Below are positions 1 through 64,000 of a DNA stretch of 64,000 nt, one piece after another; position 1 is the stretch's first letter, and every line of letters begins with the position of its first letter. The DNA is taken from positions 1 through 64,000 of the forward strand of contig JAFRBB010000029.1 of assembly GCA_017405085.1 (NCBI GenBank), written 5' to 3'. The notes beneath the pieces were generated by a model that saw only the letters and a list, made by a program, of their open reading frames with translations, searched no databases and was not told the origin of the DNA. Source of the stretch: Eubacteriaceae bacterium. GTDB lineage: Bacteria > Bacillota > Clostridia > Eubacteriales > Eubacteriaceae. Position numbers and translations under genes: made by a program.

Positions 1-122
1 GGATTGTTATTCTTTTTCAAAGATTGAGCTGAGTGTTAGAATGTATTTTTGATGGTTTTGATAAAACATGTCTTTTTTAGACGTAATATTTTTCAGTTTT
101 TGTTTCCCATGAATAATTTGGG

Positions 123-140
123 ATTATTAATTATTCATTA
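123..140. repeat. 18-bp AT-rich direct repeat, left copy
   Basis: The sequence ATTATTAATTATTCATTA occurs here and again at 2679-2696, so the two copies bracket the helicase gene. The sequence is low complexity, so chance or slippage is possible. Confidence 0.5.
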
Positions 141-160
141 AAAAAAGGGGGGGGATAGCC

Positions 161-2548
161 ATGAACCAACAACCGAACGATCAAGCAAAACTAAAGCCCG
201 AAATGGCCGTCTCCGTCAAAGACCTTGTCACCTTCGTTATGCGCTCGGGAAGCATCGATTCGCGCATAACCGGGACCAACCGCGCGCTGGAGGGGGCGAG
301 AATCCACCGCATGCTCCAAGCCGAAGCCGAGCAGGGCTATCACCCCGAAGTGACCCTCAAACAGACCATTGATGCCGAGAACGCCGTCTATCACATCTCC
401 GGGCGCGCCGACGGCATCATACTAGACATGACCGGTGTGACCATTGACGAAATCAAAACCGTTTCCCGGGATGTTTATGACTTAACCGAGGAAGATTATC
501 CCGAGTATTGGGCCCAAGCCAAATGTTACGCGGCCATCTACAGCGAACAGCAGGGCCTTTCCGAGATCACCGTCAGATTGACCTATTATCAGATCACAAG
601 CAAAAAAATCCGATATATGCATCATCGCTACAGCCGAGGAGAACTGACGGCCTTTATGCGAAAAATTATCAACACCTTTGATCGGTTTACGGGCCTGATT
701 CAAAACCGGATCATCCAAAGAGACGAAGGGCTAGGAGCGATGGCCTTTCCCTTTGCCCGTCCCCGCAAAGGGCAGCGTCAAATGATATCCGCGGTACATC
801 AAACCGTCACAGACAGGAAATTACTGCTTTGCGAAGCGCCGACGGGCATCGGCAAAACCATGGCCGTGCTCTTCGGCGGCCTTGAAGCCCTGAAAGAAAC
901 AGACGCCGGACAGATCTATTACGCCACGGCCAAAACCACCCAGAAAACAAACGCCGAAAAATCCTTATCCCGCCTGATCAGCCGAGGAACCGAGCTTCTC
1001 ACCGTCAGCGTCACCGCCAAAGACGACATCTGTCCTTTAGAAAAAAGACAATGCAACCCCAAGGCCTGCCCCCGGGCAAAAGACTATTTTTCCAGGGTTA
1101 ACGATCCCCTCTGCGCGGCCGTTGCCGCCTCCGGCGTGTTTGACCGAACACGCATCGAGAGCATCGCCGACACCCACAACCTTTGTCCCTTCGAATTTGC
1201 CGCTGAGCTTGCCGGCTATGCCGATGTCGTCATCGGGGATTACAATTATCTTTTCGACCCGGTGATCGCCGAGGGAACGCTCTCCGGGGAACGCCCCCCG
1301 CGAATCCTGCTCATTGACGAAGCCCACAACCTCGTGGATCGGGTCAGGACCATGTACACCGTCTCCCTCAGACGATCCGCCTTCAACGGGGTAAAGAAAA
1401 AAGTCCCTGCCAAAGCAAAAGCCCTGCGGCGGGCCATCTCCGCGGTGACGGCCGTCTTGAAAGAAACCGCCGATTCCCGGGAGGAAAGCAGGTGGGTCAC
1501 CGCCGAAAACCATTTTGGTCTAGTCGATGCATTAACCCGGTTTATCAGGGAATGTGACACTTTATTTTCCGAGGGAACAGATACACCGGAAGAGCTGACC
1601 GAGCTCTATTTCAACGCGCGGCGCTACCTAACGGTCAACGCTTATTTTGATGACGCCTTTGTCATCACCGTGGATGCCGCTGGTCGGGATATCGTCATCA
1701 CCGAAAAGCTGTTAGACCCCAAAAATGCCATATCCCGGGTGACCCAAAACGCTTATGGCGGTGTCCTGTTTTCCGCGACCCTCACGCCAAAAAACTACTA
1801 CAAGCGTCTGTTCGGCCTTGGCGCGGGGGATGTCCATTTGACCCTTTCATCACCTTTTGATCAAGACCAACTCAAACTGTTGGTTTCCGGAAAAATCGAC
1901 ACGACGTACAAAAAACGAAACGAGAGCATCGGGCCCATTGCCGACATTATCGCCGCCGCGATTTCCGGAAAAACCGGCCATTACGCCGTCTATTTTCCTT
2001 CCTATGCTTATATGCGCGCGGTTGCCGAAGAATTTCAACAGCGATTTCCCAAAGTCCCCGTCATCATCCAAACACCGGGGATGACAGAAGGGGAGAAGAC
2101 GGCTTTCCTCACGGCCTTTACCGGAAATCCCGACAGCCTTCTTGCGGCCTTTTGTGTCCTGGGCGGTATTTTTTCCGAAGGTATCGATTTGGCCGGCGAA
2201 GCCTTGATCGGCGCGGTGATCGTCGGCGTGGGACTTCCCAAAATCGGCGACGCTCAAAATCTCATTCGCGGCTACCACGACGCCATGGGCGAGAACGGCT
2301 TTGATTTCGCCTATCGAATCCCTGGGATGACTAAAATTTTACAAGCCATGGGACGAGTCATCCGGGATAACAATGACCGCGGTGTCGTGCTCCTTGTCGA
2401 TAAGCGCTACACCCGCCGGGATTATCGTTCGTTATTGCCGGCTTATTATCAGGATTTAACATTTGTCGAAAACGCCGGCGAAGTCGAGACGATTGTCTCC
2501 GAGTTTTGGAATGAGAATGAGGAATCATTAACGATTCATGATGAATGA
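161..2548 (+). CDS. DinG/XPD-family ATP-dependent DNA helicase with Cas4-like N-terminal domain
   Basis: Superfamily 2 helicase of the XPD/DinG type, expected to unwind DNA 5'-3' during repair. The N-terminal 150 residues show a PD-(D/E)XK nuclease pattern: GRAD near 81, an ExK (EIK) near 97 and a QxxxY near 118. The Walker A motif APTGIGKT is near residue 224, four or more cysteines of an Fe-S domain (CPLEK, CNPKAC, PLC) lie between about 290 and 325, and the DEAH box is near 385. The C-terminal helicase domain ends with a Q-x2-GR-x-IR motif. The ATG follows a G-rich Shine-Dalgarno sequence (aaggggggggat). The gene is monocistronic; the next gene is convergent. Family assignment is firm, the exact repair role is inference. 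Confidence 0.9.
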   Translation: MNQQPNDQAKLKPEMAVSVKDLVTFVMRSGSIDSRITGTNRALEGARIHRMLQAEAEQGYHPEVTLKQTIDAENAVYHISGRADGIILDMTGVTIDEIKTVSRDVYDLTEEDYPEYWAQAKCYAAIYSEQQGLSEITVRLTYYQITSKKIRYMHHRYSRGELTAFMRKIINTFDRFTGLIQNRIIQRDEGLGAMAFPFARPRKGQRQMISAVHQTVTDRKLLLCEAPTGIGKTMAVLFGGLEALKETDAGQIYYATAKTTQKTNAEKSLSRLISRGTELLTVSVTAKDDICPLEKRQCNPKACPRAKDYFSRVNDPLCAAVAASGVFDRTRIESIADTHNLCPFEFAAELAGYADVVIGDYNYLFDPVIAEGTLSGERPPRILLIDEAHNLVDRVRTMYTVSLRRSAFNGVKKKVPAKAKALRRAISAVTAVLKETADSREESRWVTAENHFGLVDALTRFIRECDTLFSEGTDTPEELTELYFNARRYLTVNAYFDDAFVITVDAAGRDIVITEKLLDPKNAISRVTQNAYGGVLFSATLTPKNYYKRLFGLGAGDVHLTLSSPFDQDQLKLLVSGKIDTTYKKRNESIGPIADIIAAAISGKTGHYAVYFPSYAYMRAVAEEFQQRFPKVPVIIQTPGMTEGEKTAFLTAFTGNPDSLLAAFCVLGGIFSEGIDLAGEALIGAVIVGVGLPKIGDAQNLIRGYHDAMGENGFDFAYRIPGMTKILQAMGRVIRDNNDRGVVLLVDKRYTRRDYRSLLPAYYQDLTFVENAGEVETIVSEFWNENEESLTIHDE

Positions 2549-2630
2549 TTATGGATGAAATGCGGCAAATCGGATTTCAATTTAAGAAAAGCTCACTGAG
2601 CGAACCGCCCTCGAAGCCGGACCTAAAAAC

Positions 2631-2664
2631 AAAAAAAAGCAGAAACTCGGCAAAGCCGAGTTTC
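2631..2664 (-). terminator. Rho-independent terminator of the ppiC-like gene
   Basis: A perfect 10-bp stem, GAAACTCGGC (2642-2651) and GCCGAGTTTC (2655-2664) with an AAA loop. On the minus strand it is followed by CTGC and then eight T, as expected for termination of the minus-strand foldase gene. Confidence 0.7.
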
Positions 2665-2678
2665 ATCCAGAATTATTC

Positions 2679-2696
2679 ATTATTAATTATTCATTA
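2679..2696. repeat. 18-bp AT-rich direct repeat, right copy
   Basis: Exact second copy of the sequence at 123-140, followed by further ATTATTCATT units up to about 2706. It lies between the helicase gene and the convergent foldase gene. Confidence 0.5.
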
Positions 2697-2766
2697 TTCA
2701 TTATTAACCATGAATCATTCATTCGTCGAAGCAATCACGTCCATTACATCGACAAGCTCACGAGCC

Positions 2767-3534
2767 TCAAAATCCCGCCTTATACTCCACCTTATAGATC
2801 TCTTTGAGATCTTCGATTTTGTTGATATAAGCGCGATTTTGCTTCATCCCGAGAAGATATTTTTTCAGGCTGTCTTTGACGGCGCTGTAGGGCGCGGTCT
2901 CACCGATTTTCTTATCCGTGACTTTGATAATGTGATAACCGAATTCGCTTTTAACGGGTTTATCAGTCATTTCGCCGACATCCAGGGAGAAGGCGGCCTG
3001 CTCAAACACCGGCACCATTTTGCCCTTGGGGAAATAGCCGAGATCGCCTCCCTTATCCTTGGTCATATCCAACGAATAATCCTTGGCAGCTTGCTCAAAA
3101 GTTTTCTTTTCGGACTTGATTTCCTCAATGATATCGATGGCCTGTTGTTCGGCAGGAACCAAAATGTGGCTCGCGCGAACGTGATCCGGCGCGATAAACT
3201 GTTTCGGATTTTCATCGTAATAGGCGCGAACCTCTTCGTCCGGCACATCGATTTCCGTCATAAAATGAGAAATCATATAGGATTTGAGGAACTTTTCCTT
3301 CATTTCCTCAAACTCTTTTTGATATTCCTCGGTATCTTCAATGTGATTGTCTTTGCCTTCCAAATAGAACAATTCTTGGCCGATCATTTCATTGAGCAAT
3401 TGTCTGCGCCCTTCATGGGTGCGAAACTGCGCCTGTTGATCATCGGGAGCCTGATCAATCAACAGATTTAACTGTGACGCTTTAATTTCCTTGCCTTCGA
3501 CAACAGCAAGGACTTTATCGCCGATATCAATCAT
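2767..3534 (-). CDS. PpiC-type peptidyl-prolyl cis-trans isomerase
   Basis: A 255-residue parvulin-family protein that should accelerate proline isomerisation during folding. An N-terminal SurA/PrsA-like helical part (about 1-110) precedes a parvulin domain (about 115-210) with HILVPAE, GGDLGYFPKGKMVPVFEQAAF and FGYHIIKV-like signatures. No signal peptide or lipobox is visible, so unlike PrsA it should be cytosolic. The start was set at 3534 because a perfect AGGAGG lies 6 bp upstream; the longer frame to 3744 has no ribosome binding site and crosses the promoter. It is a single-gene unit with its own promoter and terminator. Confidence 0.9.
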   Translation of the reverse strand: MIDIGDKVLAVVEGKEIKASQLNLLIDQAPDDQQAQFRTHEGRRQLLNEMIGQELFYLEGKDNHIEDTEEYQKEFEEMKEKFLKSYMISHFMTEIDVPDEEVRAYYDENPKQFIAPDHVRASHILVPAEQQAIDIIEEIKSEKKTFEQAAKDYSLDMTKDKGGDLGYFPKGKMVPVFEQAAFSLDVGEMTDKPVKSEFGYHIIKVTDKKIGETAPYSAVKDSLKKYLLGMKQNRAYINKIEDLKEIYKVEYKAGF

Positions 3535-3571
3535 GATATTCCTCCTCTTTGCGTAAAAATCAAACGCCATT

Positions 3572-3600
3572 ATGGTAGCCTTTATGCCCTGTTTTGTCAA
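3572..3600 (-). promoter_or_regulatory. Promoter for the ppiC-like gene
   Basis: On the minus strand TTGACA (3595-3600) is followed after 17 bp by TACCAT (3572-3577), with the start codon about 40 bp further on. The -35 is perfect, the -10 is moderate. Confidence 0.5.
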
Positions 3601-3664
3601 GATAGCGCCAATGTTTTCCTTGACGCGATCAACGATAAAAAAACGATTTACGGCGAAAAAAAGG

Positions 3665-3692
3665 TTGACGTCTGCCCATGTAGTTTTATAAT
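3665..3692 (+). promoter_or_regulatory. Sigma-A promoter for the GpsA-like gene
   Basis: TTGACG (3665-3670), a 16-bp spacer and TATAAT (3687-3692), giving a leader of about 95 nt before the ATG at 3794. Confidence 0.6.
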
Positions 3693-3793
3693 GAAAAGCG
3701 ACAGACAAAATCATTCCAAACCCACGTTCCGGGCAAAAGTACAAAACCGGATGAACGAGGGTATACTAAAAAACAATTGAACAGGAGGATAAA

Positions 3794-4879
3794 ATGAGCA
3801 TTATCACCTTTGTGGGCGCCGGGCAAATGGCATCGGCGTTAACTTTTCCGGCCTTTGAAAACGGCCACGAAGTCCGGCTGGTGGGAACCCCCCTTGACCG
3901 GGACATCATCGATCGTCTGCGCGAGGATAATTATCATCTCAATTTAAAACGAACCCTGCATGACGGCATTGGCTATTATCAAATCGAAGAACTAGACGAG
4001 GCGCTGACCGGCGCCGACTGCGTGCTCGGCGGCGTGTCCAGTTTCGGCGTTGACTGGTTTGCCGAAACGGTACTGCCCAAAATTCCCGAAAACGTGCCGC
4101 TCCTCTCGGTCACCAAAGGGATGATCGATACCGAAGCGGGCGATCTCATCACCTATCCCGACTATTGGGCGTCGACCGAAGCAGGAAAAAAACGCTCGAT
4201 CAACGCCATCGGCGGCCCCTGCACCAGCTATGAGCTCGCGGACAAAGATCACTCCGCCGTGGCTTTTTGCGGGCGGGATATGGCCACGCTCAAATATCTC
4301 AAATCCTTGTTCGCCACCGACTATTATCACGTCTCGCTCTCGACGGATGTCGTCGGCGTCGAATGCGCCGTCGCCATGAAAAACGCCTACGCCCTCGGCG
4401 TCTCGCTGGCCGTGGGCATCGCCGAGAAAAACGAAGGGGAAGGGGCGATTCACTACAATTCCCAGGCGGCCTTGTTCGGTCAGGGCGTTCGGGAAATGCG
4501 AAAACTCCTGGCCATGGTCGGCGGTGGTGACGACAACATCGTCTACGGCGCCGGCGATCTCTACGTGACGGTCTTCGGGGGCAGAACCCGAAAAATCGGC
4601 ACTCTCCTCGGCCGGGGCATGAGCTTTGATGACGCGATGGAAACCCTGGCCGGCGTCACCTTAGAATCCGTTGTCATCGCGACGCGTACAGCCCGTGCCG
4701 TCAAAGCCCGCATCGCCGCCGGTAAAGCCAAAGCCTCGGATTTTCCGCTTTTGCTCCACGTCGACGAAATCATTTCAGAGGGATCTGAGGTGAGCATCCC
4801 ATGGGAGGCCTTCACCGTGGAAAAAGAAATGCCCCGGGATGGGGACGCCAACGCCAGAGGATTGTTCCGATTAAATTAA
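3794..4879 (+). CDS. GpsA-like NAD(P)H-dependent glycerol-3-phosphate dehydrogenase family protein
   Basis: Rossmann-fold dehydrogenase of 361 residues. The dinucleotide-binding motif is GAGQMASAL at residue 8, and the family core includes SVTKGM near 107 and IGGPC near 140, with a helical C-terminal half carrying VECAVAMKNAYALG, where the lysine matches the GpsA catalytic lysine. It would reduce dihydroxyacetone phosphate to sn-glycerol-3-phosphate for phospholipids. It is somewhat longer and more divergent than classical GpsA (about 330-340 residues), so it may be a clostridial paralogue with another substrate. AGGAGG lies 7 bp before the ATG. Confidence 0.8.
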   Translation: MSIITFVGAGQMASALTFPAFENGHEVRLVGTPLDRDIIDRLREDNYHLNLKRTLHDGIGYYQIEELDEALTGADCVLGGVSSFGVDWFAETVLPKIPENVPLLSVTKGMIDTEAGDLITYPDYWASTEAGKKRSINAIGGPCTSYELADKDHSAVAFCGRDMATLKYLKSLFATDYYHVSLSTDVVGVECAVAMKNAYALGVSLAVGIAEKNEGEGAIHYNSQAALFGQGVREMRKLLAMVGGGDDNIVYGAGDLYVTVFGGRTRKIGTLLGRGMSFDDAMETLAGVTLESVVIATRTARAVKARIAAGKAKASDFPLLLHVDEIISEGSEVSIPWEAFTVEKEMPRDGDANARGLFRLN

Positions 4880-5099
4880 ATCGAAGCATCCCCCGAAGTC
4901 AAACACGTACATTGACGTCCCGGGACCGGACAACGGATGAAACTTGATAGGGGATGGGAACAAAAATGCCCCGATACGCCGCGTTTTTCAAAAAATCACA
5001 AATTGTTAGAGAATGTTTTCATTGGCTTTCTCATGCGAAAACCGGGTCGGTCAAAAATGTTTCATTATTTGAAAAATCGTTCATCTTGTATTTTTACTA

Positions 5100-5128
5100 T
5101 TGAAAGCCCACAATATCTGTGGTATGAT
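5100..5128 (+). promoter_or_regulatory. nrdJ promoter with embedded NrdR-box-like palindrome
   Basis: TTGAAA (5100-5105), a 17-bp spacer, TATGAT (5123-5128). The spacer contains CCACAATATCTGTGG (5108-5122), an inverted repeat close to the NrdR-box consensus acaCwAtATaTwGtgt. NrdR is the ATP/dATP-responsive zinc repressor of ribonucleotide reductase genes, so binding here would block RNA polymerase directly. Confidence 0.6.
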
Positions 5129-5129
5129 T

Positions 5130-5197
5130 ATCTCGCCTTTCCAAAAGGGCGAGATTTTTATTTGCATTACACAAAGGCAAAAGGACACGGCCTTTGT
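5130..5197 (+). promoter_or_regulatory. Two leader hairpins upstream of nrdJ
   Basis: Hairpin 1 pairs ATCTCGCC (5130-5137) with GGCGAGAT (5148-5155) and is followed by TTTTA, resembling an early terminator. Hairpin 2 pairs ACAAAGGC (5171-5178) with GCCTTTGT (5190-5197) and ends just before the Shine-Dalgarno AGGAGAG. No known riboswitch class, including the cobalamin riboswitch, was recognised. The rest of 4880-5099 shows nothing I can name. Confidence 0.4.
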
Positions 5198-5215
5198 CAA
5201 AAAAGGAGAGAATCC

Positions 5216-8164
5216 ATGGAGCATATTGACTCACTGTTTAAACGGCATTTTACAAAGTCCCTCGAGAATGATTCCCGGACGGTTTACGACTTGTTCGAAT
5301 GGCAGACCGTCGACGTCAGCCTGACCAACTATCAAACCGGTGAGACCATTCTCGAAATGAACGATTTGGAATTTCCCGCTCACTATTCCCAAAACGCCTG
5401 CAACATCATCGCCGGCAAATATTTCCGAAAAGACGGCTTAAAGGGTCGTTTTTCCTACGAAAACAGCATGCGTCAAGTCGCGGATCGCATGGTGGGATTC
5501 TGGGCCGACGCGCTTCGTGATGAAGGATTGATCACCAATGACGATCAGTGGCAGATTTTCTACGACGAAATGGTTTTTGCCCTGCTCTCGCAAATGTGGG
5601 CGCCCAACTCACCCCAATGGTTTAACACCGGCATCGCCCGGGCCTACGGCATCAAAGGCGAAGCCGACGGCCTGTATTATTACGATCCCGAAAAAAAGAA
5701 AGTCGTCCTCGCGGACGACCGTTATTCCCGCACCCAGTCCAGCGCTTGCTTCATTTTGTCCATCCAGGATAAGCTCCTCGGCCATCAATCCATTTCCGAT
5801 CACTACGTCTCGGAAACCCGGCTCTTTAAAGGCGGCTCCGGGGTCGGCACCAATTTCTCCACGCTACGGGCGGAAAACGAAGCCCTGTCCTCAGGCGGTC
5901 ATTCCTCGGGAATGATGAGCTTCCTTCAAGGCCTTGACCGCAACGCGGGCGCCATCAAATCCGGCGGAACAACAAGACGGGCAGCCAAAATGGTCATCGT
6001 GGACGTCGATCATCCGGAAATCGAATCATTCATCGACTGGAAAGTCAAAGAAGAAAACAAAGTCCGCGCCCTGGGCAAAATGGGCTATGATATCGGCATG
6101 GACGGCGAGGCTTACCGCACCGTATCGGGACAAAATTCCAACAACTCCGTGCGTTTAAACCGCGATTTCATGAACGCCGTCGTCGATATGGACAGACACC
6201 CCAACGCCGAAATCACCCTCAAAGGCCGGGTTGACAGCCGGGTCGATCGCACGGTGTCGGTCAAATCCCTGTGGGATCGCATCAATCACGCCGCTTGGGA
6301 ATGCGCCGATCCCGGTTTGCAATTCGACAATATTTTCAACAACTGGCACACCTGTCCCGCCGGGGAAGACGGGGAAGTGGGCGCCAAGCACAACCGCATC
6401 AACGCCACCAATCCCTGCTCCGAATACGCCTTCCTCGACGACACGGCCTGCAATCTGGCCTCCATCAATGTCTATCGCTTCCTAAACCCCGATTCCCGCA
6501 AATTTGATATCGAAGGCTTCATCCATCTGGTCGGTCTCATCCAGCTGGTCCTCGAAGCCTCCATTCACTGGGGACAATTCCCGACGGCCGACGTCGCCAG
6601 AAAGAGTTATCTTTTCCGCACCACCGGCCTTGGTCTTGCCAACACGGCGTCCATGATTTTGGCCCTCGGCTATCCCTACGATTCCGATGAAGGACGCAAC
6701 ATCAGCTCCGCCCTGGCGGGACTTCTGACCGGCCAGTCCTATTATGTATCGGCGCTGATGGCCGAAAAAGTCGGACCCTTTGCTTGCTATGATATCAATA
6801 AACCCTATATGATGCGCGTCATTCGCAACCATGCCCGCATTGCCGGCGAGCGCATTGACGCCTTTGAGGAACTCGATTACGATCCTTATGTGGTCGATCA
6901 TCCGATTCTCAAAAAAATCGGCTATCAAGACGTGTCTGACGCGGTGAAAGACGCATGGCATCGGGCTCAAGAAGCGGGAGAGGCCTACGGCTATCGAAAC
7001 GCCCAAGTCAGCGTCATCGCTCCGACGGGGACCATCTCCTTCGCCATGGATTGCGGCGCCACCTCCATCGAGCCCTTTTTCAGCCATGTGGTGTTTAAAA
7101 AACTCGTCGGCGGCGGCTCCATGGAAATCGTCAATCCCGTTTTGGAAACAGCCCTTAAAAATCTCGGCTACGCCAAAAACGAAATCAAAGCCATCGTGGA
7201 CTACATCATGGAAAAAGACGATTCGGGCTTTTCGGTGCATCAAAACTTAAATGACGCCCCGTATCTCAAACCCGAGCATTTGCCGATTTTCGACACCGCC
7301 GGCGACATTCGCCCCGAAGGCCATGTTCTCATGGTGGCGGCCATCACACCGATGATCTCGGGCTCCGTCAGCAAAACCGTCAATCTGCCCCATGACGCCA
7401 CGGTAGAAGACATCGCCCATATTCACCTGTTGGCCTATCAAACCGGAGCCAAGGCCATCGCGGTCTACAGAGACGGCTGCAAAGCGGCCCAGCCCCTTTC
7501 CGGCGGTCACCGCGACTTATCCGACAAAAATCTGGAAGATTACACCTACGCGGAACTCTTAAATGCCGTCAAAAAAGCCGGCAACGGCGTGCCGTCTCGC
7601 AAAAAACCCAAAGGCGTGCGCAACAGCCGCACCCACAGCGCGAAAATCGGCGATATCGAGCTCTACATTACTTTGGGCTTTTATGACGACGACACCATCT
7701 CAGAACTCTTCGTCTCCACCGATCGCGACGGCACCGTGGTCAAAGGACTGCTTGCATCCCTGTCCAAAACCATTTCCCACATGCTCCAATACCACATTCC
7801 GCCGGAATCCATTTCGATGATTCTCCGCGGTCAAAAATACGAGCCCTCGGGCTTTGTGTCGCGCCATCCCTACATCAAATACGCGTCATCCATTTCAGAT
7901 TTAATCTCCAAGGTCATTGATATCGAATGCGGCGATTATTCCAGATGTCAAGTCAAGCCCGCCAAGCATCACTATCGCTCCGACCGCGAACCGAGACAAA
8001 TTACCATGGAACCGGTGGCCTCGGTCGATTATTCCGAAGATTTTGAAGAAGCGACAGAACGCATCTACGGCGAGCTCTGCTCCAATTGCGGTTCTGATCG
8101 CATGATCCGAAACGGAACCTGCAAAGTGTGCTTGGATTGCGGCACCACAACGGGATGCAGTTGA
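5216..8164 (+). CDS. nrdJ: Adenosylcobalamin-dependent (class II) ribonucleotide reductase
   Basis: Makes deoxyribonucleotides from ribonucleotides using a B12-generated thiyl radical, without oxygen. The 982-residue product has the class II layout: a substrate-site cysteine in SSACFI near 178, the NPCSE radical/active-site motif near 399 followed by DDTACNLASIN, a PTGTISFAMDCGATSIEP segment near 600, and a C-terminal zinc-ribbon tail with four cysteines (CSNCG and CLDCG) used for re-reduction. The start at 5216 follows AGGAGAG by 7 bp; the open frame continues 93 codons upstream but across the promoter, so that extension is not coding. Only a class II enzyme is seen in this window. Confidence 0.95.
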   Translation: MEHIDSLFKRHFTKSLENDSRTVYDLFEWQTVDVSLTNYQTGETILEMNDLEFPAHYSQNACNIIAGKYFRKDGLKGRFSYENSMRQVADRMVGFWADALRDEGLITNDDQWQIFYDEMVFALLSQMWAPNSPQWFNTGIARAYGIKGEADGLYYYDPEKKKVVLADDRYSRTQSSACFILSIQDKLLGHQSISDHYVSETRLFKGGSGVGTNFSTLRAENEALSSGGHSSGMMSFLQGLDRNAGAIKSGGTTRRAAKMVIVDVDHPEIESFIDWKVKEENKVRALGKMGYDIGMDGEAYRTVSGQNSNNSVRLNRDFMNAVVDMDRHPNAEITLKGRVDSRVDRTVSVKSLWDRINHAAWECADPGLQFDNIFNNWHTCPAGEDGEVGAKHNRINATNPCSEYAFLDDTACNLASINVYRFLNPDSRKFDIEGFIHLVGLIQLVLEASIHWGQFPTADVARKSYLFRTTGLGLANTASMILALGYPYDSDEGRNISSALAGLLTGQSYYVSALMAEKVGPFACYDINKPYMMRVIRNHARIAGERIDAFEELDYDPYVVDHPILKKIGYQDVSDAVKDAWHRAQEAGEAYGYRNAQVSVIAPTGTISFAMDCGATSIEPFFSHVVFKKLVGGGSMEIVNPVLETALKNLGYAKNEIKAIVDYIMEKDDSGFSVHQNLNDAPYLKPEHLPIFDTAGDIRPEGHVLMVAAITPMISGSVSKTVNLPHDATVEDIAHIHLLAYQTGAKAIAVYRDGCKAAQPLSGGHRDLSDKNLEDYTYAELLNAVKKAGNGVPSRKKPKGVRNSRTHSAKIGDIELYITLGFYDDDTISELFVSTDRDGTVVKGLLASLSKTISHMLQYHIPPESISMILRGQKYEPSGFVSRHPYIKYASSISDLISKVIDIECGDYSRCQVKPAKHHYRSDREPRQITMEPVASVDYSEDFEEATERIYGELCSNCGSDRMIRNGTCKVCLDCGTTTGCS

Positions 8165-8382
8165 GCGATAAGCTCTTGTCAATGATCATACGCCGTTACG
8201 CTTGCGTATAAGGGCGTATGATCATTAGACAAGAATAACGGACATGAGCACGTAGCGCGGTTCCACCCGCTTCGCTCGATAAGTTCGCATAAACCAAATC
8301 AAAGATTTGGATGCTCACTTAAGCGCGGGTGCGAATGGACGCCGAACCCGGGAGCGAAGCGGAGGGTTCGGGCTTATCGCTT
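8161..8382. repeat. Structured 220-bp element with inverted ends and a T-box-like motif on the minus strand
   Basis: The ends are near-perfect inverted repeats (TTGAGCGATAAGC at 8161-8173 against GCTTATCGCTTAA at 8370-8382). Inside are CCGCTTCGCTC (8268-8278) with GAGCGAAGCGG (8352-8362), CCAAATC-GATTTGG, CCGAACCC-GGGTTCGG, and a long hairpin CTTGTC-ATGATCATACGCC with its complement (8175-8233). Read on the minus strand it contains GGGTGGAACCGCG, the core of a glycine-type T-box antiterminator, but no gene follows in that direction except antisense to nrdJ. It could be a decayed T-box leader or a MITE/REP-like palindromic repeat. Confidence 0.45.
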
Positions 8383-8434
8383 AAACAAAAACATGATTTA
8401 ACCCATTCGAACACCTGACAACGATTTATCACGC

Positions 8435-8465
8435 AAAAACCGCCGCCATTTCTGGCGGCGGTTAA
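8435..8465 (-). terminator. Terminator of the DUF445 operon
   Basis: Perfect stem AACCGCCGCC / GGCGGCGGTT around ATTTCT. On the minus strand the stem is followed by TTTTT, matching termination of the operon ending at 8504. Confidence 0.75.
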
Positions 8466-8503
8466 CTTTCAAGGATGATATATTTGATAAATCTCTATGA
8501 ATG

Positions 8504-8746
8504 TTAATCTTGGCGCTTTTTCATCTTAAAATAGAAAAAGACGGCCAAAGCGGCAAAAACAATCAAAATAACCAGAATGAGCAGCAGGGTGGAGAGAATT
8601 CTCGGCATCGCGGTGATTAACTGAAAATACATGTTGATGCCGTATTGCAAACCGAGAATAAAGCCCACAATAAAAATGATCAACCCAACAAGGCATCCGA
8701 TCAAAATTTTCTTGCCGATACCGGTACGATTTTGTTTGTCTTCCAT
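8504..8746 (-). CDS. Small membrane protein with two transmembrane helices
   Basis: An 80-residue protein with two predicted membrane helices (about residues 13-35 and 50-72), a lysine-rich N-terminus and a KMKKRQD tail. A GxxxG-like GLIIFIVGFILG stretch in helix 1 suggests helix packing. No family was recognised. It is the second gene of an operon with the DUF445 protein: GGAGG sits just after that gene's stop codon, 11 bp before this ATG. A role together with the DUF445 protein is inference from position only. Confidence 0.75.
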   Translation of the reverse strand: MEDKQNRTGIGKKILIGCLVGLIIFIVGFILGLQYGINMYFQLITAMPRILSTLLLILVILIVFAALAVFFYFKMKKRQD

Positions 8747-8764
8747 CTGACAACCAACCTCCTT

Positions 8765-9658
8765 TTAAAAGAAATTCATAATAAAACCCATGATAAGACC
8801 GAGCAGTCCTCCGAACCAAACGATGGCGTTTAACTCTTTTTGAACAATGTCGAGAATCATCTTTTCCGCTTCCAATACATCAAAGGAATTGATTTGATCC
8901 TCCACAATTTTGGCGATATTCAGCGCCTGCATAGCCCGAGACAAATAACGTCTGACAATTTCGTGATAGGTTTTAATAATCGCGTCCTCCGCCTCGAAAA
9001 GTCTGCCTTCATAGCGGGCGAAGAGCTCGGCCACGGTGATATCCAGCATCGCGTCGGTCTCCCGGCTGATGGTTTCACTCAAAACCGAAACGCCGTTTTC
9101 CTCAATAAACCCGCGGATGATTTCCCGGGATTTATCATAAATGGTCTCCGGACGAATCAGAAAAGCCATGGCCTGATAAGCCTTGACCTTCTGGGCCTCC
9201 TCTACAATCTTCTCCGCGATCACGGCGTCCACATCAGACTGATAAATTCGCTTATAAATTTCACGGACCAGACTGTCTTTGGCGGAGATGATGGTGATTC
9301 TGCTCTTTTCCTCACCCATGACGGCGGCCAACACGTCACGAACCGTGCTCTCGTCATGGCGATGGGACTGCACAAATTGAGAAATGCTGTCCCGCAGCTT
9401 AAGATCCGTCTCCTCGGAAAGCAGGGTTTTTCCGATGGCCTCCTCATTGACCAGATATTTACCAATGGTTCTGCCGCAGGCTCTGGCGATCCTGGGCTTT
9501 CCTTTAGGGATGATCCCCGGGGTAAAAGGCAGGGTCCAGCGCCCGATTTTGACGGGGTGAAGCGGTCTGAAAAGCATTCGAATGGCAATGCCGTTGGTGA
9601 TCAGGCCAATGATCGCGCCGATCACGGGACCAATGCAAAAATGTAAAACTGCTTGCAT
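8765..9658 (-). CDS. DUF445 family membrane protein
   Basis: A 297-residue protein of the DUF445 (YheB-like) family. A hydrophobic N-terminus (about 3-22) leads into NGIAIRMLFRPLHPVKIGRWTLPFTPGIIPKGK, which is the family hallmark, then a long mostly helical region, and a second hydrophobic segment at the extreme C-terminus (WFGGLLGLIMGFIMNFF). The start was set at 9658 because GAGG precedes it by 8 bp; the frame extends 31 codons upstream without a good site. YheB-type proteins have been linked to the spore or cell envelope, but biochemistry is unknown. First gene of a two-gene operon. Confidence 0.85.
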   Translation of the reverse strand: MQAVLHFCIGPVIGAIIGLITNGIAIRMLFRPLHPVKIGRWTLPFTPGIIPKGKPRIARACGRTIGKYLVNEEAIGKTLLSEETDLKLRDSISQFVQSHRHDESTVRDVLAAVMGEEKSRITIISAKDSLVREIYKRIYQSDVDAVIAEKIVEEAQKVKAYQAMAFLIRPETIYDKSREIIRGFIEENGVSVLSETISRETDAMLDITVAELFARYEGRLFEAEDAIIKTYHEIVRRYLSRAMQALNIAKIVEDQINSFDVLEAEKMILDIVQKELNAIVWFGGLLGLIMGFIMNFF

Positions 9659-9826
9659 GCGTTTACCTCGCATCCTTTGAGATGGTTGATATTTTAAGCT
9701 TTCGTTCACAAAATTACAATAGGAATTTGCGCGTTTTCTATGACAGATCATCAGATTTGCTCATAGCAAAGGGCAAAAACCGTGTCTTGGAGCTTGCCCG
9801 GTGAGTATTTTTTCTCTTTAATCTTA

Positions 9827-9856
9827 TCGACAGAAGGGACTCATCTTTGGTATAAT
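9827..9856 (+). promoter_or_regulatory. Promoter of the uppS operon with long leader
   Basis: TCGACA (9827-9832), an 18-bp spacer and TATAAT (9851-9856). The leader to the uppS start is about 225 nt. It contains a GTCGG-AA-CCGAC hairpin followed by GGGACGCAAAGACCC at about 9964-9992, reminiscent of the second helix of a GEMM riboswitch but without the rest of the motif. The stretch 9659-9826 holds nothing I can identify. Confidence 0.5.
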
Positions 9857-10088
9857 AGCGTGAAGGTAACCAACATAAAAACACATAAAGGATGATCCAT
9901 CATCTTTTGATTAACGCGTCAGGGCGTTTCGCTTTTCAAGTCTTGGATTTAAAAATAAATTCTGTCGGAACCGACGGGACGCAAAGACCCAAAACAAACG
10001 TCATCAAACCAACAAAAGACGGAATACCGAAAGACGCCTTTATTACACCAAACAATCAATCAACCCTAACCGATTATGAGGAGAAACA

Positions 10089-10808
10089 ATGGAACATTTT
10101 GGATATCATTTAGACGAAGCCCTCATGCCAAAGCATGTGGCCATCATCATGGACGGTAACGGCAGATGGGCCAAAAAACGAAAAAGGCCGAGACTTTTCG
10201 GTCATCGAACGGCGCTTAAAACCGTCCACGATACCGTGGCCTTCGCGTCAGATCTCGGCATCGAAGTCTTGACGCTCTATGCCTTTTCCACCGAAAATTG
10301 GAAGCGAAGCGATGAAGAAGTCTCGGGACTGATGAACCTCATTTTGGAATTTATCGACAAACAACTTGAGGAAATGACGCAAAACAACGTTCGTCTTCGG
10401 ATTTTGGGAGACAAAAGCAGACTGCCGGGCAAAGTGGTTGAGGCCGTCGACAGAGCCATCGCGCGTACCGAAGCCAACAACGGCCTCAATCTCAACATCG
10501 CACTCAATTACGGCGGACGGGATGAGCTCATCCGAGCAATCAAGTGCATGATGGACGACGGCTGTAATCCCGAAACCATCACCGAAGAGACCGTCTCGGC
10601 TCATCTCTACACAGCAGGACAACCGGATCCCGATCTCATCATTCGCACCAGCGGAGAAAAAAGAATCAGCAATTTTCTCCTGTGGCAATGCGCCTATTCA
10701 GAATTCATTTTTGATGATGTGTTGTGGCCTGATTTCGACAACGAAACGTTCACAAGACTACTGGCTGAGTATCAAAAACGGGACAGACGTTACGGAGGAG
10801 CAAAATAA
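10089..10808 (+). CDS. uppS: Undecaprenyl diphosphate synthase (isoprenyl transferase)
   Basis: Cis-prenyltransferase that condenses isopentenyl diphosphate with farnesyl diphosphate to make the C55 lipid carrier for peptidoglycan. The 239-residue sequence has the diagnostic IIMDGNGRWAKKR (catalytic Asp near 21), the GHR motif near 42, TLYAFSTENWKR near 69, and the C-terminal PDLIIRTSGEKRISNFLLWQ block near 180-200. An AGGAG sits 6 bp upstream of the ATG. First gene of the uppS-cdsA-rseP operon. Confidence 0.97.
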   Translation: MEHFGYHLDEALMPKHVAIIMDGNGRWAKKRKRPRLFGHRTALKTVHDTVAFASDLGIEVLTLYAFSTENWKRSDEEVSGLMNLILEFIDKQLEEMTQNNVRLRILGDKSRLPGKVVEAVDRAIARTEANNGLNLNIALNYGGRDELIRAIKCMMDDGCNPETITEETVSAHLYTAGQPDPDLIIRTSGEKRISNFLLWQCAYSEFIFDDVLWPDFDNETFTRLLAEYQKRDRRYGGAK

Positions 10809-10810
10809 TC

Positions 10811-11713
10811 GTGGCAAACCAAAACAAATCAAATCAAAAGAGACGGGGAAGAGCCGATCAAAAACCTCAAAATCCCCCGGAAAAGCCCCCAAAAAAAGGC
10901 AGCGGTCTCGCGATTCGGGTGATAACCGCCGTGGTTTTTGTGCCGATTGTTTTCGCCTGCGTTTATTTTGGCAATTGGGCCCTCACCGGGCTTGCGGCAT
11001 TCCTTGCCGCCGTCGGCATTTTCGAGTACACTCGAGCTGTCAATAAAAGGCTTGAGCATCCCATCAACTACGTCTTGGCGGTCCTTTGCGCGCTGTTTAT
11101 CGTCGGTGTCATGAAATGGCATTATGAATACGCCATGGCGGCGCTGCTCGCGGTGCTCATCATCGTCTTCATTGCCGAAATATTCGCTCCGTATCACGAC
11201 GTCAAGCGCCCCATCGCCACGGTTTTCGGCATGGTCTACATTCCGCTGATTTTCGGACTGTTTCAAGCCTTTGAGGCCATCCCCAACGGCAAAGTCTATA
11301 TCTGGATGATTTTTGTCATCGCTTTTTTAACCGACACCTTTGCCTATTTTGTCGGACGGTTTCTCGGCAGGCACAAGCTCGCCCCGGCCATCAGCCCCAA
11401 AAAGACCATCGAAGGCTCCATCGGCGGCATTGTTTTCGCGGTAGCCGGCATGATTGCTTACGGCGTGGTGATGGAACAGGTTTTTCATCTCTCGCTACCC
11501 ATCGTAACCCTCATTATTGTCGGCGTTCTGGGCTCCGTGGCCGGTCAATGCGGCGATTTGGCCGCTTCCATGATCAAGCGTCACTGCGACGTCAAAGATT
11601 TCGGCAAAATCCTGCCCGGACACGGCGGTGTCCTCGACCGGTTTGACAGCATTCTCTTTGTCCTGCCCATCGTCTATGTCTACGCGAGTTTCACCTTTGG
11701 ATATCTGGTATAA
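10811..11713 (+). CDS. cdsA: Phosphatidate cytidylyltransferase
   Basis: Makes CDP-diacylglycerol from phosphatidate and CTP, the branch point of phospholipid synthesis. The 300-residue protein begins with a basic, hydrophilic 30-residue segment, then has about eight membrane helices and the CTP-transferase signature near the end: SPKKTIEGSIGGI around 190 and KDFGKILPGHGGVLDRFDS around 260. GTG start two bases after the uppS stop, with GGAGG upstream. It is translationally coupled to its neighbours. Confidence 0.95.
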   Translation: MANQNKSNQKRRGRADQKPQNPPEKPPKKGSGLAIRVITAVVFVPIVFACVYFGNWALTGLAAFLAAVGIFEYTRAVNKRLEHPINYVLAVLCALFIVGVMKWHYEYAMAALLAVLIIVFIAEIFAPYHDVKRPIATVFGMVYIPLIFGLFQAFEAIPNGKVYIWMIFVIAFLTDTFAYFVGRFLGRHKLAPAISPKKTIEGSIGGIVFAVAGMIAYGVVMEQVFHLSLPIVTLIIVGVLGSVAGQCGDLAASMIKRHCDVKDFGKILPGHGGVLDRFDSILFVLPIVYVYASFTFGYLV

Positions 11714-12499
11714 ATGATTGTTATCTATATTTTAATCACGCTTTTGATTTTGACGGTTCTCGTGGTCCTTCACGAAGGCGGTCATTATCTCGTCGCCAAA
11801 AAATGCGGCGTTTATGTCATGGAATTTGCCGTCGGCATGGGGCCCAAACTTTTTTCCCGCTATGGAAAAGAGACCATGTTCAGCCTTCGTGCCATTCCCA
11901 TTGGCGGTTTCTGCCTGATGTACGGCGAAACCGACGCCGAGGACCAACTCGACGATTTCATTCTGCCGGCGGATCTGGACGATTCCCGATCCTTTGCCCA
12001 TTTGGCCAAAGGCAAAAAAATCGCGATTTTAGCGGCGGGACCAATCATGAATCTGCTCACAGCATGGCTGCTGATCTTTCTGGTCAGACTCATGGTTGGG
12101 GCCAATCCGGCAAGCGCCTTTATTCAAAGTTTCACGATTACCGGGGAATTTTGCGTGTTGATCATCCAAAGTTTTGTCAGACTGTTTACCGGCCAAGCGG
12201 CCCTAAGCGATTTTTCCGGTCCCATCGGCATGGTGACCATGGTAGGGGATATGATCGCCTACGGTCTGTATGCCATGATGATGTTCGCGGCGCTGATATC
12301 GGCCAATCTCGGCATGATCAACCTTTTTCCCTTTCCGGCTTTGGACGGGGGACAAATCGTTGTGGCCCTGATCGAAAAACTCTCCGGCAAGACCTTAAGC
12401 TCGCGTTTTGTGGGCATGCTCAACTTTGCCGGCTTTGCGGCCCTGATGATTTTCGCGGCGGTTATCGCCGTAAATGATATATTCAAACTGATGGGATGA
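11714..12499 (+). CDS. rseP: Site-2 metalloprotease of the RseP/RasP type, lacking a PDZ domain
   Basis: Intramembrane zinc protease that cleaves membrane-bound regulators such as anti-sigma factors and remnant signal peptides. The zinc motif HEGGH (HExxH form) is at residues 16-20 in the first membrane helix, and the third ligand lies in the C-terminal NLFPFPALDGGQ motif near 205. After AGPIMN near 110 the chain passes almost directly into the next membrane segments, so the roughly 80-100-residue PDZ insertion of normal RseP is missing and the protein is only 261 residues. ATG directly abuts the cdsA stop. The usual dxr gene between cdsA and rseP is absent. Confidence 0.9.
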   Translation: MIVIYILITLLILTVLVVLHEGGHYLVAKKCGVYVMEFAVGMGPKLFSRYGKETMFSLRAIPIGGFCLMYGETDAEDQLDDFILPADLDDSRSFAHLAKGKKIAILAAGPIMNLLTAWLLIFLVRLMVGANPASAFIQSFTITGEFCVLIIQSFVRLFTGQAALSDFSGPIGMVTMVGDMIAYGLYAMMMFAALISANLGMINLFPFPALDGGQIVVALIEKLSGKTLSSRFVGMLNFAGFAALMIFAAVIAVNDIFKLMG

Positions 12500-12569
12500 A
12501 TCGGTTATGCTCACTCATAAGCAAAAACCTCATCTCACATTCTCGAAAGGATCATAAAAGAATATAAAA

Positions 12570-13640
12570 ATGGAAATTAAACGCAGAAAAACAAGACCTG
12601 TAGCCATCGGAGACGTCATCATCGGCGGCGATCATCCCGTGGCCATTCAATCCATGACCAACACCGATACCCGCGATGTGGACGCGACCGTCGAACAGAT
12701 CGCAAGACTGACTGACTGCGGTTGCGAAATCATCCGTTGCGCTGTCCCGGACAGAGAGGCCGCCCTTGCCCTTGGAGAAATTAAAAAACGCATTTCAATT
12801 CCCCTTGTGGCCTGCATTCATTTCGACTACCGGCTGGCCCTCACTGCCATTGAGCAGGGCGTGGACAAATTGCGAATCAACCCCGGCAACATCGGCGGGA
12901 GCGACAAAGTACACGCCGTTGTCGCCGCTGCCAAGGCAAAAGGGATCCCCATTCGCATTGGCGTCAACGGCGGCTCCTTGGAACCCGATCTTTTGGAAAA
13001 ATACGGCGCGCCGACGCCGGAAGCTCTCGTTGAGAGTGCCGAGCGTCATATGGAATACCTGCTCGACGATGGCTTTGAGGACATCGTGGTGTCCATCAAA
13101 TCCTCATCAGTGATGGGAACCATCGATGCCTACACTTTATTCTCCCAAAAATACGATTTTCCTCTCCACTTGGGCGTCACCGAAGCCGGCGTGGCCCAAA
13201 CCGCTGCCGTTCGCTCATCGGTGGCCCTCGGTCATTTGTTGCTCTCCGGCATTGGCGACACCCTGCGCGTTTCCGTCACGGGCAACTGCGAGGACGAAGT
13301 GGCCATCGCCAAAGAAATGCTCATGTCCCTAGGACTTTACAACAACAGACAGCCGACGATCAACATTGTATCTTGTCCGACTTGCGGACGAACGGAAATT
13401 GACCTCATCGGCATCGCCGAGGAAATGAACAGGCGTCTGGCCGGAGTTCACAAAGAGCTCACCGTCGCTGTCATGGGATGCATTGTCAATGGTCCCGGCG
13501 AAGGAAGGGAAGCGGATATCGGCGTTGCCGGCGGAAAAGGCAAAGGCGTCTTGTTCAAACACGGCGAAGTGTACAAAACCGTCAAAGAAGAAGAAATCGC
13601 CGATGCTCTCTATGAAGAAATCATCGCCATGAACAATTAA
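12570..13640 (+). CDS. ispG: 4-hydroxy-3-methylbut-2-enyl diphosphate synthase (IspG/GcpE)
   Basis: Penultimate enzyme of the MEP isoprenoid pathway; a 4Fe-4S enzyme that reduces the cyclic diphosphate MEcPP to HMBPP. The 356-residue protein has the N-terminal TIM-barrel signature HPVAIQSMTNTDTRDV, RINPGNIGG near 107, and the C-terminal Fe-S domain with SCPTCGRTEIDL near 268 and GCIVNGPGEGREADIG near 305, whose cysteines and glutamate bind the cluster. It closes the operon and is followed by a strong terminator. Confidence 0.97.
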   Translation: MEIKRRKTRPVAIGDVIIGGDHPVAIQSMTNTDTRDVDATVEQIARLTDCGCEIIRCAVPDREAALALGEIKKRISIPLVACIHFDYRLALTAIEQGVDKLRINPGNIGGSDKVHAVVAAAKAKGIPIRIGVNGGSLEPDLLEKYGAPTPEALVESAERHMEYLLDDGFEDIVVSIKSSSVMGTIDAYTLFSQKYDFPLHLGVTEAGVAQTAAVRSSVALGHLLLSGIGDTLRVSVTGNCEDEVAIAKEMLMSLGLYNNRQPTINIVSCPTCGRTEIDLIGIAEEMNRRLAGVHKELTVAVMGCIVNGPGEGREADIGVAGGKGKGVLFKHGEVYKTVKEEEIADALYEEIIAMNN

Positions 13641-13650
13641 TCATTCCGGA

Positions 13651-13685
13651 AGAAACTTGGGGCCATCCCAAGTTTCTCCCTTTTT
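13651..13685 (+). terminator. Terminator between ispG and polC
   Basis: Perfect 11-bp stem AGAAACTTGGG (13651-13661) / CCCAAGTTTCT (13667-13677), loop GCCAT, then CCCTTTTT. It ends only about 10 bp before the polC ATG, so polC expression must rely on read-through or an overlapping promoter. Confidence 0.8.
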
Positions 13686-13695
13686 ATCAAAAATA

Positions 13696-15771
13696 ATGGA
13701 TATCTTAAATCAAAAAAAACAGACTTTTTCTGATATTTTAACCCGATTTGACCTAACACCCATAAAAGCCGTATCCAATGAAAAAGGCACGGAGCTCACC
13801 TTGTATTTTGAATCCGGCGCTTCGCCGGACACACTGGCGGTTCGCAAAGCCTTAATGCCGGTTTTCGATTATGTCAAATCCTTAAGCGTCTTTATCGACA
13901 AACTCGAGACATTTTCAGTCAAAGCCGAGCCTCAAAATGTTGCGGAGACCATCGAAACGCTTAAACCAAAGGGAGAGACGACAGAGAACGCCATTGACGA
14001 AAGGCTTAAAAAAGTCCAATCTGAAAACATTCAGATTCAAAAAGACAACCAAAACCGTCAAAACCGAAAAAAAGCCGCTGTCTCAGACGGTCCGATGTTC
14101 TACGGCAAACGCTTCACCTGCGACATCGAGTCTTTGTCAACCATAGATTTTTCCGAAAGCTTTTCAACGGACTCAGCCCGTCATTGCTATGTCGGCCGGG
14201 TGTTCAAAACCGATGTTCGGGAACTTCGAAACGGCAAACAATTGTTGTCTTTCAGCATCACCGATGAAACAGGCTCCGTTTCCTGCAAACTGTTTTTAGG
14301 AAAAGAAGCGGAACAGGTCATAGACAAAATCAAAAATGATACATGGCTCCAAATCGAAGGGGAGCTTTCCTATGATGAATACGTCCATGAACTCATCATG
14401 ATGCCCAGGGTGATGGCGACCATCAATCGTCCAAAACGCATCGATGACGCGCCGGTCAAACGGGTGGAGCTTCACATGCACACCCAGTACAGCGCAATGG
14501 ACGCGGTGAGCAAGGTCAAAAAAATCGTCAGACAAGCCGAAGATTTCGGCCACGATATCATCAGCGTCACCGATCACGGTGTCGTCCAAGCCTATCCTGA
14601 AGTGCTCAAACTCACCAAAGGCAAAGACATCAAAGTGCTTTACGGCGTTGAAGGCTATATGGTCAACGACGATATCAAAATTATCGAAGGCGATGGGGAT
14701 GAACCCTTTGACGGCGAATTTGTCTTTTTCGATCTGGAGACGACGGGCTTTGTCCCCGGTAAGGAGAAAATCATCGAGATCGCTGCGGCCCGGGTCAAAA
14801 ACGGCCGGATTGCCGACGTTTTTCAAACCTTCGTTAATCCCAACCGTAAAATCCCGTCAAAAATCACCGATTTAACCGGCATCAATGACGAGATGGCCGC
14901 ATCGGGACCCGAAGAGGAAGAGGCCGTGCGAAAGTTTCTTGACTTCGTCGGAGACAAAATCATCGTCGCTCACAACGCATCTTTCGACATGAGTTTTTTA
15001 AACCGGGCAATGGCCGATCACGGCATAAAAAAAGTCCTGACTTATATCGATACCCTGGCGATGGCCAGAGCCTTGTTGCCCAATATCGCCAGACACAACC
15101 TCAAAAAGTTGGCGTCCTATTTCAAAATCGACATGGGGCACCATCACCGAGCCATCGACGACGCCATTTGTTCAGCGAAAATTTTTGTCAGATTGCTAAA
15201 TCTTGCTGAAAAACAAGGCGTCACCCGGGCGACGGATTTAAATCATCTTCTCAATCTCGATCAAGTGATCAAAACCGAAAGGCCCTATCACGTGATCATT
15301 TTCGCGAAAAATCAAGCTGGTTTAAGAAGCCTGTATGAGCTTGTGTCCGTCTCCCACACACAGTATTTCTACAAAAAGCCGCGGATTCCCAAATCGCTGT
15401 TATCAAAGGTCCGCGAAAATCTGCTCATCGGCTCTGCCTGCAATGCCGGCGAACTCTACGCGGCAGTCAAGGACAATGCTCCGGAAGACAAATTGATCCG
15501 AATCGCTTCTTTCTACGATTATCTCGAAGTTCAACCGCTGGGAAACAACGATTTTATGGTCAGAAGCGGTGAATTCACAAAAGATGAGCTCATCGCCCAC
15601 AACAAAAAAATCATCGAACTCGGAGAAAAACTCGGAAAGCTCGTCGTTGCCACCGGTGACGTTCACTTTGTTGATCCGGCAGACGCCATTTATCGCAGTA
15701 TCATTCAAGCCGGGCAGGGCTATCACGACGCAGATCATCAAGCGCCGCTGTATTATCGATCGACTCAGTAA
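13696..15771 (+). CDS. polC: DNA polymerase III PolC, N-terminal part (OB, PHP and proofreading exonuclease)
   Basis: The amino-terminal 691 residues of the replicative Gram-positive polymerase. In order: N-terminal domain (1-150), OB fold from about 164 (YVGRVFKTDVREL), PHP domain from about 259 (ELHMHTQYSAMD), the inserted DnaQ-like 3'-5' exonuclease from about 344 (FDLETTG, with HNASFDMSF and HHRAIDDA), then the rest of PHP. The frame stops at TAA 15769-15771, exactly where homologues read on through an R-T-T-x-E-M-L stretch, and ORF 15772-17766 continues in the same frame. ATG 13696 fits the family N-terminus; a TTG at 13657 lies inside a terminator. No Shine-Dalgarno sequence is visible. 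Confidence 0.9.
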   Translation: MDILNQKKQTFSDILTRFDLTPIKAVSNEKGTELTLYFESGASPDTLAVRKALMPVFDYVKSLSVFIDKLETFSVKAEPQNVAETIETLKPKGETTENAIDERLKKVQSENIQIQKDNQNRQNRKKAAVSDGPMFYGKRFTCDIESLSTIDFSESFSTDSARHCYVGRVFKTDVRELRNGKQLLSFSITDETGSVSCKLFLGKEAEQVIDKIKNDTWLQIEGELSYDEYVHELIMMPRVMATINRPKRIDDAPVKRVELHMHTQYSAMDAVSKVKKIVRQAEDFGHDIISVTDHGVVQAYPEVLKLTKGKDIKVLYGVEGYMVNDDIKIIEGDGDEPFDGEFVFFDLETTGFVPGKEKIIEIAAARVKNGRIADVFQTFVNPNRKIPSKITDLTGINDEMAASGPEEEEAVRKFLDFVGDKIIVAHNASFDMSFLNRAMADHGIKKVLTYIDTLAMARALLPNIARHNLKKLASYFKIDMGHHHRAIDDAICSAKIFVRLLNLAEKQGVTRATDLNHLLNLDQVIKTERPYHVIIFAKNQAGLRSLYELVSVSHTQYFYKKPRIPKSLLSKVRENLLIGSACNAGELYAAVKDNAPEDKLIRIASFYDYLEVQPLGNNDFMVRSGEFTKDELIAHNKKIIELGEKLGKLVVATGDVHFVDPADAIYRSIIQAGQGYHDADHQAPLYYRSTQ

Positions 15772-17766
15772 ATGCTCGACGAATTTAATTACTTGGATGA
15801 GCAGACGGCCTATGAGCTCGTTGTCGACAATCCGCGGAAAATCGCCGAAATGATCGATGACGTGCTGCCGATTCCCGATGGTACTTTTCCGCCGGTCATC
15901 GAAGGCTCCGATGATGAGATTCGCCAAATGGTCTATGATAAAGCTAAGGCCATCTATGGCGAGACACTGCCGGATATCGTCTCGGCGCGAATTGATAAGG
16001 AACTGACATCCATCATCGGCAACGGCTATTCGGTCCTCTACTTGATCGCTCAAAAGCTTGTCCATCACAGCTTGGAAGACGGCTATCTTGTCGGATCTCG
16101 AGGGTCTGTCGGCTCGTCGCTCGTCGCGATGCTCTGCGGCATCACCGAGGTCAATTCTCTACCGCCCCATTACATTTGCGAGCATTGCAAACATGTCGAA
16201 TTTTTCGACAGTACCAAAGTCGGTGTCGGTCCAGATCTTCCCGACGCCAATTGCCCGGTGTGCGGCACCCCGTTAAACAAAGACGGCTTCGACATTCCTT
16301 TCGAGACCTTTCTGGGTTTTAAAGGAGACAAAGAACCCGATATTGACCTCAATTTTTCCGGAGATAATCAAGGGGAAGCCCATCGCTACACTGAGGTGAT
16401 TTTCGGAAAAGGGAAGACCTTCCGTGCCGGGACCATTGCCACACTGGCGGAAAAAACGGCATTTGGTTACGTCAAAAACTACCTTGAGGAACGGGGAATC
16501 GTTGCCGGCCGCGCCGAAACTGAACGGCTTATTGAAGGCTGCAGCGGCATCAAACGCACAACGGGACAACATCCCGGAGGTGTCATGGTCGTTCCCAGGG
16601 ATAAAGAAATTTACGAATTTACCCCGATTCAATATCCCGCCGACGATCCCGATTGCGGCACGGTCACTACCCATTTCGATTACCACTCCATCGAGGGCCG
16701 CCTGTTAAAACTGGATATTCTCGGCCATGATGATCCCACGATGCTCCGCATGCTCAAGGACTTGACCGGTATCGACCCGACGACCATTGCTTTGGACGAC
16801 GACAAAATCCTTAGCCTTTTCCACGATACATCGGCCTTAAATCTCATAGACGATGATTTTGACTTAAGTCTGGGGACCTGCGGCGTTCCGGAATTCGGCA
16901 CATCCTTTGTCCGGGAAATGGTTAAGGACGCCAAACCCTCCACCTTTGCGGACCTCATTCGAATTTCCGGTCTGTCCCACGGTACCGATGTGTGGATCGG
17001 CAACGCCCAATCCCTCATCGAAAACCACACGGCCACCATCAAAGAAGTTATATGTACCCGAGACGACATCATGATCGGGCTCATCGCCATGGGCCTTCCC
17101 TCAGAGGACGCTTTTTGGATCATGGAGCACGTCAGAAAGGGAAAAGGCTTAACCGATGCCGAAGAGACCCAGATGAGAGATTTTCACGTCCCCGAGTGGT
17201 ATATCGACTCATGTAAAAAAATAAAATATATGTTCCCCAAAGCCCATGCCGTAGCCTACGTTATGATGGCCTTTCGCATCGCCTATTATAAAGTCTATGA
17301 GCCTTTGGCCTATTACGCAGCTTATTTCAGCATCCGCGCCAAAGAATTTGATCTGGCGACAATGACCGATGGAAAAAACGCGGTCAAGCAAAAAATGGAG
17401 GAAATCAAAGCCCAGGGGAAACAGGCAAGCAATAAAGACCTCAATTTAATCGTCTCATTGGAACTCGCTCTGGAGATGTACTGTCGCGGTTTTCGCTTCG
17501 GAAAAGTGGATGTTTATAAATCCCATTATAAAAATTTCCGCATTGAAGGGGACGCCTTGATTCCGCCGCTATCGGCAATCGATGGCATGGGAGAGGTCGC
17601 CGCTAAAAGTATCTATGAAGAAGCGCAAAAAGAACCCTTTATGTCAATGGAGGATTTGCAAAACCGCGCCAATGTCAATAAAACCATTTTGGAAAAAATG
17701 AAAGCCATCGGATGCCTGGCTGGGATGCCTGAAAGCAATCAACTGTCCTTTTTCGGCATGTTTTGA
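15772..17766 (+). CDS. polC: DNA polymerase III PolC, C-terminal part (polymerase domain)
   Basis: The carboxy-terminal 664 residues of PolC in the same frame as the preceding gene, beginning with an ATG directly after the TAA (TAAATG). It holds the palm, thumb and fingers: [11 protein letters not shown] near 110, the zinc-binding cysteines CEHC and CPVC near 135-165, [15 protein letters not shown] near 190, [11 protein letters not shown] near 220, the HPGGVMV motif near 265 and the helix-hairpin-helix region near 600. Together the halves span 1357 codons, slightly under the usual 1400-1440. No ribosome binding site precedes this ATG, so separate synthesis would need stop-start reinitiation; a nonsense mutation or base-calling error are the alternatives. 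Confidence 0.85.
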
Positions 17767-17970
17767 TCAATCGACAGTCAATGTTATCGTCATGGTCAAA
17801 CAATGCCTAAGATCAATCGATTTGTATGCTCAAGTTTGGTCGGTTATGATAATTTACTGTGGTAATCCCCGCGCGTATTTGATAAAATAATTTTTGTACG
17901 CAAAGACAAAACCCGGAAAAGGGGCATACACTGTCGCCATCCGGTAGGATAAGAGAGGTACCTTGCTTAT

Positions 17971-20616
17971 ATGAAAAAAGAAATGTCAAAAGTTTACGAA
18001 CCCCATGAGGTGGAGAACAGAATTTACGACTGGTGGCAGGAAAAGGGCTATTTCAAACCCGAAGTCCATGCCGAAGGCAAACCTTACACCATTGTAATGC
18101 CGCCTCCGAATATCACCGGTCAGCTTCACATGGGCCATGCCTTTGATGACACGCTTCAAGACGTGCTGATCCGCTACAAACGCATGCAGGGCTACGCGGC
18201 TCTTTGGGTGCCCGGAATGGATCACGCCAGCATTGCGACGGAAGTTAAAGTCCTGGATAAAATAAAAAAAGAAGAAGGCAAAAACAAAGAAGAAATCGGA
18301 AGGGAAGCCTTTTTAGAGCGCGCTTGGGACTGGGCGGTTTTTTATAGAAACCGCATTCGGGAACAGGTCAAAAAGCTCGGCGCTTCCTGCGATTGGGACC
18401 GGGAACGTTTCACAATGGACGAAGGGTGCAGTCACGCAGTCAAAGAAACCTTTGTCCGTCTTTATGAAGCGGGCCTCATCTACAAAGGAAGCCGCATTAT
18501 CAACTGGTGCCCCGATTGTAAAACCGCCCTTTCCGACGCCGAAGTAGAGTACGAAGAAGAACACGGTCACTTGTGGCATATCCGCTATCCTTTGACCGAC
18601 GGCAGCGGTTCTGTCGTCGTGGCTACCACCAGACCCGAAACCATGCTGGGCGACACCGGTGTCGCCGTCAATCCCAATGACGAACGATACACCGATATTG
18701 TCGGAAAAACCGTAACCTTGCCGCTGGTCAATAAGGAAATTCCCATCGTCGCTGACGATTACGTCGACATGACCTTCGGAACCGGTGTTGTCAAAATGAC
18801 GCCGGCTCATGATCCCAACGACTACGAAGTAGGCCTTCGCCACAATCTCGAAGAAATCAACGTCATGAACGAAGATGGCACGATGAACGAGCTTGCCGGG
18901 GAAAAATACGCGGGAATGGACCGTTACGCCTGTCGTAAAGCCGTTCTTGCGGATCTGGAAAACCTGGGGCTGCTCGTTAAAACCGAAGAGCATATTCACA
19001 ACGTCGGACATTGCTATCGGTGCAAAACAACAGTGGAAACCATGACCTCTGAACAATGGTTTGTCAAAATGAAACCCCTGGCTGAGCCGGCCATTGCCGC
19101 TGTTCGCCAAGGCGAAACTAATTTTGTTCCCGAACGTTTTGATAAAATCTATTTCAATTGGATGGAAAACATCCGTGATTGGTGCATTTCTAGGCAGCTT
19201 TGGTGGGGCCATCAAATTCCTGCTTATACCTGTAATGCTTGTGGTGAAACGATTGTATCCGCCCAAACCCCCGAGGTTTGTCCAAAATGCGGTCATGCCC
19301 ATTTGACGCAGGATCCCAATGTGCTTGACACCTGGTTCAGTTCGGCTCTTTGGCCGTTTTCCACCCTCGGATGGCCTGAAAGCACTGAAGACTTGGCTAA
19401 ATTTTATCCCAACGATGTTTTGGTCACCGGTTATGACATCATTTTCTTCTGGGTGGCACGGATGATTTTCATGGGCATTGACACCATGGGTAAACCGCCC
19501 TTTTCCGATGTCTATATTCACGGACTCATTCGAGACGCTCAGGGACGTAAAATGAGTAAATCCCTCGGCAACGGCATTGATCCTTTGGAAGTCATCGACG
19601 CTTACTCCGCCGATGCTCTGCGCTTTGCCATCATCACCGGCAACGCCGCGGGGGGAGATATCCGTTGGACGCAGGATAAAATCGAATCGGCGCGAAATTT
19701 CTTAAACAAAATTTGGAATGCCGCCCGTTTTGTGTTGATGTATCTCGATGAGGATGTCGAAACAGATCTGTCCAAAGTCAATCTGGAAACGACAGACCGT
19801 TGGATTTTAAGTCGGATGAACACTGTGATCGGCGAAGTCAGCGTTAATATGGACAAATATGAACTTGGCATCGCGGCATCCAAAATTTACGAATTCACCT
19901 GGAATGAATTCTGCGACTGGTATATTGAGCTCGTCAAAGTGCGCTTAAACGGCGATGACGGCGACAGCAAAGCCGCTGCATGCGCCACTTTGGTGACGGT
20001 CCTTACCAATATTTTAAAAATGCTCCATCCGGTCATACCCTTTATCACCGAAGAGATTTATCACTATCTGCCCGGCGCCGGAGAAGCCATGATTATCGCC
20101 GATTGGCCTAAAGCCAATGATGCGCTTTACGATGAGGCAGCCGAAAATAAAATCGGTTATCTTTCCGAGGTTATCCGTGCCCTTCGAAAAATCCGTAAAG
20201 AAGCTGATGTGCCGAACAAAAAGAAAGCGGCTGTTTATATTGTCTCCGACAACAAAGCCAGACACGAACTTTTGTCTAAAGAATCGGAAATCTTAAGTCG
20301 CATGGGCTCGGTCTCCGAAGTGCTCTCCATTAATGAAGCCGACGTTAAAGATGATTATACAGCGGCGGTTGTAGCTGATTCCACTGTGTATATTGCCCTC
20401 GATGATCTGGTCGATAAAGCGAAAGAAATCGCCCGGCTGACTGCTGAGAAGAAAAAAATCGAAGGAGACCTCAAACGGACCGGCGGTAAACTTGCCAACG
20501 AAAAATTCCTCGCCGGAGCGCCGGCAGCCGTCGTTGAAAAAGAACGGAAAAAACACGCCGAAAACGAACAAAAACTCGCTCAAGTCCTTGAACGGCTCAA
20601 GCATTTCGGTGCGTAA
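17971..20616 (+). CDS. valS: Valyl-tRNA synthetase
   Basis: Class I aminoacyl-tRNA synthetase charging tRNA-Val. The 881-residue protein has PPPNITGQLHMGHAF near 45 (HIGH-type site), a CP1 editing domain with TTRPETMLGDTGVAV near 215, zinc-type CxxC pairs near 415-435, KMSKSLGNGIDP near 527, an anticodon-binding domain, and a C-terminal coiled coil (about 810-881) typical of ValRS. ATG 17971 and an in-frame ATG 15 bp later are both possible; GAGAGG lies 13 bp before the first. No T-box leader was recognised in the 200 bp upstream. A weak hairpin, GCCG-AAGA-CGGC followed by TGTTTTG (20620-20637), may terminate it. Confidence 0.97.
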   Translation: MKKEMSKVYEPHEVENRIYDWWQEKGYFKPEVHAEGKPYTIVMPPPNITGQLHMGHAFDDTLQDVLIRYKRMQGYAALWVPGMDHASIATEVKVLDKIKKEEGKNKEEIGREAFLERAWDWAVFYRNRIREQVKKLGASCDWDRERFTMDEGCSHAVKETFVRLYEAGLIYKGSRIINWCPDCKTALSDAEVEYEEEHGHLWHIRYPLTDGSGSVVVATTRPETMLGDTGVAVNPNDERYTDIVGKTVTLPLVNKEIPIVADDYVDMTFGTGVVKMTPAHDPNDYEVGLRHNLEEINVMNEDGTMNELAGEKYAGMDRYACRKAVLADLENLGLLVKTEEHIHNVGHCYRCKTTVETMTSEQWFVKMKPLAEPAIAAVRQGETNFVPERFDKIYFNWMENIRDWCISRQLWWGHQIPAYTCNACGETIVSAQTPEVCPKCGHAHLTQDPNVLDTWFSSALWPFSTLGWPESTEDLAKFYPNDVLVTGYDIIFFWVARMIFMGIDTMGKPPFSDVYIHGLIRDAQGRKMSKSLGNGIDPLEVIDAYSADALRFAIITGNAAGGDIRWTQDKIESARNFLNKIWNAARFVLMYLDEDVETDLSKVNLETTDRWILSRMNTVIGEVSVNMDKYELGIAASKIYEFTWNEFCDWYIELVKVRLNGDDGDSKAAACATLVTVLTNILKMLHPVIPFITEEIYHYLPGAGEAMIIADWPKANDALYDEAAENKIGYLSEVIRALRKIRKEADVPNKKKAAVYIVSDNKARHELLSKESEILSRMGSVSEVLSINEADVKDDYTAAVVADSTVYIALDDLVDKAKEIARLTAEKKKIEGDLKRTGGKLANEKFLAGAPAAVVEKERKKHAENEQKLAQVLERLKHFGA

Positions 20617-20770
20617 ATCGCCGAAGACGGCTGTTTTGACCTTTACTTTTCAATCTATATGTGTTAAAATACAAAAAATTTGAGAAATCAAAAGATATGA
20701 TCATTGTACACGGTAATGACTAGGAAAAATATTTCCGTTGCTTTTGTTAATATGGCATATCAATGATTTA

Positions 20771-20890
20771 TGAAGGGGAGTAACTCGCCTACAAAGGATT
20801 GATCGGTCGTCATTTCGAGATTGTCTCCGGCCGTTCAGCAAAATTTTTTGTGAGTAAGACCTTCATCCGTTTTTCGGATGGAGGTCTTTT
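20771..20890 (+). ncRNA. yybP-ykoY (Mn2+-sensing) riboswitch
   Basis: The RNA begins with GAAGGGGAGTAAC and contains the TCGTCATTTCGAGA and GAGTAAGACCTTCATCC segments typical of the yybP-ykoY class. The expression platform is a terminator: AGACCTTCATCCG (20857-20869) pairs with CGGATGGAGGTCT (20875-20887), followed by a T-run. In this class Mn2+ binding stabilises the antiterminated or translated state, and it commonly controls P-type ATPases and TerC/MntP-type exporters, in keeping with the gene downstream. Confidence 0.85.
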
Positions 20891-20963
20891 GTATGGATTT
20901 GATAATTTATCTCAATTGTCAGTTCATGAGGGATTTTTATTTAGAAAAGAAAGAGAGGTTTTT

Positions 20964-23615
20964 TTGAAAGAGAATAAGAACAACATTTACAAACTAACCG
21001 CCGATGAAACGCAACGCCGGTTTGAAACTGACTTTGAAAGCGGCCTTACATCACAAGAAGCATCGGCACGTCTAGAGCGTCATGGTCCAAACCAGCTTAA
21101 AGAAGGCAAAAAGACCCCATTTTGGAAAAAATTCCTGTTGCAGTTTAAGGATTTTCTTATCATCGTCCTATTGGTGGCAGCCGTTGTATCCGGATTACTG
21201 GGCGAAGTCAGCGATATGATTTTGATTATGCTGATTGTCATCATCAACGCCGTCATTGGTGTCATTCAGGAAAACAAAGCTGAAGACGCCATTGCCTCTC
21301 TCAAAAAAATGGCCGTTTCCGAAGCCAAAGTGCTCAGAGACGGCAGGGTGATTACCGTACCGGCCTCCACTTTGGTTCCCGGTGACATCGTCAATCTGGA
21401 CGCCGGAGACAACATTCCTGCCGATGGCAGACTCATAGAGTCCGCTTCATTGCAAATTCAAGAATCCGCCCTTACCGGCGAATCTGTTCCCGTGGATAAA
21501 ACCACTGATGCCATTGACCGAGATGAAGTACCCCTGGGTGATCGAAAAAACATGGTGTTCATGAACAGCATTGTGACAAACGGCCGCGGGCGATTTATCG
21601 TAACCGACACGGGGATGAATACGGAAATCGGCAAAATCGCTGGAATGATCAACGCCTCCGAGCCGATGACGACACCCCTTCAAAAAAACATCGACAAATT
21701 GGGGAAAACCCTCGGAATCGCCGCCCTTGTGGCCTGCGCCCTCATTTTTGTCATCGGTCTTCTTAGAGGTGGTTCACCTCTGCAGATGTTCTTAACGGCC
21801 ATCAGCCTTGCGGTAGCCGCCATTCCCGAAGGACTGCCTGCCATTGTCACGGTCGTTCTTGCCATGGGTTCAACCCGCCTCGCCGAGAAAAACGCGATAA
21901 TTCGTAAACTGCCTGCAGTGGAAACATTGGGCTGCGCATCGGTCATCTGCTCCGACAAAACCGGAACCCTGACCCAGAACCGCATGACCATCAAAAAAGT
22001 TTACGCCAATGAAGGACTCATCGACGCCGAGGACATTTTAGATGATGGATTTACAGCCAGCGAAAAGTTTGTCGTGCGCATCGGTAACCTTTGCAACGAT
22101 GCCTCCATCGTCGAAAACGAAGAAAAAATTATAGAAATCGGCGATCCGACGGAAGTAGCAATGGTGGCCTACGCCGATAATCTGGGGTTTGACAAAAATA
22201 TTTCCCTTCAAGAGGCTCCTCGAGTAGCCGAAATTCCTTTTGATTCGGACCGTAAATTGATGACAACGGTCCATCATTATCAGGATACCTGGCTTAGTTT
22301 TACCAAAGGCGCGCCTGATATCCTCATTGATCGTTGCGATGAATACTTAAAGGGCTATGAAGTACTGCCTTTTGACGAAAAAGCAAAAGCAGAAGTCAGG
22401 CGCATCAATAACGAGCTTGCCGAAAACGCCTATCGGGTCCTCGGTTACGCCTTTAATCAATATGCCAAACAACCGGAAACAACTCAGGAAAAAGTTGAAA
22501 ATCATCTGATTTTCGCAGGTTTAACCGGCATGATTGACCCGCCAAGAGAAGAGGTGGGAGACGCAATTAGCGAATGCCATAGCGCCGGCATCGAAACTGT
22601 TATGATTACCGGCGATCATAAGGTGACAGCCGTTGCCATTGCCAAAGAACTTGGCATTTACGGAGAAAACAGCCAGGCGCTGTCCGGTATTGAACTCGAC
22701 GCCATGTCAGATGAAGAATTTGACAACGTGATTGAACGCACCAATGTTTACGCTAGAGTCTCGCCGGAGAATAAAGTGCGCATTGTCGAAAGTTGGCAGC
22801 GAAAAGGAAAAGTCGTCGCGATGACAGGAGACGGTGTTAACGACGCGCCTGCTCTCAAAAAAGCAGACATTGGTTGCGCAATGGGCATCACCGGTACCGA
22901 CGTCACCAAAGAAGCCTCCGAGATGATTTTAACCGACGATAAATTCTCTACCATTGTCTCAGCAGTTAAAGAAGGACGTCGAATTTATGCCAATATTCGA
23001 AAAGCTGTCCATTTTCTGCTGTCTTGTAATATCGCGGAAATTCTCACCTTATTTATCGCGACGGTTTTGGGTTGGGTTCAGCCTCTCTTACCGGTTCACA
23101 TTTTGTGGATTAATCTCGTTACCGATTCTTTGCCGGCCTTGGCTTTAGGCATGGAAAAGGCCGAAGATGACATCATGAAATATCCGCCGCGCAAAGCTTC
23201 CGACAGCATTTTTGCAGACGGCTACGGTGTGCGCATGATCCTTCAAGGTATTATGCTCGCGATCATCTCTCTTTTGGTCTTTAATTACGGTTTGAACAAA
23301 TATGGAATCGAAGAAGCCAGAACGATGATTTTTGCCGTCCTTGGTTTATCTCAATTGGTACATGTTTTCAACGTCAGATCGGCTTATGGATCGGTCTTTT
23401 CAAGAAATCTCTTTACCAATCGCTATCTTTGGGGGGGCATCGCAATTTCCGTTGCGATGCAATTAATCGTAATTTTCGTGCCGGCACTGCATCCGTTCTT
23501 TAATGTAACCACGATGAACATGAGCGAATGGGGAGTGATTATCGCCGCTGCTTTCGCCCCACTTGTCATAGTGGAAATCATGAAATTCATTGAACGCTCT
23601 TTCTTAAAAAAATAA
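20964..23615 (+). CDS. P-type cation-transporting ATPase (Ca2+/Mn2+ type, P2)
   Basis: Membrane pump of 883 residues energised by ATP. It has the N-terminal cation-ATPase domain, the actuator TGES motif near 172, the M4 site AAIPEGLPA near 285, the phosphorylation site SDKTGTLTQ near 330, the KGAPD nucleotide-domain motif near 445, the TGDGVNDAPALKKADIG hinge near 620, and six C-terminal membrane helices. Sequence type is SERCA/PMR1-like. TTG at 20964 was chosen because GAGAGG lies 5 bp upstream; the open frame extends 55 codons further but through the riboswitch terminator. The manganese riboswitch upstream makes Mn2+ export the likely role. Confidence 0.92.
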   Translation: MKENKNNIYKLTADETQRRFETDFESGLTSQEASARLERHGPNQLKEGKKTPFWKKFLLQFKDFLIIVLLVAAVVSGLLGEVSDMILIMLIVIINAVIGVIQENKAEDAIASLKKMAVSEAKVLRDGRVITVPASTLVPGDIVNLDAGDNIPADGRLIESASLQIQESALTGESVPVDKTTDAIDRDEVPLGDRKNMVFMNSIVTNGRGRFIVTDTGMNTEIGKIAGMINASEPMTTPLQKNIDKLGKTLGIAALVACALIFVIGLLRGGSPLQMFLTAISLAVAAIPEGLPAIVTVVLAMGSTRLAEKNAIIRKLPAVETLGCASVICSDKTGTLTQNRMTIKKVYANEGLIDAEDILDDGFTASEKFVVRIGNLCNDASIVENEEKIIEIGDPTEVAMVAYADNLGFDKNISLQEAPRVAEIPFDSDRKLMTTVHHYQDTWLSFTKGAPDILIDRCDEYLKGYEVLPFDEKAKAEVRRINNELAENAYRVLGYAFNQYAKQPETTQEKVENHLIFAGLTGMIDPPREEVGDAISECHSAGIETVMITGDHKVTAVAIAKELGIYGENSQALSGIELDAMSDEEFDNVIERTNVYARVSPENKVRIVESWQRKGKVVAMTGDGVNDAPALKKADIGCAMGITGTDVTKEASEMILTDDKFSTIVSAVKEGRRIYANIRKAVHFLLSCNIAEILTLFIATVLGWVQPLLPVHILWINLVTDSLPALALGMEKAEDDIMKYPPRKASDSIFADGYGVRMILQGIMLAIISLLVFNYGLNKYGIEEARTMIFAVLGLSQLVHVFNVRSAYGSVFSRNLFTNRYLWGGIAISVAMQLIVIFVPALHPFFNVTTMNMSEWGVIIAAAFAPLVIVEIMKFIERSFLKK

Positions 23616-23663
23616 AACAGCCTGCGTTATCATGCAAGCTGTAAATGTATCTTGAAAGAATCA

Positions 23664-23688
23664 AAAACTCGGCTTAGCCGGGTTTTTG
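23664..23688. terminator. Bidirectional terminator between convergent genes
   Basis: Stem AAACTCGGC / GCCGGGTTT around TTA, with T-runs on both strands (TTTTT plus, TTTTT minus). It serves the P-type ATPase gene and the convergent DUF4364 gene. Confidence 0.75.
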
Positions 23689-23775
23689 GTTTTAAATGCA
23701 AAAAACGTATAAAAAGACTTTGGCTAAAATTCATCGAAAAACGTTAATCATCTATGATAAAAACTGAAATGTCCA

Positions 23776-24303
23776 TTAGGAGTAATCGCTGATCAGAGCG
23801 TCGATCATGCCCGCGTACATCCGCTGGGTTTGATGCCGCCATTTTTCGCAAATAGCAGCAGCTTGTTCAGCATCCGGTGTATCAAGATTGATTTCCATCA
23901 CTTTAATCTTATTTTCCATCAGCAATAGATGGACTTGATAGTGATTGGGAGCCGTTTTATGATAGTAGGCGTCAATGACTGATTCTCTTAATATTTTGTC
24001 CTGATTGTTTTTGATGTATTCATCAATCATTTCTATGAGGTATGAGGAAACTCTATAAGATAAACCTGTCAATAATTCAGCGCCTGCAGGGGTAAGCGTG
24101 TATTCGGGAGCGGTTTTTTGCTGATTGCTTTCGACCATTAAACCTTCCGAAATCAATTCATCAATTAGAAATTGAAGATCAAAATAAGAAAGTTGTATAT
24201 TGGACAACACAATTAAGGCGATTTGCTCCCTGGTTAAGCCGCTTTTGATTTTACTGAGCACATATAATATAATAAGTTTATCTTCAATATTACGATTCGT
24301 CAT
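23776..24303 (-). CDS. DUF4364 family protein (winged-helix-like)
   Basis: A 175-residue protein matching the clostridial DUF4364 family. The first 90 residues look like a winged helix (DKLIILYVLSKI, LTREQIALIVLSN, YFDLQFLIDELISEGLM), and the rest is a small alpha/beta domain. A DNA-binding regulatory role is inferred from the fold only. The start at 24303 has GGAGG 9 bp upstream; an upstream extension would overlap the divergent gene. The divergent spacing of 56 bp to the QueG-like gene suggests a shared regulatory region. Confidence 0.85.
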   Translation of the reverse strand: MTNRNIEDKLIILYVLSKIKSGLTREQIALIVLSNIQLSYFDLQFLIDELISEGLMVESNQQKTAPEYTLTPAGAELLTGLSYRVSSYLIEMIDEYIKNNQDKILRESVIDAYYHKTAPNHYQVHLLLMENKIKVMEINLDTPDAEQAAAICEKWRHQTQRMYAGMIDALISDYS

Positions 24304-24359
24304 ATATCGTTTCCTCCGTTGTTGAAGAAAATTATAGCACAAAGCGATAGGAATAGCCC

Positions 24360-25043
24360 ATGGATTCTCACACAATTTGTCACAATCTTCAAAAAATTAT
24401 TGGCAATCCACCGGGAGTGGATATCGGCGTCAGCAATTTAACGATTTTACCTCCGGACAAGCGTCTCGGGTATACTTCGGCAGTGACGGTTGCGGTGAGG
24501 CTTCTCTCGGGCATTATTGGCGAGATCAAAGATGAGCCCACCATTTCATATTTTGCCCATTACCGCGCGGTCAATCGTTATATTGATAAGCTCACCCTTC
24601 AAATCGGCCTTTTTTTGGAGTCCAAAGGATTAAAAGCCCATCCCGTTCCGGCTTCTCAGTCGGATCCCAAAGCATATTATGCCGGGGTTTTTTCACATAA
24701 AACCGCCGCGCATCTTGCGGACATGGGGTGGATCGGCAAAAATGCCCTTTTCATTCATCGAAAGTGGGGAAGCGCGGTCAGATTGGGAACCGTTTTAGTC
24801 GATTGGGATATCAAATCAACTAAAGACATTCAGCCATCACAGTGCGCAAACTGCGCGCGATGCAAAAAGATATGTCCGGCACAGGCCATTGAAGGCGTTA
24901 ATTGGACTCCGGAAAAAAACCGAGAGGATTTATTTGACGCCCATGCCTGCAGTGAATATATGAAAAATCATTTTCAACATATCGGACGAGGAAGTGTGTG
25001 CGGTCTTTGTATTGCGGTTTGTCCTTATACGCCGCTCAGTTAA
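24360..25043 (+). CDS. QueG-like double 4Fe-4S cluster protein
   Basis: A 227-residue protein related to epoxyqueuosine reductase. The N-terminal half resembles DUF1730 and carries GWIGKNALFIHRKWGSAVRLGTVL near 122; the C-terminal half has two ferredoxin-type cysteine sets, CANCARCKKICPAQAIEG near 160 and C-x2-C-x3-CP at the end. True QueG is over 300 residues and has a HEAT-like tail and catalytic Asp; this short version lacks the tail, so it may act in another cobamide or redox reaction. No clear Shine-Dalgarno sequence precedes the ATG. Confidence 0.8.
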   Translation: MDSHTICHNLQKIIGNPPGVDIGVSNLTILPPDKRLGYTSAVTVAVRLLSGIIGEIKDEPTISYFAHYRAVNRYIDKLTLQIGLFLESKGLKAHPVPASQSDPKAYYAGVFSHKTAAHLADMGWIGKNALFIHRKWGSAVRLGTVLVDWDIKSTKDIQPSQCANCARCKKICPAQAIEGVNWTPEKNREDLFDAHACSEYMKNHFQHIGRGSVCGLCIAVCPYTPLS

Positions 25044-25072
25044 CACGTTGACACGAAAAGAACAAAAATCAT

Positions 25073-26422
25073 ATGAAATATCAAATCAAACATATTATTC
25101 CCGGATCCGTATTAGACGAATTGGATATAACGGCAGGAGATTATCTTTTGTCGATTAACGGCTTTCCGGTGGAAGACGAACTCGACATCCGATTTTTTGA
25201 AGAAGATCCGGAATTAACAATAGAAATCGAAAAACCCGACGGTGATATTTGGGAACTGGACATTGAACGGGAACCGGATGAAATATTGGGATTGGACTAT
25301 ACAAAAGACCAAAGCATTAGACGATGCACAAACAATTGTATTTTTTGTTTTATCGATCAAATGCCTCCCGGCATGCGCGAAACCCTCTATATCAAAGACG
25401 ATGATGAGCGCATGTCGTTTCTATACGGAAATTATATCACTTTAACCAATCTTTCCGAAGCCGAAAAAAAGCGGATTGTCCGCTATCATATCATGCCCAT
25501 TAATATTTCCGTTCATACCACCAATCCAGAATTGCGGAAAAAGATGCTTCACAATCGCTTCGCCGGCAATATTATGACGGAACTGCGCTATTTTAAAGAA
25601 CATCATATCGCGATGAACGCTCAAATTGTGCTCTGCCCGGGGTATAACGACGGCGAAGAGTTATCACGAACCTTGTCGGATTTATCACGCCTCTATCCTG
25701 AAATGAGAAGTGTCTCAGTGGTGCCCATCGGTCTAACCCGTTATCGAAAAGGCCTTTCAGCCATTGCTCCGGTGAGTCCTGACAAAGCCAGAGAAACCCT
25801 TGATATTATTCGAACATATCAGCAAAAGATGCTCGCTGCGCATCAAGTTCATTTTGTTTATCCTGGAGATGAGCTTTTTCTCATCGCTAAAAAGGACATC
25901 CCCGATGTTGATTATTATGAAGATTTTTCGCAAATCGAAAATGGCGTGGGAATGATTGCCGATTTTGAAAACCAGTTAAAAATCGCTATCGAACATCAAA
26001 TTTATCATGACACTCCCCAAAAGGAACGTTTTTATGGTATGATTACAGGAGAATTGGCATCGCCTTATGTCAAAAGATGGTGTAAACAAATCACCAAAGC
26101 TTATCCAAACATTCATTTTGAAATCTATACGATTGTCAATCGTTTTTTTGGACAAAGCATCACCGTATCCGGTTTAATGACAGGGATTGACATCATGAAG
26201 CAGATTCCTCTTAATGACAAAGTTAATGCTTATTTTCTTCCGGAAAACTGCGTTAAACATCAAACCGAAATACTCCTTGATGACGTAAGCGTTACTGATT
26301 TATCAAAGCACTTTCAAAAACCCGTGCGGGTGATTTCCAATGACGGAAGAGCCTTACTTGCGGAAGCCATTATCGGGAAGACGGATTTTACTATCAAAGA
26401 AAAACAGCAATATGAATCTTAA
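25073..26422 (+). CDS. DUF512/PDZ-type radical SAM protein
   Basis: A 449-residue protein of the family with an N-terminal PDZ-like domain (1-70), a radical SAM-like core with the cysteine set RRCTNNCIFCFIDQMP near 83-98, and a C-terminal DUF512 domain. The motif CxxxCxFCF matches the family rather than the canonical CxxxCxxC. The biochemical reaction is unknown. In many Clostridia this gene sits directly upstream of der, as here, which suggests a conserved role near ribosome assembly, but that is inference. Confidence 0.88.
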   Translation: MKYQIKHIIPGSVLDELDITAGDYLLSINGFPVEDELDIRFFEEDPELTIEIEKPDGDIWELDIEREPDEILGLDYTKDQSIRRCTNNCIFCFIDQMPPGMRETLYIKDDDERMSFLYGNYITLTNLSEAEKKRIVRYHIMPINISVHTTNPELRKKMLHNRFAGNIMTELRYFKEHHIAMNAQIVLCPGYNDGEELSRTLSDLSRLYPEMRSVSVVPIGLTRYRKGLSAIAPVSPDKARETLDIIRTYQQKMLAAHQVHFVYPGDELFLIAKKDIPDVDYYEDFSQIENGVGMIADFENQLKIAIEHQIYHDTPQKERFYGMITGELASPYVKRWCKQITKAYPNIHFEIYTIVNRFFGQSITVSGLMTGIDIMKQIPLNDKVNAYFLPENCVKHQTEILLDDVSVTDLSKHFQKPVRVISNDGRALLAEAIIGKTDFTIKEKQQYES

Positions 26423-26516
26423 ATAAGCTCATCTAGGACACAGAAAAATACATTTTATATACAAAACAGAAAATCTGTATCGTTGGATTTTCATCTCAAT
26501 TAAAAAAAGTATAAAG

Positions 26517-26580
26517 AAAGGAGAAAGGCGCTCCTCACACCGCTGTCAATGGGAAGGCGGTTTTGCGCCTGACAAAAAAT
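26517..26580 (+). promoter_or_regulatory. Hairpin separating a distant Shine-Dalgarno sequence from the der start
   Basis: AAAGGAG (26517-26523) is about 57 nt from ATG 26581. Between them AGGCGC (26526-26531) pairs with GCGCCT (26565-26570), and ACCGC (26539-26543) with GCGGT (26557-26561). Folding would leave roughly 12 unpaired nucleotides between the Shine-Dalgarno sequence and the ATG. Confidence 0.35.
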
Positions 26581-27903
26581 ATGAAACCAATCGTTGCGGT
26601 GGTGGGGCGGCCAAACGTCGGTAAATCCACCCTCTTTAATAAACTCATCGGAGAGCGCATAGCCATTGTTGAAGACACTCCCGGAGTCACCAGAGATCGG
26701 ATCATCGCCGATGCGGAGTGGCTGAATCATCCCTTTACCCTTATTGATACCGGGGGTATTGAACTTAAAACCAACAACAGCATTTTAAAACAAATGCGAG
26801 TTCAAGCAGAAATGGCCATCGATATGGCAGATTTAACATTGCTCCTTGTGGACGGCAGAGAAGGCATGACCGCTGCTGATGCCGATGTGGCGGAGATGCT
26901 TCGGAAATATGGAAAATCCGTTATCGTTGTCGTCAATAAACTCGACAGCGCCAAAATGGATGATGCAATTTATGAGTTTTATAATCTTGGACTCGGGGAT
27001 CCTTTGCCGATTTCGGCGGAACAGGGACTGGGTCTCGGAGAATTGCTTGATGAAATTATTCGATGCACGGAAGCGGTCTATCAAGAAGATGACGAGGAAG
27101 AAACCGGACTGAAAATCGCTGTCGTCGGAAAACCCAACGCAGGCAAGTCCACTTTAGTTAATCAACTTTTAGGAGAAGACCGTCACATCGTTAGTGATAT
27201 TCCGGGAACCACCCGAGATGCCGTCGACAGCCATGTACGCCACAACGGCAAAGATTATATTTTTATTGATACGGCGGGAATTCGAAGAAAGAAAAAAATA
27301 TTAGATGACATTGAGCGCTATAGCATTGTTCGGGCTGTGGCGGCTATTGATCGCGCAGATGTGGTTGTCCTCATGATAGATGCCGAAAAAGGCGTAACAG
27401 AGCAAGACAGCAAGATCGCCGGCATTGCACATAACCGTTTTATCCCAACAGTAATTGTCGTCAATAAATGGGACGCGATCGAAAAAGATGACAAGACAAT
27501 GAACAAAATGACCAAAGATGTCCGAAACGCTTTATCCTTTATGACTTACGCACCCATCGTTTTTATTTCTGCGAAAACAGGTCAACGTATCGGGAAACTC
27601 TACGACATGATTGACTATGTCAAGGCCCAGAGTGAAAAACGCGTCACCACCGGCAAAATGAACGAGGCCATTATTGATTTTGTGACCCTCAAGCAACCGC
27701 CGGCAAAATCAGGCCGACGGCTTAAAATCTATTATGGCTCTCAAACCGGTGTTTGCCCGCCAACTTTTGTGATTTTTGTCAATGACGAAACGCTGATGCA
27801 TTTTTCCTACAAGCGCTATCTCGAAAATCAAATTGTGGAGACCTTCGGCTTTGACGGAACGCCAATTCGTCTTTTCATTCGGGAAAAGAAAGATAAGCAA
27901 TAG
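26581..27903 (+). CDS. der: Ribosome biogenesis GTPase Der (EngA)
   Basis: Double-GTPase needed for 50S subunit assembly. The 440-residue protein has two Era-like G domains, with P-loops GRPNVGKST at residue 8 and GKPNAGKST near 182, the matching DTPGVT and DIPGTT switch regions, NKLD and NKWD specificity motifs, and a C-terminal KH-like domain. The start at 26581 gives the conserved MKPIVAVVG N-terminus; a TTG at 26563, with GGAAGG 5 bp upstream, is an alternative that adds six residues. Confidence 0.95.
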   Translation: MKPIVAVVGRPNVGKSTLFNKLIGERIAIVEDTPGVTRDRIIADAEWLNHPFTLIDTGGIELKTNNSILKQMRVQAEMAIDMADLTLLLVDGREGMTAADADVAEMLRKYGKSVIVVVNKLDSAKMDDAIYEFYNLGLGDPLPISAEQGLGLGELLDEIIRCTEAVYQEDDEEETGLKIAVVGKPNAGKSTLVNQLLGEDRHIVSDIPGTTRDAVDSHVRHNGKDYIFIDTAGIRRKKKILDDIERYSIVRAVAAIDRADVVVLMIDAEKGVTEQDSKIAGIAHNRFIPTVIVVNKWDAIEKDDKTMNKMTKDVRNALSFMTYAPIVFISAKTGQRIGKLYDMIDYVKAQSEKRVTTGKMNEAIIDFVTLKQPPAKSGRRLKIYYGSQTGVCPPTFVIFVNDETLMHFSYKRYLENQIVETFGFDGTPIRLFIREKKDKQ

Positions 27904-27937
27904 ACCATTTAAAAATACTGAAAGTCAATCATCGGTT

Positions 27938-28510
27938 TTAAGCGTTATCGTGATGTTCGGATGAGTAAGACTCGCTCTGATCTTGTCGTTGTTTATTTGT
28001 TGCTTTGAAAGATGTTGGCAAATAACGTAGTACAGCTCCTGAAATCACGCCGACGATAAGTCCTGCTGGAATCGCGAGCAAGATTAAAAAAGGCAAATAA
28101 TAGATAAGAATAGCAGGCGTTTTCATAAGAAGGGCGGCGGCGACAAGTTGTCCCAAATTGTGGCCAACCGCTCCCAAAATACTGATGAATATGAGAGAAG
28201 ATTTGCCTTTTTTGTTAAATTTGATCAGAACAAACATTACAATATAGCTGATGAGGCCACCGCTCAAGGAATATATTATGGAAGCCGGCGTGCCGAAGAG
28301 TACTCCCGAGATTATAATTCTGCTGATGAGAATAAAAAACGCGGAAAGGGGAGAAAGCAACGAAAAGCTGAGCAATGTAATTATATTTGACAAACCGATT
28401 TTTGCGCCAGGGATTGGAATAAATTGCGGAAACAATGATTCCACATAGCCTAACATGATGGAACAGGATAGTAAAACGGCCGATATGACTAAATGATGTG
28501 AGTTTTTCAA
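27938..28510 (-). CDS. Gx transporter family protein (Hpre_diP_synt_I type)
   Basis: A 190-residue membrane protein with five to six helices. It fits the family long annotated as heptaprenyl diphosphate synthase component I and now grouped with ECF-type S components: note the conserved PGAKIGLSNIITLLSF block near 35 and GAVGHNLGQLVAA near 115. The substrate is unknown; a quinone or isoprenoid precursor has been suggested for the family. Its start overlaps the end of the NusG-II gene by 4 bp (ATGA), so the two are co-translated. Confidence 0.85.
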   Translation of the reverse strand: MKNSHHLVISAVLLSCSIMLGYVESLFPQFIPIPGAKIGLSNIITLLSFSLLSPLSAFFILISRIIISGVLFGTPASIIYSLSGGLISYIVMFVLIKFNKKGKSSLIFISILGAVGHNLGQLVAAALLMKTPAILIYYLPFLILLAIPAGLIVGVISGAVLRYLPTSFKATNKQRQDQSESYSSEHHDNA

Positions 28511-28857
28511 TTTTCTCCTTTAGGGACAATTTCCAGAATTAAATGATGGGGAAGGCAGGCAATACTCTCTCCGATATCAGCAATCGCTTTTGTATGAACA
28601 CAAATTTGATTTTTGCAATTGGCTTCCTGTACAAAAGCTTTTCCTTCTTTGATGACGATGATATTATAATGATCGCCATCGACGATTTTCTCTTCGGTGT
28701 CTTTATGAAGAGGTATTGTCATGATTACCCGGTCATTTTGAGTTACGCGAAGAGCTTTGTCATTTTGATCGCCGGACATGAAAAAATGGGCGCCGAGCAA
28801 GATCAAAGCAATCAAAACCAAAAACATGATGACAATCATTTCTTTTCGCTTAATCAT
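28507..28857 (-). CDS. NusG domain II-containing membrane-anchored protein
   Basis: A 116-residue protein with one N-terminal membrane helix (about 7-26) and a NusG_II-like beta domain outside the membrane, containing CKNQICVHTKAIADIGESIACLPHHLILEI. The conserved NQxCxH and CLPHxL motifs with three cysteines are typical. Function is unknown; it regularly accompanies the Gx transporter gene, which suggests a shared electron-transfer or quinone-related job. GGAG lies 6 bp upstream of the ATG. Confidence 0.85.
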   Translation of the reverse strand: MIKRKEMIVIMFLVLIALILLGAHFFMSGDQNDKALRVTQNDRVIMTIPLHKDTEEKIVDGDHYNIIVIKEGKAFVQEANCKNQICVHTKAIADIGESIACLPHHLILEIVPKGEN

Positions 28858-29018
28858 TTATGCTCCTTTCGGATGAGCGTTTTTTCATCCGGTAAAAGTA
28901 TAACCGAAGCTGTCTCTTATCGCAAATATCTTTCAATTGCAAAAAAGCCACGCTTTAATTCAATGTATAACAGAATCTGCGAAAATAAAATATTCTTCAA
29001 AAAGATTTGAATCAATTC

Positions 29019-29047
29019 TTGACAAACGGAAAATTAAAGCTTATTAT
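29019..29047 (+). promoter_or_regulatory. Promoter of the tRNA-Leu gene
   Basis: TTGACA (29019-29024), a 17-bp spacer, TATTAT (29042-29047), ending 18 bp before the mature tRNA 5' end. Confidence 0.7.
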
Positions 29048-29065
29048 AGTTAAGCATTTGACATT

Positions 29066-29151
29066 GCGAGAGTGTTGGAATAGGCAGACAAGCACGTTTC
29101 AGAGGCGTGTGTACACCGTACGTACGGGTTCGACTCCCGTCTCTCGCACCA
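29066..29151 (+). tRNA. tRNA-Leu (anticodon CAG)
   Basis: An 86-nt class II tRNA with encoded CCA. The acceptor stem is GCGAGAG/CTCTCGC. The anticodon stem is CACGT/GCGTG with loop TTCAGAG, giving anticodon CAG at 29100-29102, which reads CUG leucine codons. A variable arm precedes the T arm (GGGTTCGACTCCC). The long variable arm and CCA end support a functional gene. It borders an AT-rich block. Confidence 0.95.
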
Positions 29152-29190
29152 TAGGTTAATCAGTTCGAGATTTTCGGACTTTAGATAAAT

Positions 29191-29218
29191 ATCAATCAGA
29201 AATGGTTGATTTTTTTTA
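29191..29218 (+). terminator. Terminator downstream of tRNA-Leu
   Basis: ATCAATC (29191-29197) pairs with GGTTGAT (29204-29210), followed by an unbroken T-run of eight or more. Confidence 0.7.
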
Positions 29219-29324
29219 TATCAAAGAATCAAATGCGCTATATATCATTGCCATTTAAGGAAAAAATTAATTTAAACACTAAAAACTAGAAACATGGTAA
29301 AATGATATCTAAAGGTGTATGTCC

Positions 29325-30443
29325 ATGAAATATGATAAAAATATAGAAAAAGATCAATTAGAACAAGTCAACGAACAACTAGTTCAATACATGAAGGATT
29401 ATCCCAAGAAGAAACTATCACTTACTGCTATCGGTAATTCGATTAGTACTGGATTTTCCTTTTCAGAACCCGGCAGATTATTGTTGGAAAGAAATCCTGA
29501 GTTGGTTAAATATGGAAAAAAACATGGATTGGAAGTTCAAACATATCATCTGGTAAGAAGTGAAAACAATAATGCACTCTCTGTGGCGAATTGGATTATT
29601 CAGAATTACAGTGAAAAGAATTCAAACAATTGGAACAGAACTGATTTTAGACGTGCGATAGAAAAAGGCAATCCTTTATTCACAGAAGAGGAAATTGAAA
29701 AGTATTTTTCTGGCGGTTCTGAAAAAGGAGTCCAGGACGTTATATTTGACACAGATATAGACAACGCCAATATTGTTATTTTAAATTTAGGAACAGGATC
29801 ATTTTTGGATGTAATTATTAGGCATGGCGCTTTAACTGCTCCGAATATCTTCGGTTCTCTGGAAAGAGGGATATATGGTATTAATTCTATTCTCGAATTG
29901 ATTCAAAACAATAATCGAAACCATCAATCCAATACACAGGTTCTTTTATGCGGTGCTCCCAGATTGGTTAATTTATCAATAACCGATATCTTTATGAATT
30001 CAAAAATTTTGAAAGATGGTTTGGGATTTGCGAATGTGACCTATGTGCCTCCATTTCCCAGACAAGCTTTTTATAAAACACCAAATGGACGTATTATCCC
30101 GGATCCGCATTATAATCAAGCTGAATATTATCATTTTTTGTCTATCCTAGAAAATAATATCATTGATAATTATTATATCAGAGATTTGACGATTGATTTA
30201 GATAGAACAATATTCCAGATCAGCAATGATAATGATATACATGGAACTCACTATTCTAAAAGCGATATCTTAAATGTGATTGACGAATCTGCTAAAAAGT
30301 ATGAAAGTCAAACAGGGGATTATAATTATTATATTGATTTTATTCACACTTATATCAAAAACAGATATCCTTTTGATTATTACAGAAGCTCACCGGAACA
30401 CAATATTGCCGAAGATCTAAAAGAATTGAAAAAAAACCATTAA
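29325..30443 (+). CDS. SGNH/GDSL-like hydrolase, first of a pair
   Basis: A 372-residue soluble protein without a signal peptide. Block I resembles an SGNH esterase (LTAIGNSISTGFS near residue 33, with Ser in place), followed by NLGTGSF near 163, which could be the GxND-type block, and a late DIHGTHYSKSD stretch near 305 that could supply Asp/His. The match is to fold signatures rather than to a named family. Coding sequence is AT-rich compared with its neighbours. The start at 29325 has AAAGGTG 7 bp upstream; ATG 29319 is an alternative. It is followed at short spacing by a second SGNH-like gene. Confidence 0.6.
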   Translation: MKYDKNIEKDQLEQVNEQLVQYMKDYPKKKLSLTAIGNSISTGFSFSEPGRLLLERNPELVKYGKKHGLEVQTYHLVRSENNNALSVANWIIQNYSEKNSNNWNRTDFRRAIEKGNPLFTEEEIEKYFSGGSEKGVQDVIFDTDIDNANIVILNLGTGSFLDVIIRHGALTAPNIFGSLERGIYGINSILELIQNNNRNHQSNTQVLLCGAPRLVNLSITDIFMNSKILKDGLGFANVTYVPPFPRQAFYKTPNGRIIPDPHYNQAEYYHFLSILENNIIDNYYIRDLTIDLDRTIFQISNDNDIHGTHYSKSDILNVIDESAKKYESQTGDYNYYIDFIHTYIKNRYPFDYYRSSPEHNIAEDLKELKKNH

Positions 30444-30486
30444 TTGTCATCTGTTTTTGTCAATGATGATAAGGAAAGAGATTGTT

Positions 30487-31335
30487 TTGAAAGAACTACA
30501 AGTGTTTTGCGGCGTTAACTCATTGGGGATGCCGTATACGAGAGACAATAAAAATCATATCGGATTTTATGATGTGGTTATTAAAGAATTGATAAGAAAA
30601 GGTTACGGTGTTTCCGGTTTGAATTTTTCACGGCTGGACAACAATCATACTTGGGATTTTGAAGATAATTTAACGAAAGACCGCAGCATTGCATATCTTA
30701 AAAAATTGCAAATCCAATCAATTGACGATTTAAGAAATACCAATGCTTTATTTAAATTAGTTGTTCCCGATAGCTTTAAACACACAATAAATATCATGCC
30801 TTCAGACTATGATATCACATTAAAATCATTATATTTGATGGCTGAAAATCCGATTTTTATCTATAGCGCAGGTCCCAATGATTTATTTTCTTATATTCGA
30901 TCCGGTCCTTTTGAATTGATTGAAAAAAAAGTCAGAGATCAATTACCAAAAGATATCATCCCTGTATTAAAACAATGTATTGGGAATGTCAAAAATAATT
31001 GGGAGCTTCTTTTTCAACTAAATTCTAAAGTGAAAATAGTTGCTCTGAGTCATTTTTATTCACCATTATATGATAAGCTTCAAAAGATTATATATTTCCA
31101 AGAATTATTGGAAAACAGACACACAAAATATGAAGATGTATATATGAAAGTCACCGGTTTGTATAACGATATGTTGTCAGAAGCAAGCGAAAAATATGAT
31201 TTTGTTGATTATTGTGATATCACCTTTCTTAATAATTATTGCGCCCCAATGGACTTTCACCCGAATACAAAAGGAAACGAATTGATTGGCGAAGCGATTA
31301 TCGAAAAATTAGAACGAAAGCTTGACAAAAAATGA
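30487..31335 (+). CDS. SGNH/GDSL-like hydrolase, second of a pair
   Basis: A soluble protein of about 282 residues. Family signatures are SAGPNDLF (GxND block) near 132 and DFHPNTKGNELIGEAI (the Asp-x2-His catalytic block) near 257. Block I is degenerate (VFCGVNSLGMP), with serine in an NSLG context. No signal peptide. TTG 30487 is preferred because GGAAAGAG lies 6 bp upstream; ATGs at 30463 and 30466 are alternatives without a good site. Same AT-rich composition as the preceding gene, about 40 bp downstream, so probably one transcript. Substrate unknown. Confidence 0.65.
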   Translation: MKELQVFCGVNSLGMPYTRDNKNHIGFYDVVIKELIRKGYGVSGLNFSRLDNNHTWDFEDNLTKDRSIAYLKKLQIQSIDDLRNTNALFKLVVPDSFKHTINIMPSDYDITLKSLYLMAENPIFIYSAGPNDLFSYIRSGPFELIEKKVRDQLPKDIIPVLKQCIGNVKNNWELLFQLNSKVKIVALSHFYSPLYDKLQKIIYFQELLENRHTKYEDVYMKVTGLYNDMLSEASEKYDFVDYCDITFLNNYCAPMDFHPNTKGNELIGEAIIEKLERKLDKK

Positions 31336-31443
31336 TCGGAAAGACAATTTTCTAAACCATAGAAAGAAAAACAAGAATGCGTATTATGCAATTGCCTTTG
31401 CCTTATATTTTATCTCTCATCGCGATTGTCTATTCGCAAAATT

Positions 31444-31478
31444 GAAGGCTGAACAACAAAAACCGTTGTTCAGCCTTC
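31444..31478. terminator. Perfect 14-bp inverted repeat between convergent genes
   Basis: GAAGGCTGAACAAC (31444-31457) and GTTGTTCAGCCTTC (31465-31478) around AAAAACC. Neither strand shows a long T-run, so it is a probable but not typical bidirectional terminator. Confidence 0.5.
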
Positions 31479-31544
31479 GCGTTATAACGAATTGGGATGT
31501 CCGAGAGATGTTTTATCGAAAGAAATATTTTACATTGTCGACTG

Positions 31545-31922
31545 TTAACTTACTCGCATGACAGAAACAGGAATCCCTAGAATATTGATTTTATCTTGAT
31601 CAACCATTTCTTCACTGTCATCGTAAGGGTTTAAATTGGTTAAGATAACTTTTCCATCGATAAGCTTAATATGTTTGAGCATTACTGTATCATCTATTGA
31701 TAATAAAGCGTCGCCCTCATCGGGACAGTCATTTTGAATCTTGATAATAACAATGTCGTCTTTCAGATAACGATCATACATGTCGTTATTATTTAAAATG
31801 ACGTATAGGTAATCTCCATCATGACGATGCGTTTTGGGAATGTCGTCCCATTCGAGTGTTTTTGATTGGTAAAGATCGGGCTGAACCGGCGAAAAAGCCG
31901 ATACGTTATGGTCAAATTTCAT
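31545..31922 (-). CDS. Free-standing S24/LexA-like domain protein, probably catalytically inactive
   Basis: A 125-residue protein that aligns by eye with the C-terminal peptidase domain of LexA/CI-type regulators: YVILNNNDMYDRYLKDDIVII corresponds to the V-x-GDSM-x-P-x-GD-x-V block, EGDALLSIDD to the following strand, and VMLKHIKLIDGKVIL to the segment with the catalytic lysine. The nucleophilic serine position reads NNDM instead of GDSM, so autoproteolysis is not expected. There is no helix-turn-helix domain. AGGAGG lies 7 bp upstream. A binding or decoy role is possible but is inference. Confidence 0.65.
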   Translation of the reverse strand: MKFDHNVSAFSPVQPDLYQSKTLEWDDIPKTHRHDGDYLYVILNNNDMYDRYLKDDIVIIKIQNDCPDEGDALLSIDDTVMLKHIKLIDGKVILTNLNPYDDSEEMVDQDKINILGIPVSVMRVS

Positions 31923-32050
31923 AATTTCCTCCTAATCGAGTTCATCGCGCATTTATTTTTGAATGTCAAATTAGTATAACGCAAATCCTGCTTGAATTAA
32001 ACAAGATCCTTCGTTATAATCAAAAATAATTTCCATTAGGGAGAAAGAAA

Positions 32051-32785
32051 ATGCTCAATATCTTTAAAAAATACAGTTTTTGGATCGCAATCGTGGCCAT
32101 TATGCTGCTGCTTTTGACTTGGATCAGTCTCGGAGCTTCGACAAAATATAACCTCGATCAAAGCAATAAAGAATTGATTCGAGGTGTTGATGTATCATCT
32201 TATCAGGGAGAAATCAATTGGGAAGCTTTTGATGCACAAGATATCCGTTTTGCTTTTATCAAAGCAACGGAAGGCAGTTATTACGCTGACGAGACATTCG
32301 AAAAAAATGCCGAAGCCGCCGAGAGACACGGGATCTATGTCGGCGCTTATCTGTTTTTTGATTATAAAGACGATGCCCAAAAACAAGCTGAGCTTTTTAT
32401 TAAAACCGTTCCTAAAAAAGCAAAACGCCTGCCGCCGGTGGTTGATATCGAGAATTTGCCGTTGGATGATTTATCTTCCTATGATGAGACCATCTCCAAA
32501 ATCAATTCGATTGTCATTCAACTCAAGGAGGTTTACGGCAAGACACCGATTCTCTATATCAATCATAATATCTATGACACTTATGTCGCCACTCGCTTTT
32601 TAGACTGTCCGATTTGGATCAGTGATTACACCAGCGCGGAGCCTTCACTTTCCGACGGCAGAAAATGGACGTTTTGGCAGTATTCCAACCGCGGTCTTTT
32701 ATTTGAGACAAAAGGGGCCGAACGCTTTGTGGACATGAATCTGTTTAACGGGAATATTGATTCTCTTAAAGCATTTCTTAATTAA
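32051..32785 (+). CDS. Membrane-anchored GH25 lysozyme
   Basis: A 244-residue protein with an N-terminal signal anchor (about 9-28) and a glycoside hydrolase family 25 domain from 44: RGVDVSSYQGEINW carries the first catalytic Asp, DIEN near 132 holds the catalytic Glu, and the barrel closes with WTFWQYS and FVDMNLFNG. It should cut the N-acetylmuramic acid to N-acetylglucosamine bond of peptidoglycan on the outer face. No cell wall-binding repeats follow. AGGGAG lies upstream of the ATG. It stands alone between a convergent gene and topA. Confidence 0.92.
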   Translation: MLNIFKKYSFWIAIVAIMLLLLTWISLGASTKYNLDQSNKELIRGVDVSSYQGEINWEAFDAQDIRFAFIKATEGSYYADETFEKNAEAAERHGIYVGAYLFFDYKDDAQKQAELFIKTVPKKAKRLPPVVDIENLPLDDLSSYDETISKINSIVIQLKEVYGKTPILYINHNIYDTYVATRFLDCPIWISDYTSAEPSLSDGRKWTFWQYSNRGLLFETKGAERFVDMNLFNGNIDSLKAFLN

Positions 32786-32925
32786 AATGTTTTAATATTT
32801 TCAATTAGTTTCATCGAAGCCTCACTGGAAAATCGAGTTGATCGCTATTTGATTCCTCGTTCTTCCGATGACATTTTGATGACATCACATCAAGACAACA
32901 AGACGAGTTACAGAGTCGCATGATC

Positions 32926-32955
32926 TTGCCGGTATTTTTGCCGGCAAAATATAAT
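32926..32955 (+). promoter_or_regulatory. topA promoter with overlapping inverted repeat
   Basis: TTGCCG (32926-32931), 18-bp spacer, TATAAT (32950-32955). The repeat TTGCCGG (32926-32932) with CCGGCAA (32941-32947) covers the -35 and much of the spacer, so it could be an operator. Confidence 0.5.
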
Positions 32956-32992
32956 ATAAACAGGAATTTAGAAGCAGCAGGAGGAAGCGCTT

Positions 32993-35050
32993 TTGAGTAC
33001 GTTAGTAATTGTGGAATCGCCGGCTAAGGCGAAAACCATAAAAAAATATTTGCCCAATGGATATCGGGTTCAGGCAACGATGGGCCATGTGATTGATTTG
33101 CCCAAAAGTCGTATCGGAATACATATTGATGATCACTTCAAACCGGACTATATCACCATTCGCGGCAAAGGGGAATTGTTGAACACTTTAAAGAAAGAAG
33201 CGAAAAAAAGCGATACGATTCTTCTGGCAACGGACCCCGACCGCGAAGGGGAAGCTATTTCTTGGCATGTTGCCAATTCTCTCGGTATTGCTCCCGCGAG
33301 CGCTTGCCGGATTGAATTTCATGAAATAACAAAAAACGCAGTCAATCAGGCGTTGGACAACGTCCGTGCCATTGATATGGATTTGGTTAATGCCCAACAA
33401 GCACGCCGGGTATTGGATCGCCTGGTGGGCTATTCTTTAAGCCCTTTCCTGTGGGATAAGGTAAAAAAAGGGCTCAGCGGCGGCCGCGTTCAATCCGTTG
33501 TCACGCGTATTATCGTTGACAGAGAAAAAGAAATCGAAAATTTTGTTCCCGAAGAATATTGGAAGATTGCCCTGTCATTAAAACATGATGACTCTGCGCC
33601 TTTCACAGCAGATTTTTATTCGGAAAACGGCAAGAAAATTTCAATTCCAAATGAAGATGAAGCGAATCGCATCGAAAAGATCATCAATGACCACCGTGAC
33701 GCTATTGAGGTCGGTGAGGTTGATACAAAGGTGAAATATCAAAGGCCGCCTTTGCCGTTTACCACCAGCACCTTGCAACAGACAGCCTATAAAGCCCTCG
33801 GATTTAATACGCAACGCACCATGCGCGTGGCCCAACAACTTTTCGAAGGGGTGAATATTGCAGGAAGAGGGCAAATCGGATTGATTACTTATATTCGAAC
33901 CGATTCCACCAGACTCGCAGCGGAGGCGGTGGACGCCGCTCATCGTTTGATCGAAAATCGTTTTGGAGATAACTACCTTGGAAACGGCAAAAAAGCTGCT
34001 AAAAAGAAAAATATCCAAGACGCTCACGAAGCCATCCGCCCCGTCGATGTGTTTTTGACACCAACAGATGTCAAAGAATCATTGGAAAGCGATCAATATC
34101 GGCTTTATAAATTAATTTGGGAACGTATGATTGCCGGTCAGATGGCCTCTGCCGTCTATGATCACGCCAAAGCCGATGTCCTCTGCGGACCGCTGAAGTT
34201 TGTCGTGAACGGCGAAGTGATGCGCTTTGACGGATTTACTCGAATCTTGACTTCCGCCGCCAAAAAAGACAATCCGTTACCGGAACTAAAAAAAGGCCTC
34301 TCTCTGGATTTACTGAAAATCAATAAGGAACAGAAATTTACGCAACCGCCTGCCCGTTTCAACGAAGCGTCGTTGGTAAAATACCTGGAAGAAAACGGCA
34401 TTGGCCGTCCGAGTACCTATGCGCCGACCATCGCAACGATTAAGAATCGTTATTACGTCGAGGTCAAAAATAAGCTGTTTTATCCGACAGAATTGGGAAG
34501 ACAGGTTACGGAACTGATGGAGACCTATTTCCCCGATATTGTCGATGTCAAATTCACGGCGAAAATGGAAAATGAGCTCGATGAGGTGGCCAAAGGAAAC
34601 CGTGATTGGGTTGAACTGATGGAAGGCTTTTACACCCCTTTCGAAAAGGAAATGTCCCATGCCAAGAGCACCGCGAAGAGCGTTAAAATCGAAGATCCGC
34701 TCTCTGACGAGTTTTGCGAGCTTTGCGGCAGGCAAATGGTCATCAAAAACGGTAAATACGGTAAGTTTCTTGCATGTCCCGGTTATCCCGATTGCAAAAA
34801 CACCAAACCGTATCTGGAAAAAACCGGTGGAATTTGCCCTGAATGCGGGGGAGATCTGGTTAAGCGCAAATCAAAAAAGGGACGGACTTTCTATTCCTGT
34901 TCTAACTATCCCGATTGCGATTATGTCAGCTGGGACGCGCCGACATCCCAAAAATGTCCGGTTTGCGGCAATACCATGTTTACCAAGGGATTCGGGAAAC
35001 GCAAAAAAGTTTATTGCGCGCATTGTCAGTCCCATGAAAAAGCCGATTGA
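32993..35050 (+). CDS. topA: DNA topoisomerase I
   Basis: Type IA topoisomerase that relaxes negative supercoils. The 685-residue protein starts with the Toprim domain ([15 protein letters not shown], then [14 protein letters not shown] near 80), has the catalytic tyrosine in [10 protein letters not shown] near 298, and the [11 protein letters not shown]-like block ([26 protein letters not shown]) near 450. Three C-terminal zinc-ribbon units with CxxC pairs occupy about 575-685. TTG start, supported by AGGAGGAAG 8 bp upstream. It leads the topA-hslV-hslU block. Confidence 0.96.
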
Positions 35051-35106
35051 CGGCACTTCAACAAAGAAATTATCAAAACCTAGCAGATAAATCATCGGAG
35101 GAAACT

Positions 35107-35637
35107 ATGTTAAAAGCAACAACGATTATCGGCATTCGGCATAATGGAAAGTCCGCCATTGCCGGAGACGGTCAGGTGACGATGGGCGAATCGGTCATCA
35201 TGAAAAAAACAGCAAAAAAAGTCAGAAGGCTCTATCACGGCAAAGTCATTTCCGGATTCGCGGGCACCGTTGCCGACGCGTTTACCCTGGCGGAGCTTTT
35301 TGAGCACAAGCTTGAGGAATACAACGGTAACCTTCGCAGAGCCGCCGTAGAACTCGCCAAAGACTGGCGCTCTGACAAGGTCTTACGAAAACTCGAGGCC
35401 CTTTTGATTGTGATGGACGCCGAGGATATGCTGATTATTTCCGGCACCGGTGAAGTCATTGAGCCCGATGACGGCATCGCGGCCATCGGTTCGGGCGGCA
35501 ATTATGCCCTTGCTGCGGCCAGAGCCTTAAAAGCCCATTCAGACTTAAGTGCCGAAGAAATCGCTTATGAATCTCTGAAAATCGCGTCGGACATTTGCGT
35601 GTATACCAACGACAATATCATCGTCGAAAGTCTTTAA
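35107..35637 (+). CDS. hslV: HslV (ClpQ) protease subunit
   Basis: Threonine-type peptidase of the HslUV two-component ATP-dependent protease. The 176-residue product begins [25 protein letters not shown]; as in other Bacillota, a short leader precedes the catalytic Thr, which should be exposed by processing. Typical [18 protein letters not shown] and [14 protein letters not shown] motifs follow. ATG 35107 follows GGAGG by 6 bp; the upstream open frame overlaps topA. It is followed after 18 bp by hslU. The trmFO and codV genes found in this neighbourhood in Bacillus are absent. Confidence 0.95.
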
Positions 35638-35655
35638 TCAGTCCGGAGGATGACC

Positions 35656-37092
35656 ATGAAAAAAGAAATGAAAGATTTGACCCCCAGGGTCATTGTTAAT
35701 GAGCTTGATCGCTATATTATCGGTCAGGAGAAAGCCAAAAAAGCCGTCGCGGTGGCCTTAAGAAACCGATATCGCCGCTCGTTGCTTTCCGAGGAAATCC
35801 GAGAAGAAATCACGCCGAAAAACATTATTTTGATGGGGCCGACCGGTGTCGGGAAAACCGAAATCGCCAGACGTATCGCCAGATTGGTCAAAGCACCTTT
35901 TATTAAGGTGGAAGCCACAAAATTTACCGAAGTGGGCTATGTCGGACGGGATGTGGAGTCCATGGTCAGAGATCTGGTAACTACGTCTGTCCGAATGGTG
36001 CAAAGCCAAAAAATGGAAGAAGTGAAAAACGAAGCCGAAAAACGGGCCAACCGGATCATCCTGGATGCCTTAGCGCCGAAAATCAAAGCCGAGAACAAAA
36101 AAGAAACCTTGGTTAATCCCTTTGATCTGCTTTCCAAAAGCATGTCAGGCGCTGTATCAGATGACACAGACGATGAGGCAGAAAGCCCTGAAGAAAAACG
36201 ACGCCGTCTTGAGAAAAGAGACGAAATCGAAAAAGCCCTGCTTGCCGGTGAATTGGAAGATGAGGTCATCGACATTGAAGTAGATGATGATTTGTCCAAA
36301 TCTATCGGCGTTATGGCTGGTATGAGCGAAGATATGACCATCGAAATCGGAAACATTTTTGATGGCTTGATGCCCGGCAAAAAGAAAAAGAAAAAACGTC
36401 ATCTTTCCGTGAAGGATGCTCGAGAAGTGCTCATCAATCAAGAAGGTCAAAAGCTCATTGACATGGACGAAGTGCACGAACAAGGCTTACGGGAAGCCGA
36501 ACAAAACGGTATTATTTTTATCGATGAAATTGACAAAATTATCGCAAGCGGTGCTGCCGCCAAGGGCCCGGATGTGTCACGGGAAGGGGTTCAGCGGGAT
36601 ATTCTTCCGATTGTCGAAGGGAGCACCATCAACACCAAATACGGACCGGTTAAAACAGATTTTATGCTTTTTATCGGTGCCGGTGCTTTTCATGTAGCAA
36701 AAATCGAAGACATGATTCCCGAGCTTCAAGGGCGCTTCCCGGTAAGCGTCACGTTGGAAAGCCTGACAGTGGATGATTTTGTCGCCATTTTAACGCAACC
36801 CGAAAACGCCGTCGTCAAACAATACACGGCTCTTTTGGGAACCGAAGGCATTCATCTGCAATTTGAAGAAGACGCTCTCCGGGCCATTGCGGAAATCGCC
36901 TTTAACAAAAACGAGGAAGAAGAGAATATCGGCGCTAGAAGACTCCACACCGTGTTTGAAGAACTTCTGGAAGAAGTGTCCTTTTACGCCAGTGAATATG
37001 ACCGGGACGTCTTTGTTATTGACACAAATTATGTGCATTCGGTCTTTAAATCCGAAGAAAAAGCAAAAAGTTACGATAAATATTTACTTTAA
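35656..37092 (+). CDS. hslU: HslU (ClpY) ATPase subunit
   Basis: AAA+ unfoldase partner of HslV. The 478-residue protein has Walker A GPTGVGKT near 60, an acidic intermediate (I) domain about 120-260 rich in Glu/Lys, Walker B FIDEIDKI near 286, GAFHVAK near 336, the sensor-2 GARRLHT near 425, and a C-terminus ending in YLL that can dock into HslV. GGAGG lies 5 bp before ATG 35656; an ATG 6 bp earlier overlaps that site. The usual downstream codY is replaced by rpsB. Confidence 0.95.
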   Translation: MKKEMKDLTPRVIVNELDRYIIGQEKAKKAVAVALRNRYRRSLLSEEIREEITPKNIILMGPTGVGKTEIARRIARLVKAPFIKVEATKFTEVGYVGRDVESMVRDLVTTSVRMVQSQKMEEVKNEAEKRANRIILDALAPKIKAENKKETLVNPFDLLSKSMSGAVSDDTDDEAESPEEKRRRLEKRDEIEKALLAGELEDEVIDIEVDDDLSKSIGVMAGMSEDMTIEIGNIFDGLMPGKKKKKKRHLSVKDAREVLINQEGQKLIDMDEVHEQGLREAEQNGIIFIDEIDKIIASGAAAKGPDVSREGVQRDILPIVEGSTINTKYGPVKTDFMLFIGAGAFHVAKIEDMIPELQGRFPVSVTLESLTVDDFVAILTQPENAVVKQYTALLGTEGIHLQFEEDALRAIAEIAFNKNEEEENIGARRLHTVFEELLEEVSFYASEYDRDVFVIDTNYVHSVFKSEEKAKSYDKYLL

Positions 37093-37095
37093 TCC

Positions 37096-37124
37096 TTGCA
37101 TCTATCGGAATTATCCGTTAAAAT
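37096..37124 (+). promoter_or_regulatory. rpsB promoter
   Basis: TTGCAT (37096-37101), 17-bp spacer, TAAAAT (37119-37124), beginning just after the hslU stop codon. Confidence 0.6.
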
Positions 37125-37146
37125 ACAAAAGTTGTATCAATACTCA

Positions 37147-37204
37147 CATTTTCCAAAGGCGGCTCCGGTGCCTTCGGGTGAAACCCCGCCGAAAAAGGAA
37201 AATG
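37147..37204 (+). ncRNA. Structured 5' leader of rpsB
   Basis: Long hairpin: CATTTTCC (37147-37154) pairs with GGAAAATG (37197-37204); GGCGG (37158-37162) with CCGCC (37186-37190); a central GGT/ACC helix and a C(TTCG)G tetraloop at about 37172-37177. The structure ends 12 nt before the rpsB Shine-Dalgarno sequence. Autoregulation by ribosomal protein S2 is the obvious hypothesis, but I do not recognise a catalogued motif. Confidence 0.5.
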
Positions 37205-37226
37205 GAAGAAAAACCAGGAGGACATT

Positions 37227-37982
37227 ATGGCTATTGTAACAATGAAACAACTGCTTGAAGCAGGTGTCCATTTCGGACATCAAACCAGACGTTGGAACCC
37301 GAAGATGGCAAAATACATCTTCACCGAACGTAACGGCATCTATATTATCGATTTACAGCAAACCGTTAAGATGATCGATGTCGCCTACAATTTCGTTCGT
37401 GACGTCGCAGCTTCCGGAAAAGACGTGTTGTTTGTCGGCACAAAAAAACAAGCCCAGAACAGCATCGAAAACGAAGCGAAACGCTCCGGCTCCTACTATG
37501 TCAGTCATCGCTGGCTCGGCGGCACCTTGACCAACTACGCCACCATCAGCAAACGTATCGCTCGTTTAAAAGACCTCAAAAACATGGAAGAAGACGGTAC
37601 TTTCGACCTTCTTCCCAAAAAAGAAGTCATTAAACTTCGCCGTGAACGGGAAAAACTGGAAAAATTCTTGGGCGGTATCGAAGAAATGAAGCCGATGCCC
37701 GGTGCCATGATCATCATCGACAGCAAAAAAGAACGCATTGCCATCGAAGAAGCTCACAAGCTCGGCATTCCGATCATCAGCATTGTCGATACCAACTGCG
37801 ACCCCGACGAAATTGATTATGTCATTCCCGGCAATGACGATGCCATCCGTGCAATCGCCTTGATTTTACGAATTTTGGCCGATGCCATCATCGAAGGAAA
37901 ACAAGGGGAACAGATGGAACCCGAAGCGCAAGTCGCCGAAGAAGAAGCAACGGACGAAGAAGAAGCAGAAATTGCTGAATAA
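37227..37982 (+). CDS. rpsB: 30S ribosomal protein S2
   Basis: A 251-residue S2 protein of the small ribosomal subunit. The N-terminus [27 protein letters not shown] is diagnostic, followed by [28 protein letters not shown] and a C-terminal core [11 protein letters not shown] Glu-rich acidic tail (about 225-251) extends beyond the core. AGGAGG lies 7 bp upstream. It forms the standard rpsB-tsf operon. Confidence 0.98.
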
Positions 37983-38019
37983 ATCAATCGAAACAATTTA
38001 AAAAGGGTAAATCAAAATT

Positions 38020-38664
38020 ATGAACGCAAAATTAGTTAAAGAATTAAGAGATAAAACCGGCTGCGGTATGATGGACTGCAAAAAAGCCCTGGTTGAAGCC
38101 AACGAAAATATGGATAAAGCCATCGAAATTCTGCGCGAAAAAGGTCTAGCGAAATCCGCTAAAAAAGAAGGCCGTATCGCTGCCGAAGGCGTTGTCCAAT
38201 CCTACATTCACATGGGCGGAAAAATCGGCGTCCTCGTTGAAATCAACTGTGAAACCGACTTTGTCGCGAAAACCGACGATTTCCAAAAATTCGCCAAAGA
38301 TATCGCGATGCATATCGCTGCCGCTGATCCCAAATATTTGGCCAAAGAAGATGTTCCCGAAGCCGAAGTCGCTCACGAAAAGGAAATTCTCCGGGTTCAG
38401 GCCTTAAACGAAGGAAAACCGGAAAAAATTGTCGACAAAATGGTTGAAGGCCGTATCAACAAATATTATAAAGAAATGTGCTTGTTAGAACAGCCTTTTG
38501 TCAAAGATCCTGACAAATCTGTGGGCGATCTGGTCAAAGAACAGATCATGAAGATCGGTGAAAATGTCAAAATTCGTCGTTTTGCCCGTTTCATGATGGG
38601 TGAAGGTCTCGAAAAGAAAGAAGAAAACTTTGCCGAAGAAGTCGCCAAACAAATGGCGCAGTAA
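38020..38664 (+). CDS. tsf: Elongation factor Ts
   Basis: Guanine nucleotide exchange factor for EF-Tu. The 214-residue protein has an N-terminal UBA-like domain ([21 protein letters not shown]), the [11 protein letters not shown] motif near 80 that contacts EF-Tu, and a single core domain with a C-terminal helix. It is the short form; many EF-Ts proteins have about 290 residues with two core subdomains. It lies 37 bp after rpsB with an AAGGG-type ribosome binding site. Confidence 0.97.
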
Positions 38665-38740
38665 GGCAGTTTCTTTCATATCGTCCGATTTGTCAACCCA
38701 ACCTCTCATCGGAGGCAGGGACTATCATTCGGAAATATTT

Positions 38741-38773
38741 GCCGTCTGTCGATTCCCGACAGGCGGTTTCTTT
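38741..38773 (+). terminator. Terminator of the rpsB-tsf operon
   Basis: GCCGTCTGTCG (38741-38751) pairs with CGACAGGCGGT (38757-38767), followed by TTCTTT. Confidence 0.75.
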
Positions 38774-38910
38774 GTGATGAAAATGTTATCGATTCTCAAA
38801 AGTCCGACTTTTTTTATCGAAATTGATGTCACAATCCTAAAATTTCCGTTATTCCTCTTGAAATTACTCAAATCAGACAAGAAAATGAACAACGACGATT
38901 GCATTATCCG

Positions 38911-38939
38911 TTGCAATTCGCCGAAATTCGTGTTATATT
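38911..38939 (+). promoter_or_regulatory. Promoter of the NSS transporter gene
   Basis: TTGCAA (38911-38916), 17-bp spacer, TATATT (38934-38939), about 40 bp before the start codon. Confidence 0.55.
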
Positions 38940-38977
38940 AAAAAAATCTTAAATTATTTTATAAGAGGTAGCAAATT

Positions 38978-40348
38978 ATGGAAGAAAAAAAGAGAAGTCA
39001 GTTTTCCGGGAAGGTTGGCTTTGTGCTGGCGGCAGCAGGCTCTGCTGTCGGTTTGGGAAACATTTGGCGTTTTCCGTATCTTGCCGCGAAATACGGCGGC
39101 GGCAGTTTTTTACTGGTCTACGTTATTTTTGTCGTTACCATCGGTTTTACGATCATGACAGCGGAATTGGCCATCGGGCGAAAATCCCGATTGGGACCCA
39201 CCAAAGCCTATGGGGCTCTCAATCCTAAATGGAACTTTGTCGGGGTCATCGGCGCAATTGTCGCATTCATCATCTTCCCATACTACTGTGTCATCGGGGG
39301 ATGGATCATTAAATACGCTTGGGTCTTTATCTCCGGTGCCGGCGCCGCGGCCGCCTCGGATACCTATTTCGCCGAATTCGCCGCGCAACCGGTCGAAACC
39401 GTCTTGCTGCAGATGGTCTTCGTCATCGGCACCGGTATCATCGTGGCCTTCGGGGTTCAAAAGGGGATTGAAAAAGTCAGCAAAATCATGATGCCGATTT
39501 TGATTGTTATTTCGATCATTATCGCGATTTTTGTTTGCATTCAACCCGGCGCCATCGAAGGGGTCAAATATTTCCTCTTGCCGTCATTGCAAAACTTCAG
39601 TTTCCAGGGATGCTTGGGCGCCCTCGGGCAAATGTTTTATTCGCTCTCGCTGGCCATGGGGATTATGGTCGCCTACGGCTCATACCTACCTCAGGAAGAA
39701 AGCCTGGAATCCTCCGTCACCCAAATCGAGGTCTTTGACACCATCGTCGCCCTCTTGGCGGGCTTTATGATTATTCCGGCCGTGTTTGTCTATTCCGGCG
39801 GTGATCCCGCGGCCCTCGGCAAAGGCGTCGGCCTCATGTTCATCAACCTGCCCAAGGTCTTCGACACCATGCAGTTCGGCCATGTTATCGGCGCGTTATT
39901 CTTTGTGATGGTCTTGTTCGCCGCCCTTACGTCAACGATCTCACTGCTGGAAGCCACGGTTTCCTCGGCTTGCGACTCGTTTAAATGGTCCAGAAAGAAA
40001 GCCGTCATCATTCTCTGTATCGTCTCAATCATCATTGGTATCCCATCGGCGTTGTCCTTTGGTCTGCTGGCTGATTTCCATATTTTCGGCATGGACTTCT
40101 TCAGCTTCTGCGACTTCATTTCCAACTCCGTGCTGATGCCCATCGGCGCCCTGCTCACCTGTATTTTTGTCGGGTATATCCTAGATACCCGGGTTATCAT
40201 TGACGAAATCGAAGGGGGAGAGCTGCACAATCATCCCTTCAAGCGCAAAAAACTCTTCGTCATTCTGCTCAAATACATCGCGCCCATCGCCATTTTGGCC
40301 ATTTTGATCAGTTCGATTCTCGAAGGGCTCGGCGTCATCGCGTTCTAA
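38978..40348 (+). CDS. Sodium-dependent transporter of the NSS (SNF/LeuT) family
   Basis: A 456-residue membrane transporter with about 11-12 helices. TM1 carries the diagnostic AAAGSAVGLGNIWRFPYLAAKYGGG, holding the unwound Na+/substrate site, and TM6 has the FYSLSLAMGIMVAYGSYL block. These proteins import amino acids or amines with Na+. The exact substrate cannot be read; bacterial members include LeuT, TnaT and MhsT. AGAGGTAGC lies upstream of ATG 38978. It is a single-gene unit with its own promoter and terminator. Confidence 0.95.
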   Translation: MEEKKRSQFSGKVGFVLAAAGSAVGLGNIWRFPYLAAKYGGGSFLLVYVIFVVTIGFTIMTAELAIGRKSRLGPTKAYGALNPKWNFVGVIGAIVAFIIFPYYCVIGGWIIKYAWVFISGAGAAAASDTYFAEFAAQPVETVLLQMVFVIGTGIIVAFGVQKGIEKVSKIMMPILIVISIIIAIFVCIQPGAIEGVKYFLLPSLQNFSFQGCLGALGQMFYSLSLAMGIMVAYGSYLPQEESLESSVTQIEVFDTIVALLAGFMIIPAVFVYSGGDPAALGKGVGLMFINLPKVFDTMQFGHVIGALFFVMVLFAALTSTISLLEATVSSACDSFKWSRKKAVIILCIVSIIIGIPSALSFGLLADFHIFGMDFFSFCDFISNSVLMPIGALLTCIFVGYILDTRVIIDEIEGGELHNHPFKRKKLFVILLKYIAPIAILAILISSILEGLGVIAF

Positions 40349-40388
40349 CCCTTAAAAACGGCTAAAAACCAAAAAAAACAACAAAAAC

Positions 40389-40438
40389 GAGCTGTTGTCG
40401 TCAAAAAACATATTTTATGGCGGCGCGGCTCTTTTTTT
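40389..40438 (+). terminator. Probable terminator of the NSS transporter gene
   Basis: GAGCTGT (40389-40395) can pair with GCGGCTC (40425-40431) with two wobbles across a long AT-rich loop, followed by seven T. The T-run is strong, the stem imperfect. Confidence 0.5.
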
Positions 40439-40520
40439 ATACCATAAAATAGACTATTTGCCATTCATTAGACAATGCTTAATTCATTCTTAAATATTTT
40501 CAAGCCGGCGAAAGACAGTG

Positions 40521-40550
40521 TCTTTATTGTGTCTTTACCCCTGCTATAAT
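40521..40550 (+). promoter_or_regulatory. Extended -10 promoter upstream of the His/Asp-tailed lipoprotein
   Basis: TGCTATAAT (40542-40550) is an extended -10; TCTTTA 18 bp upstream is a weak -35. The leader to the gene is about 185 nt; no RNA motif was recognised in it. Confidence 0.5.
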
Positions 40551-40744
40551 GGCGCCATAAAAAATACAGAGACAAACAACAAAACAAGGAGGGAAGCGGC
40601 GGAAAACCACAAATCATTCATTCAAAGGCAAGGGATAAAAATCCGATTCGAAAATCCATCACAAACAGTGTGTTATAGGAAAAGATTCAAAAAAATTCAC
40701 GATTTTCGTTCAATTCATTTTACAGGAGTTAAAGGAGATTAAAA

Positions 40745-41392
40745 ATGAAAAAGCTAATGACCAAAAAAACAGTCGGGATAACCATTCTCATCGTGTTGGG
40801 AACTTTAATCATGGTTCATTTAACGGGATGTTCGGCCAACAAGCAAGCCAGCCAGCCTCAGCCCGTGTCAGACGCGGCGGCCTCACAAACGGCGGTCACG
40901 ACCAATACCCAAACCCAAGCGCAACCGCAAGTCCAAACCCAGGCGGCCGCAAACCCCGCCCCGCAAAACAACAGCGCCAATGTCATCGCCATGTTAAAAC
41001 CGTATGACGATTTCGGATGCGCCTCCGGCAATCAAATGCAATACAAACTCGACGTCGACAACGACGACTGCCGGGTCAAAATCGAATCCTACTATTACAC
41101 AGCCGGTGATGATCACGACAATGATTTCTATCTCGATGTGTCCACCGCGCAGGTCAACGGCAATTCCGTCACCTTCACCCGCGTCACCAACGAAAACGGA
41201 CAAGACGTCTCGGGACAATTTAACGGCATCACCTTGACCCCCAACGGCAATTCCCTCACATTAAAAATCGACCGCAAAGACGGCGGCGGCGGAGCCGGAG
41301 ACCTCACCGGCGGCACCTACAATCTCACACCGATTAACAGCGACGCCTATGACCATGATCATCACGATGACCATGACGACCATGACGATTAA
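40745..41392 (+). CDS. Lipoprotein with Gln/Ala linker and His/Asp-rich C-terminal tail
   Basis: A 215-residue secreted lipoprotein of unknown function. The signal peptide ends in a lipobox, MVHLTGC, with Cys near 29. Residues 30-80 are a low-complexity Gln/Ala/Thr linker, then a beta-rich domain (about 85-190) with a DVDNDDCRVKIESYYY stretch, and the last 14 residues alternate His and Asp (DHDHHDDHDDHDD). Such tails bind divalent metals such as Zn2+ or Ni2+. A homologous family was not recognised; metal handling at the cell surface is inference. AAAGGAG lies upstream. Confidence 0.8.
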   Translation: MKKLMTKKTVGITILIVLGTLIMVHLTGCSANKQASQPQPVSDAAASQTAVTTNTQTQAQPQVQTQAAANPAPQNNSANVIAMLKPYDDFGCASGNQMQYKLDVDNDDCRVKIESYYYTAGDDHDNDFYLDVSTAQVNGNSVTFTRVTNENGQDVSGQFNGITLTPNGNSLTLKIDRKDGGGGAGDLTGGTYNLTPINSDAYDHDHHDDHDDHDD

Positions 41393-41457
41393 TCTCTCGC
41401 GAGCGGCAAAATCAATCAATCCAATATCACAACGCGAACAACATCATATCGCGGACG

Positions 41458-41484
41458 GTCCGGAGCGAAAGCCCCGGACTTTTT
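41458..41484 (+). terminator. Terminator downstream of the lipoprotein gene
   Basis: GTCCGG (41458-41463) and CCGGAC (41474-41479) with inner GC pairing, followed by TTTTT. Confidence 0.7.
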
Positions 41485-41587
41485 CACGTCTTCAAAAAGC
41501 GTAAGAAAAATGAGACAGGCTCGCTGTCCATCGCGCGGGGAAAACCTAAGTTTTTTTCCCGCAGACCATTCGATTGATGTCGAACGC

Positions 41588-41616
41588 TTGCTTGTCTCGC
41601 TATCGCGTGATATAAT
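41588..41616 (+). promoter_or_regulatory. Promoter of the PanE-like gene
   Basis: TTGCTT (41588-41593), 17-bp spacer, TATAAT (41611-41616). The 220-nt leader (about 41623-41838) shows no recognised motif. Confidence 0.6.
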
Positions 41617-41838
41617 AAAGTAAAACATTTTCTTTTAAACATATCACAGAGGAATCAGCGTTAACGAACAAAACAAGTCTGAGCTCAAAGACACGTCAAT
41701 CCGGCTAAAAACAGCGCCGGAAATGCCCATTGACCGGTAAAAACACAACACCCAATCATCGTGATTGACCGGTTGAATCATTCGTTTTTGAGACATCACG
41801 CGTCATCACAAACATTATATGGGAGGAGGATTGGTCCC

Positions 41839-42756
41839 ATGAAATATCTCATTGTCGGAGCGGGCGGAACGGGCGGCGCCATCGCCGCCTATCTCGCGAA
41901 AGCGGGCAAAGACGTCGCCGTCATCGCCAGAGGCGCGCACCTAAGCGCCATCAATCAAAAGGGTCTCACGCTCAAACCCATCGGCGGTCAAGCGTATACC
42001 GTCACGTTGCCGGCATTTTCCACGGCGGAATATCATCAAAAGCCCGATATCATCTTTCTCTGCGTCAAAGGCTATTCCCTGGACGACGCCCTCATCGCCT
42101 TTTTAAAGCGTGTCTGTCACGAAGGAACAATCATCATTCCGATACTGAATATTTACGGAACCGGCGGCGAACTTCAGCCGTTCTTCCCGGATAATCTCGT
42201 CACCGACGGCTGTATCTATATCGCCGCGTTCATCGAATCGCCCGGTGTCATCGCCATGGAAAGAGATATCTTCACTGTGGTCTTCGGCGTCAGAAATCCG
42301 AAGGACGACACACCGGTTTTGGACAGGGTCAAACAGGATCTAGACGAAGCCGGCATCACCGCCAACCATTCCAAAAACATTCAAAAAGACACCTTTATCA
42401 AATACAGTTACATTTCACCGTCCAACGCCTGCGGCGTCTATTACAACGTGCCCGCCGGCGCCATTCGGCGAGACGGGGAAGTCAGAGACACCTTTATCAC
42501 ACTGGTTCGTGAGCTTGTTCGCCTGGCCGAGGCCATGGGCATCACCTTTGAGGAAGACATCGTCCGGCGCAACCTCGACATCGTGGACAGCCTTCCGCCC
42601 GATATGACGACATCCATGCAAAAGGATCTCGCCGCCGGCAAACCATCGGAAATCGACGGCTTGATTTTTGAAGTGATTCGCATGGCGGAAAAATACGATG
42701 TTAGCCTGCCCAAATATGAGGAAATCATCACCACCTTATACTCGGAAAAACGATAA
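41839..42756 (+). CDS. Ketopantoate reductase family protein (PanE/ApbA-like)
   Basis: NADPH-dependent reductase of 305 residues. The Rossmann motif GAGGTGGAIAAYLAKAG starts at residue 7, a variation of GAGxxG, and the C-terminal all-helical ApbA_C domain contains KYSYISPSNAC near 194 with the lysine in the catalytic position, and the KPSEIDGL motif near 270. True PanE makes pantoate for coenzyme A; related proteins reduce other 2-oxoacids. GGGAGGAGG precedes ATG 41839. The nitroreductase gene follows after 36 bp, so the two may form a redox operon. Confidence 0.85.
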   Translation: MKYLIVGAGGTGGAIAAYLAKAGKDVAVIARGAHLSAINQKGLTLKPIGGQAYTVTLPAFSTAEYHQKPDIIFLCVKGYSLDDALIAFLKRVCHEGTIIIPILNIYGTGGELQPFFPDNLVTDGCIYIAAFIESPGVIAMERDIFTVVFGVRNPKDDTPVLDRVKQDLDEAGITANHSKNIQKDTFIKYSYISPSNACGVYYNVPAGAIRRDGEVRDTFITLVRELVRLAEAMGITFEEDIVRRNLDIVDSLPPDMTTSMQKDLAAGKPSEIDGLIFEVIRMAEKYDVSLPKYEEIITTLYSEKR

Positions 42757-42792
42757 ACGGAAAAAGCTATTTTCATCAAACGGAGGTCGCGA

Positions 42793-43305
42793 ATGGAATT
42801 TAACACACTCATTACCGAGCGTTACAGCTGCAAAAAATACAGCGGCGAACAAATCTCGGAAGAACAATTAACGGCGATTTTAGAAGCCGGCCGAGCGGCG
42901 CCCACCGCCAAAAATTCGCAAGAACAGCGTGTGTACGTCGTCCAGTCACCGGAGACACTCGCCAAAATCGACGAACTGACGCCCTGCCGTTTCGGCGCGC
43001 CCACTGTCTTGGTTGTCGCCTATGACACAAACAACGTCTATACCTATCCCGGCGGCAAAAGGGATTCCGGCGCTGAGGACGCGGCGATTGTCGCCACCCA
43101 TATGCTTCTCGCCGCCAAAAACGCGGGCGTTGACAGCTGCTGGCTCAATAAATTCGATCCCGATCAAGCGGCAGAGCTATTGGGCCTCCCCAAAAACGAG
43201 GAAGTCCTCATGCTGCTCGACTTGGGATATGCCGCGGAGGACGCCAAACCGCTTCCCAATCACACGAGCCGCAAACCGCTTTCCGAGACGGTGACCAGAT
43301 TGTAA
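42793..43305 (+). CDS. Nitroreductase family flavoprotein
   Basis: A 170-residue FMN-dependent oxidoreductase. RYSCKKYSGEQISEEQL at the N-terminus carries the phosphate-binding R-x-S-x-R/K-motif, AAPTAKNSQEQ near 36 and the C-terminal LLDLGYAAEDAKP-HTSRKPL block are typical. It should form a dimer and transfer electrons from NAD(P)H to nitro compounds, quinones or other acceptors; the natural substrate is unknown. CGGAGG lies upstream of the ATG. Short for the family (commonly 180-220). Confidence 0.9.
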   Translation: MEFNTLITERYSCKKYSGEQISEEQLTAILEAGRAAPTAKNSQEQRVYVVQSPETLAKIDELTPCRFGAPTVLVVAYDTNNVYTYPGGKRDSGAEDAAIVATHMLLAAKNAGVDSCWLNKFDPDQAAELLGLPKNEEVLMLLDLGYAAEDAKPLPNHTSRKPLSETVTRL

Positions 43306-43350
43306 TTCGACTTTGTCAAAAACCATAATAAATTCAAACGAGGTGTAAAA

Positions 43351-43944
43351 ATGAAAAAACGATTTAACGTGTTAGCCATTATCGCGGTCTTCACGGCGGC
43401 GTTAACGCTTACCGGATGCGGCGCGCTGATGCGCACCGGCATGCAAGCGCTCCAAAAGGAGAATCCGGCACCATCGGTTTCGACATCTACGCCTTCCGTC
43501 TCACCGACAACCACAGCGAGCAAAAAAGCGGGTCCCTACAACATCTTGGACGGCTTAACCACCAAAGAAGACGGCAGCATCCTCTACTTTTACGGCAACG
43601 ACTTTATGCTGGCCATGCCCAACAACAATTGGTGGGATTACGAGCAAATTGATGACAACTCGGTCAAATTTTACCTGGTCGAAAGCAAAAACGCCGGATA
43701 CGGCGGTCATCTCGTCACCATCAGAGCCTACGACATGAATGACACATCGTACGAAAACATACCCCATTATGCCGTCGCGGGCACGGGGAGTCAAAGCGGC
43801 AAACGCTTCGTGGCCATATTCCCGACGGATGTCCAATATGACGGCGGCAACAGCACCGAAGCGTCCCATTATAGGGAACTTTACGATCATGTTCGAAAAA
43901 TAGGAGAGGGCGCGGCGAACAGCCCCTTCGCCACCTCCAACTGA
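43351..43944 (+). CDS. Lipoprotein of unknown function
   Basis: A 197-residue lipoprotein. The signal peptide ends in LTLTGCG (Cys near 23), followed by a Ser/Thr/Pro-rich linker (about 38-58) and a domain of about 130 residues with NDFMLAMPNNNWWDYEQ and HLVTIRAYDMND. This latter domain resembles small extracytoplasmic domains in clostridial lipoproteins that I cannot name. GAGG precedes the ATG by 9 bp. It is downstream of the nitroreductase gene with 45 bp between them. Confidence 0.8.
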   Translation: MKKRFNVLAIIAVFTAALTLTGCGALMRTGMQALQKENPAPSVSTSTPSVSPTTTASKKAGPYNILDGLTTKEDGSILYFYGNDFMLAMPNNNWWDYEQIDDNSVKFYLVESKNAGYGGHLVTIRAYDMNDTSYENIPHYAVAGTGSQSGKRFVAIFPTDVQYDGGNSTEASHYRELYDHVRKIGEGAANSPFATSN

Positions 43945-44149
43945 TTTCATCAAAACAAAATAAGACAGTTCGAATCATTCACCCACCGTCAAAATAAGAT
44001 TTTCACGACGGATGACCGACCGTCGGATACGGGTTCTGTCCGTACAATTGACGTTCGATCAAGCGAAAAACACGTTATGATCCAAGGTCATCGTCAAAAC
44101 GGCTGTCCGACAGGGCTTTTTCATCAAGCAAGGCAAGCGAGGAGACATC

Positions 44150-44815
44150 ATGGCTTCAGAGCGAAAAAACTATTTATACGGCAATCCCAAAGCCAAAAAC
44201 TGGATTATCGAGCCGATAGACGCCCAAAGTCTACGGGAAAAAGAAAAGGAAATCAAAGCCCTCCAAAAGCTAAATCCCGAAGACAACTGGTGCCTCGTCG
44301 GCGTCCTCATCGACGACTGGCAATGGGATTTAACACCATGGCACGTTTACGACCAAAAAAACAACTTGGATTTCGGAAACGGCGGCAAAAGAACCCTCAA
44401 CTACGTGACAAAAGAACTCATTCCGGAGCTCAAACAGTCTTACCGCACCCAAAAACCAAAGCGTTTTTATCTGGCCGGCTATTCGCTGGCGGGTCTGTTC
44501 GCCATGTGGTCGGCCTATCAAACCGATTGTTTTGACGGCGTCGCGGCGGTCTCCCCGTCACTGTGGTATCCAGGGTGGGAAGAGTACGCCGAAAAACATC
44601 AAATCAAAACCCCTCGGGTCTATTTAAGTCTTGGCGACAAAGAAGCCAAAACCAAAAACCCCGTCATGGCCACGGTTGAAAAAGCCGTTTCCGGTCAATA
44701 CGAAAGACTTCGCGCTGAAGGCGTCCGGGTACAATTTGACATGAACAAAGGCAACCATTTTAAAAACGCGGACGTCCGCATGGCAAAAGGCATCAGCTGG
44801 TTAATCAATGACTAA
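44150..44815 (+). CDS. Alpha/beta hydrolase (esterase-like)
   Basis: A 221-residue cytosolic hydrolase. The nucleophile elbow GYSLAGLFAMW (G-x-S-x-x-G) is near residue 110, SPSLWYPGWEEY follows near 142, SLGDKEAKTKNP near 170 may hold the acidic residue, and a C-terminal GNHFKN near 203 holds the catalytic His. This set resembles the Fes/IroE-type putative esterase family. The substrate is unknown. GAGGAG precedes the ATG by 6 bp. The 200 bp upstream shows no clear promoter. Confidence 0.8.
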   Translation: MASERKNYLYGNPKAKNWIIEPIDAQSLREKEKEIKALQKLNPEDNWCLVGVLIDDWQWDLTPWHVYDQKNNLDFGNGGKRTLNYVTKELIPELKQSYRTQKPKRFYLAGYSLAGLFAMWSAYQTDCFDGVAAVSPSLWYPGWEEYAEKHQIKTPRVYLSLGDKEAKTKNPVMATVEKAVSGQYERLRAEGVRVQFDMNKGNHFKNADVRMAKGISWLIND

Positions 44816-44938
44816 TCCCCTTGTCGGATATGGCGGGATTTTCCGCGAAATGGCAAACAAAAAAACGCCCGCGATAATCACACGATGGTGTCGCCGACGT
44901 TTTAAAAAAATTGTTCGGGAAAATATCAAATGACGCGT

Positions 44939-45724
44939 TTATTGTTTCGCCGCTTTTTTGGGTCTTGGGTAACTGCGGTAAGGATGCAAAAAACGGGGAA
45001 GGTAGGACACGACTCTTTTTTTGGCCTGACAGGTCTGGTCTTGACAATTGCGGCATTGCAAAATCCGATTGCTGCCTTCCCACATATATTCCGGATGCTT
45101 GGCCACCGTGTATTCCCACCTGAGAAGCACGGCGATTCCCATCAGCGTCAACGTGACGCCGAAAAAGTCAAACATCATCCAACTCACCGAGAACATCATA
45201 AAATGCCCCCAGTCATAAATGCGGCAATTCACACAGCATTTACTGTCCATAATGATGAGTCCGAAAGGACAATAAAACAAATAGCAAATAAAATCACTGC
45301 AAAAATAAAACGACGTAATCAAAATAATCTCTTTCGCGCCGATGATTCCGTTAAAAAAAAGGACAACCCAGAGCGCGTTAAACAAAAGCCACGCGATTAA
45401 AACGCGAATCGCGCCGCGGTTTTTCTCTTTGATATAGGCCTGAAGCTTTTCGCGATTGAATCCCGGCTGTTCTTTGTAGGTCTCCGCGAGACGCTTGCGC
45501 ATGGCCGTTGTCTGGGTTTTGGTCGGGAACAGATGAAAAAACATGATGCCCATCAAGCAGATCCAAAAAATATGATAGGGTGAAACGCCGAAGGCAATCG
45601 GCCCTTGTATGATGTTTAAAAAATGGTCGTATTGGGTGATATAGATAAACAAAACGACCAGAAAGACAATCAGACGAAGGGCAAATTTGGTGAGATACCG
45701 TTTGAACATGGGTGTGTAATTCAT
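44939..45724 (-). CDS. Polytopic membrane protein with Cys-rich loops
   Basis: A 261-residue protein with about six membrane helices. The hydrophilic loop after the fourth carries DSKCCVNCRIYDWGHFMMF near 165, and the cytosolic tail ends with CRNCQDQTCQAKK near 230, a possible metal or redox site. I do not recognise a named family with certainty, although the C-C-x2-C-R-I-Y-D-W-G-H motif looks conserved in type. GGAGA precedes the start by 5 bp. The gene is convergent to the esterase gene and divergent from the AIM24 gene. Confidence 0.75.
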   Translation of the reverse strand: MNYTPMFKRYLTKFALRLIVFLVVLFIYITQYDHFLNIIQGPIAFGVSPYHIFWICLMGIMFFHLFPTKTQTTAMRKRLAETYKEQPGFNREKLQAYIKEKNRGAIRVLIAWLLFNALWVVLFFNGIIGAKEIILITSFYFCSDFICYLFYCPFGLIIMDSKCCVNCRIYDWGHFMMFSVSWMMFDFFGVTLTLMGIAVLLRWEYTVAKHPEYMWEGSNRILQCRNCQDQTCQAKKRVVSYLPRFLHPYRSYPRPKKAAKQ

Positions 45725-45913
45725 ATCTTCTCCTTTTCATAAATTATTTTAACGAATGGCCGATTGGATATTGTTTAATTTATTATATCAGATTGTTGAT
45801 GATTATGGTATCATTTGACGCGAAAAACCAACAAATTCATTTGACATGACAAGATGTTTTAAAGCATTGGCGCTTATAATTGTATATATATACCAAAGAA
45901 AGGACCATCGATC

Positions 45914-46588
45914 ATGAAATACGAAATTAAAGGCGGCAATTTACCCGTCGTGATCTGTCAGCTTTCGGAAAATGAATCTATTGTCTGCCAGGGCGGCGCC
46001 ATGAGCTGGATGAGTGACAATATGGAAATGTCCACTTCCAGCGGCGGCTTCAAAAAAGGGTTAGGCCGGATGATGAGCGGCGACAACGCCTTTCAAAATA
46101 CGTTCACGCCCAAAGGCGGTCCGGGCTTTATCGCCATGGCCTCATCTTTTCCCGGCTCCATCAACGCCGTGCAAATCACACCTGATCGTCCGATGGTCGT
46201 TCAAGGCACAGCTTTTCTGGGATCGGAACAATCCGTCGACATGAATGCCTGGTTGCAAAAGAAGTTTTCCGTTGGTGCTTTTGGGGGAAAAGGCTTCATC
46301 ATGCAAAAGCTTTCGGGAAACGGCATCGCTTTTTATGAAATATCCGGTCACGGCGTGGAGTATAATCTCGCCGCCGGGCAAAGCATTATCGTGGAAACCG
46401 GGCATCTGGCCGCGATGGACACGACGGTTGATGTGAGCATTGTGGCGGTCAAGGGCCTGAAAAACAAGTTGGTCGGCGGTGAAGGCTTAAGCAACATCAA
46501 GCTGACCGGTCCCGGGCGCGTCATCTTGCAGACCATGCCGATCAGTAATCTGGCCGGCGCTGTGTCGCCGTATATCGTCAAAGCCTAA
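45914..46588 (+). CDS. AIM24/TIGR00266 family protein
   Basis: A 224-residue beta-rich protein of the AIM24 family (YeaD/YkbA-type proteins found in many bacteria and related to the yeast mitochondrial AIM24). It carries the family segments GGAMSWMSDNMEM near 27, FTPKGGPGFIAMAS near 64, and LKNKLVGGEGLSNIKLTGPGRV near 180. The biochemical role is unknown; structural homologues form trimers. AAAGGA lies upstream. TATAAT at 45875-45880 is a likely -10 but no good -35 is seen. Confidence 0.9.
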   Translation: MKYEIKGGNLPVVICQLSENESIVCQGGAMSWMSDNMEMSTSSGGFKKGLGRMMSGDNAFQNTFTPKGGPGFIAMASSFPGSINAVQITPDRPMVVQGTAFLGSEQSVDMNAWLQKKFSVGAFGGKGFIMQKLSGNGIAFYEISGHGVEYNLAAGQSIIVETGHLAAMDTTVDVSIVAVKGLKNKLVGGEGLSNIKLTGPGRVILQTMPISNLAGAVSPYIVKA

Positions 46589-46732
46589 AATAACCATCAT
46601 CGCGGAATCATCAAAACAAATCGGGGAGACGAAGTCATGATCCTTTGTTTCTCTGATTTTTGTTTTTGACCGCATTCTTTAAAAAACATTCCGACAGCTC
46701 ACCCATCTTTATCGATGACCCGATTTAGTTTA

Positions 46733-46767
46733 TTGTGCGAATTGAAAAATTATACTATAATCAATTC
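46733..46767 (+). promoter_or_regulatory. Promoter of the M13 peptidase/ABC operon with overlapping inverted repeat
   Basis: TTGTGC (46733-46738), 17-bp spacer, TATAAT (46756-46761). GAATTGA (46739-46745) and TCAATTC (46761-46767) form an inverted repeat that encloses the -10, a good place for a repressor. The rest of 46589-46888 shows no other element. Confidence 0.55.
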
Positions 46768-46888
46768 AAATATTCTCATCACGTAAAATCAAATTTAACT
46801 TGACGGGCATAAACGTTTTTTCCCGTTCACCGAAACAAAAACCATCTGTCGATTCGTCCGGCCGATACCGCCGAAGGAGGTATTTACG

Positions 46889-49030
46889 TTGATTCACTTT
46901 CATAAAAAAACAACATTCACGCGCCTGATCGCCCTGCTTTTGGCATTGAGCACGCTTCTGCTCATGACCGGGTGCGCTTCTGACGACAACGGCAACGACA
47001 CAAACAATAACGCCGGCCAGGACACATCGGGCACCAATCCATCCGCATGGGTTGATTCAAATATTATCGGCAATGTCAACGCGAACACGCCGGCCGATGT
47101 CAAAAAAGACTTTGCCCTGGCTTCAAATAAAGAATGGATTGTCTCTTTGGACGGCAAGCGGTCGGATAAAATCGCCGATATGTCCAAAATTGTTTTAAAC
47201 AAAAAGAAAGCGTTGCTGAGTGACCCCTCTGTCACCGGAAAGACGGCTGATGAAATCCGCAAATACGCCGATCTCGCCTCCGATTGGGATATGCGAAACG
47301 CCCAAGGGGTCAATCCCATCAAACCCTATCTTGACAATATCGATAAAATAGCTTCCAAAGAAGAGCTTTACGCTTACTTTTGCGATACGAAAAAAAATCC
47401 CATGGGTCTCGCGCCGATTATTATGGACGGCTCTCGCGGCTCCAAAGAGAATCTCGCTCAAAATATCACCACCCTTAAACATCTGGGATTCACATTGATC
47501 GATCCCAATCATCCGACAACCGATTACTATTTTAACATCGCCCAGGAAAGCGCGATGGAACGCAAAGAAATCATCGACGGCAAAACTCAATATCTCTTCA
47601 AACGCCTGGGGTACTCGGACGGCGATATCAACCGATTGTTAACGGATACCTACGGCATCGAAAAGAAATTTATCGTCGCTCTTAACGAAAATTGGAATAA
47701 TACCAATCAGGCGGAGAATAAATATGTGTTCGACAAAAAAACCGTATTGGACGCCGCCGGTCACTACCCCCTTGAATCTTATTTAAAAAACAGGGGACAT
47801 GAAAAGAGTGAAAAAATATCTTTGGATATCGAGTATTTGAAAAAACTCGACGGCATCTGTTCCGGAAATCTCGGCGCGATAAAATCAATGCTCAAAGTTC
47901 AGACAGCGCTGACCTGCGGAGATTATTTAGATAAAGAAACCCACGACGCCTTTACCAATCTGGAAAAATCCAGAACCAAAGAAGACAAACCGATTACCGA
48001 TGACGAAGAGACCAAGGCAAACAAACTGCTCTTTGATCAATATATCGGGAAAACCGCTTTAAACGCTGGCCTCAATCAGATTTATGTCGATCGCTATACC
48101 GATCCTGCCGCCTATGAAAAGCTCATGACAATGACCAATCGTTTAGTCAAAGCATATCGCGACAATATTTTCACGGGTTCAACCTGGCTTTCCGATGAAG
48201 GAAAAAAAGCCTCAATCGACAAAATCGACGCGCTGAAAGTTCACGTCATCTATCCCGACAACAACGTGCTTGATTACAGTAATTTAAATATCCGCAAGAA
48301 ATCCGAAGGCGGTACTTTTCTCGACGCCTACATGGCCGTTGCGTATCAAAACGACTATTTAAAAGGCAAAATCGCCGCCATGCCCTATGACCGCGGTTTT
48401 TGGAACCCGCTGGACAATTCGTTAAGCACGACGACGACCAATTCGGTTTATAATCTCGAAACCAACGGCATATATATTTTCGCCGGATTTTTGGAAGATC
48501 CCATGTTCCGGACGGATATGACAGACGAAGAAATGTATGCCGGCATCGGCACCACCGTCGGCCATGAAATATCTCACGGTTTTGACAAAAACGGCGCTGA
48601 ATACAACAAAGAAGGCATCAAGCAAAAATGGATGCCGGATGTTGATCAAATGGCTTTCAATGACCGGGTGGATAAAGTCGCGGCCTATTTCAGCTCTCTA
48701 AAACCATATGCCAATTGCGGCTTGTACAACGGCAATAACGTCAACGCCGAAGCGACTGCCGACATGGGCGGTATGCGGGCCTGCTTAACCGTGGCAAAAG
48801 AAGATCCGAATTTTAATTACAAAGCGTACTTTGAACATTACGGCAGCGCGTGGGGTTGTCAGCATACAAAAGAAACGGAAGAATGGCTTTTTAGCCATGA
48901 CCCTCATCCGCTGGCGTTTTACCGCGTCAATGTGACATTGCAGCAATTTGACGAATTCAACAACACCTTTGATATAAAGGCCGGGGACGGTATGTATTTA
49001 GAACCCGAAAAACGCATCGCTATCTGGTAA
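46889..49030 (+). CDS. M13 (neprilysin-like) zinc metallopeptidase lipoprotein
   Basis: A 713-residue extracellular metallopeptidase tethered by a lipid: signal peptide with lipobox LMTGC (Cys near 30), then an acidic Asn-rich linker. The M13 N-terminal helical domain runs to about 480; the catalytic domain has NGIYIFAGFLEDP near 525, GHEISHGFD (zinc HExxH) near 558 and EATADMGG near 621 with the third ligand Glu. Enzymes of this family cut small peptides. TTG start with GGAGG 8 bp before it. The ABC transporter genes follow after 11 bp, so the peptidase probably acts on a peptide handled by that transporter; this last point is inference. Confidence 0.93.
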   Translation: MIHFHKKTTFTRLIALLLALSTLLLMTGCASDDNGNDTNNNAGQDTSGTNPSAWVDSNIIGNVNANTPADVKKDFALASNKEWIVSLDGKRSDKIADMSKIVLNKKKALLSDPSVTGKTADEIRKYADLASDWDMRNAQGVNPIKPYLDNIDKIASKEELYAYFCDTKKNPMGLAPIIMDGSRGSKENLAQNITTLKHLGFTLIDPNHPTTDYYFNIAQESAMERKEIIDGKTQYLFKRLGYSDGDINRLLTDTYGIEKKFIVALNENWNNTNQAENKYVFDKKTVLDAAGHYPLESYLKNRGHEKSEKISLDIEYLKKLDGICSGNLGAIKSMLKVQTALTCGDYLDKETHDAFTNLEKSRTKEDKPITDDEETKANKLLFDQYIGKTALNAGLNQIYVDRYTDPAAYEKLMTMTNRLVKAYRDNIFTGSTWLSDEGKKASIDKIDALKVHVIYPDNNVLDYSNLNIRKKSEGGTFLDAYMAVAYQNDYLKGKIAAMPYDRGFWNPLDNSLSTTTTNSVYNLETNGIYIFAGFLEDPMFRTDMTDEEMYAGIGTTVGHEISHGFDKNGAEYNKEGIKQKWMPDVDQMAFNDRVDKVAAYFSSLKPYANCGLYNGNNVNAEATADMGGMRACLTVAKEDPNFNYKAYFEHYGSAWGCQHTKETEEWLFSHDPHPLAFYRVNVTLQQFDEFNNTFDIKAGDGMYLEPEKRIAIW

Positions 49031-49041
49031 GGAGAATAGAT

Positions 49042-49863
49042 ATGAGTGAAGCAGTTATCGCGTTAAACAATATCGGAAAAAACTATGGAAAACACGAGGT
49101 CTTAAAAGGCGTTAATATGCAAGTCAACAAAGGCGACATCTACGGTCTAATCGGACGAAACGGCGCCGGAAAAACCACTATTTTCAAAATGATTCTGGGT
49201 CTTTCGGAATACAATAACGGTGAATTGTCAATCACGGGTTCCCAAACAAAAAGAGAACTCTATCAAAACCGCGGTAAAATAGGCTTTCTTGTCGGCACAA
49301 AATTTTATAATTATCTCAACGCCAAAAGAAACCTTCAATACTATGCCACCGTGAAAGGCTTGTCGGGCAAAACCGCCAAAGAGGAAATCGAACGCGTTTT
49401 GGAACTCGTTGGGCTTGCCGGCGTCAAAAAGCCCTTCAAAAGCTATTCTCTCGGTATGCAGCAGCGTCTCGGCATCGCCAACGCCATTCTCGGGAATCCC
49501 GAAATCCTCATTTTGGATGAGCCCACCAACGGCCTTGATCCGCAGGGGATTGCCGACGTGCGAAACATGATCAGGCGATTTCGCGATGAATTCGGTATGA
49601 CAGTCATCGTCTCCTCGCATATTCTGGGAGAGCTCGAACACACTGCCGACCGCTTCGGGATTGTTCATGAAGGTAAACTTCTAAAAGAAATCACCCAAGA
49701 AGATCTCAAAGAAAAAAACAAAGGCATCGAAATATCAGTGGATGATGTAGAAAAAGCCAAAGAGCTTCTGAATGCCGGAGGCGTCAAAATTCTTCGAGAA
49801 ATCGAGGAACGCTCGACGCTTGAGGATTTCTACTTTAGACTTGTCGGAGGTCACAAAGTATGA
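49042..49863 (+). CDS. ABC transporter ATP-binding protein (LanF/BcrA type)
   Basis: A 273-residue ATPase. Walker A GRNGAGKTT near 38, the signature SLGMQQRLG near 135 and Walker B ILILDEPTNGLDPQG near 155 are intact. The class is that of lantibiotic immunity and bacitracin exporters (LanF, BcrA). A C-terminal accessory domain of about 60 residues follows. The stop overlaps the first permease by 4 bp (ATGA). With the two permeases it should form an exporter that removes a peptide or amphiphile from the membrane. Confidence 0.93.
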   Translation: MSEAVIALNNIGKNYGKHEVLKGVNMQVNKGDIYGLIGRNGAGKTTIFKMILGLSEYNNGELSITGSQTKRELYQNRGKIGFLVGTKFYNYLNAKRNLQYYATVKGLSGKTAKEEIERVLELVGLAGVKKPFKSYSLGMQQRLGIANAILGNPEILILDEPTNGLDPQGIADVRNMIRRFRDEFGMTVIVSSHILGELEHTADRFGIVHEGKLLKEITQEDLKEKNKGIEISVDDVEKAKELLNAGGVKILREIEERSTLEDFYFRLVGGHKV

Positions 49864-50585
49864 TTAATCTTATCATCGCGGATCTACGACGAATCCTCAA
49901 AAAGAAAGGCTATTATTTCATGCTGCTTTTCATGATCATCATCGCCTTTTTCGTTTGCGTGAGCGGCTCGGATCTCAGCGTTCAGGATCACATCGGCAGA
50001 CTTCATGCCTTTTTTCAATTCGTCCCTATCATTTTTGGATCCATCCCTATATATCTCGGCGTCTTCGGCGATGAAATGCGGACAGGCTCCATTCAATGCG
50101 TGATCGGGCGGGGTGTGTCTCGCGCGAAAGTCATCGTTGCGAAGCTCATCGATTGTCTGGTTTTGACTCTGATATATTACGGTGTCTTGCTGCTTGTTCT
50201 CTATTTGCTCAACTATTTATGTGACATCGCGCTCAGTCCGAGACAAAACGTAATGCTCGCGGTTTTTGTCGCCTTAAGCGTTTTGCAGGCCATGGCTTGC
50301 TATGCCTTCTCGACAATATTTTTATTTACGTTTTGGAGTGTCGCCGCGGGTATCATGTCCTACCTAATATTCGGCACGATTCTCGGCCTTCTCTTGCAGC
50401 AGGCTCAAAACGCCGTTCATCTGCCGTTTTATGACGCTTTTATCAACGGCTTGTTAGAAAACGCTTATGCCGCCATTGATGTTGGAAGTTTTCCTTTTAC
50501 ACTCATTCCGGCGATTTTAGTCTATATCGTGCTGGTGACCATCATTGCCGTATTGCTGTTTAAAAGAAAGGAGCTCGATTTATGA
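49860..50585 (+). CDS. ABC-2 family permease, first subunit
   Basis: A 241-residue membrane protein with six predicted helices. It begins MINLIIADLRRIL, very like the second permease, then a first helix and an extracellular loop with DEMRTGSIQCVIGRGVSR, the cytosolic coupling segment typical of LanE/LanG and BcrB-like permeases. Overlaps both neighbours by 4 bp, showing translational coupling. Confidence 0.88.
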   Translation: MINLIIADLRRILKKKGYYFMLLFMIIIAFFVCVSGSDLSVQDHIGRLHAFFQFVPIIFGSIPIYLGVFGDEMRTGSIQCVIGRGVSRAKVIVAKLIDCLVLTLIYYGVLLLVLYLLNYLCDIALSPRQNVMLAVFVALSVLQAMACYAFSTIFLFTFWSVAAGIMSYLIFGTILGLLLQQAQNAVHLPFYDAFINGLLENAYAAIDVGSFPFTLIPAILVYIVLVTIIAVLLFKRKELDL

Positions 50586-51334
50586 AAAATCTCATCATCG
50601 CGGATATACGCCGTATCTTAATGAAGAAAACATTCTGGATGTTTTTGCTCATTGACATCATTGTGCTCTTAGGCAACATCATATATCTCAAGGTTGACGG
50701 CAATTGGAACGCTTTTTCATTCACATCCCTTATCCTGACGCATTTGGAAAATCTCGCGATGATGCTCATTTCAATCAATGTGTTTTTAGTGGTGTATGCC
50801 GACGAATTCCGTTCAATGTCGATGACTGTTGCCATTGGCCGCGGCATATCCCGGGATAAAATCATTATCTCAAAAGTCATCGATACCGTCATTATGACTT
50901 TCGTGTGTTATTTGGTCATCGCCCTTGTCGTTTTTGTTTCGGCATTCGCCGCGAACGCCGGATTAAGCCCCACAAATATCAACTATATCTTGACAGGACT
51001 TTTCACGTCGGCTTACATCGCCATGGGTGTTGTGATTATTTCGGCTGTTGTTCTTTTTATCTCCAACAATGTGGCGCTTTCGATTTTTTTCGAATTGATT
51101 TTGACGATGGTGCTACCCCTTGTCATCATATTACTTAAAGACGTCCCGCTCATCGCCACGCTTCATATCGACCGCTATTATTTATTCGGCGTGGCCAATT
51201 GGGCGTTTAGTGATTGGATGTTGGGCTTGGTCGGCAACGCGATCATGGTCTTTTTCTTAGGCTTCGTTTGTTATGTCGGACTGGCCACTTTGGCGACCAT
51301 TTTTGTTTTTAGAAGAAAAGAGCTGGATTTTTAA
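50582..51334 (+). CDS. ABC-2 family permease, second subunit
   Basis: A 250-residue membrane protein with six helices, paralogous to the preceding permease: shared N-terminus (MKNLIIADIRRIL), shared DEFRSMSMTVAIGRGISRDK coupling segment, shared FVFRRKELDF tail. Two distinct permeases fit the LanE/LanG arrangement of lantibiotic immunity transporters. It ends the coupled block; the PAP2 gene starts 92 bp later. Confidence 0.88.
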   Translation: MKNLIIADIRRILMKKTFWMFLLIDIIVLLGNIIYLKVDGNWNAFSFTSLILTHLENLAMMLISINVFLVVYADEFRSMSMTVAIGRGISRDKIIISKVIDTVIMTFVCYLVIALVVFVSAFAANAGLSPTNINYILTGLFTSAYIAMGVVIISAVVLFISNNVALSIFFELILTMVLPLVIILLKDVPLIATLHIDRYYLFGVANWAFSDWMLGLVGNAIMVFFLGFVCYVGLATLATIFVFRRKELDF

Positions 51335-51426
51335 TCGATTCCCTTGGGACTTACGCGCAACACGGCACTTTCACGATTCTATCCCGTCGAAAAAAACGAA
51401 ATTTTCGACCGTTTCAAAGGAGTATC

Positions 51427-51954
51427 ATGGATTTTCAAATTTTGTACGCGATTCAAGGATGGCATAACGACATTCTGAATCAAATTGTCTTATTCTGCAC
51501 GACGCTTTCCGGATCCTACGGTCAGCTTTGGCCGGCGATCGGTGTGGTCTTGTGTTTCTTTAAAAAGACCAGAAAATGCGGTTTTTCGATTTTGCTTGCC
51601 TATGTTCTCGGACTGATTATCGGTCAGGTCGCGCTGAAAAACCTCATTGCCAGACCTAGGCCCTGTCAAATCGACCCATCGGTCCCTTTGCTCGTTGATC
51701 GGCCGACCAGTTTTTCATGTCCGTCCACCCACACTCTTTTCGCTTTCTCATCGGCCATGGCGATCTTTCAATTCGACAAAAAAGCCGGGTTGGCCGCTTT
51801 CGTTTTCGCCGCTTTCCTCGGATTCACGCGACTGTATCTGTTTGTTCATTTTCCGTCGGATGTGCTCTTCGGCGCGGTGCTCGGCATCGCCTGCGGCGTG
51901 ATTGCCGTCAAATCCGTCGACGCCCTTTCCAAAAAATGGCGGTTTTTATCGTAA
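51427..51954 (+). CDS. PAP2-family phosphatase (BcrC/undecaprenyl diphosphatase-like)
   Basis: A 175-residue membrane phosphatase. The three acid phosphatase motifs are present: KNLIARPRP near 74, PSTHTLF near 101 (with the first His) and R-x4-H-FPSDV near 140 (catalytic His). Proteins of this type recycle undecaprenyl diphosphate to the monophosphate or act on phosphatidylglycerol phosphate. AAGGAG precedes the ATG by 6 bp. Its place after the exporter recalls bcrABC, where BcrC gives bacitracin resistance, so resistance to a lipid II-cycle antibiotic is a reasonable inference. Confidence 0.88.
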   Translation: MDFQILYAIQGWHNDILNQIVLFCTTLSGSYGQLWPAIGVVLCFFKKTRKCGFSILLAYVLGLIIGQVALKNLIARPRPCQIDPSVPLLVDRPTSFSCPSTHTLFAFSSAMAIFQFDKKAGLAAFVFAAFLGFTRLYLFVHFPSDVLFGAVLGIACGVIAVKSVDALSKKWRFLS

Positions 51955-52025
51955 AAACGTCGGCTTGACGGTTCGTCTGATTGTTAAGGCGCGTCTTTCA
52001 TCAATTTTTTAAAGGAACAAAAACC

Positions 52026-53300
52026 ATGTCCACGATCCCGTTTACCAATGTCAGGTCCCTTATGGCCGCCTTGTCCAAAGCCATGAATTTTATTGATCCC
52101 GCCCTCGAATCCCATCATGAGCGAACGGCGTATTTGGCCTATTTTATCGCTGGTGAAATGGGGATATCCGATCAGCTTCTCAATTTGACAATCTATACCG
52201 CCATTCTCCATGATATCGGCTTCATCGGCGGTGATATTGTTCGGAAAAATCACTCCTCCGATGAATGCATGAAAATGTACGCGAAAATCGGTTCGGATAT
52301 GCTCAGCGATTTACCCCTGATGGGCTCAATTGCGAGATCGATACGCTATTGTCATCATCCCTATTCGGAACTCAAAAGGATTATCGCTCAAAATCCGGAA
52401 GACCAAAACGCCGCCCGGGTCGCCGCAATCGTGCATCTGGCGGATTTTGTCGTGACGCAACTCCGGGAAGACGTTCCGGTGCTCAATCAGGCCGAATCCA
52501 TTTGCGCGGCGGCAAGGGACCATCGTGAAAAGCGGTTTATGCCGGAGGCGGTCGACGCTTTATCGCGAATCAGCCGTTATGAATTCATTTGGATGGATTT
52601 GATGCATAACCCCTCGTTTCTTTTGCTTTTTACCGGCGATATTCTCAAGCTATCCCTTGAGAACACGCTGAAGCTCACGCTTTTGGCATCGAGGTTGATC
52701 GATTATCGAAGCGCCTTTACCTGTATGCATTCCGCGGGCGTGGCGGCGTCGGCTTATCAACTAGCGAAGCTTTCGGGTATGTCGGAAGAAGAATGCACGA
52801 AAATGGCCATCGCCGGAAACCTTCACGACATCGGCAAATTATCAGTCCCGAACAGCATTTTGGAAAAGCCTGGAAAGCTCACGCCAAAGGAATACAATAT
52901 CATCAAAGAACATCCTTATTATACTCGGTTGATTCTTTTGGACGTTGAGGGATTTGAGACCATCCGCGATTGGGCGGGATTTCATCATGAGAAGCTTGAC
53001 GGAAGCGGCTATCCCTTTCACTGCGGGGCCGACCGATTGGACCCGGGGTCCCGCATTTTGGCTGTCGCTGACATCTTTTCGGCCTTAACGGAAGAAAGAC
53101 CGTACCGCCGGGGAATGGACAAGGAAAAAACCCTGGATATTTTATACGGCAATGTCAAAAACGGCGATATCGACGGCGATGTCGTGGCGCTGCTGCGGGA
53201 CCATTATGATACCGTCAACACCTATCGCGATCAACTCTCGCATATTGCCGGCAAACGCTATTTTGACACGATTCACGGGGAAGCATCAATTGAGGCATAG
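52026..53300 (+). CDS. Tandem HD-domain protein with HD-GYP phosphodiesterase domain
   Basis: A 424-residue protein with two HD domains and no sensor or membrane segment. The first has LHDIGF near 62 and a RYCHHPY near 107. The second has GNLHDIGKLSVP near 266, KEHPYYT near 297 and FHHEKLDGSGYP near 319, the HD-GYP signature of c-di-GMP-degrading phosphodiesterases, followed by DIFSALTEERPYR. So it probably lowers c-di-GMP or a related dinucleotide. ATG 52026 was chosen (AAAGGAAC upstream); the frame extends 15 codons upstream to a TTG. Confidence 0.88.
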   Translation: MSTIPFTNVRSLMAALSKAMNFIDPALESHHERTAYLAYFIAGEMGISDQLLNLTIYTAILHDIGFIGGDIVRKNHSSDECMKMYAKIGSDMLSDLPLMGSIARSIRYCHHPYSELKRIIAQNPEDQNAARVAAIVHLADFVVTQLREDVPVLNQAESICAAARDHREKRFMPEAVDALSRISRYEFIWMDLMHNPSFLLLFTGDILKLSLENTLKLTLLASRLIDYRSAFTCMHSAGVAASAYQLAKLSGMSEEECTKMAIAGNLHDIGKLSVPNSILEKPGKLTPKEYNIIKEHPYYTRLILLDVEGFETIRDWAGFHHEKLDGSGYPFHCGADRLDPGSRILAVADIFSALTEERPYRRGMDKEKTLDILYGNVKNGDIDGDVVALLRDHYDTVNTYRDQLSHIAGKRYFDTIHGEASIEA

Positions 53301-53378
53301 GAATTGGCGCGGGTTTAACCGGTTTGTCCCCGGGCCAAAAATGGATTAAACCCCGAGCAAACAGGCAAAAACGACCCG

Positions 53379-53396
53379 ATCCCGGAACGGGATTTT
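53379..53396 (+). terminator. Short terminator downstream of the HD-GYP gene
   Basis: ATCCCG-GAA-CGGGAT followed by TTT. Confidence 0.5.
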
Positions 53397-53443
53397 ACAC
53401 CAACCGCCGATGAAAACCGGTGGATCAATGAAAGGAAAGACAT

Positions 53444-53923
53444 ATGACATTTCGTCCGATGCGTAGAATGAAACAGGCTTTATCCGAAGCCGAATGCGTT
53501 GACATTCTGAAAAAGGAGCCCCGCGGCGTCCTGTCCGTCATTGGGGATGACGGCTATCCCTACGGCATGCCCCTCAATCAATGGTATCATGCGGATGACG
53601 GCAAAATCTATTTTCACGGCGCGAAATTCGGTCACAAAATCGACGCGATGCGCGCCTGCGATAAGGCGTCCTTTTGTGTGTACGACAGCGGATTTCGCAG
53701 GGAAGGGGAGTGGGCGCTCAATATCAAATGCGTCATTGTCTTCGGCCGTATTGAATGGGTCACGGATTTTGATCAAACCGTCGATATCAGCAGACGGCTT
53801 TGTACCAAATTTACCGATGACGCGGACTATATCGAGGAAGAAATTCGAAAAAGCGCCAAAGGCACGTTATGCTTCGCTTTGGTTCCCGAGCACATCACCG
53901 GAAAATTGGTCAATGAGGCCTAA
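53444..53923 (+). CDS. Pyridoxamine 5'-phosphate oxidase-like (NimA-type) flavin-binding protein
   Basis: A 159-residue split-barrel protein. MRRMKQALSEAECVDIL at the N-terminus, GVLSVIGDDGYPYGMPLN near 28, KIYFHGAKFGHKIDAM near 50 and a CxxVFGRIEWV strand near 100 match the family that includes NimA 5-nitroimidazole reductase and heme/F420/flavin-binding relatives. The substrate is not predictable from sequence. AAAGGAAAG lies upstream of the ATG. Confidence 0.88.
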   Translation: MTFRPMRRMKQALSEAECVDILKKEPRGVLSVIGDDGYPYGMPLNQWYHADDGKIYFHGAKFGHKIDAMRACDKASFCVYDSGFRREGEWALNIKCVIVFGRIEWVTDFDQTVDISRRLCTKFTDDADYIEEEIRKSAKGTLCFALVPEHITGKLVNEA

Positions 53924-54107
53924 ACCGGGGACACACCCGTTCCTGGATGCCCTCAACCGAACAAAATTTTACTCTTATCCATGGGTTTGGCGGACACCCC
54001 ATCAAAAAATGACATTTTTTGATCGATGACGATTCGGGTCGTCCCCGCTGATTCACGCCTCATCCATTTTCCATCTATTTTTACGATATAAACAGCTAAT
54101 TTATACA

Positions 54108-54136
54108 TTGTCAAAATGATAACAATGTGCTAAAAT
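54108..54136 (+). promoter_or_regulatory. SDR gene promoter with Rex-like operator
   Basis: TTGTCA (54108-54113), 17-bp spacer, TAAAAT (54131-54136). The 18-bp TTGTCAAAATGATAACAA (54108-54125) agrees with the Rex consensus TTGTTAAnnnnTTAACAA at 12 of 14 defined positions and overlaps the -35. Rex is the repressor released by NADH. The 110-nt leader shows no other motif, and 53924-54107 shows nothing else. Confidence 0.6.
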
Positions 54137-54246
54137 AAATACATCTTTTATATGTTGGTTGAGGATTCACTCAACAACCCCTTGATGTTTTTACTTGGAA
54201 GGTCAATTTTTGTTGGACCACGCATATGATCAAGAAAGGATTATCA

Positions 54247-55020
54247 ATGAAAAAGTATTTTGATTTAACAGGACAGGTCGCGATCGTCACGGGATGCTCC
54301 ACGGGGCTGGGTGTGCAAATGGCGAAAGCCCTTGCCAATCAAGGCGCCATTATCGTTCCCATTGCCCGCAGACAAAATTTAATCGAGGAAGTCGCCAAAG
54401 AAATCACCGATGAATTCGGTGTCGAAACGTTCCCGCTTCGCTGCGACATCACCGATACGGCAATGGTTGATCAAATGGTTGATCAAGTTATGGAAAAGTT
54501 CGGCCGCATTGATATTTTGGTCAATAACGCCGGAACCGGCGCTGTCGCGCCCGCCGAGGAAATCACCGACGAGCAATTCGAAAACGAAATGAACATCGAC
54601 TTGTTTGGTAGTTTCCGCGTGGCCAGAGCGGTTGCCAAAAAAGCGATGATTCCCGCTAAATACGGCCGTGTCATCAACATCGCTTCCATGTATGGTTTGG
54701 TCGGGAATAAGATTGCCGGTTCCGCCCCGTATCACGCAGCCAAAGGCGGTGTCGTCAACTTGACCAGAGCCCTCGCTTCGGAATGGGGTAAATACAATAT
54801 CACCGCCAACGCCATCTGCCCCGGCTATTTCTATACACCCCTAACCAAAGAAACCCTGGATTCCGATTTCTTCCAGGAAAACGCCAAGACCATGATTCCC
54901 GAAGAACGTTATGGGAATGAAGGCGAGCTGGACTCCGCCGTTCTCTTCCTGGCCGCTCCGGAATCAAGCTATGTCACCGGGGTTAACCTTCCCGTCGATG
55001 GCGGCTATACCGCGATGTAA
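54247..55020 (+). CDS. Short-chain dehydrogenase/reductase (gluconate 5-dehydrogenase-like)
   Basis: A 257-residue classical SDR. The cofactor motif TGCSTGLG begins at residue 15, NNAG is near 90, the catalytic Ser-Tyr-Lys are in INIASMYG (148-ish) and YHAAK near 162, and the C-terminus SYVTGVNLPVDGGYT is typical. Gluconate 5-dehydrogenases and 3-oxoacyl-ACP reductases share this pattern, and it is not possible to choose with certainty. ATG 54247 has AAGGA 7 bp upstream; the frame extends 7 codons. Transcription from a Rex-controlled promoter would link it to NADH reoxidation. Confidence 0.92.
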   Translation: MKKYFDLTGQVAIVTGCSTGLGVQMAKALANQGAIIVPIARRQNLIEEVAKEITDEFGVETFPLRCDITDTAMVDQMVDQVMEKFGRIDILVNNAGTGAVAPAEEITDEQFENEMNIDLFGSFRVARAVAKKAMIPAKYGRVINIASMYGLVGNKIAGSAPYHAAKGGVVNLTRALASEWGKYNITANAICPGYFYTPLTKETLDSDFFQENAKTMIPEERYGNEGELDSAVLFLAAPESSYVTGVNLPVDGGYTAM

Positions 55021-55134
55021 GCCGCGAGCGAGACGAGCGGCACCCCGCGAGGGACAGCCGTTCCGAGCGGATGTTTTGAGCATAGCGAGAAAACTGACCA
55101 AAATAGGTTCTTTCGACAGCTTTTCGCGAGAGAA

Positions 55135-55184
55135 CCCTTCAGTCGCCTTCGGCGACAGCTCCCCTTATCAAGGGGAGCCTTTTT
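55135..55184 (+). repeat. REP-like double palindrome that can also act as a terminator
   Basis: GTCGCC-TTC-GGCGAC (55142-55156) is followed by GCTCCCCTT-ATC-AAGGGGAGC (55158-55178) and TTTTT. The order CAGTCGCCTTCGGCGACAG then CTCCCCTTATCAAGGGGAG resembles a palindromic element I recall as widespread in genomes of gut Bacillota; that is from memory and not checked. Confidence 0.5.
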
Positions 55185-55212
55185 GTACTCAGCAAGTCTA
55201 TTTCCAATTTGA

Positions 55213-55234
55213 AATCCGGCTCTGCCGGGTTTTT
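55213..55234 (+). terminator. Second terminator downstream of the SDR gene
   Basis: AATCCGGC-TCT-GCCGGGTT followed by TTTTTC. Confidence 0.65.
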
Positions 55235-55255
55235 CATTTTTTGACATTTTCGCGA

Positions 55256-55283
55256 TTGACAAAACCAAACCATATGGTAAGAT
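55256..55283 (+). promoter_or_regulatory. Promoter of the methyltransferase gene
   Basis: TTGACA (55256-55261), 16-bp spacer, TAAGAT (55278-55283), about 40 bp upstream of ATG 55323. Confidence 0.5.
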
Positions 55284-55322
55284 AAGACTAACATTTGATT
55301 ATTCAGAAAGTGAATTTTATCC

Positions 55323-55969
55323 ATGAAGACATCTGAGGAATATAAAGCCTTATCAATCAAAGAGTTTACCAAAGCGGCGGAAAAATATGAGTCGGATCAT
55401 CCGGCATTTATGAAATGTGCAAAAAGGATTATCCGCCTATTTTAAATGAAATTAAGAACGAACCCCATTTTGACTCGCTCCTTGACGCGGGATGCGGCAC
55501 GGCGCCGATGCTCTCCTTGCTTTGCGAAGCGTACCCCGGAAAATCTTACACCGGCATTGATTTGACACCGGCCATGATCGACAAAGCCAAAGCGAAACAT
55601 CTGCCTAACACGACTTTTGTGGTCGGCGATTGTGAAAATCTTCCTTTCGAAGGCAATCGTTTTGACATTGTGATCAATTCGCAAAGTTTTCATCATTATC
55701 CTAATCCTCAACAATTTTTTCACTCGGTGTATCGTGTGCTCAAACCCGGCGGATGCCTCATCCTCAGGGATAACACAGCACCCCCGGTCATCATGTGGTT
55801 TGTCAACCATGTGGAGTTGCCCTTGGCCAATTTGATTGGTCATGGTGACGTGAAAGCGCATTCCATTGGGGAAGTCAAGACCATGTGCGCGAACGCGGGT
55901 CTTTTAGTCGAAAAAATCGAAGCGCAAAAAGGGTTTAGATTACATTTGGTCGCGAGGAAACCCGATTAA
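55323..55969 (+). pseudogene. Class I SAM-dependent methyltransferase, frameshifted
   Basis: The gene begins MKTSEEYKALSIKEFTKAAE at 55323 and reaches FMKCAKRII before stopping; the rest of the enzyme (55415-55969, 184 residues) is in the next frame. It carries the SAM site LLDAGCGTAP, the acidic IDLTPAMID loop and the FHHYPNP motif of UbiE/ubiquinone-type methyltransferases. Adding one A to the AAA at 55412-55414 (ATGAAATG to ATGAAAATG) restores MKMCKKDYPP and a single 215-residue protein. True inactivation, slippage or a homopolymer base-calling error all fit. Substrate unknown. Confidence 0.75.
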
Positions 55970-55986
55970 TCACCGGTTATCTTACC

Positions 55987-56457
55987 GTGATGGGGAAGGG
56001 GATTTATTATTCGAATCCAATCAGCCCCAAAACCGCGCGGTTTATGTTAAAAGCGATTGATGGTTTTATTCAGAAACCACGGATTCATATAATTTTTGAA
56101 TCCGTGGTTTCGCGTTTAACCCTTCGTCCGGTTCCAACGCGAGCTCCTTTTTTTGATGGAGCTAAGCTGCTTATTGCCGCTGACTGTACGGCTTACGCAT
56201 ATGCCAATATGCATGAGGACTTTATGCGAGGCAAAGTCACGATCATCGGATGTCCGAAGCTGGACGCGATGGACTATTCTGATAAGCTGACGGAGATCAT
56301 CCGCGATCATGTTATCAAAAGTGTGACGATTGCCCGTATGGAAGTTCCGTGCTGCGACGGTCTCCAGAGAGCGGCGGAAAACGCGCTCAGAAACAGCGGT
56401 AAATTCATCCCGTGGCAAGTCGTTACGATCTCCTGCGACGGCAACATGATCGAGTAA
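55987..56457 (+). pseudogene. Headless Fe-S protein fragment
   Basis: Only the last 105 residues or so look like protein of a known type: APFFDGAKLLIAADCTAYAYAN near 50, VTIIGCPKLDAMDYSDKL, VEMEVPCCDGL-like RMEVPCCDG and WQVVTISCDGN match the C-terminal part of clostridial 4Fe-4S proteins (ferredoxin domain plus a domain with conserved cysteines) that I know from memory. The N-terminal ferredoxin domain is absent; the first 45 codons cross a 15-bp palindrome and do not look coding. So the gene has lost its 5' end. The intact downstream DUF2249-type gene follows after 12 bp. Confidence 0.6.
56073..56111. repeat. Perfect 15-bp inverted repeat
   Basis: GAAACCACGGATTCA (56073-56087) and TGAATCCGTGGTTTC (56097-56111) around a 9-nt TATAATTTT loop. 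No T-run follows. It sits at the apparent breakpoint where the Fe-S protein homology starts. Confidence 0.6.
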
Positions 56458-56469
56458 GGAGGATTCATC

Positions 56470-57146
56470 ATGGAATGGAAAGATAAGATCGATTCTTTCA
56501 AGCAAATCGACGTCAGAGGCATTCAGGGCTATTTCTTTCAGGGTATTAAGAAACAGGCAACGCGGCTGCCTGCCGAAAATGGGCTGGAGATCATCCAAAG
56601 CTTCGATCCCATTCCTCTTTATGAAGTGATGGAGGGCCTTGGTTACGAGCATTTTACCGAACAAAAAGGACCCGCGGAGTTTCACGCCTACTTTTATCGC
56701 GCGGAAGTGAAGCGGGAGACGAAGGATATTCCGATGCGTCCGGCGGCGCTGACCAACATGCCTCTGATCGATGAGAATCTGGGCAATATTGCCGTTAGCT
56801 TTTGGGATCTGACTTGGAACGAAGAGAATCGGCATCTGCCCCCTATGAGATCAGGCTGCTCCTCTCTCTGACCAACGCAGTCAGCGCCGGACGGATGCGC
56901 CAGGCAACAAGAGAGCTTGTGAAGGCTTATATCCATGGGCTGGACAGTGCCGCTCTGGACGACGTGTTCGAGCTGCTGGTCTGGAATCAGGGCATCGGTT
57001 ATTTCAGTTCCGAGATCGGCCCGTCAACGCTGTTTGCCGCCTACAAGACCATCAAGAACATGGAAAAGCAGGGCAGGGAATGCGGAGAGATCTGCGAGAC
57101 GCTCAAGGAGAAGTTCGGCGAGAAGAACCCGGATGTCAAAGTGTGA
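56470..57146 (+). pseudogene. DUF2249-domain protein, frameshifted
   Basis: The N-terminal part (56470-56872) carries a TusA-like DUF2249 domain (KQIDVRGIQGYFFQGIKKQATRLPAEN, then IIQSFDPIPLYEVM), and stops at 56870 after HLPPMRSG. A second frame (starting 56802 or in-frame earlier) supplies PYEIRLLLSLTNAV and the C-terminal helical domain (LDSAALDDVFELL, STLFAAYKTIKN) to 57146. One C added to the CCCCC run near 56841-56845 joins them into a 226-residue protein. GGAGG precedes the first ATG by 9 bp. Genes of this type neighbour Hcp or Fe-S proteins in Clostridia; role unknown. Confidence 0.65.
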
Positions 57147-57156
57147 GTCTTAGAAA

Positions 57157-57200
57157 TACCAAAAGCGAGGGCACTTAACTGATTGTCCTTGCTTTTGGTA
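57157..57200. terminator. Strong 17-bp hairpin after the DUF2249 gene
   Basis: TACCAAAAGCGAGGGCA (57157-57173) pairs over its whole length with TGTCCTTGCTTTTGGTA (57184-57200) with two wobbles; no clear T-run. The rest of 57201-57466 holds only a low-quality 87-codon frame and no recognised element. Confidence 0.55.
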
Positions 57201-57466
57201 TGACTGTTATTGTGTCGGAGGGGATTTTCTGTGAAAGTGCTGAACACCAAAACGAGGACCGTTATTCCTCAAAACATCATTTTTTCACGAAAGGAACCGA
57301 AAGCCATGCGAAACAGGAAGCCCGCAACGCAACGCAACGCTGGCTAATACTGTCTATTTATGCCCGTTTGGGCGTTTTTTGCGTTAAAGATTTTCTAAAA
57401 AAAGAACATATTTTTTGTGCATGGTGTAACGCCGAACGTAATTTTTCACGACAAGGAGATTGACAG

Positions 57467-57865
57467 ATGACGGAAAAGAAATTTCATTTTTCAGGGTGGA
57501 GCGGACACGCTTTTAAACACCGCGGTGTGAGAAAAAGCCTGTGTGTTTTTTTGCTTGTGGTGATAATTGGATTGTTGCCCGGATTTGGAGGCGTGTCAGC
57601 TCAGACGAGCTCGAACACAAACACCTATGACACGGGAAACTGGGTCATAAACAGCGATGGCACATTGGGCCTCAATGATGACGCCGTGACCAACGCCGTC
57701 AGAAATATTACCGGCGATGTCTCCTTGGTGTTGATTGGTACGGAGGGCAGAACGATCACGCTTCCGACAACTATTTTCGGCGTGATCGCGACAAAAATCA
57801 GCAATGAGAAAGATGCCGCCTTGGTTTTATACAAAGGGAATAATTCCGGGCAAAAGGTGAAATAA
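57467..57865 (+). CDS. Surface protein, 5' fragment with signal peptide (broken gene)
   Basis: A 132-residue reading frame. Residues 1-45 form a long signal peptide with a hydrophobic core (CVFLLVVIIGLLPG) and cleavage near VSAQT; the remainder is a Ser/Thr/Gly-rich extracellular sequence. Its stop (TAA 57863-57865) lies in a region that reads on in another frame after a probable +1 base in AAATAAA, and then meets a TAG (57897). It is the secretion signal of the broken gene ending at 60937. AAGGAG precedes the ATG by 8 bp. Confidence 0.6.
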   Translation: MTEKKFHFSGWSGHAFKHRGVRKSLCVFLLVVIIGLLPGFGGVSAQTSSNTNTYDTGNWVINSDGTLGLNDDAVTNAVRNITGDVSLVLIGTEGRTITLPTTIFGVIATKISNEKDAALVLYKGNNSGQKVK

Positions 57866-57959
57866 ATCTACCGTCAGCGCGATGCTGAAGCAAGTCTAGT
57901 TTTCTTCAGACACAACATCGGTCAACATTGCCGTAACGGATGGGGAAACTTCCATCGAT

Positions 57960-58232
57960 GTGGCGAGCAATAGCTCGACATTCGGTATTATGAATGCCGG
58001 TGGCGAAGCGCATATCTACAAATATGAAGATAATAAAATTAGTTGGCTTGATGCTTATCATTACGCAGTAACCGGTGCTGGAACGTTGGGTGGATTTAAA
58101 GGCTATTTAGCTACTGTAACGACTCAAAGAGAAGCTCTTTTACTATATAATTACCAGGAAAGTGTTGGTAAAGCAGGCCAAGAAGGTTGGTTGGCGCTAC
58201 GTCTATGCGTTATACAAGTGATAAAAATATAG
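57960..58232 (+). pseudogene. Surface protein, middle fragment (C-type lectin-like)
   Basis: A 90-codon frame carrying MNAGGEAHIYKYEDNKI and FKGYLATVTTQREALLLYNYQ, the first half of a C-type lectin-like fold (GYLATVT-type strand). Its last dozen codons past EGW are out of frame; the following frame resumes with VGATSMRY, so one missing G near 58190 joins the two. The upstream end is bounded by a TAG at 57897. Confidence 0.55.
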
Positions 58233-60937
58233 ACAATTATGATAATGTTCCTCCGAAAGACTTGGTAACACCGTCAAATTATGAAGTGCTCACGACGTAT
58301 AATACAAACCAAATAACTAAAGGTAATAGAATGGTGGGAACAAAAGGGGCGTATTATTGGTCGAATATAAAGAATGACGGGGATCGTTATAGAACGTATT
58401 TCTATTGGGCTTGTGGACCGGAGATAGGTCAAATTTTAAATGATAAATCCCTATGGAATCCAGTAGCGAACGAGCCGAACAACAATGGGAGTGGAGGTGC
58501 GGGGGAATGCTGTGTAGCTGCTTCTTCACTGAACACGGTTCAGTTTAATGATAACATTGTGAACTGGTCAATACCCGGTTATTTTCTGGAATTTAGCGCT
58601 TACGATGGTGGCCTTACTTCAGGAACAACCTATAAATCGACAACGTTCTACAAGGTGAGTTATGATGCCAACGGTGGCTCAGGTGATGTGCCGCCATTTC
58701 AAACCAAATTTAAAGATCAGCCGATGACCCTTGCCGTCAATTCCGGAAATCTGACAAGATCAAATATGGGTTTCAACGGCTGGAACACGAAAGCGGATGG
58801 GACCGACACGCACTATGATGCCGGTGAGGCACTGCCTGCCGACACAAACGAAGGTCTCACGCTCTATGCCGAGTGGGTCGATGATCCGGCGGCGACGCCG
58901 ACGGTTATCGGACCTAAAGATAAAACGGTTGTCTATGGTGAAATAAGTGGCGATCTTCAAGTTGAAGCGTCATTGCCCGATGATGCAAAATCGAATCACA
59001 CATTGACCTATCAATGGTATGCCAGTCCGACGGACAGCACGACAGACGGAACGCCAATAGACGGCGAGACACAAGCGAGCTTCACCATTCCGACGGACTT
59101 GAATCCCGGAAAATATTATTACTATTGCAAAGTGACCTCGACCGCAACTGACAAAGAAAACAGAAGAACCTCGGTGTTTTCCGATGTGGGCACCGTGACG
59201 GTCGAAAAATTAGATTCTTCGGTAACAAATCCTCCGACTGCAAAAGAAAATCTGGCTTACAATGATTCTGAGCAAGAGCTGGTGTACGGAGGGGCAGCTT
59301 CTGGCGGTACTATGCAGTACGCCATCGGAACCGATGACACGACGCCCCCGACAACCGGCTGGGGAACAACAATCCCCAAAGGCACCGATGTCGGCCCCTA
59401 CTATGTGTGGTACAAAGTCAAAGGAGACGGCAATCACAATGACGAGGAGCCTGCCTGTAAAACCGTCACGATCCATCCGAAGGCCATCAAAGTCACAGCG
59501 GAAGCGAAAAGCAAAAATTACGGCGAAGCCGATCCGCCGCTGACCTACACGGTTGATGAATTGGCTCCGGGCGTGACGATCACCGGCAGTTTGGAACGGG
59601 ATCCGGGCGAAAACGCCGGAACCTATCCAATCCGAATCGGTAGCCTTGCCACTAATAGCGCGAATTATCGAATCGATTTTACACCGGCGCTTTTGACCAT
59701 TCACGCGTTGGATGCCACTGTGCAAAAACCGCCGACACCGAACGAACTGACCTATACCGGCGAAGCGCAAGACCTCATCAAACCCGGCGCGGCGAATGGC
59801 GGCACCATGCAATACGCCCTCGGCACCGACGGAATCACGCCGCCGACAGAAGGGTGGGGGACTGAAATTCCCGCCGGCACCGATGCTGGCACCTACACGG
59901 TGTGGTATCGCGTCAAAGGTGACGGCTCACACCGTGATGTATCGCCGAGACCCATCAACGTCACCATCCTGCCCGGCGAACAACCGGCGCCTGTTGATCC
60001 CCCTGAGCCGGCAAAGGTCACTTCCCATGAGATCACCGTGGACGCCAAACCCGACGAAGAATACAGCATCGACGACGGAAAAACTTGGGTGAAACCCAAA
60101 GACGGCGAAGACACCGTCACCTTTGGCGGACTCGATCCCGACAAGGAATACGCCATCATCGCCAGAAAAGCCGGCACGGATAACGAAAATCCATCACCCG
60201 CGTCGGCTCCGCTGGTGGTCACCACGCCCCTTGGCAAAGTCGAAACCGAAATTATCCTCGGAGAGGGGCTTGTTGGTCCGACGGTAGACGGCTTTGATGA
60301 CGCTTTCGCGAAAAAGCTCAACACGCCGAAGGATATCAAGGCTGTGGATGACGGAGCGACCATCACCTATACGCTGAAAGTCGATGGGCTAGACCATCCG
60401 CCGACAGGGGACAAAGCCCAATGTGAAAAAGCCGCGGCGGCCATCGGAAGAGGCGCGACAATCGGAAAATATTTCGACGTGTCACTTTATAAACAAATTG
60501 GTGATGCCGAACCGGTGAAAGTCAACGATACCCACGGAAACATGGTCACTGTGTCCTTCGACATCCCGCCGGAATTGTTGCGGTTTTTCCCGAACGGGCA
60601 AAGAGAATTTTATGTAATCTGCATGAACGGCGGCAAAGCCGAACGCATTCCGGCAACGATCTCCGACAATCGTATTACCTTCCTGACAGACAAATTCTCC
60701 ATTTATGCGCTGGCCTATCAAGATCCCGCGAGTCAAAACTCGGCAAATTCCAATAATCTGAATCATCCGAACGGCGGCGTCAATGGCGAAAGCACGACGG
60801 ACACCTCGGCCAAAACCGGTGTGTCGGGCAGTGATCGTCTGCAGGTCGCTCTATTCCTCATTGCGTTGGCAGCAGGAGGCGCGTTGCTGATTACCCTAAC
60901 TGCTTTTGTTCTCAAACGAAAAAAAGACAATCAATAA
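58187..60937 (+). CDS. Large surface protein, 3' part: lectin-like end, Flg_new-type repeat, Ig/MBG-like repeats, membrane anchor
   Basis: A 916-codon frame. After the end of the lectin-like domain (VGATSMRY, FYWACGPE, WNPVANEPNNNG, FLEFSAYDG) comes an InlB B-type/Flg_new repeat near 160-225 (VSYDANGGSGDVPP, WNTKADGT, TLYAEW), an Ig-like segment, two near-identical 85-residue modules (59221-59475 and 59716-59977; each with GGTMQYA, PPT-GWGT and VWYVKGDG) around an MBG-like domain, a fibronectin-like stretch, and a C-terminal membrane helix with KRKK tail. It is a cell-envelope adhesin-like protein; the sorting motif is not LPxTG but TSAKTG occurs 7 residues before the helix. The gene is broken upstream. 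Confidence 0.75.
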   Translation: MVGATSMRYTSDKNIDNYDNVPPKDLVTPSNYEVLTTYNTNQITKGNRMVGTKGAYYWSNIKNDGDRYRTYFYWACGPEIGQILNDKSLWNPVANEPNNNGSGGAGECCVAASSLNTVQFNDNIVNWSIPGYFLEFSAYDGGLTSGTTYKSTTFYKVSYDANGGSGDVPPFQTKFKDQPMTLAVNSGNLTRSNMGFNGWNTKADGTDTHYDAGEALPADTNEGLTLYAEWVDDPAATPTVIGPKDKTVVYGEISGDLQVEASLPDDAKSNHTLTYQWYASPTDSTTDGTPIDGETQASFTIPTDLNPGKYYYYCKVTSTATDKENRRTSVFSDVGTVTVEKLDSSVTNPPTAKENLAYNDSEQELVYGGAASGGTMQYAIGTDDTTPPTTGWGTTIPKGTDVGPYYVWYKVKGDGNHNDEEPACKTVTIHPKAIKVTAEAKSKNYGEADPPLTYTVDELAPGVTITGSLERDPGENAGTYPIRIGSLATNSANYRIDFTPALLTIHALDATVQKPPTPNELTYTGEAQDLIKPGAANGGTMQYALGTDGITPPTEGWGTEIPAGTDAGTYTVWYRVKGDGSHRDVSPRPINVTILPGEQPAPVDPPEPAKVTSHEITVDAKPDEEYSIDDGKTWVKPKDGEDTVTFGGLDPDKEYAIIARKAGTDNENPSPASAPLVVTTPLGKVETEIILGEGLVGPTVDGFDDAFAKKLNTPKDIKAVDDGATITYTLKVDGLDHPPTGDKAQCEKAAAAIGRGATIGKYFDVSLYKQIGDAEPVKVNDTHGNMVTVSFDIPPELLRFFPNGQREFYVICMNGGKAERIPATISDNRITFLTDKFSIYALAYQDPASQNSANSNNLNHPNGGVNGESTTDTSAKTGVSGSDRLQVALFLIALAAGGALLITLTAFVLKRKKDNQ

Positions 60938-60941
60938 ACAG

Positions 60942-60971
60942 AAAAAGCACGGCGTCATGGTCGTGCTTTTT
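60942..60971. terminator. Terminator after the surface protein gene
   Basis: AAAAAGCACG (60942-60951) pairs with CGTGCTTTTT (60962-60971). Works on both strands. Confidence 0.75.
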
Positions 60972-61172
60972 GATATGTCATACCTTCGGAAACGTTCAAA
61001 ACAGATTTCTTTGGTGAAAAAGGAAAACGCAATCACTTTTAGATCCGATTTTTAACGTTTTTTTCAATTCCAAGATCTTTATTCGCTTTTCATTTATATA
61101 CATTCTACTCCTTTTAGAGCCTAATATGTGTACAGTTTTTTGTCCTCTTCTCCATTTGCCAAGCATAAAAAT

Positions 61173-61235
61173 TTGATAATTTCATCGTATCAACAAGAAA
61201 TCACAAATAATTCTATAATATTTAAGAAATATTAT
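61173..61235 (+). promoter_or_regulatory. Two inverted repeats upstream of the island operon
   Basis: TTGATA (61173-61178) with TATCAA (61188-61193), 9-bp spacer, and ATAATATTT (61215-61223) with AAATATTAT (61227-61235), 3-bp spacer. The second covers TATAAT (61214-61219), a possible -10 although no good -35 is present. Both may be operators. Confidence 0.4.
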
Positions 61236-61269
61236 TGAATTATTTTCAAGAATCTGATATCCTTTTAGC

Positions 61270-61488
61270 ATGAAAAACAAAAAAGAGAATTTCAAAAGAG
61301 TTGCAGAGAATCGCACGAATAAGATTATCAATATGATTTCTTTATTGGGGAACCTCAATAACACTTCTTTTTATGAATATGAAGACGATGAGATAGAGGC
61401 AATTTTTGATGCTATTCAATCCGAGCTTGATAAACAGCATAAAAAGCTAAAAAAGAAAAATTCAGAAAAAAAAAGGTTCGAGTTATGA
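61270..61488 (+). CDS. Small conserved-type protein of a mobile island
   Basis: A 72-residue basic protein without a signal: NFKRVAENRTNKIINMISLLGNLNNTSFYEYEDDEIEAIF, then a Lys-rich tail. The R-x2-RTNKI...LLGN...Y-x-Y-x2-DE-x-IxAIF pattern resembles, from memory, small proteins in mobile elements of Bacillota. Its stop overlaps the next ATG by 4 bp (ATGA), so the two proteins are co-translated. AT-rich codon use matches the downstream gene, not the core. Function unknown; a partner role to the large protein is inferred. Confidence 0.7.
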   Translation: MKNKKENFKRVAENRTNKIINMISLLGNLNNTSFYEYEDDEIEAIFDAIQSELDKQHKKLKKKNSEKKRFEL

Positions 61489-64000
61489 ACAGAAACAATT
61501 TCTTTTTTAAAATGACCGGAACTGAGAATAAGTATACTGAAGAGTATCTTTCTGTTGTCATTTCTAAAATTCTTGATACAGAAGGTATGATGGGGTTTGG
61601 TGAATTATATGAAAAAATACTAGAAATATATCCTGAGGTAAAAGTAAATAGAAGTGCTGTTGCTAGACTTGCAGCTGAAGAATTTCATGTTATGAAAAGG
61701 CCTGTAAATCGTACGAAAAAAAATAGGAAAAGAAATATATTTTTTGGGCTTCAAAATTCGGATGACAAACATACAGAAGAATATCTTATTAAATTAATCA
61801 GTGAGATCCTTGATGAAAAACCTCTTTCAAAAGAAGAAATCTTTGAAAGGGTTGTGAAGAAATACAACGGAGAAAAAATAAATTTCTCAGCCTTTAAGTT
61901 GTTATTAGATGAGAGATTCCAATGCAATGGAAAACTTTATCTGAATAATGTCACTGCTGATGCCAGAGCACGTTCCAAAACAACTCAAATAGAGTCAAAA
62001 TATCAATTTCAGCAATCCAAGTATATCTCTGAGCTTAATAAGTATGCTTTGTATTCAAATGAAGAATTATATAAGAAGTATAGCACTGTAATTGCAGATG
62101 ACGAATTCAATACAGTGGATGCAGTTGTACTCGTTTTAGCTACGGAAATAAAGCAAGGAATATACAGCTCAGAAAAATGTGCGGATATTTGCATTGATGT
62201 AAAAACTAATGAAGAGATTTATATAGATAGAATTAGAAAAGCTGTTAGGAACGTTGGAGAAGAAAATGATAATATTCCTTGTTCTTCGTTTGTGAGAAAC
62301 GATGCTGTTCAAGTATTCCTTGTTTCTGAAAACATATTCTGTGCGAAAGACTTTAAACTAACTAGTCCCAGAAAAATACTGATTCTCTCTGCTGCCGATA
62401 TTGGTGGTACTATTCTAGGACTTGAGTCATTATCATCAGCGTTCACTGCTAAGATCAAAGATACGATTAACGAGGTGGTACGAAATTCCCTTAATGATAA
62501 AGAGTACGATGTTCTTCTTAGAAGAAACGGTAGATTTACCGGTAGTTCTGATACTTTGAAAGAGTTGGGAGAAGAATATGGTCTTACGAGAGAAAGAGTT
62601 CGTCAAATAGAGTCAAAAGCACATCGAAAGCTTGGTAGTGCAATTATTGAAATAAAAGACATTATCAGGAGATACTTTGCATTTCATATTAAGTCTGAAG
62701 AATTGCCTTTTAAACGAGTTAAAGATATGTTGGACAAAGAAGATAATGATATTCTTATGAATGCTTGTCTAACGTTAAAATTTGCAGACATTAACTATAG
62801 ATACGATAGTAAATATCACATTATATATGATTCAGACTTTATTTCAGTAGCCGATATAGAAAAAGAAGTTGAATCAAGATTTGGAAAACTGCTTGCAGTT
62901 AGCCGTTATGATTCAGCCACAGAATTTGAAAAAGAGGTTATTGATAATAGCTATGCCTTATCAGGGAGACAGCATAATCTTTATAGACTGAAAAGATACA
63001 ATCAGTCAGATTTTCTTATAGATTTAATAGCCGAGTTATTTCCAGATGGATACCGTATATATTATGATAATGATTACGAGAAACTCGCTAATGAATATTC
63101 TAATCGTCTCGGTGACGGTGTAGAAGTGCCTTCTATAACTGCAGTAAGAGGAATAGTTGGAAGAGATGTGTTCTGCCAGATTGATAAAGGAACATATAAG
63201 ATTCGTAAAGAATGTGCGGAAATACCGATTGAACTATTTAATAGGATTTTTGATTTTATTGTAGATCATTTACCAGCAGTTGATTACATTACTATTTATG
63301 AGAATTTTGAGGGCGAGCTGAGAAGATATGGAATTGATAATTACTACTATATGAAAGGAGTGATAGATTATTCTCTGCCTGATGATTTGACAACGAAAAG
63401 AAACTACATTACTGAAACAGATAATCGTGTCACGGCAGTTGAAGCTCGACTTGCATTTATGAGAAGTTTTTCGGGGATGTTTACTCTAGATGATTTACAA
63501 AATAAATATCCTGGCGTTAAGCAATATGTCTTCCAATGTATGTGTTATGAAGAAAGTAAGAATGGATTGGTTCAGATAGGAAAAAAGAAGTATATATATT
63601 CTGACAATCTTAGTATTTCTCACGAACAGTCCACAAAGCTCAAAAATATTATTGAAGATTTATTCAGAAACACTAATGAAGAGGTGCTGTCTTCAAGAAA
63701 AGTTTTCGCCAAAACAAAAATATCATATCCGGATTTGTTGAAAAATATACCATACATTGAAGATCAGTTCTCAATGTTTTCAATAATAAAGTATTTATTT
63801 GCCGAAGATTACTATTTTGATAGACCTTACATTTCAAAGATTGAGCCTGATGCTGAAAGAATCACAACAAGAGATCTTATTCTTTCTCACCTTAATGAGT
63901 ACGATAAGATAGATTACAATGTATATCGTGATTATTGCATGAAAATGAATATACAAATGATTTATACATATATGCAATTGGTGGATGAGTTAAGCGATGA
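61485..64000 (+). CDS. Very large protein with tandem winged-helix-like repeats and sigma-70 region-4-like HTH (partial, runs off the window)
   Basis: At least 838 codons with no stop before the window end. Residues about 15-75 and 95-160 are two similar units (KYTEEYLSVVISKILDTE, HTEEYLIKLISEILDE) resembling winged helices or HARE-HTH-like modules. At about residues 360-385 is TLKELGEEYGLTRERVRQIE, then SKAHRKLGSAI, the sigma-70 region 4 pattern that binds promoter -35 DNA. Regions 2 and 3 of a sigma factor are absent. The rest is alpha-rich and not recognised. It overlaps the 72-aa gene by 4 bp. It may be a DNA-binding or transcription-directing component of a mobile-island system; this is inference. 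Confidence 0.75.
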   Translation, partial: MNRNNFFFKMTGTENKYTEEYLSVVISKILDTEGMMGFGELYEKILEIYPEVKVNRSAVARLAAEEFHVMKRPVNRTKKNRKRNIFFGLQNSDDKHTEEYLIKLISEILDEKPLSKEEIFERVVKKYNGEKINFSAFKLLLDERFQCNGKLYLNNVTADARARSKTTQIESKYQFQQSKYISELNKYALYSNEELYKKYSTVIADDEFNTVDAVVLVLATEIKQGIYSSEKCADICIDVKTNEEIYIDRIRKAVRNVGEENDNIPCSSFVRNDAVQVFLVSENIFCAKDFKLTSPRKILILSAADIGGTILGLESLSSAFTAKIKDTINEVVRNSLNDKEYDVLLRRNGRFTGSSDTLKELGEEYGLTRERVRQIESKAHRKLGSAIIEIKDIIRRYFAFHIKSEELPFKRVKDMLDKEDNDILMNACLTLKFADINYRYDSKYHIIYDSDFISVADIEKEVESRFGKLLAVSRYDSATEFEKEVIDNSYALSGRQHNLYRLKRYNQSDFLIDLIAELFPDGYRIYYDNDYEKLANEYSNRLGDGVEVPSITAVRGIVGRDVFCQIDKGTYKIRKECAEIPIELFNRIFDFIVDHLPAVDYITIYENFEGELRRYGIDNYYYMKGVIDYSLPDDLTTKRNYITETDNRVTAVEARLAFMRSFSGMFTLDDLQNKYPGVKQYVFQCMCYEESKNGLVQIGKKKYIYSDNLSISHEQSTKLKNIIEDLFRNTNEEVLSSRKVFAKTKISYPDLLKNIPYIEDQFSMFSIIKYLFAEDYYFDRPYISKIEPDAERITTRDLILSHLNEYDKIDYNVYRDYCMKMNIQMIYTYMQLVDELSD

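Follow-up and report, generated by a model that had tools for sequence, protein, structure and literature searches.

The window analysed here, i.e. the 64,000 nucleotides at positions 1–64,000 of the 81-kb contig JAFRBB010000029.1 (GCA_017405085.1), ends in the beginning of a candidate anti-phage operon of a gut Firmicute. The operon encodes a large protein in which a sigma-70 region 4 domain (sigma-4) lies within a predicted array of winged helices, and this protein recurs as a genuine part of PDC-M33, a candidate defence cassette already listed in PADLOC. The placement of a sigma factor's promoter-reading tip among about ten predicted winged helices, together with a 72-residue partner that has a conserved control site, may show how parts of the transcription machinery are reused in immunity.

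As the window opens the contig, the large gene could be followed beyond position 64000, and the operon was found to comprise five genes: a 72-aa gene (61270–61488, + strand), the sigma-4/winged-helix-array gene (61485–64000 in the window, ending at contig position 64295; + strand), PDC-M33A (64292–66214; 640 aa), PDC-M33B (66201–67109; 302 aa), and PDC-M33C/DUF6339 (67090–67875; 261 aa), the last of which marks the downstream end at 67875. The 72-aa gene is identified as a conserved first cassette gene by alignments of its family and by the dyad association described below. Both the large frame without a stop over more than 2.5 kb and the 4-bp overlap (ATGA, 61485–61488) that joins it to the 72-aa gene, as reported in the preliminary description of this DNA, are present; the frame closes at 64295, specifying a protein of 936 aa, and overlaps the start of PDC-M33A (64292). 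The sharp change in composition after a terminator at about 61 kb, reported in the same description, is also real: the GC content is 0.28–0.38 from 61.0 to 68 kb versus about 0.5 on either side, and a terminator-like hairpin at 60942–60971 (+ strand; 10-bp arms AAAAAGCACG and CGTGCTTTTT), read directly in the sequence, closes the upstream surface-protein gene. The automatic terminator scan did not report this hairpin because its loop (10 nt) exceeds the scan maximum of 8. A second AT-rich stretch (GC about 0.32–0.37) is present in the window at 28000–33000.

Past the operon, core genes follow (mntP-like, glycosyltransferase-like, rpsO, pnp, dut, and ftsK, with recA at a greater distance; translations judged by eye). 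In a same-genus genome, the gene matching the window gene that ends at 55017 (97% identical protein) is located about 340 bp from mntP, and the genome analysed here contains about 13 kb of extra DNA between these two genes; this DNA holds the operon and genes for surface proteins. Within this genus-variable stretch, 57467–60937 contains large frames that resemble surface proteins, with repeats and a membrane anchor at the C-terminus. Direct repeats were sought at the ends of the insertion, and only 9-bp chance matches were found; an Rfam scan of the downstream region gave no match above the threshold. The evidence supports the AT-rich stretch as the left portion of a defence operon that is horizontally variable, and to this extent the earlier proposal of the left edge of a mobile or defence island holds, but only three more operon genes follow before the core genes. 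The integrase, helicase, nuclease, or toxin envisaged next door was not found; the neighbouring genes encode an ATPase with GHKL motifs, a protein modelled as a beta-sandwich, and one with DUF6339.

The three PDC-M33 genes are adjacent and overlapping and are thus all encoded together, and their products gave full-length PADLOC matches, in order, to PDC-M33A (E=3e-140), PDC-M33B (E=4.9e-63), and PDC-M33C (E=6.3e-26), the last being DUF6339 in Pfam. In the M33A alignment, RExxQNSxD, DxxTxGxxG, and GSxGIGK are invariant or nearly so, and we take these to be the N-box, G1, and G2 motifs of GHKL ATPases. From these motifs alone, M33A is predicted to be a GHKL-type ATPase; it had no Pfam match at E 0.5 and no PDB profile match at E 0.1. 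M33B was modelled as a beta-sandwich with a helical C-terminus, fibronectin-III-like by weak matches, and the model indicated no nuclease. PDB profile searches with M33B and M33C gave nothing usable, and no nuclease was recognised among the operon proteins.

The sigma-4 of the 936-aa protein is genuine. Pfam detected Sigma70_r4 at aa 335–383 (E=1.2e-10), and many RpoD models match the protein, its NCBIfam matches covering region 4 and its immediate flank only. The domain is internal, with about 550 aa on its C-terminal side, and neither Pfam nor NCBIfam reported sigma regions 2 or 3 in the protein; region 2 was also not found by Pfam in any of 27 homologues. The closest homologue, which is 73% identical (locus L049, where M33A is 87% identical), was modelled with AlphaFold using the 27-sequence alignment, and the mean pLDDT was 83.7 but the pTM 0.45, so that single domains are trustworthy and their relative placement is not. 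The modelled sigma-4 aligned with region 4 of Taq sigmaA on -35 DNA (1ku7_A) over 73 of 73 residues (Z 7.8, rmsd 2.5, 37% identity), and other structural matches included sigma-4/beta-flap chimeras (Z 7–8). TRERxRQ, which presumably includes the residues that touch -35 bases in sigma-A, is near-invariant over the 27 homologues. The claims of a mid-protein sigma-70 region 4 helix-turn-helix (HTH) and of missing regions 2 and 3 are therefore borne out, and the modelled HTH matches the sigma region 4 fold, not an unrelated HTH. The two N-terminal winged-helix-like repeats described earlier are real (38% identity; alignment score 110, against an average of 25 and a highest value of 50 for shuffled sequences) and were each modelled as a module of three helices, with a clear wing in the second module, but that account was incomplete: two modules precede sigma-4 and about eight follow it in the model, i.e. 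about ten in all, and the modelled array resembles tandem winged helices such as those of SelB. No description of this architecture was found in the literature searched.

Among the 27 homologues, sigma-4 was detected by Pfam in 23 and the C-terminal domain of the RNA polymerase alpha subunit (RNA_pol_A_CTD; alpha-CTD) in 10, indicating that relatives fuse sigma-4 to a predicted alpha-CTD, which Pfam did not detect in the window's own protein. At locus L043 (G103), the alpha-CTD is encoded within the M33 cassette by a 181-aa gene of its own (5435–5980; two copies of the domain, E=4e-29), which adjoins the gene for a 546-aa sigma-4 protein (6012–7652) ahead of a split M33A gene. A zinc-ribbon-like CxxC pair is present at the N-terminus of some homologues. 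A plasmid search with the 936-aa protein gave no match, a PDB profile search with the C-terminal array gave nothing usable, and a viral-contig search with the protein alignment caught ordinary sigma-4 domains only, since it was the sigma-4 motif that served as the pattern.

A bait search with M33A yielded 80 loci, and a set of 86 non-redundant M33A loci was examined. M33B is present in 85 of these and M33C in 78. The 72-aa gene was seen in at least 52 (a lower bound, as some of these genes were missed by the ORF picker), and the sigma-4 gene is present in 31, being absent from the other 55. Three gene orders were observed: 72-sigma4-A-B-C, 72-A-B-C-sigma4, and sigma4-72-A-B-C. The 72-aa family is thus the usual first gene of M33A loci, and the sigma-4 protein is an optional addition whose position varies. 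The proposed pairing of the 72-aa protein with large sigma-4 proteins does recur, also together with defence genes, but it is the ATPase that constantly accompanies the 72-aa protein. By motif or cluster, a methyltransferase gene is present in 31 of 42 full-context loci, including 16 of the 18 with a sigma-4 gene. None is linked to the window's operon, and no C5 or Dam-type methyltransferase was found in the window's genome, which contains HsdM-type genes on other contigs and one sub-threshold N6/N4 match.

In 391 genomes of the class, the C-terminal profile of the sigma-4 protein had 25 matches and M33A had 11. Strong matches to both coincide in four genomes (Fisher p=4e-4), and M33A is missing in 15 of the 19 genomes with a strong sigma-4-protein match; together with several loci that carry no defence genes, this indicates that the sigma-4 protein is not limited to M33. 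Such stand-alone homologues are found at L222, L223, L224, L226, and L047. At L230 (6945–18302), the gene for a 1334-aa homologue, which also weakly matches PglW (E=8e-9), immediately precedes PbeA, PbeC, and a DndC-like gene, and at L232 a homologue is encoded beside BrxP/PglZ; L233 appears similar.

Upstream of the 72-aa gene, a 17-bp dyad (AATATTT-AAG-AAATATT, 61217–61233), which has no other perfect copy in the 2.2-Mb genome, forms a putative operator. It is followed by a proposed promoter on the + strand (61235–61263; -35 TTGAAT, 17-bp spacing, -10 TATCCT, and an upstream TG), which was deduced from the sequence and from the same arrangement in relatives; a generic promoter scan reported other sites. 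The predicted -10 ends 6 bp before the ATG at 61270, placing the predicted transcription start at or beside this ATG, and no Shine-Dalgarno sequence is visible in 61258–61270. The operon mRNA may be leaderless. The close relatives L049–L051 resemble the window in this region, and GGAGG is present in most other loci.

The conserved dyad, AATATTT-N3-AAATATT, emerged from the alignment of upstream DNA, and its association with 72-aa genes is newly identified here. In 52 regions upstream of 72-aa genes, at least 13 of 14 positions match in 32 (expected 1.7) and all match in 14 (expected 0.13). Of 20 perfect dyads in 1.39 Mb, 18 are at the start of a 72-aa gene, and the 19th lies 149 bp ahead of a 72-aa gene overlooked by the ORF picker. 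M33A genes for which no 72-aa gene was recognised are not preceded by the dyad, apart from one 13/14 match. The dyad is present at L253 (1501–3221), where a perfect dyad and a 72-aa gene are followed by a different GHKL-looking ATPase gene and M33A is lacking; a cytosine-methyltransferase-like frame precedes the 72-aa gene in this sister cassette. The 72-aa family also forms the N-terminus of 570–640-aa proteins, acyl-CoA-ligase-like by eye (L260, L263, L266–L272), and the dyad is found upstream of some of these fusions (L266, L267, and L271). The dyad goes with the 72-aa family rather than with the sigma-4 protein or the ATPase. Its distance to the -35, where the latter was assignable, is about 0–1, 9–13, or 21–22 bp, and the phase at 10.5 bp over 17 groups is far from uniform (R 0.85; 0 of 20000 simulations). 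As the -35 was assigned by hand after part of the sequences had been seen and kinship was only roughly removed, this helical phasing is suggestive evidence that the dyad is bound by a 72-aa-family factor which touches the polymerase. The 72-aa protein is probably the regulator of the operon, acting through the dyad beside the -35.

We favour, with slightly less than even confidence, the explanation that the sigma-4 protein serves as an adaptor, reading DNA for a defence ATPase that is linked to modification. Its sigma-4 and winged-helix array, plus the alpha-CTD in relatives, would grip DNA, perhaps at promoter-like -35/UP sequences, and pass it to M33A, which may clamp or loop the DNA, as has been suggested for the MutL/MORC-type ATPases found in restriction-modification systems; in most relatives, the linked methyltransferase would label self DNA. 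The adjacency of the sigma-4 gene to the M33 cassette in 31 of 86 loci and the homologues beside Pbe/Dnd and BrxP/PglZ genes are consistent with this role. By analogy, so are the BREX proteins built from the same parts, i.e. PglW, with an alpha-CTD-like domain and then three winged helices, and BrxL, with a sigma-HTH (PMC12839542). Against it stand the 15 genomes with a strong sigma-4-protein match but no M33A, the M33A loci that lack the sigma-4 gene, the methyltransferase-free operon of the window, its own protein without a detected alpha-CTD, the lack of a recognised nuclease in the operon, and the assignment of M33A to the GHKL class by motifs only.

The main rival, possible though on balance doubtful, is that the sigma-4 protein is a transcription regulator, which would block or assist RNA polymerase at -35/UP elements, whether these belong to its own operon or to phage or host genes, with no direct attack on phage DNA. 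The two parts of the polymerase that lie side by side at UP/-35 are sigma-4 and the alpha-CTD; the -35-contacting residues are kept, and several homologues occur by themselves where no defence genes are present. Perfect dyads are also commoner in sigma-4-positive loci (12 of 27) than in sigma-4-negative loci (2 of 25; Fisher p=0.004, kinship ignored). However, the dyad occurs at loci without a sigma-4 gene and is absent upstream of stand-alone sigma-4 genes, for which reason its assignment to the sigma-4 protein was set aside. In addition, 936–1185 aa and about ten winged helices are large for a repressor, and the protein recurs in several kinds of defence context.

Sigma-4 of known sigma factors has two binding partners, -35 DNA and the RNA polymerase beta-flap. 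The sigma-4 protein might displace sigma-A at the beta-flap and, once triggered, abortively halt host or phage transcription; the beta-flap chimeras among the structural matches agree with this, but the best-conserved part is the set of DNA-recognition residues and no toxin-like or triggering element was found, making this mechanism improbable. That the operon is a mobile or housekeeping cassette for DNA management is quite improbable. PDC-M33 is a computational candidate, and no paper naming it was found in the literature searched, but its linkage to DNA methyltransferases and restriction-type genes is strong, its distribution scattered, and its insertion variable, and it is present in 7 viral contigs. 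A true alternative sigma factor of the island, as the RpoD matches and the NCBIfam label of MzaA as a sigma factor might suggest, is very unlikely and was rejected: with regions 2 and 3 in no family scan and sigma-4 internal, we infer that the protein lacks the parts for reading the -10 (region 2) and opening DNA.

If the adaptor explanation is true, bacterial immunity would reuse the two DNA-reading tips of RNA polymerase, the alpha-CTD and sigma-4, outside transcription, and invaders would perhaps be recognised by their own promoters. A broader proposal, which we consider speculative and rather unlikely, is a promoter-mimicking immune family in M33, BREX-like, and Dnd/Pbe loci, in which the alpha-CTD, sigma-4, and winged-helix array would sense the strong -35/UP promoters of invaders, and the 72-residue family would drive its own operon from the helically phased dyad. 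Whether or not the adaptor explanation is right, PDC-M33, so far listed as three genes, gains a gene that consistently comes first, an optional gene for DNA reading, and a putative operator, and it is now linked to modification-based systems. The PADLOC entry is limited to genes A–C, all present here, whereas the two genes ahead of them in the operon match no PADLOC model of PDC-M33.

Compared with sigma-A/RpoD, the sigma-4 protein shares the region 4 fold and the -35-reading motif but lacks regions 1–3, and its sigma-4 is embedded in a winged-helix array. BREX resembles the operon in the parts of PglW and BrxL and in the distant homologues adjoining BrxP/PglZ, but the operon has no kinase, BrxC, PglZ, or BrxX (BrxC and PglZ were sought with PADLOC among its proteins). 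Unlike restriction-modification systems, the window's locus encodes no cognate DNA methyltransferase. MORC-like ATPases of such loci have been proposed to loop DNA between recognition and cleavage sites (PMC2292703); M33A resembles the MORC/paraMORC ATPases at the level of GHKL motifs, and its neighbourhoods likewise include cytosine or adenine methyltransferases, Vsr-like nucleases, and type III genes, whereas no nuclease was recognised in the window's operon. The MZA system (MzaABCDE) also combines a sigma-4-containing protein with a GHKL/MutL-type ATPase, but the likeness of MzaA to the sigma-4 protein is limited to sigma-4, which is C-terminal in MzaA and internal here. The MzaA model scored 39.5 bits (cut-off 800) over positions 639–701 of 726, and full-length MzaA was not encountered. 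Of the mza-like systems reported in PMC9523054, only a few contain mzaA, the sigma factor, in agreement with the optional sigma-4 component of M33A loci. The Z1 helicase MzaC and the AIPR protein MzaE had no match among the five operon proteins, and their models matched at other loci.
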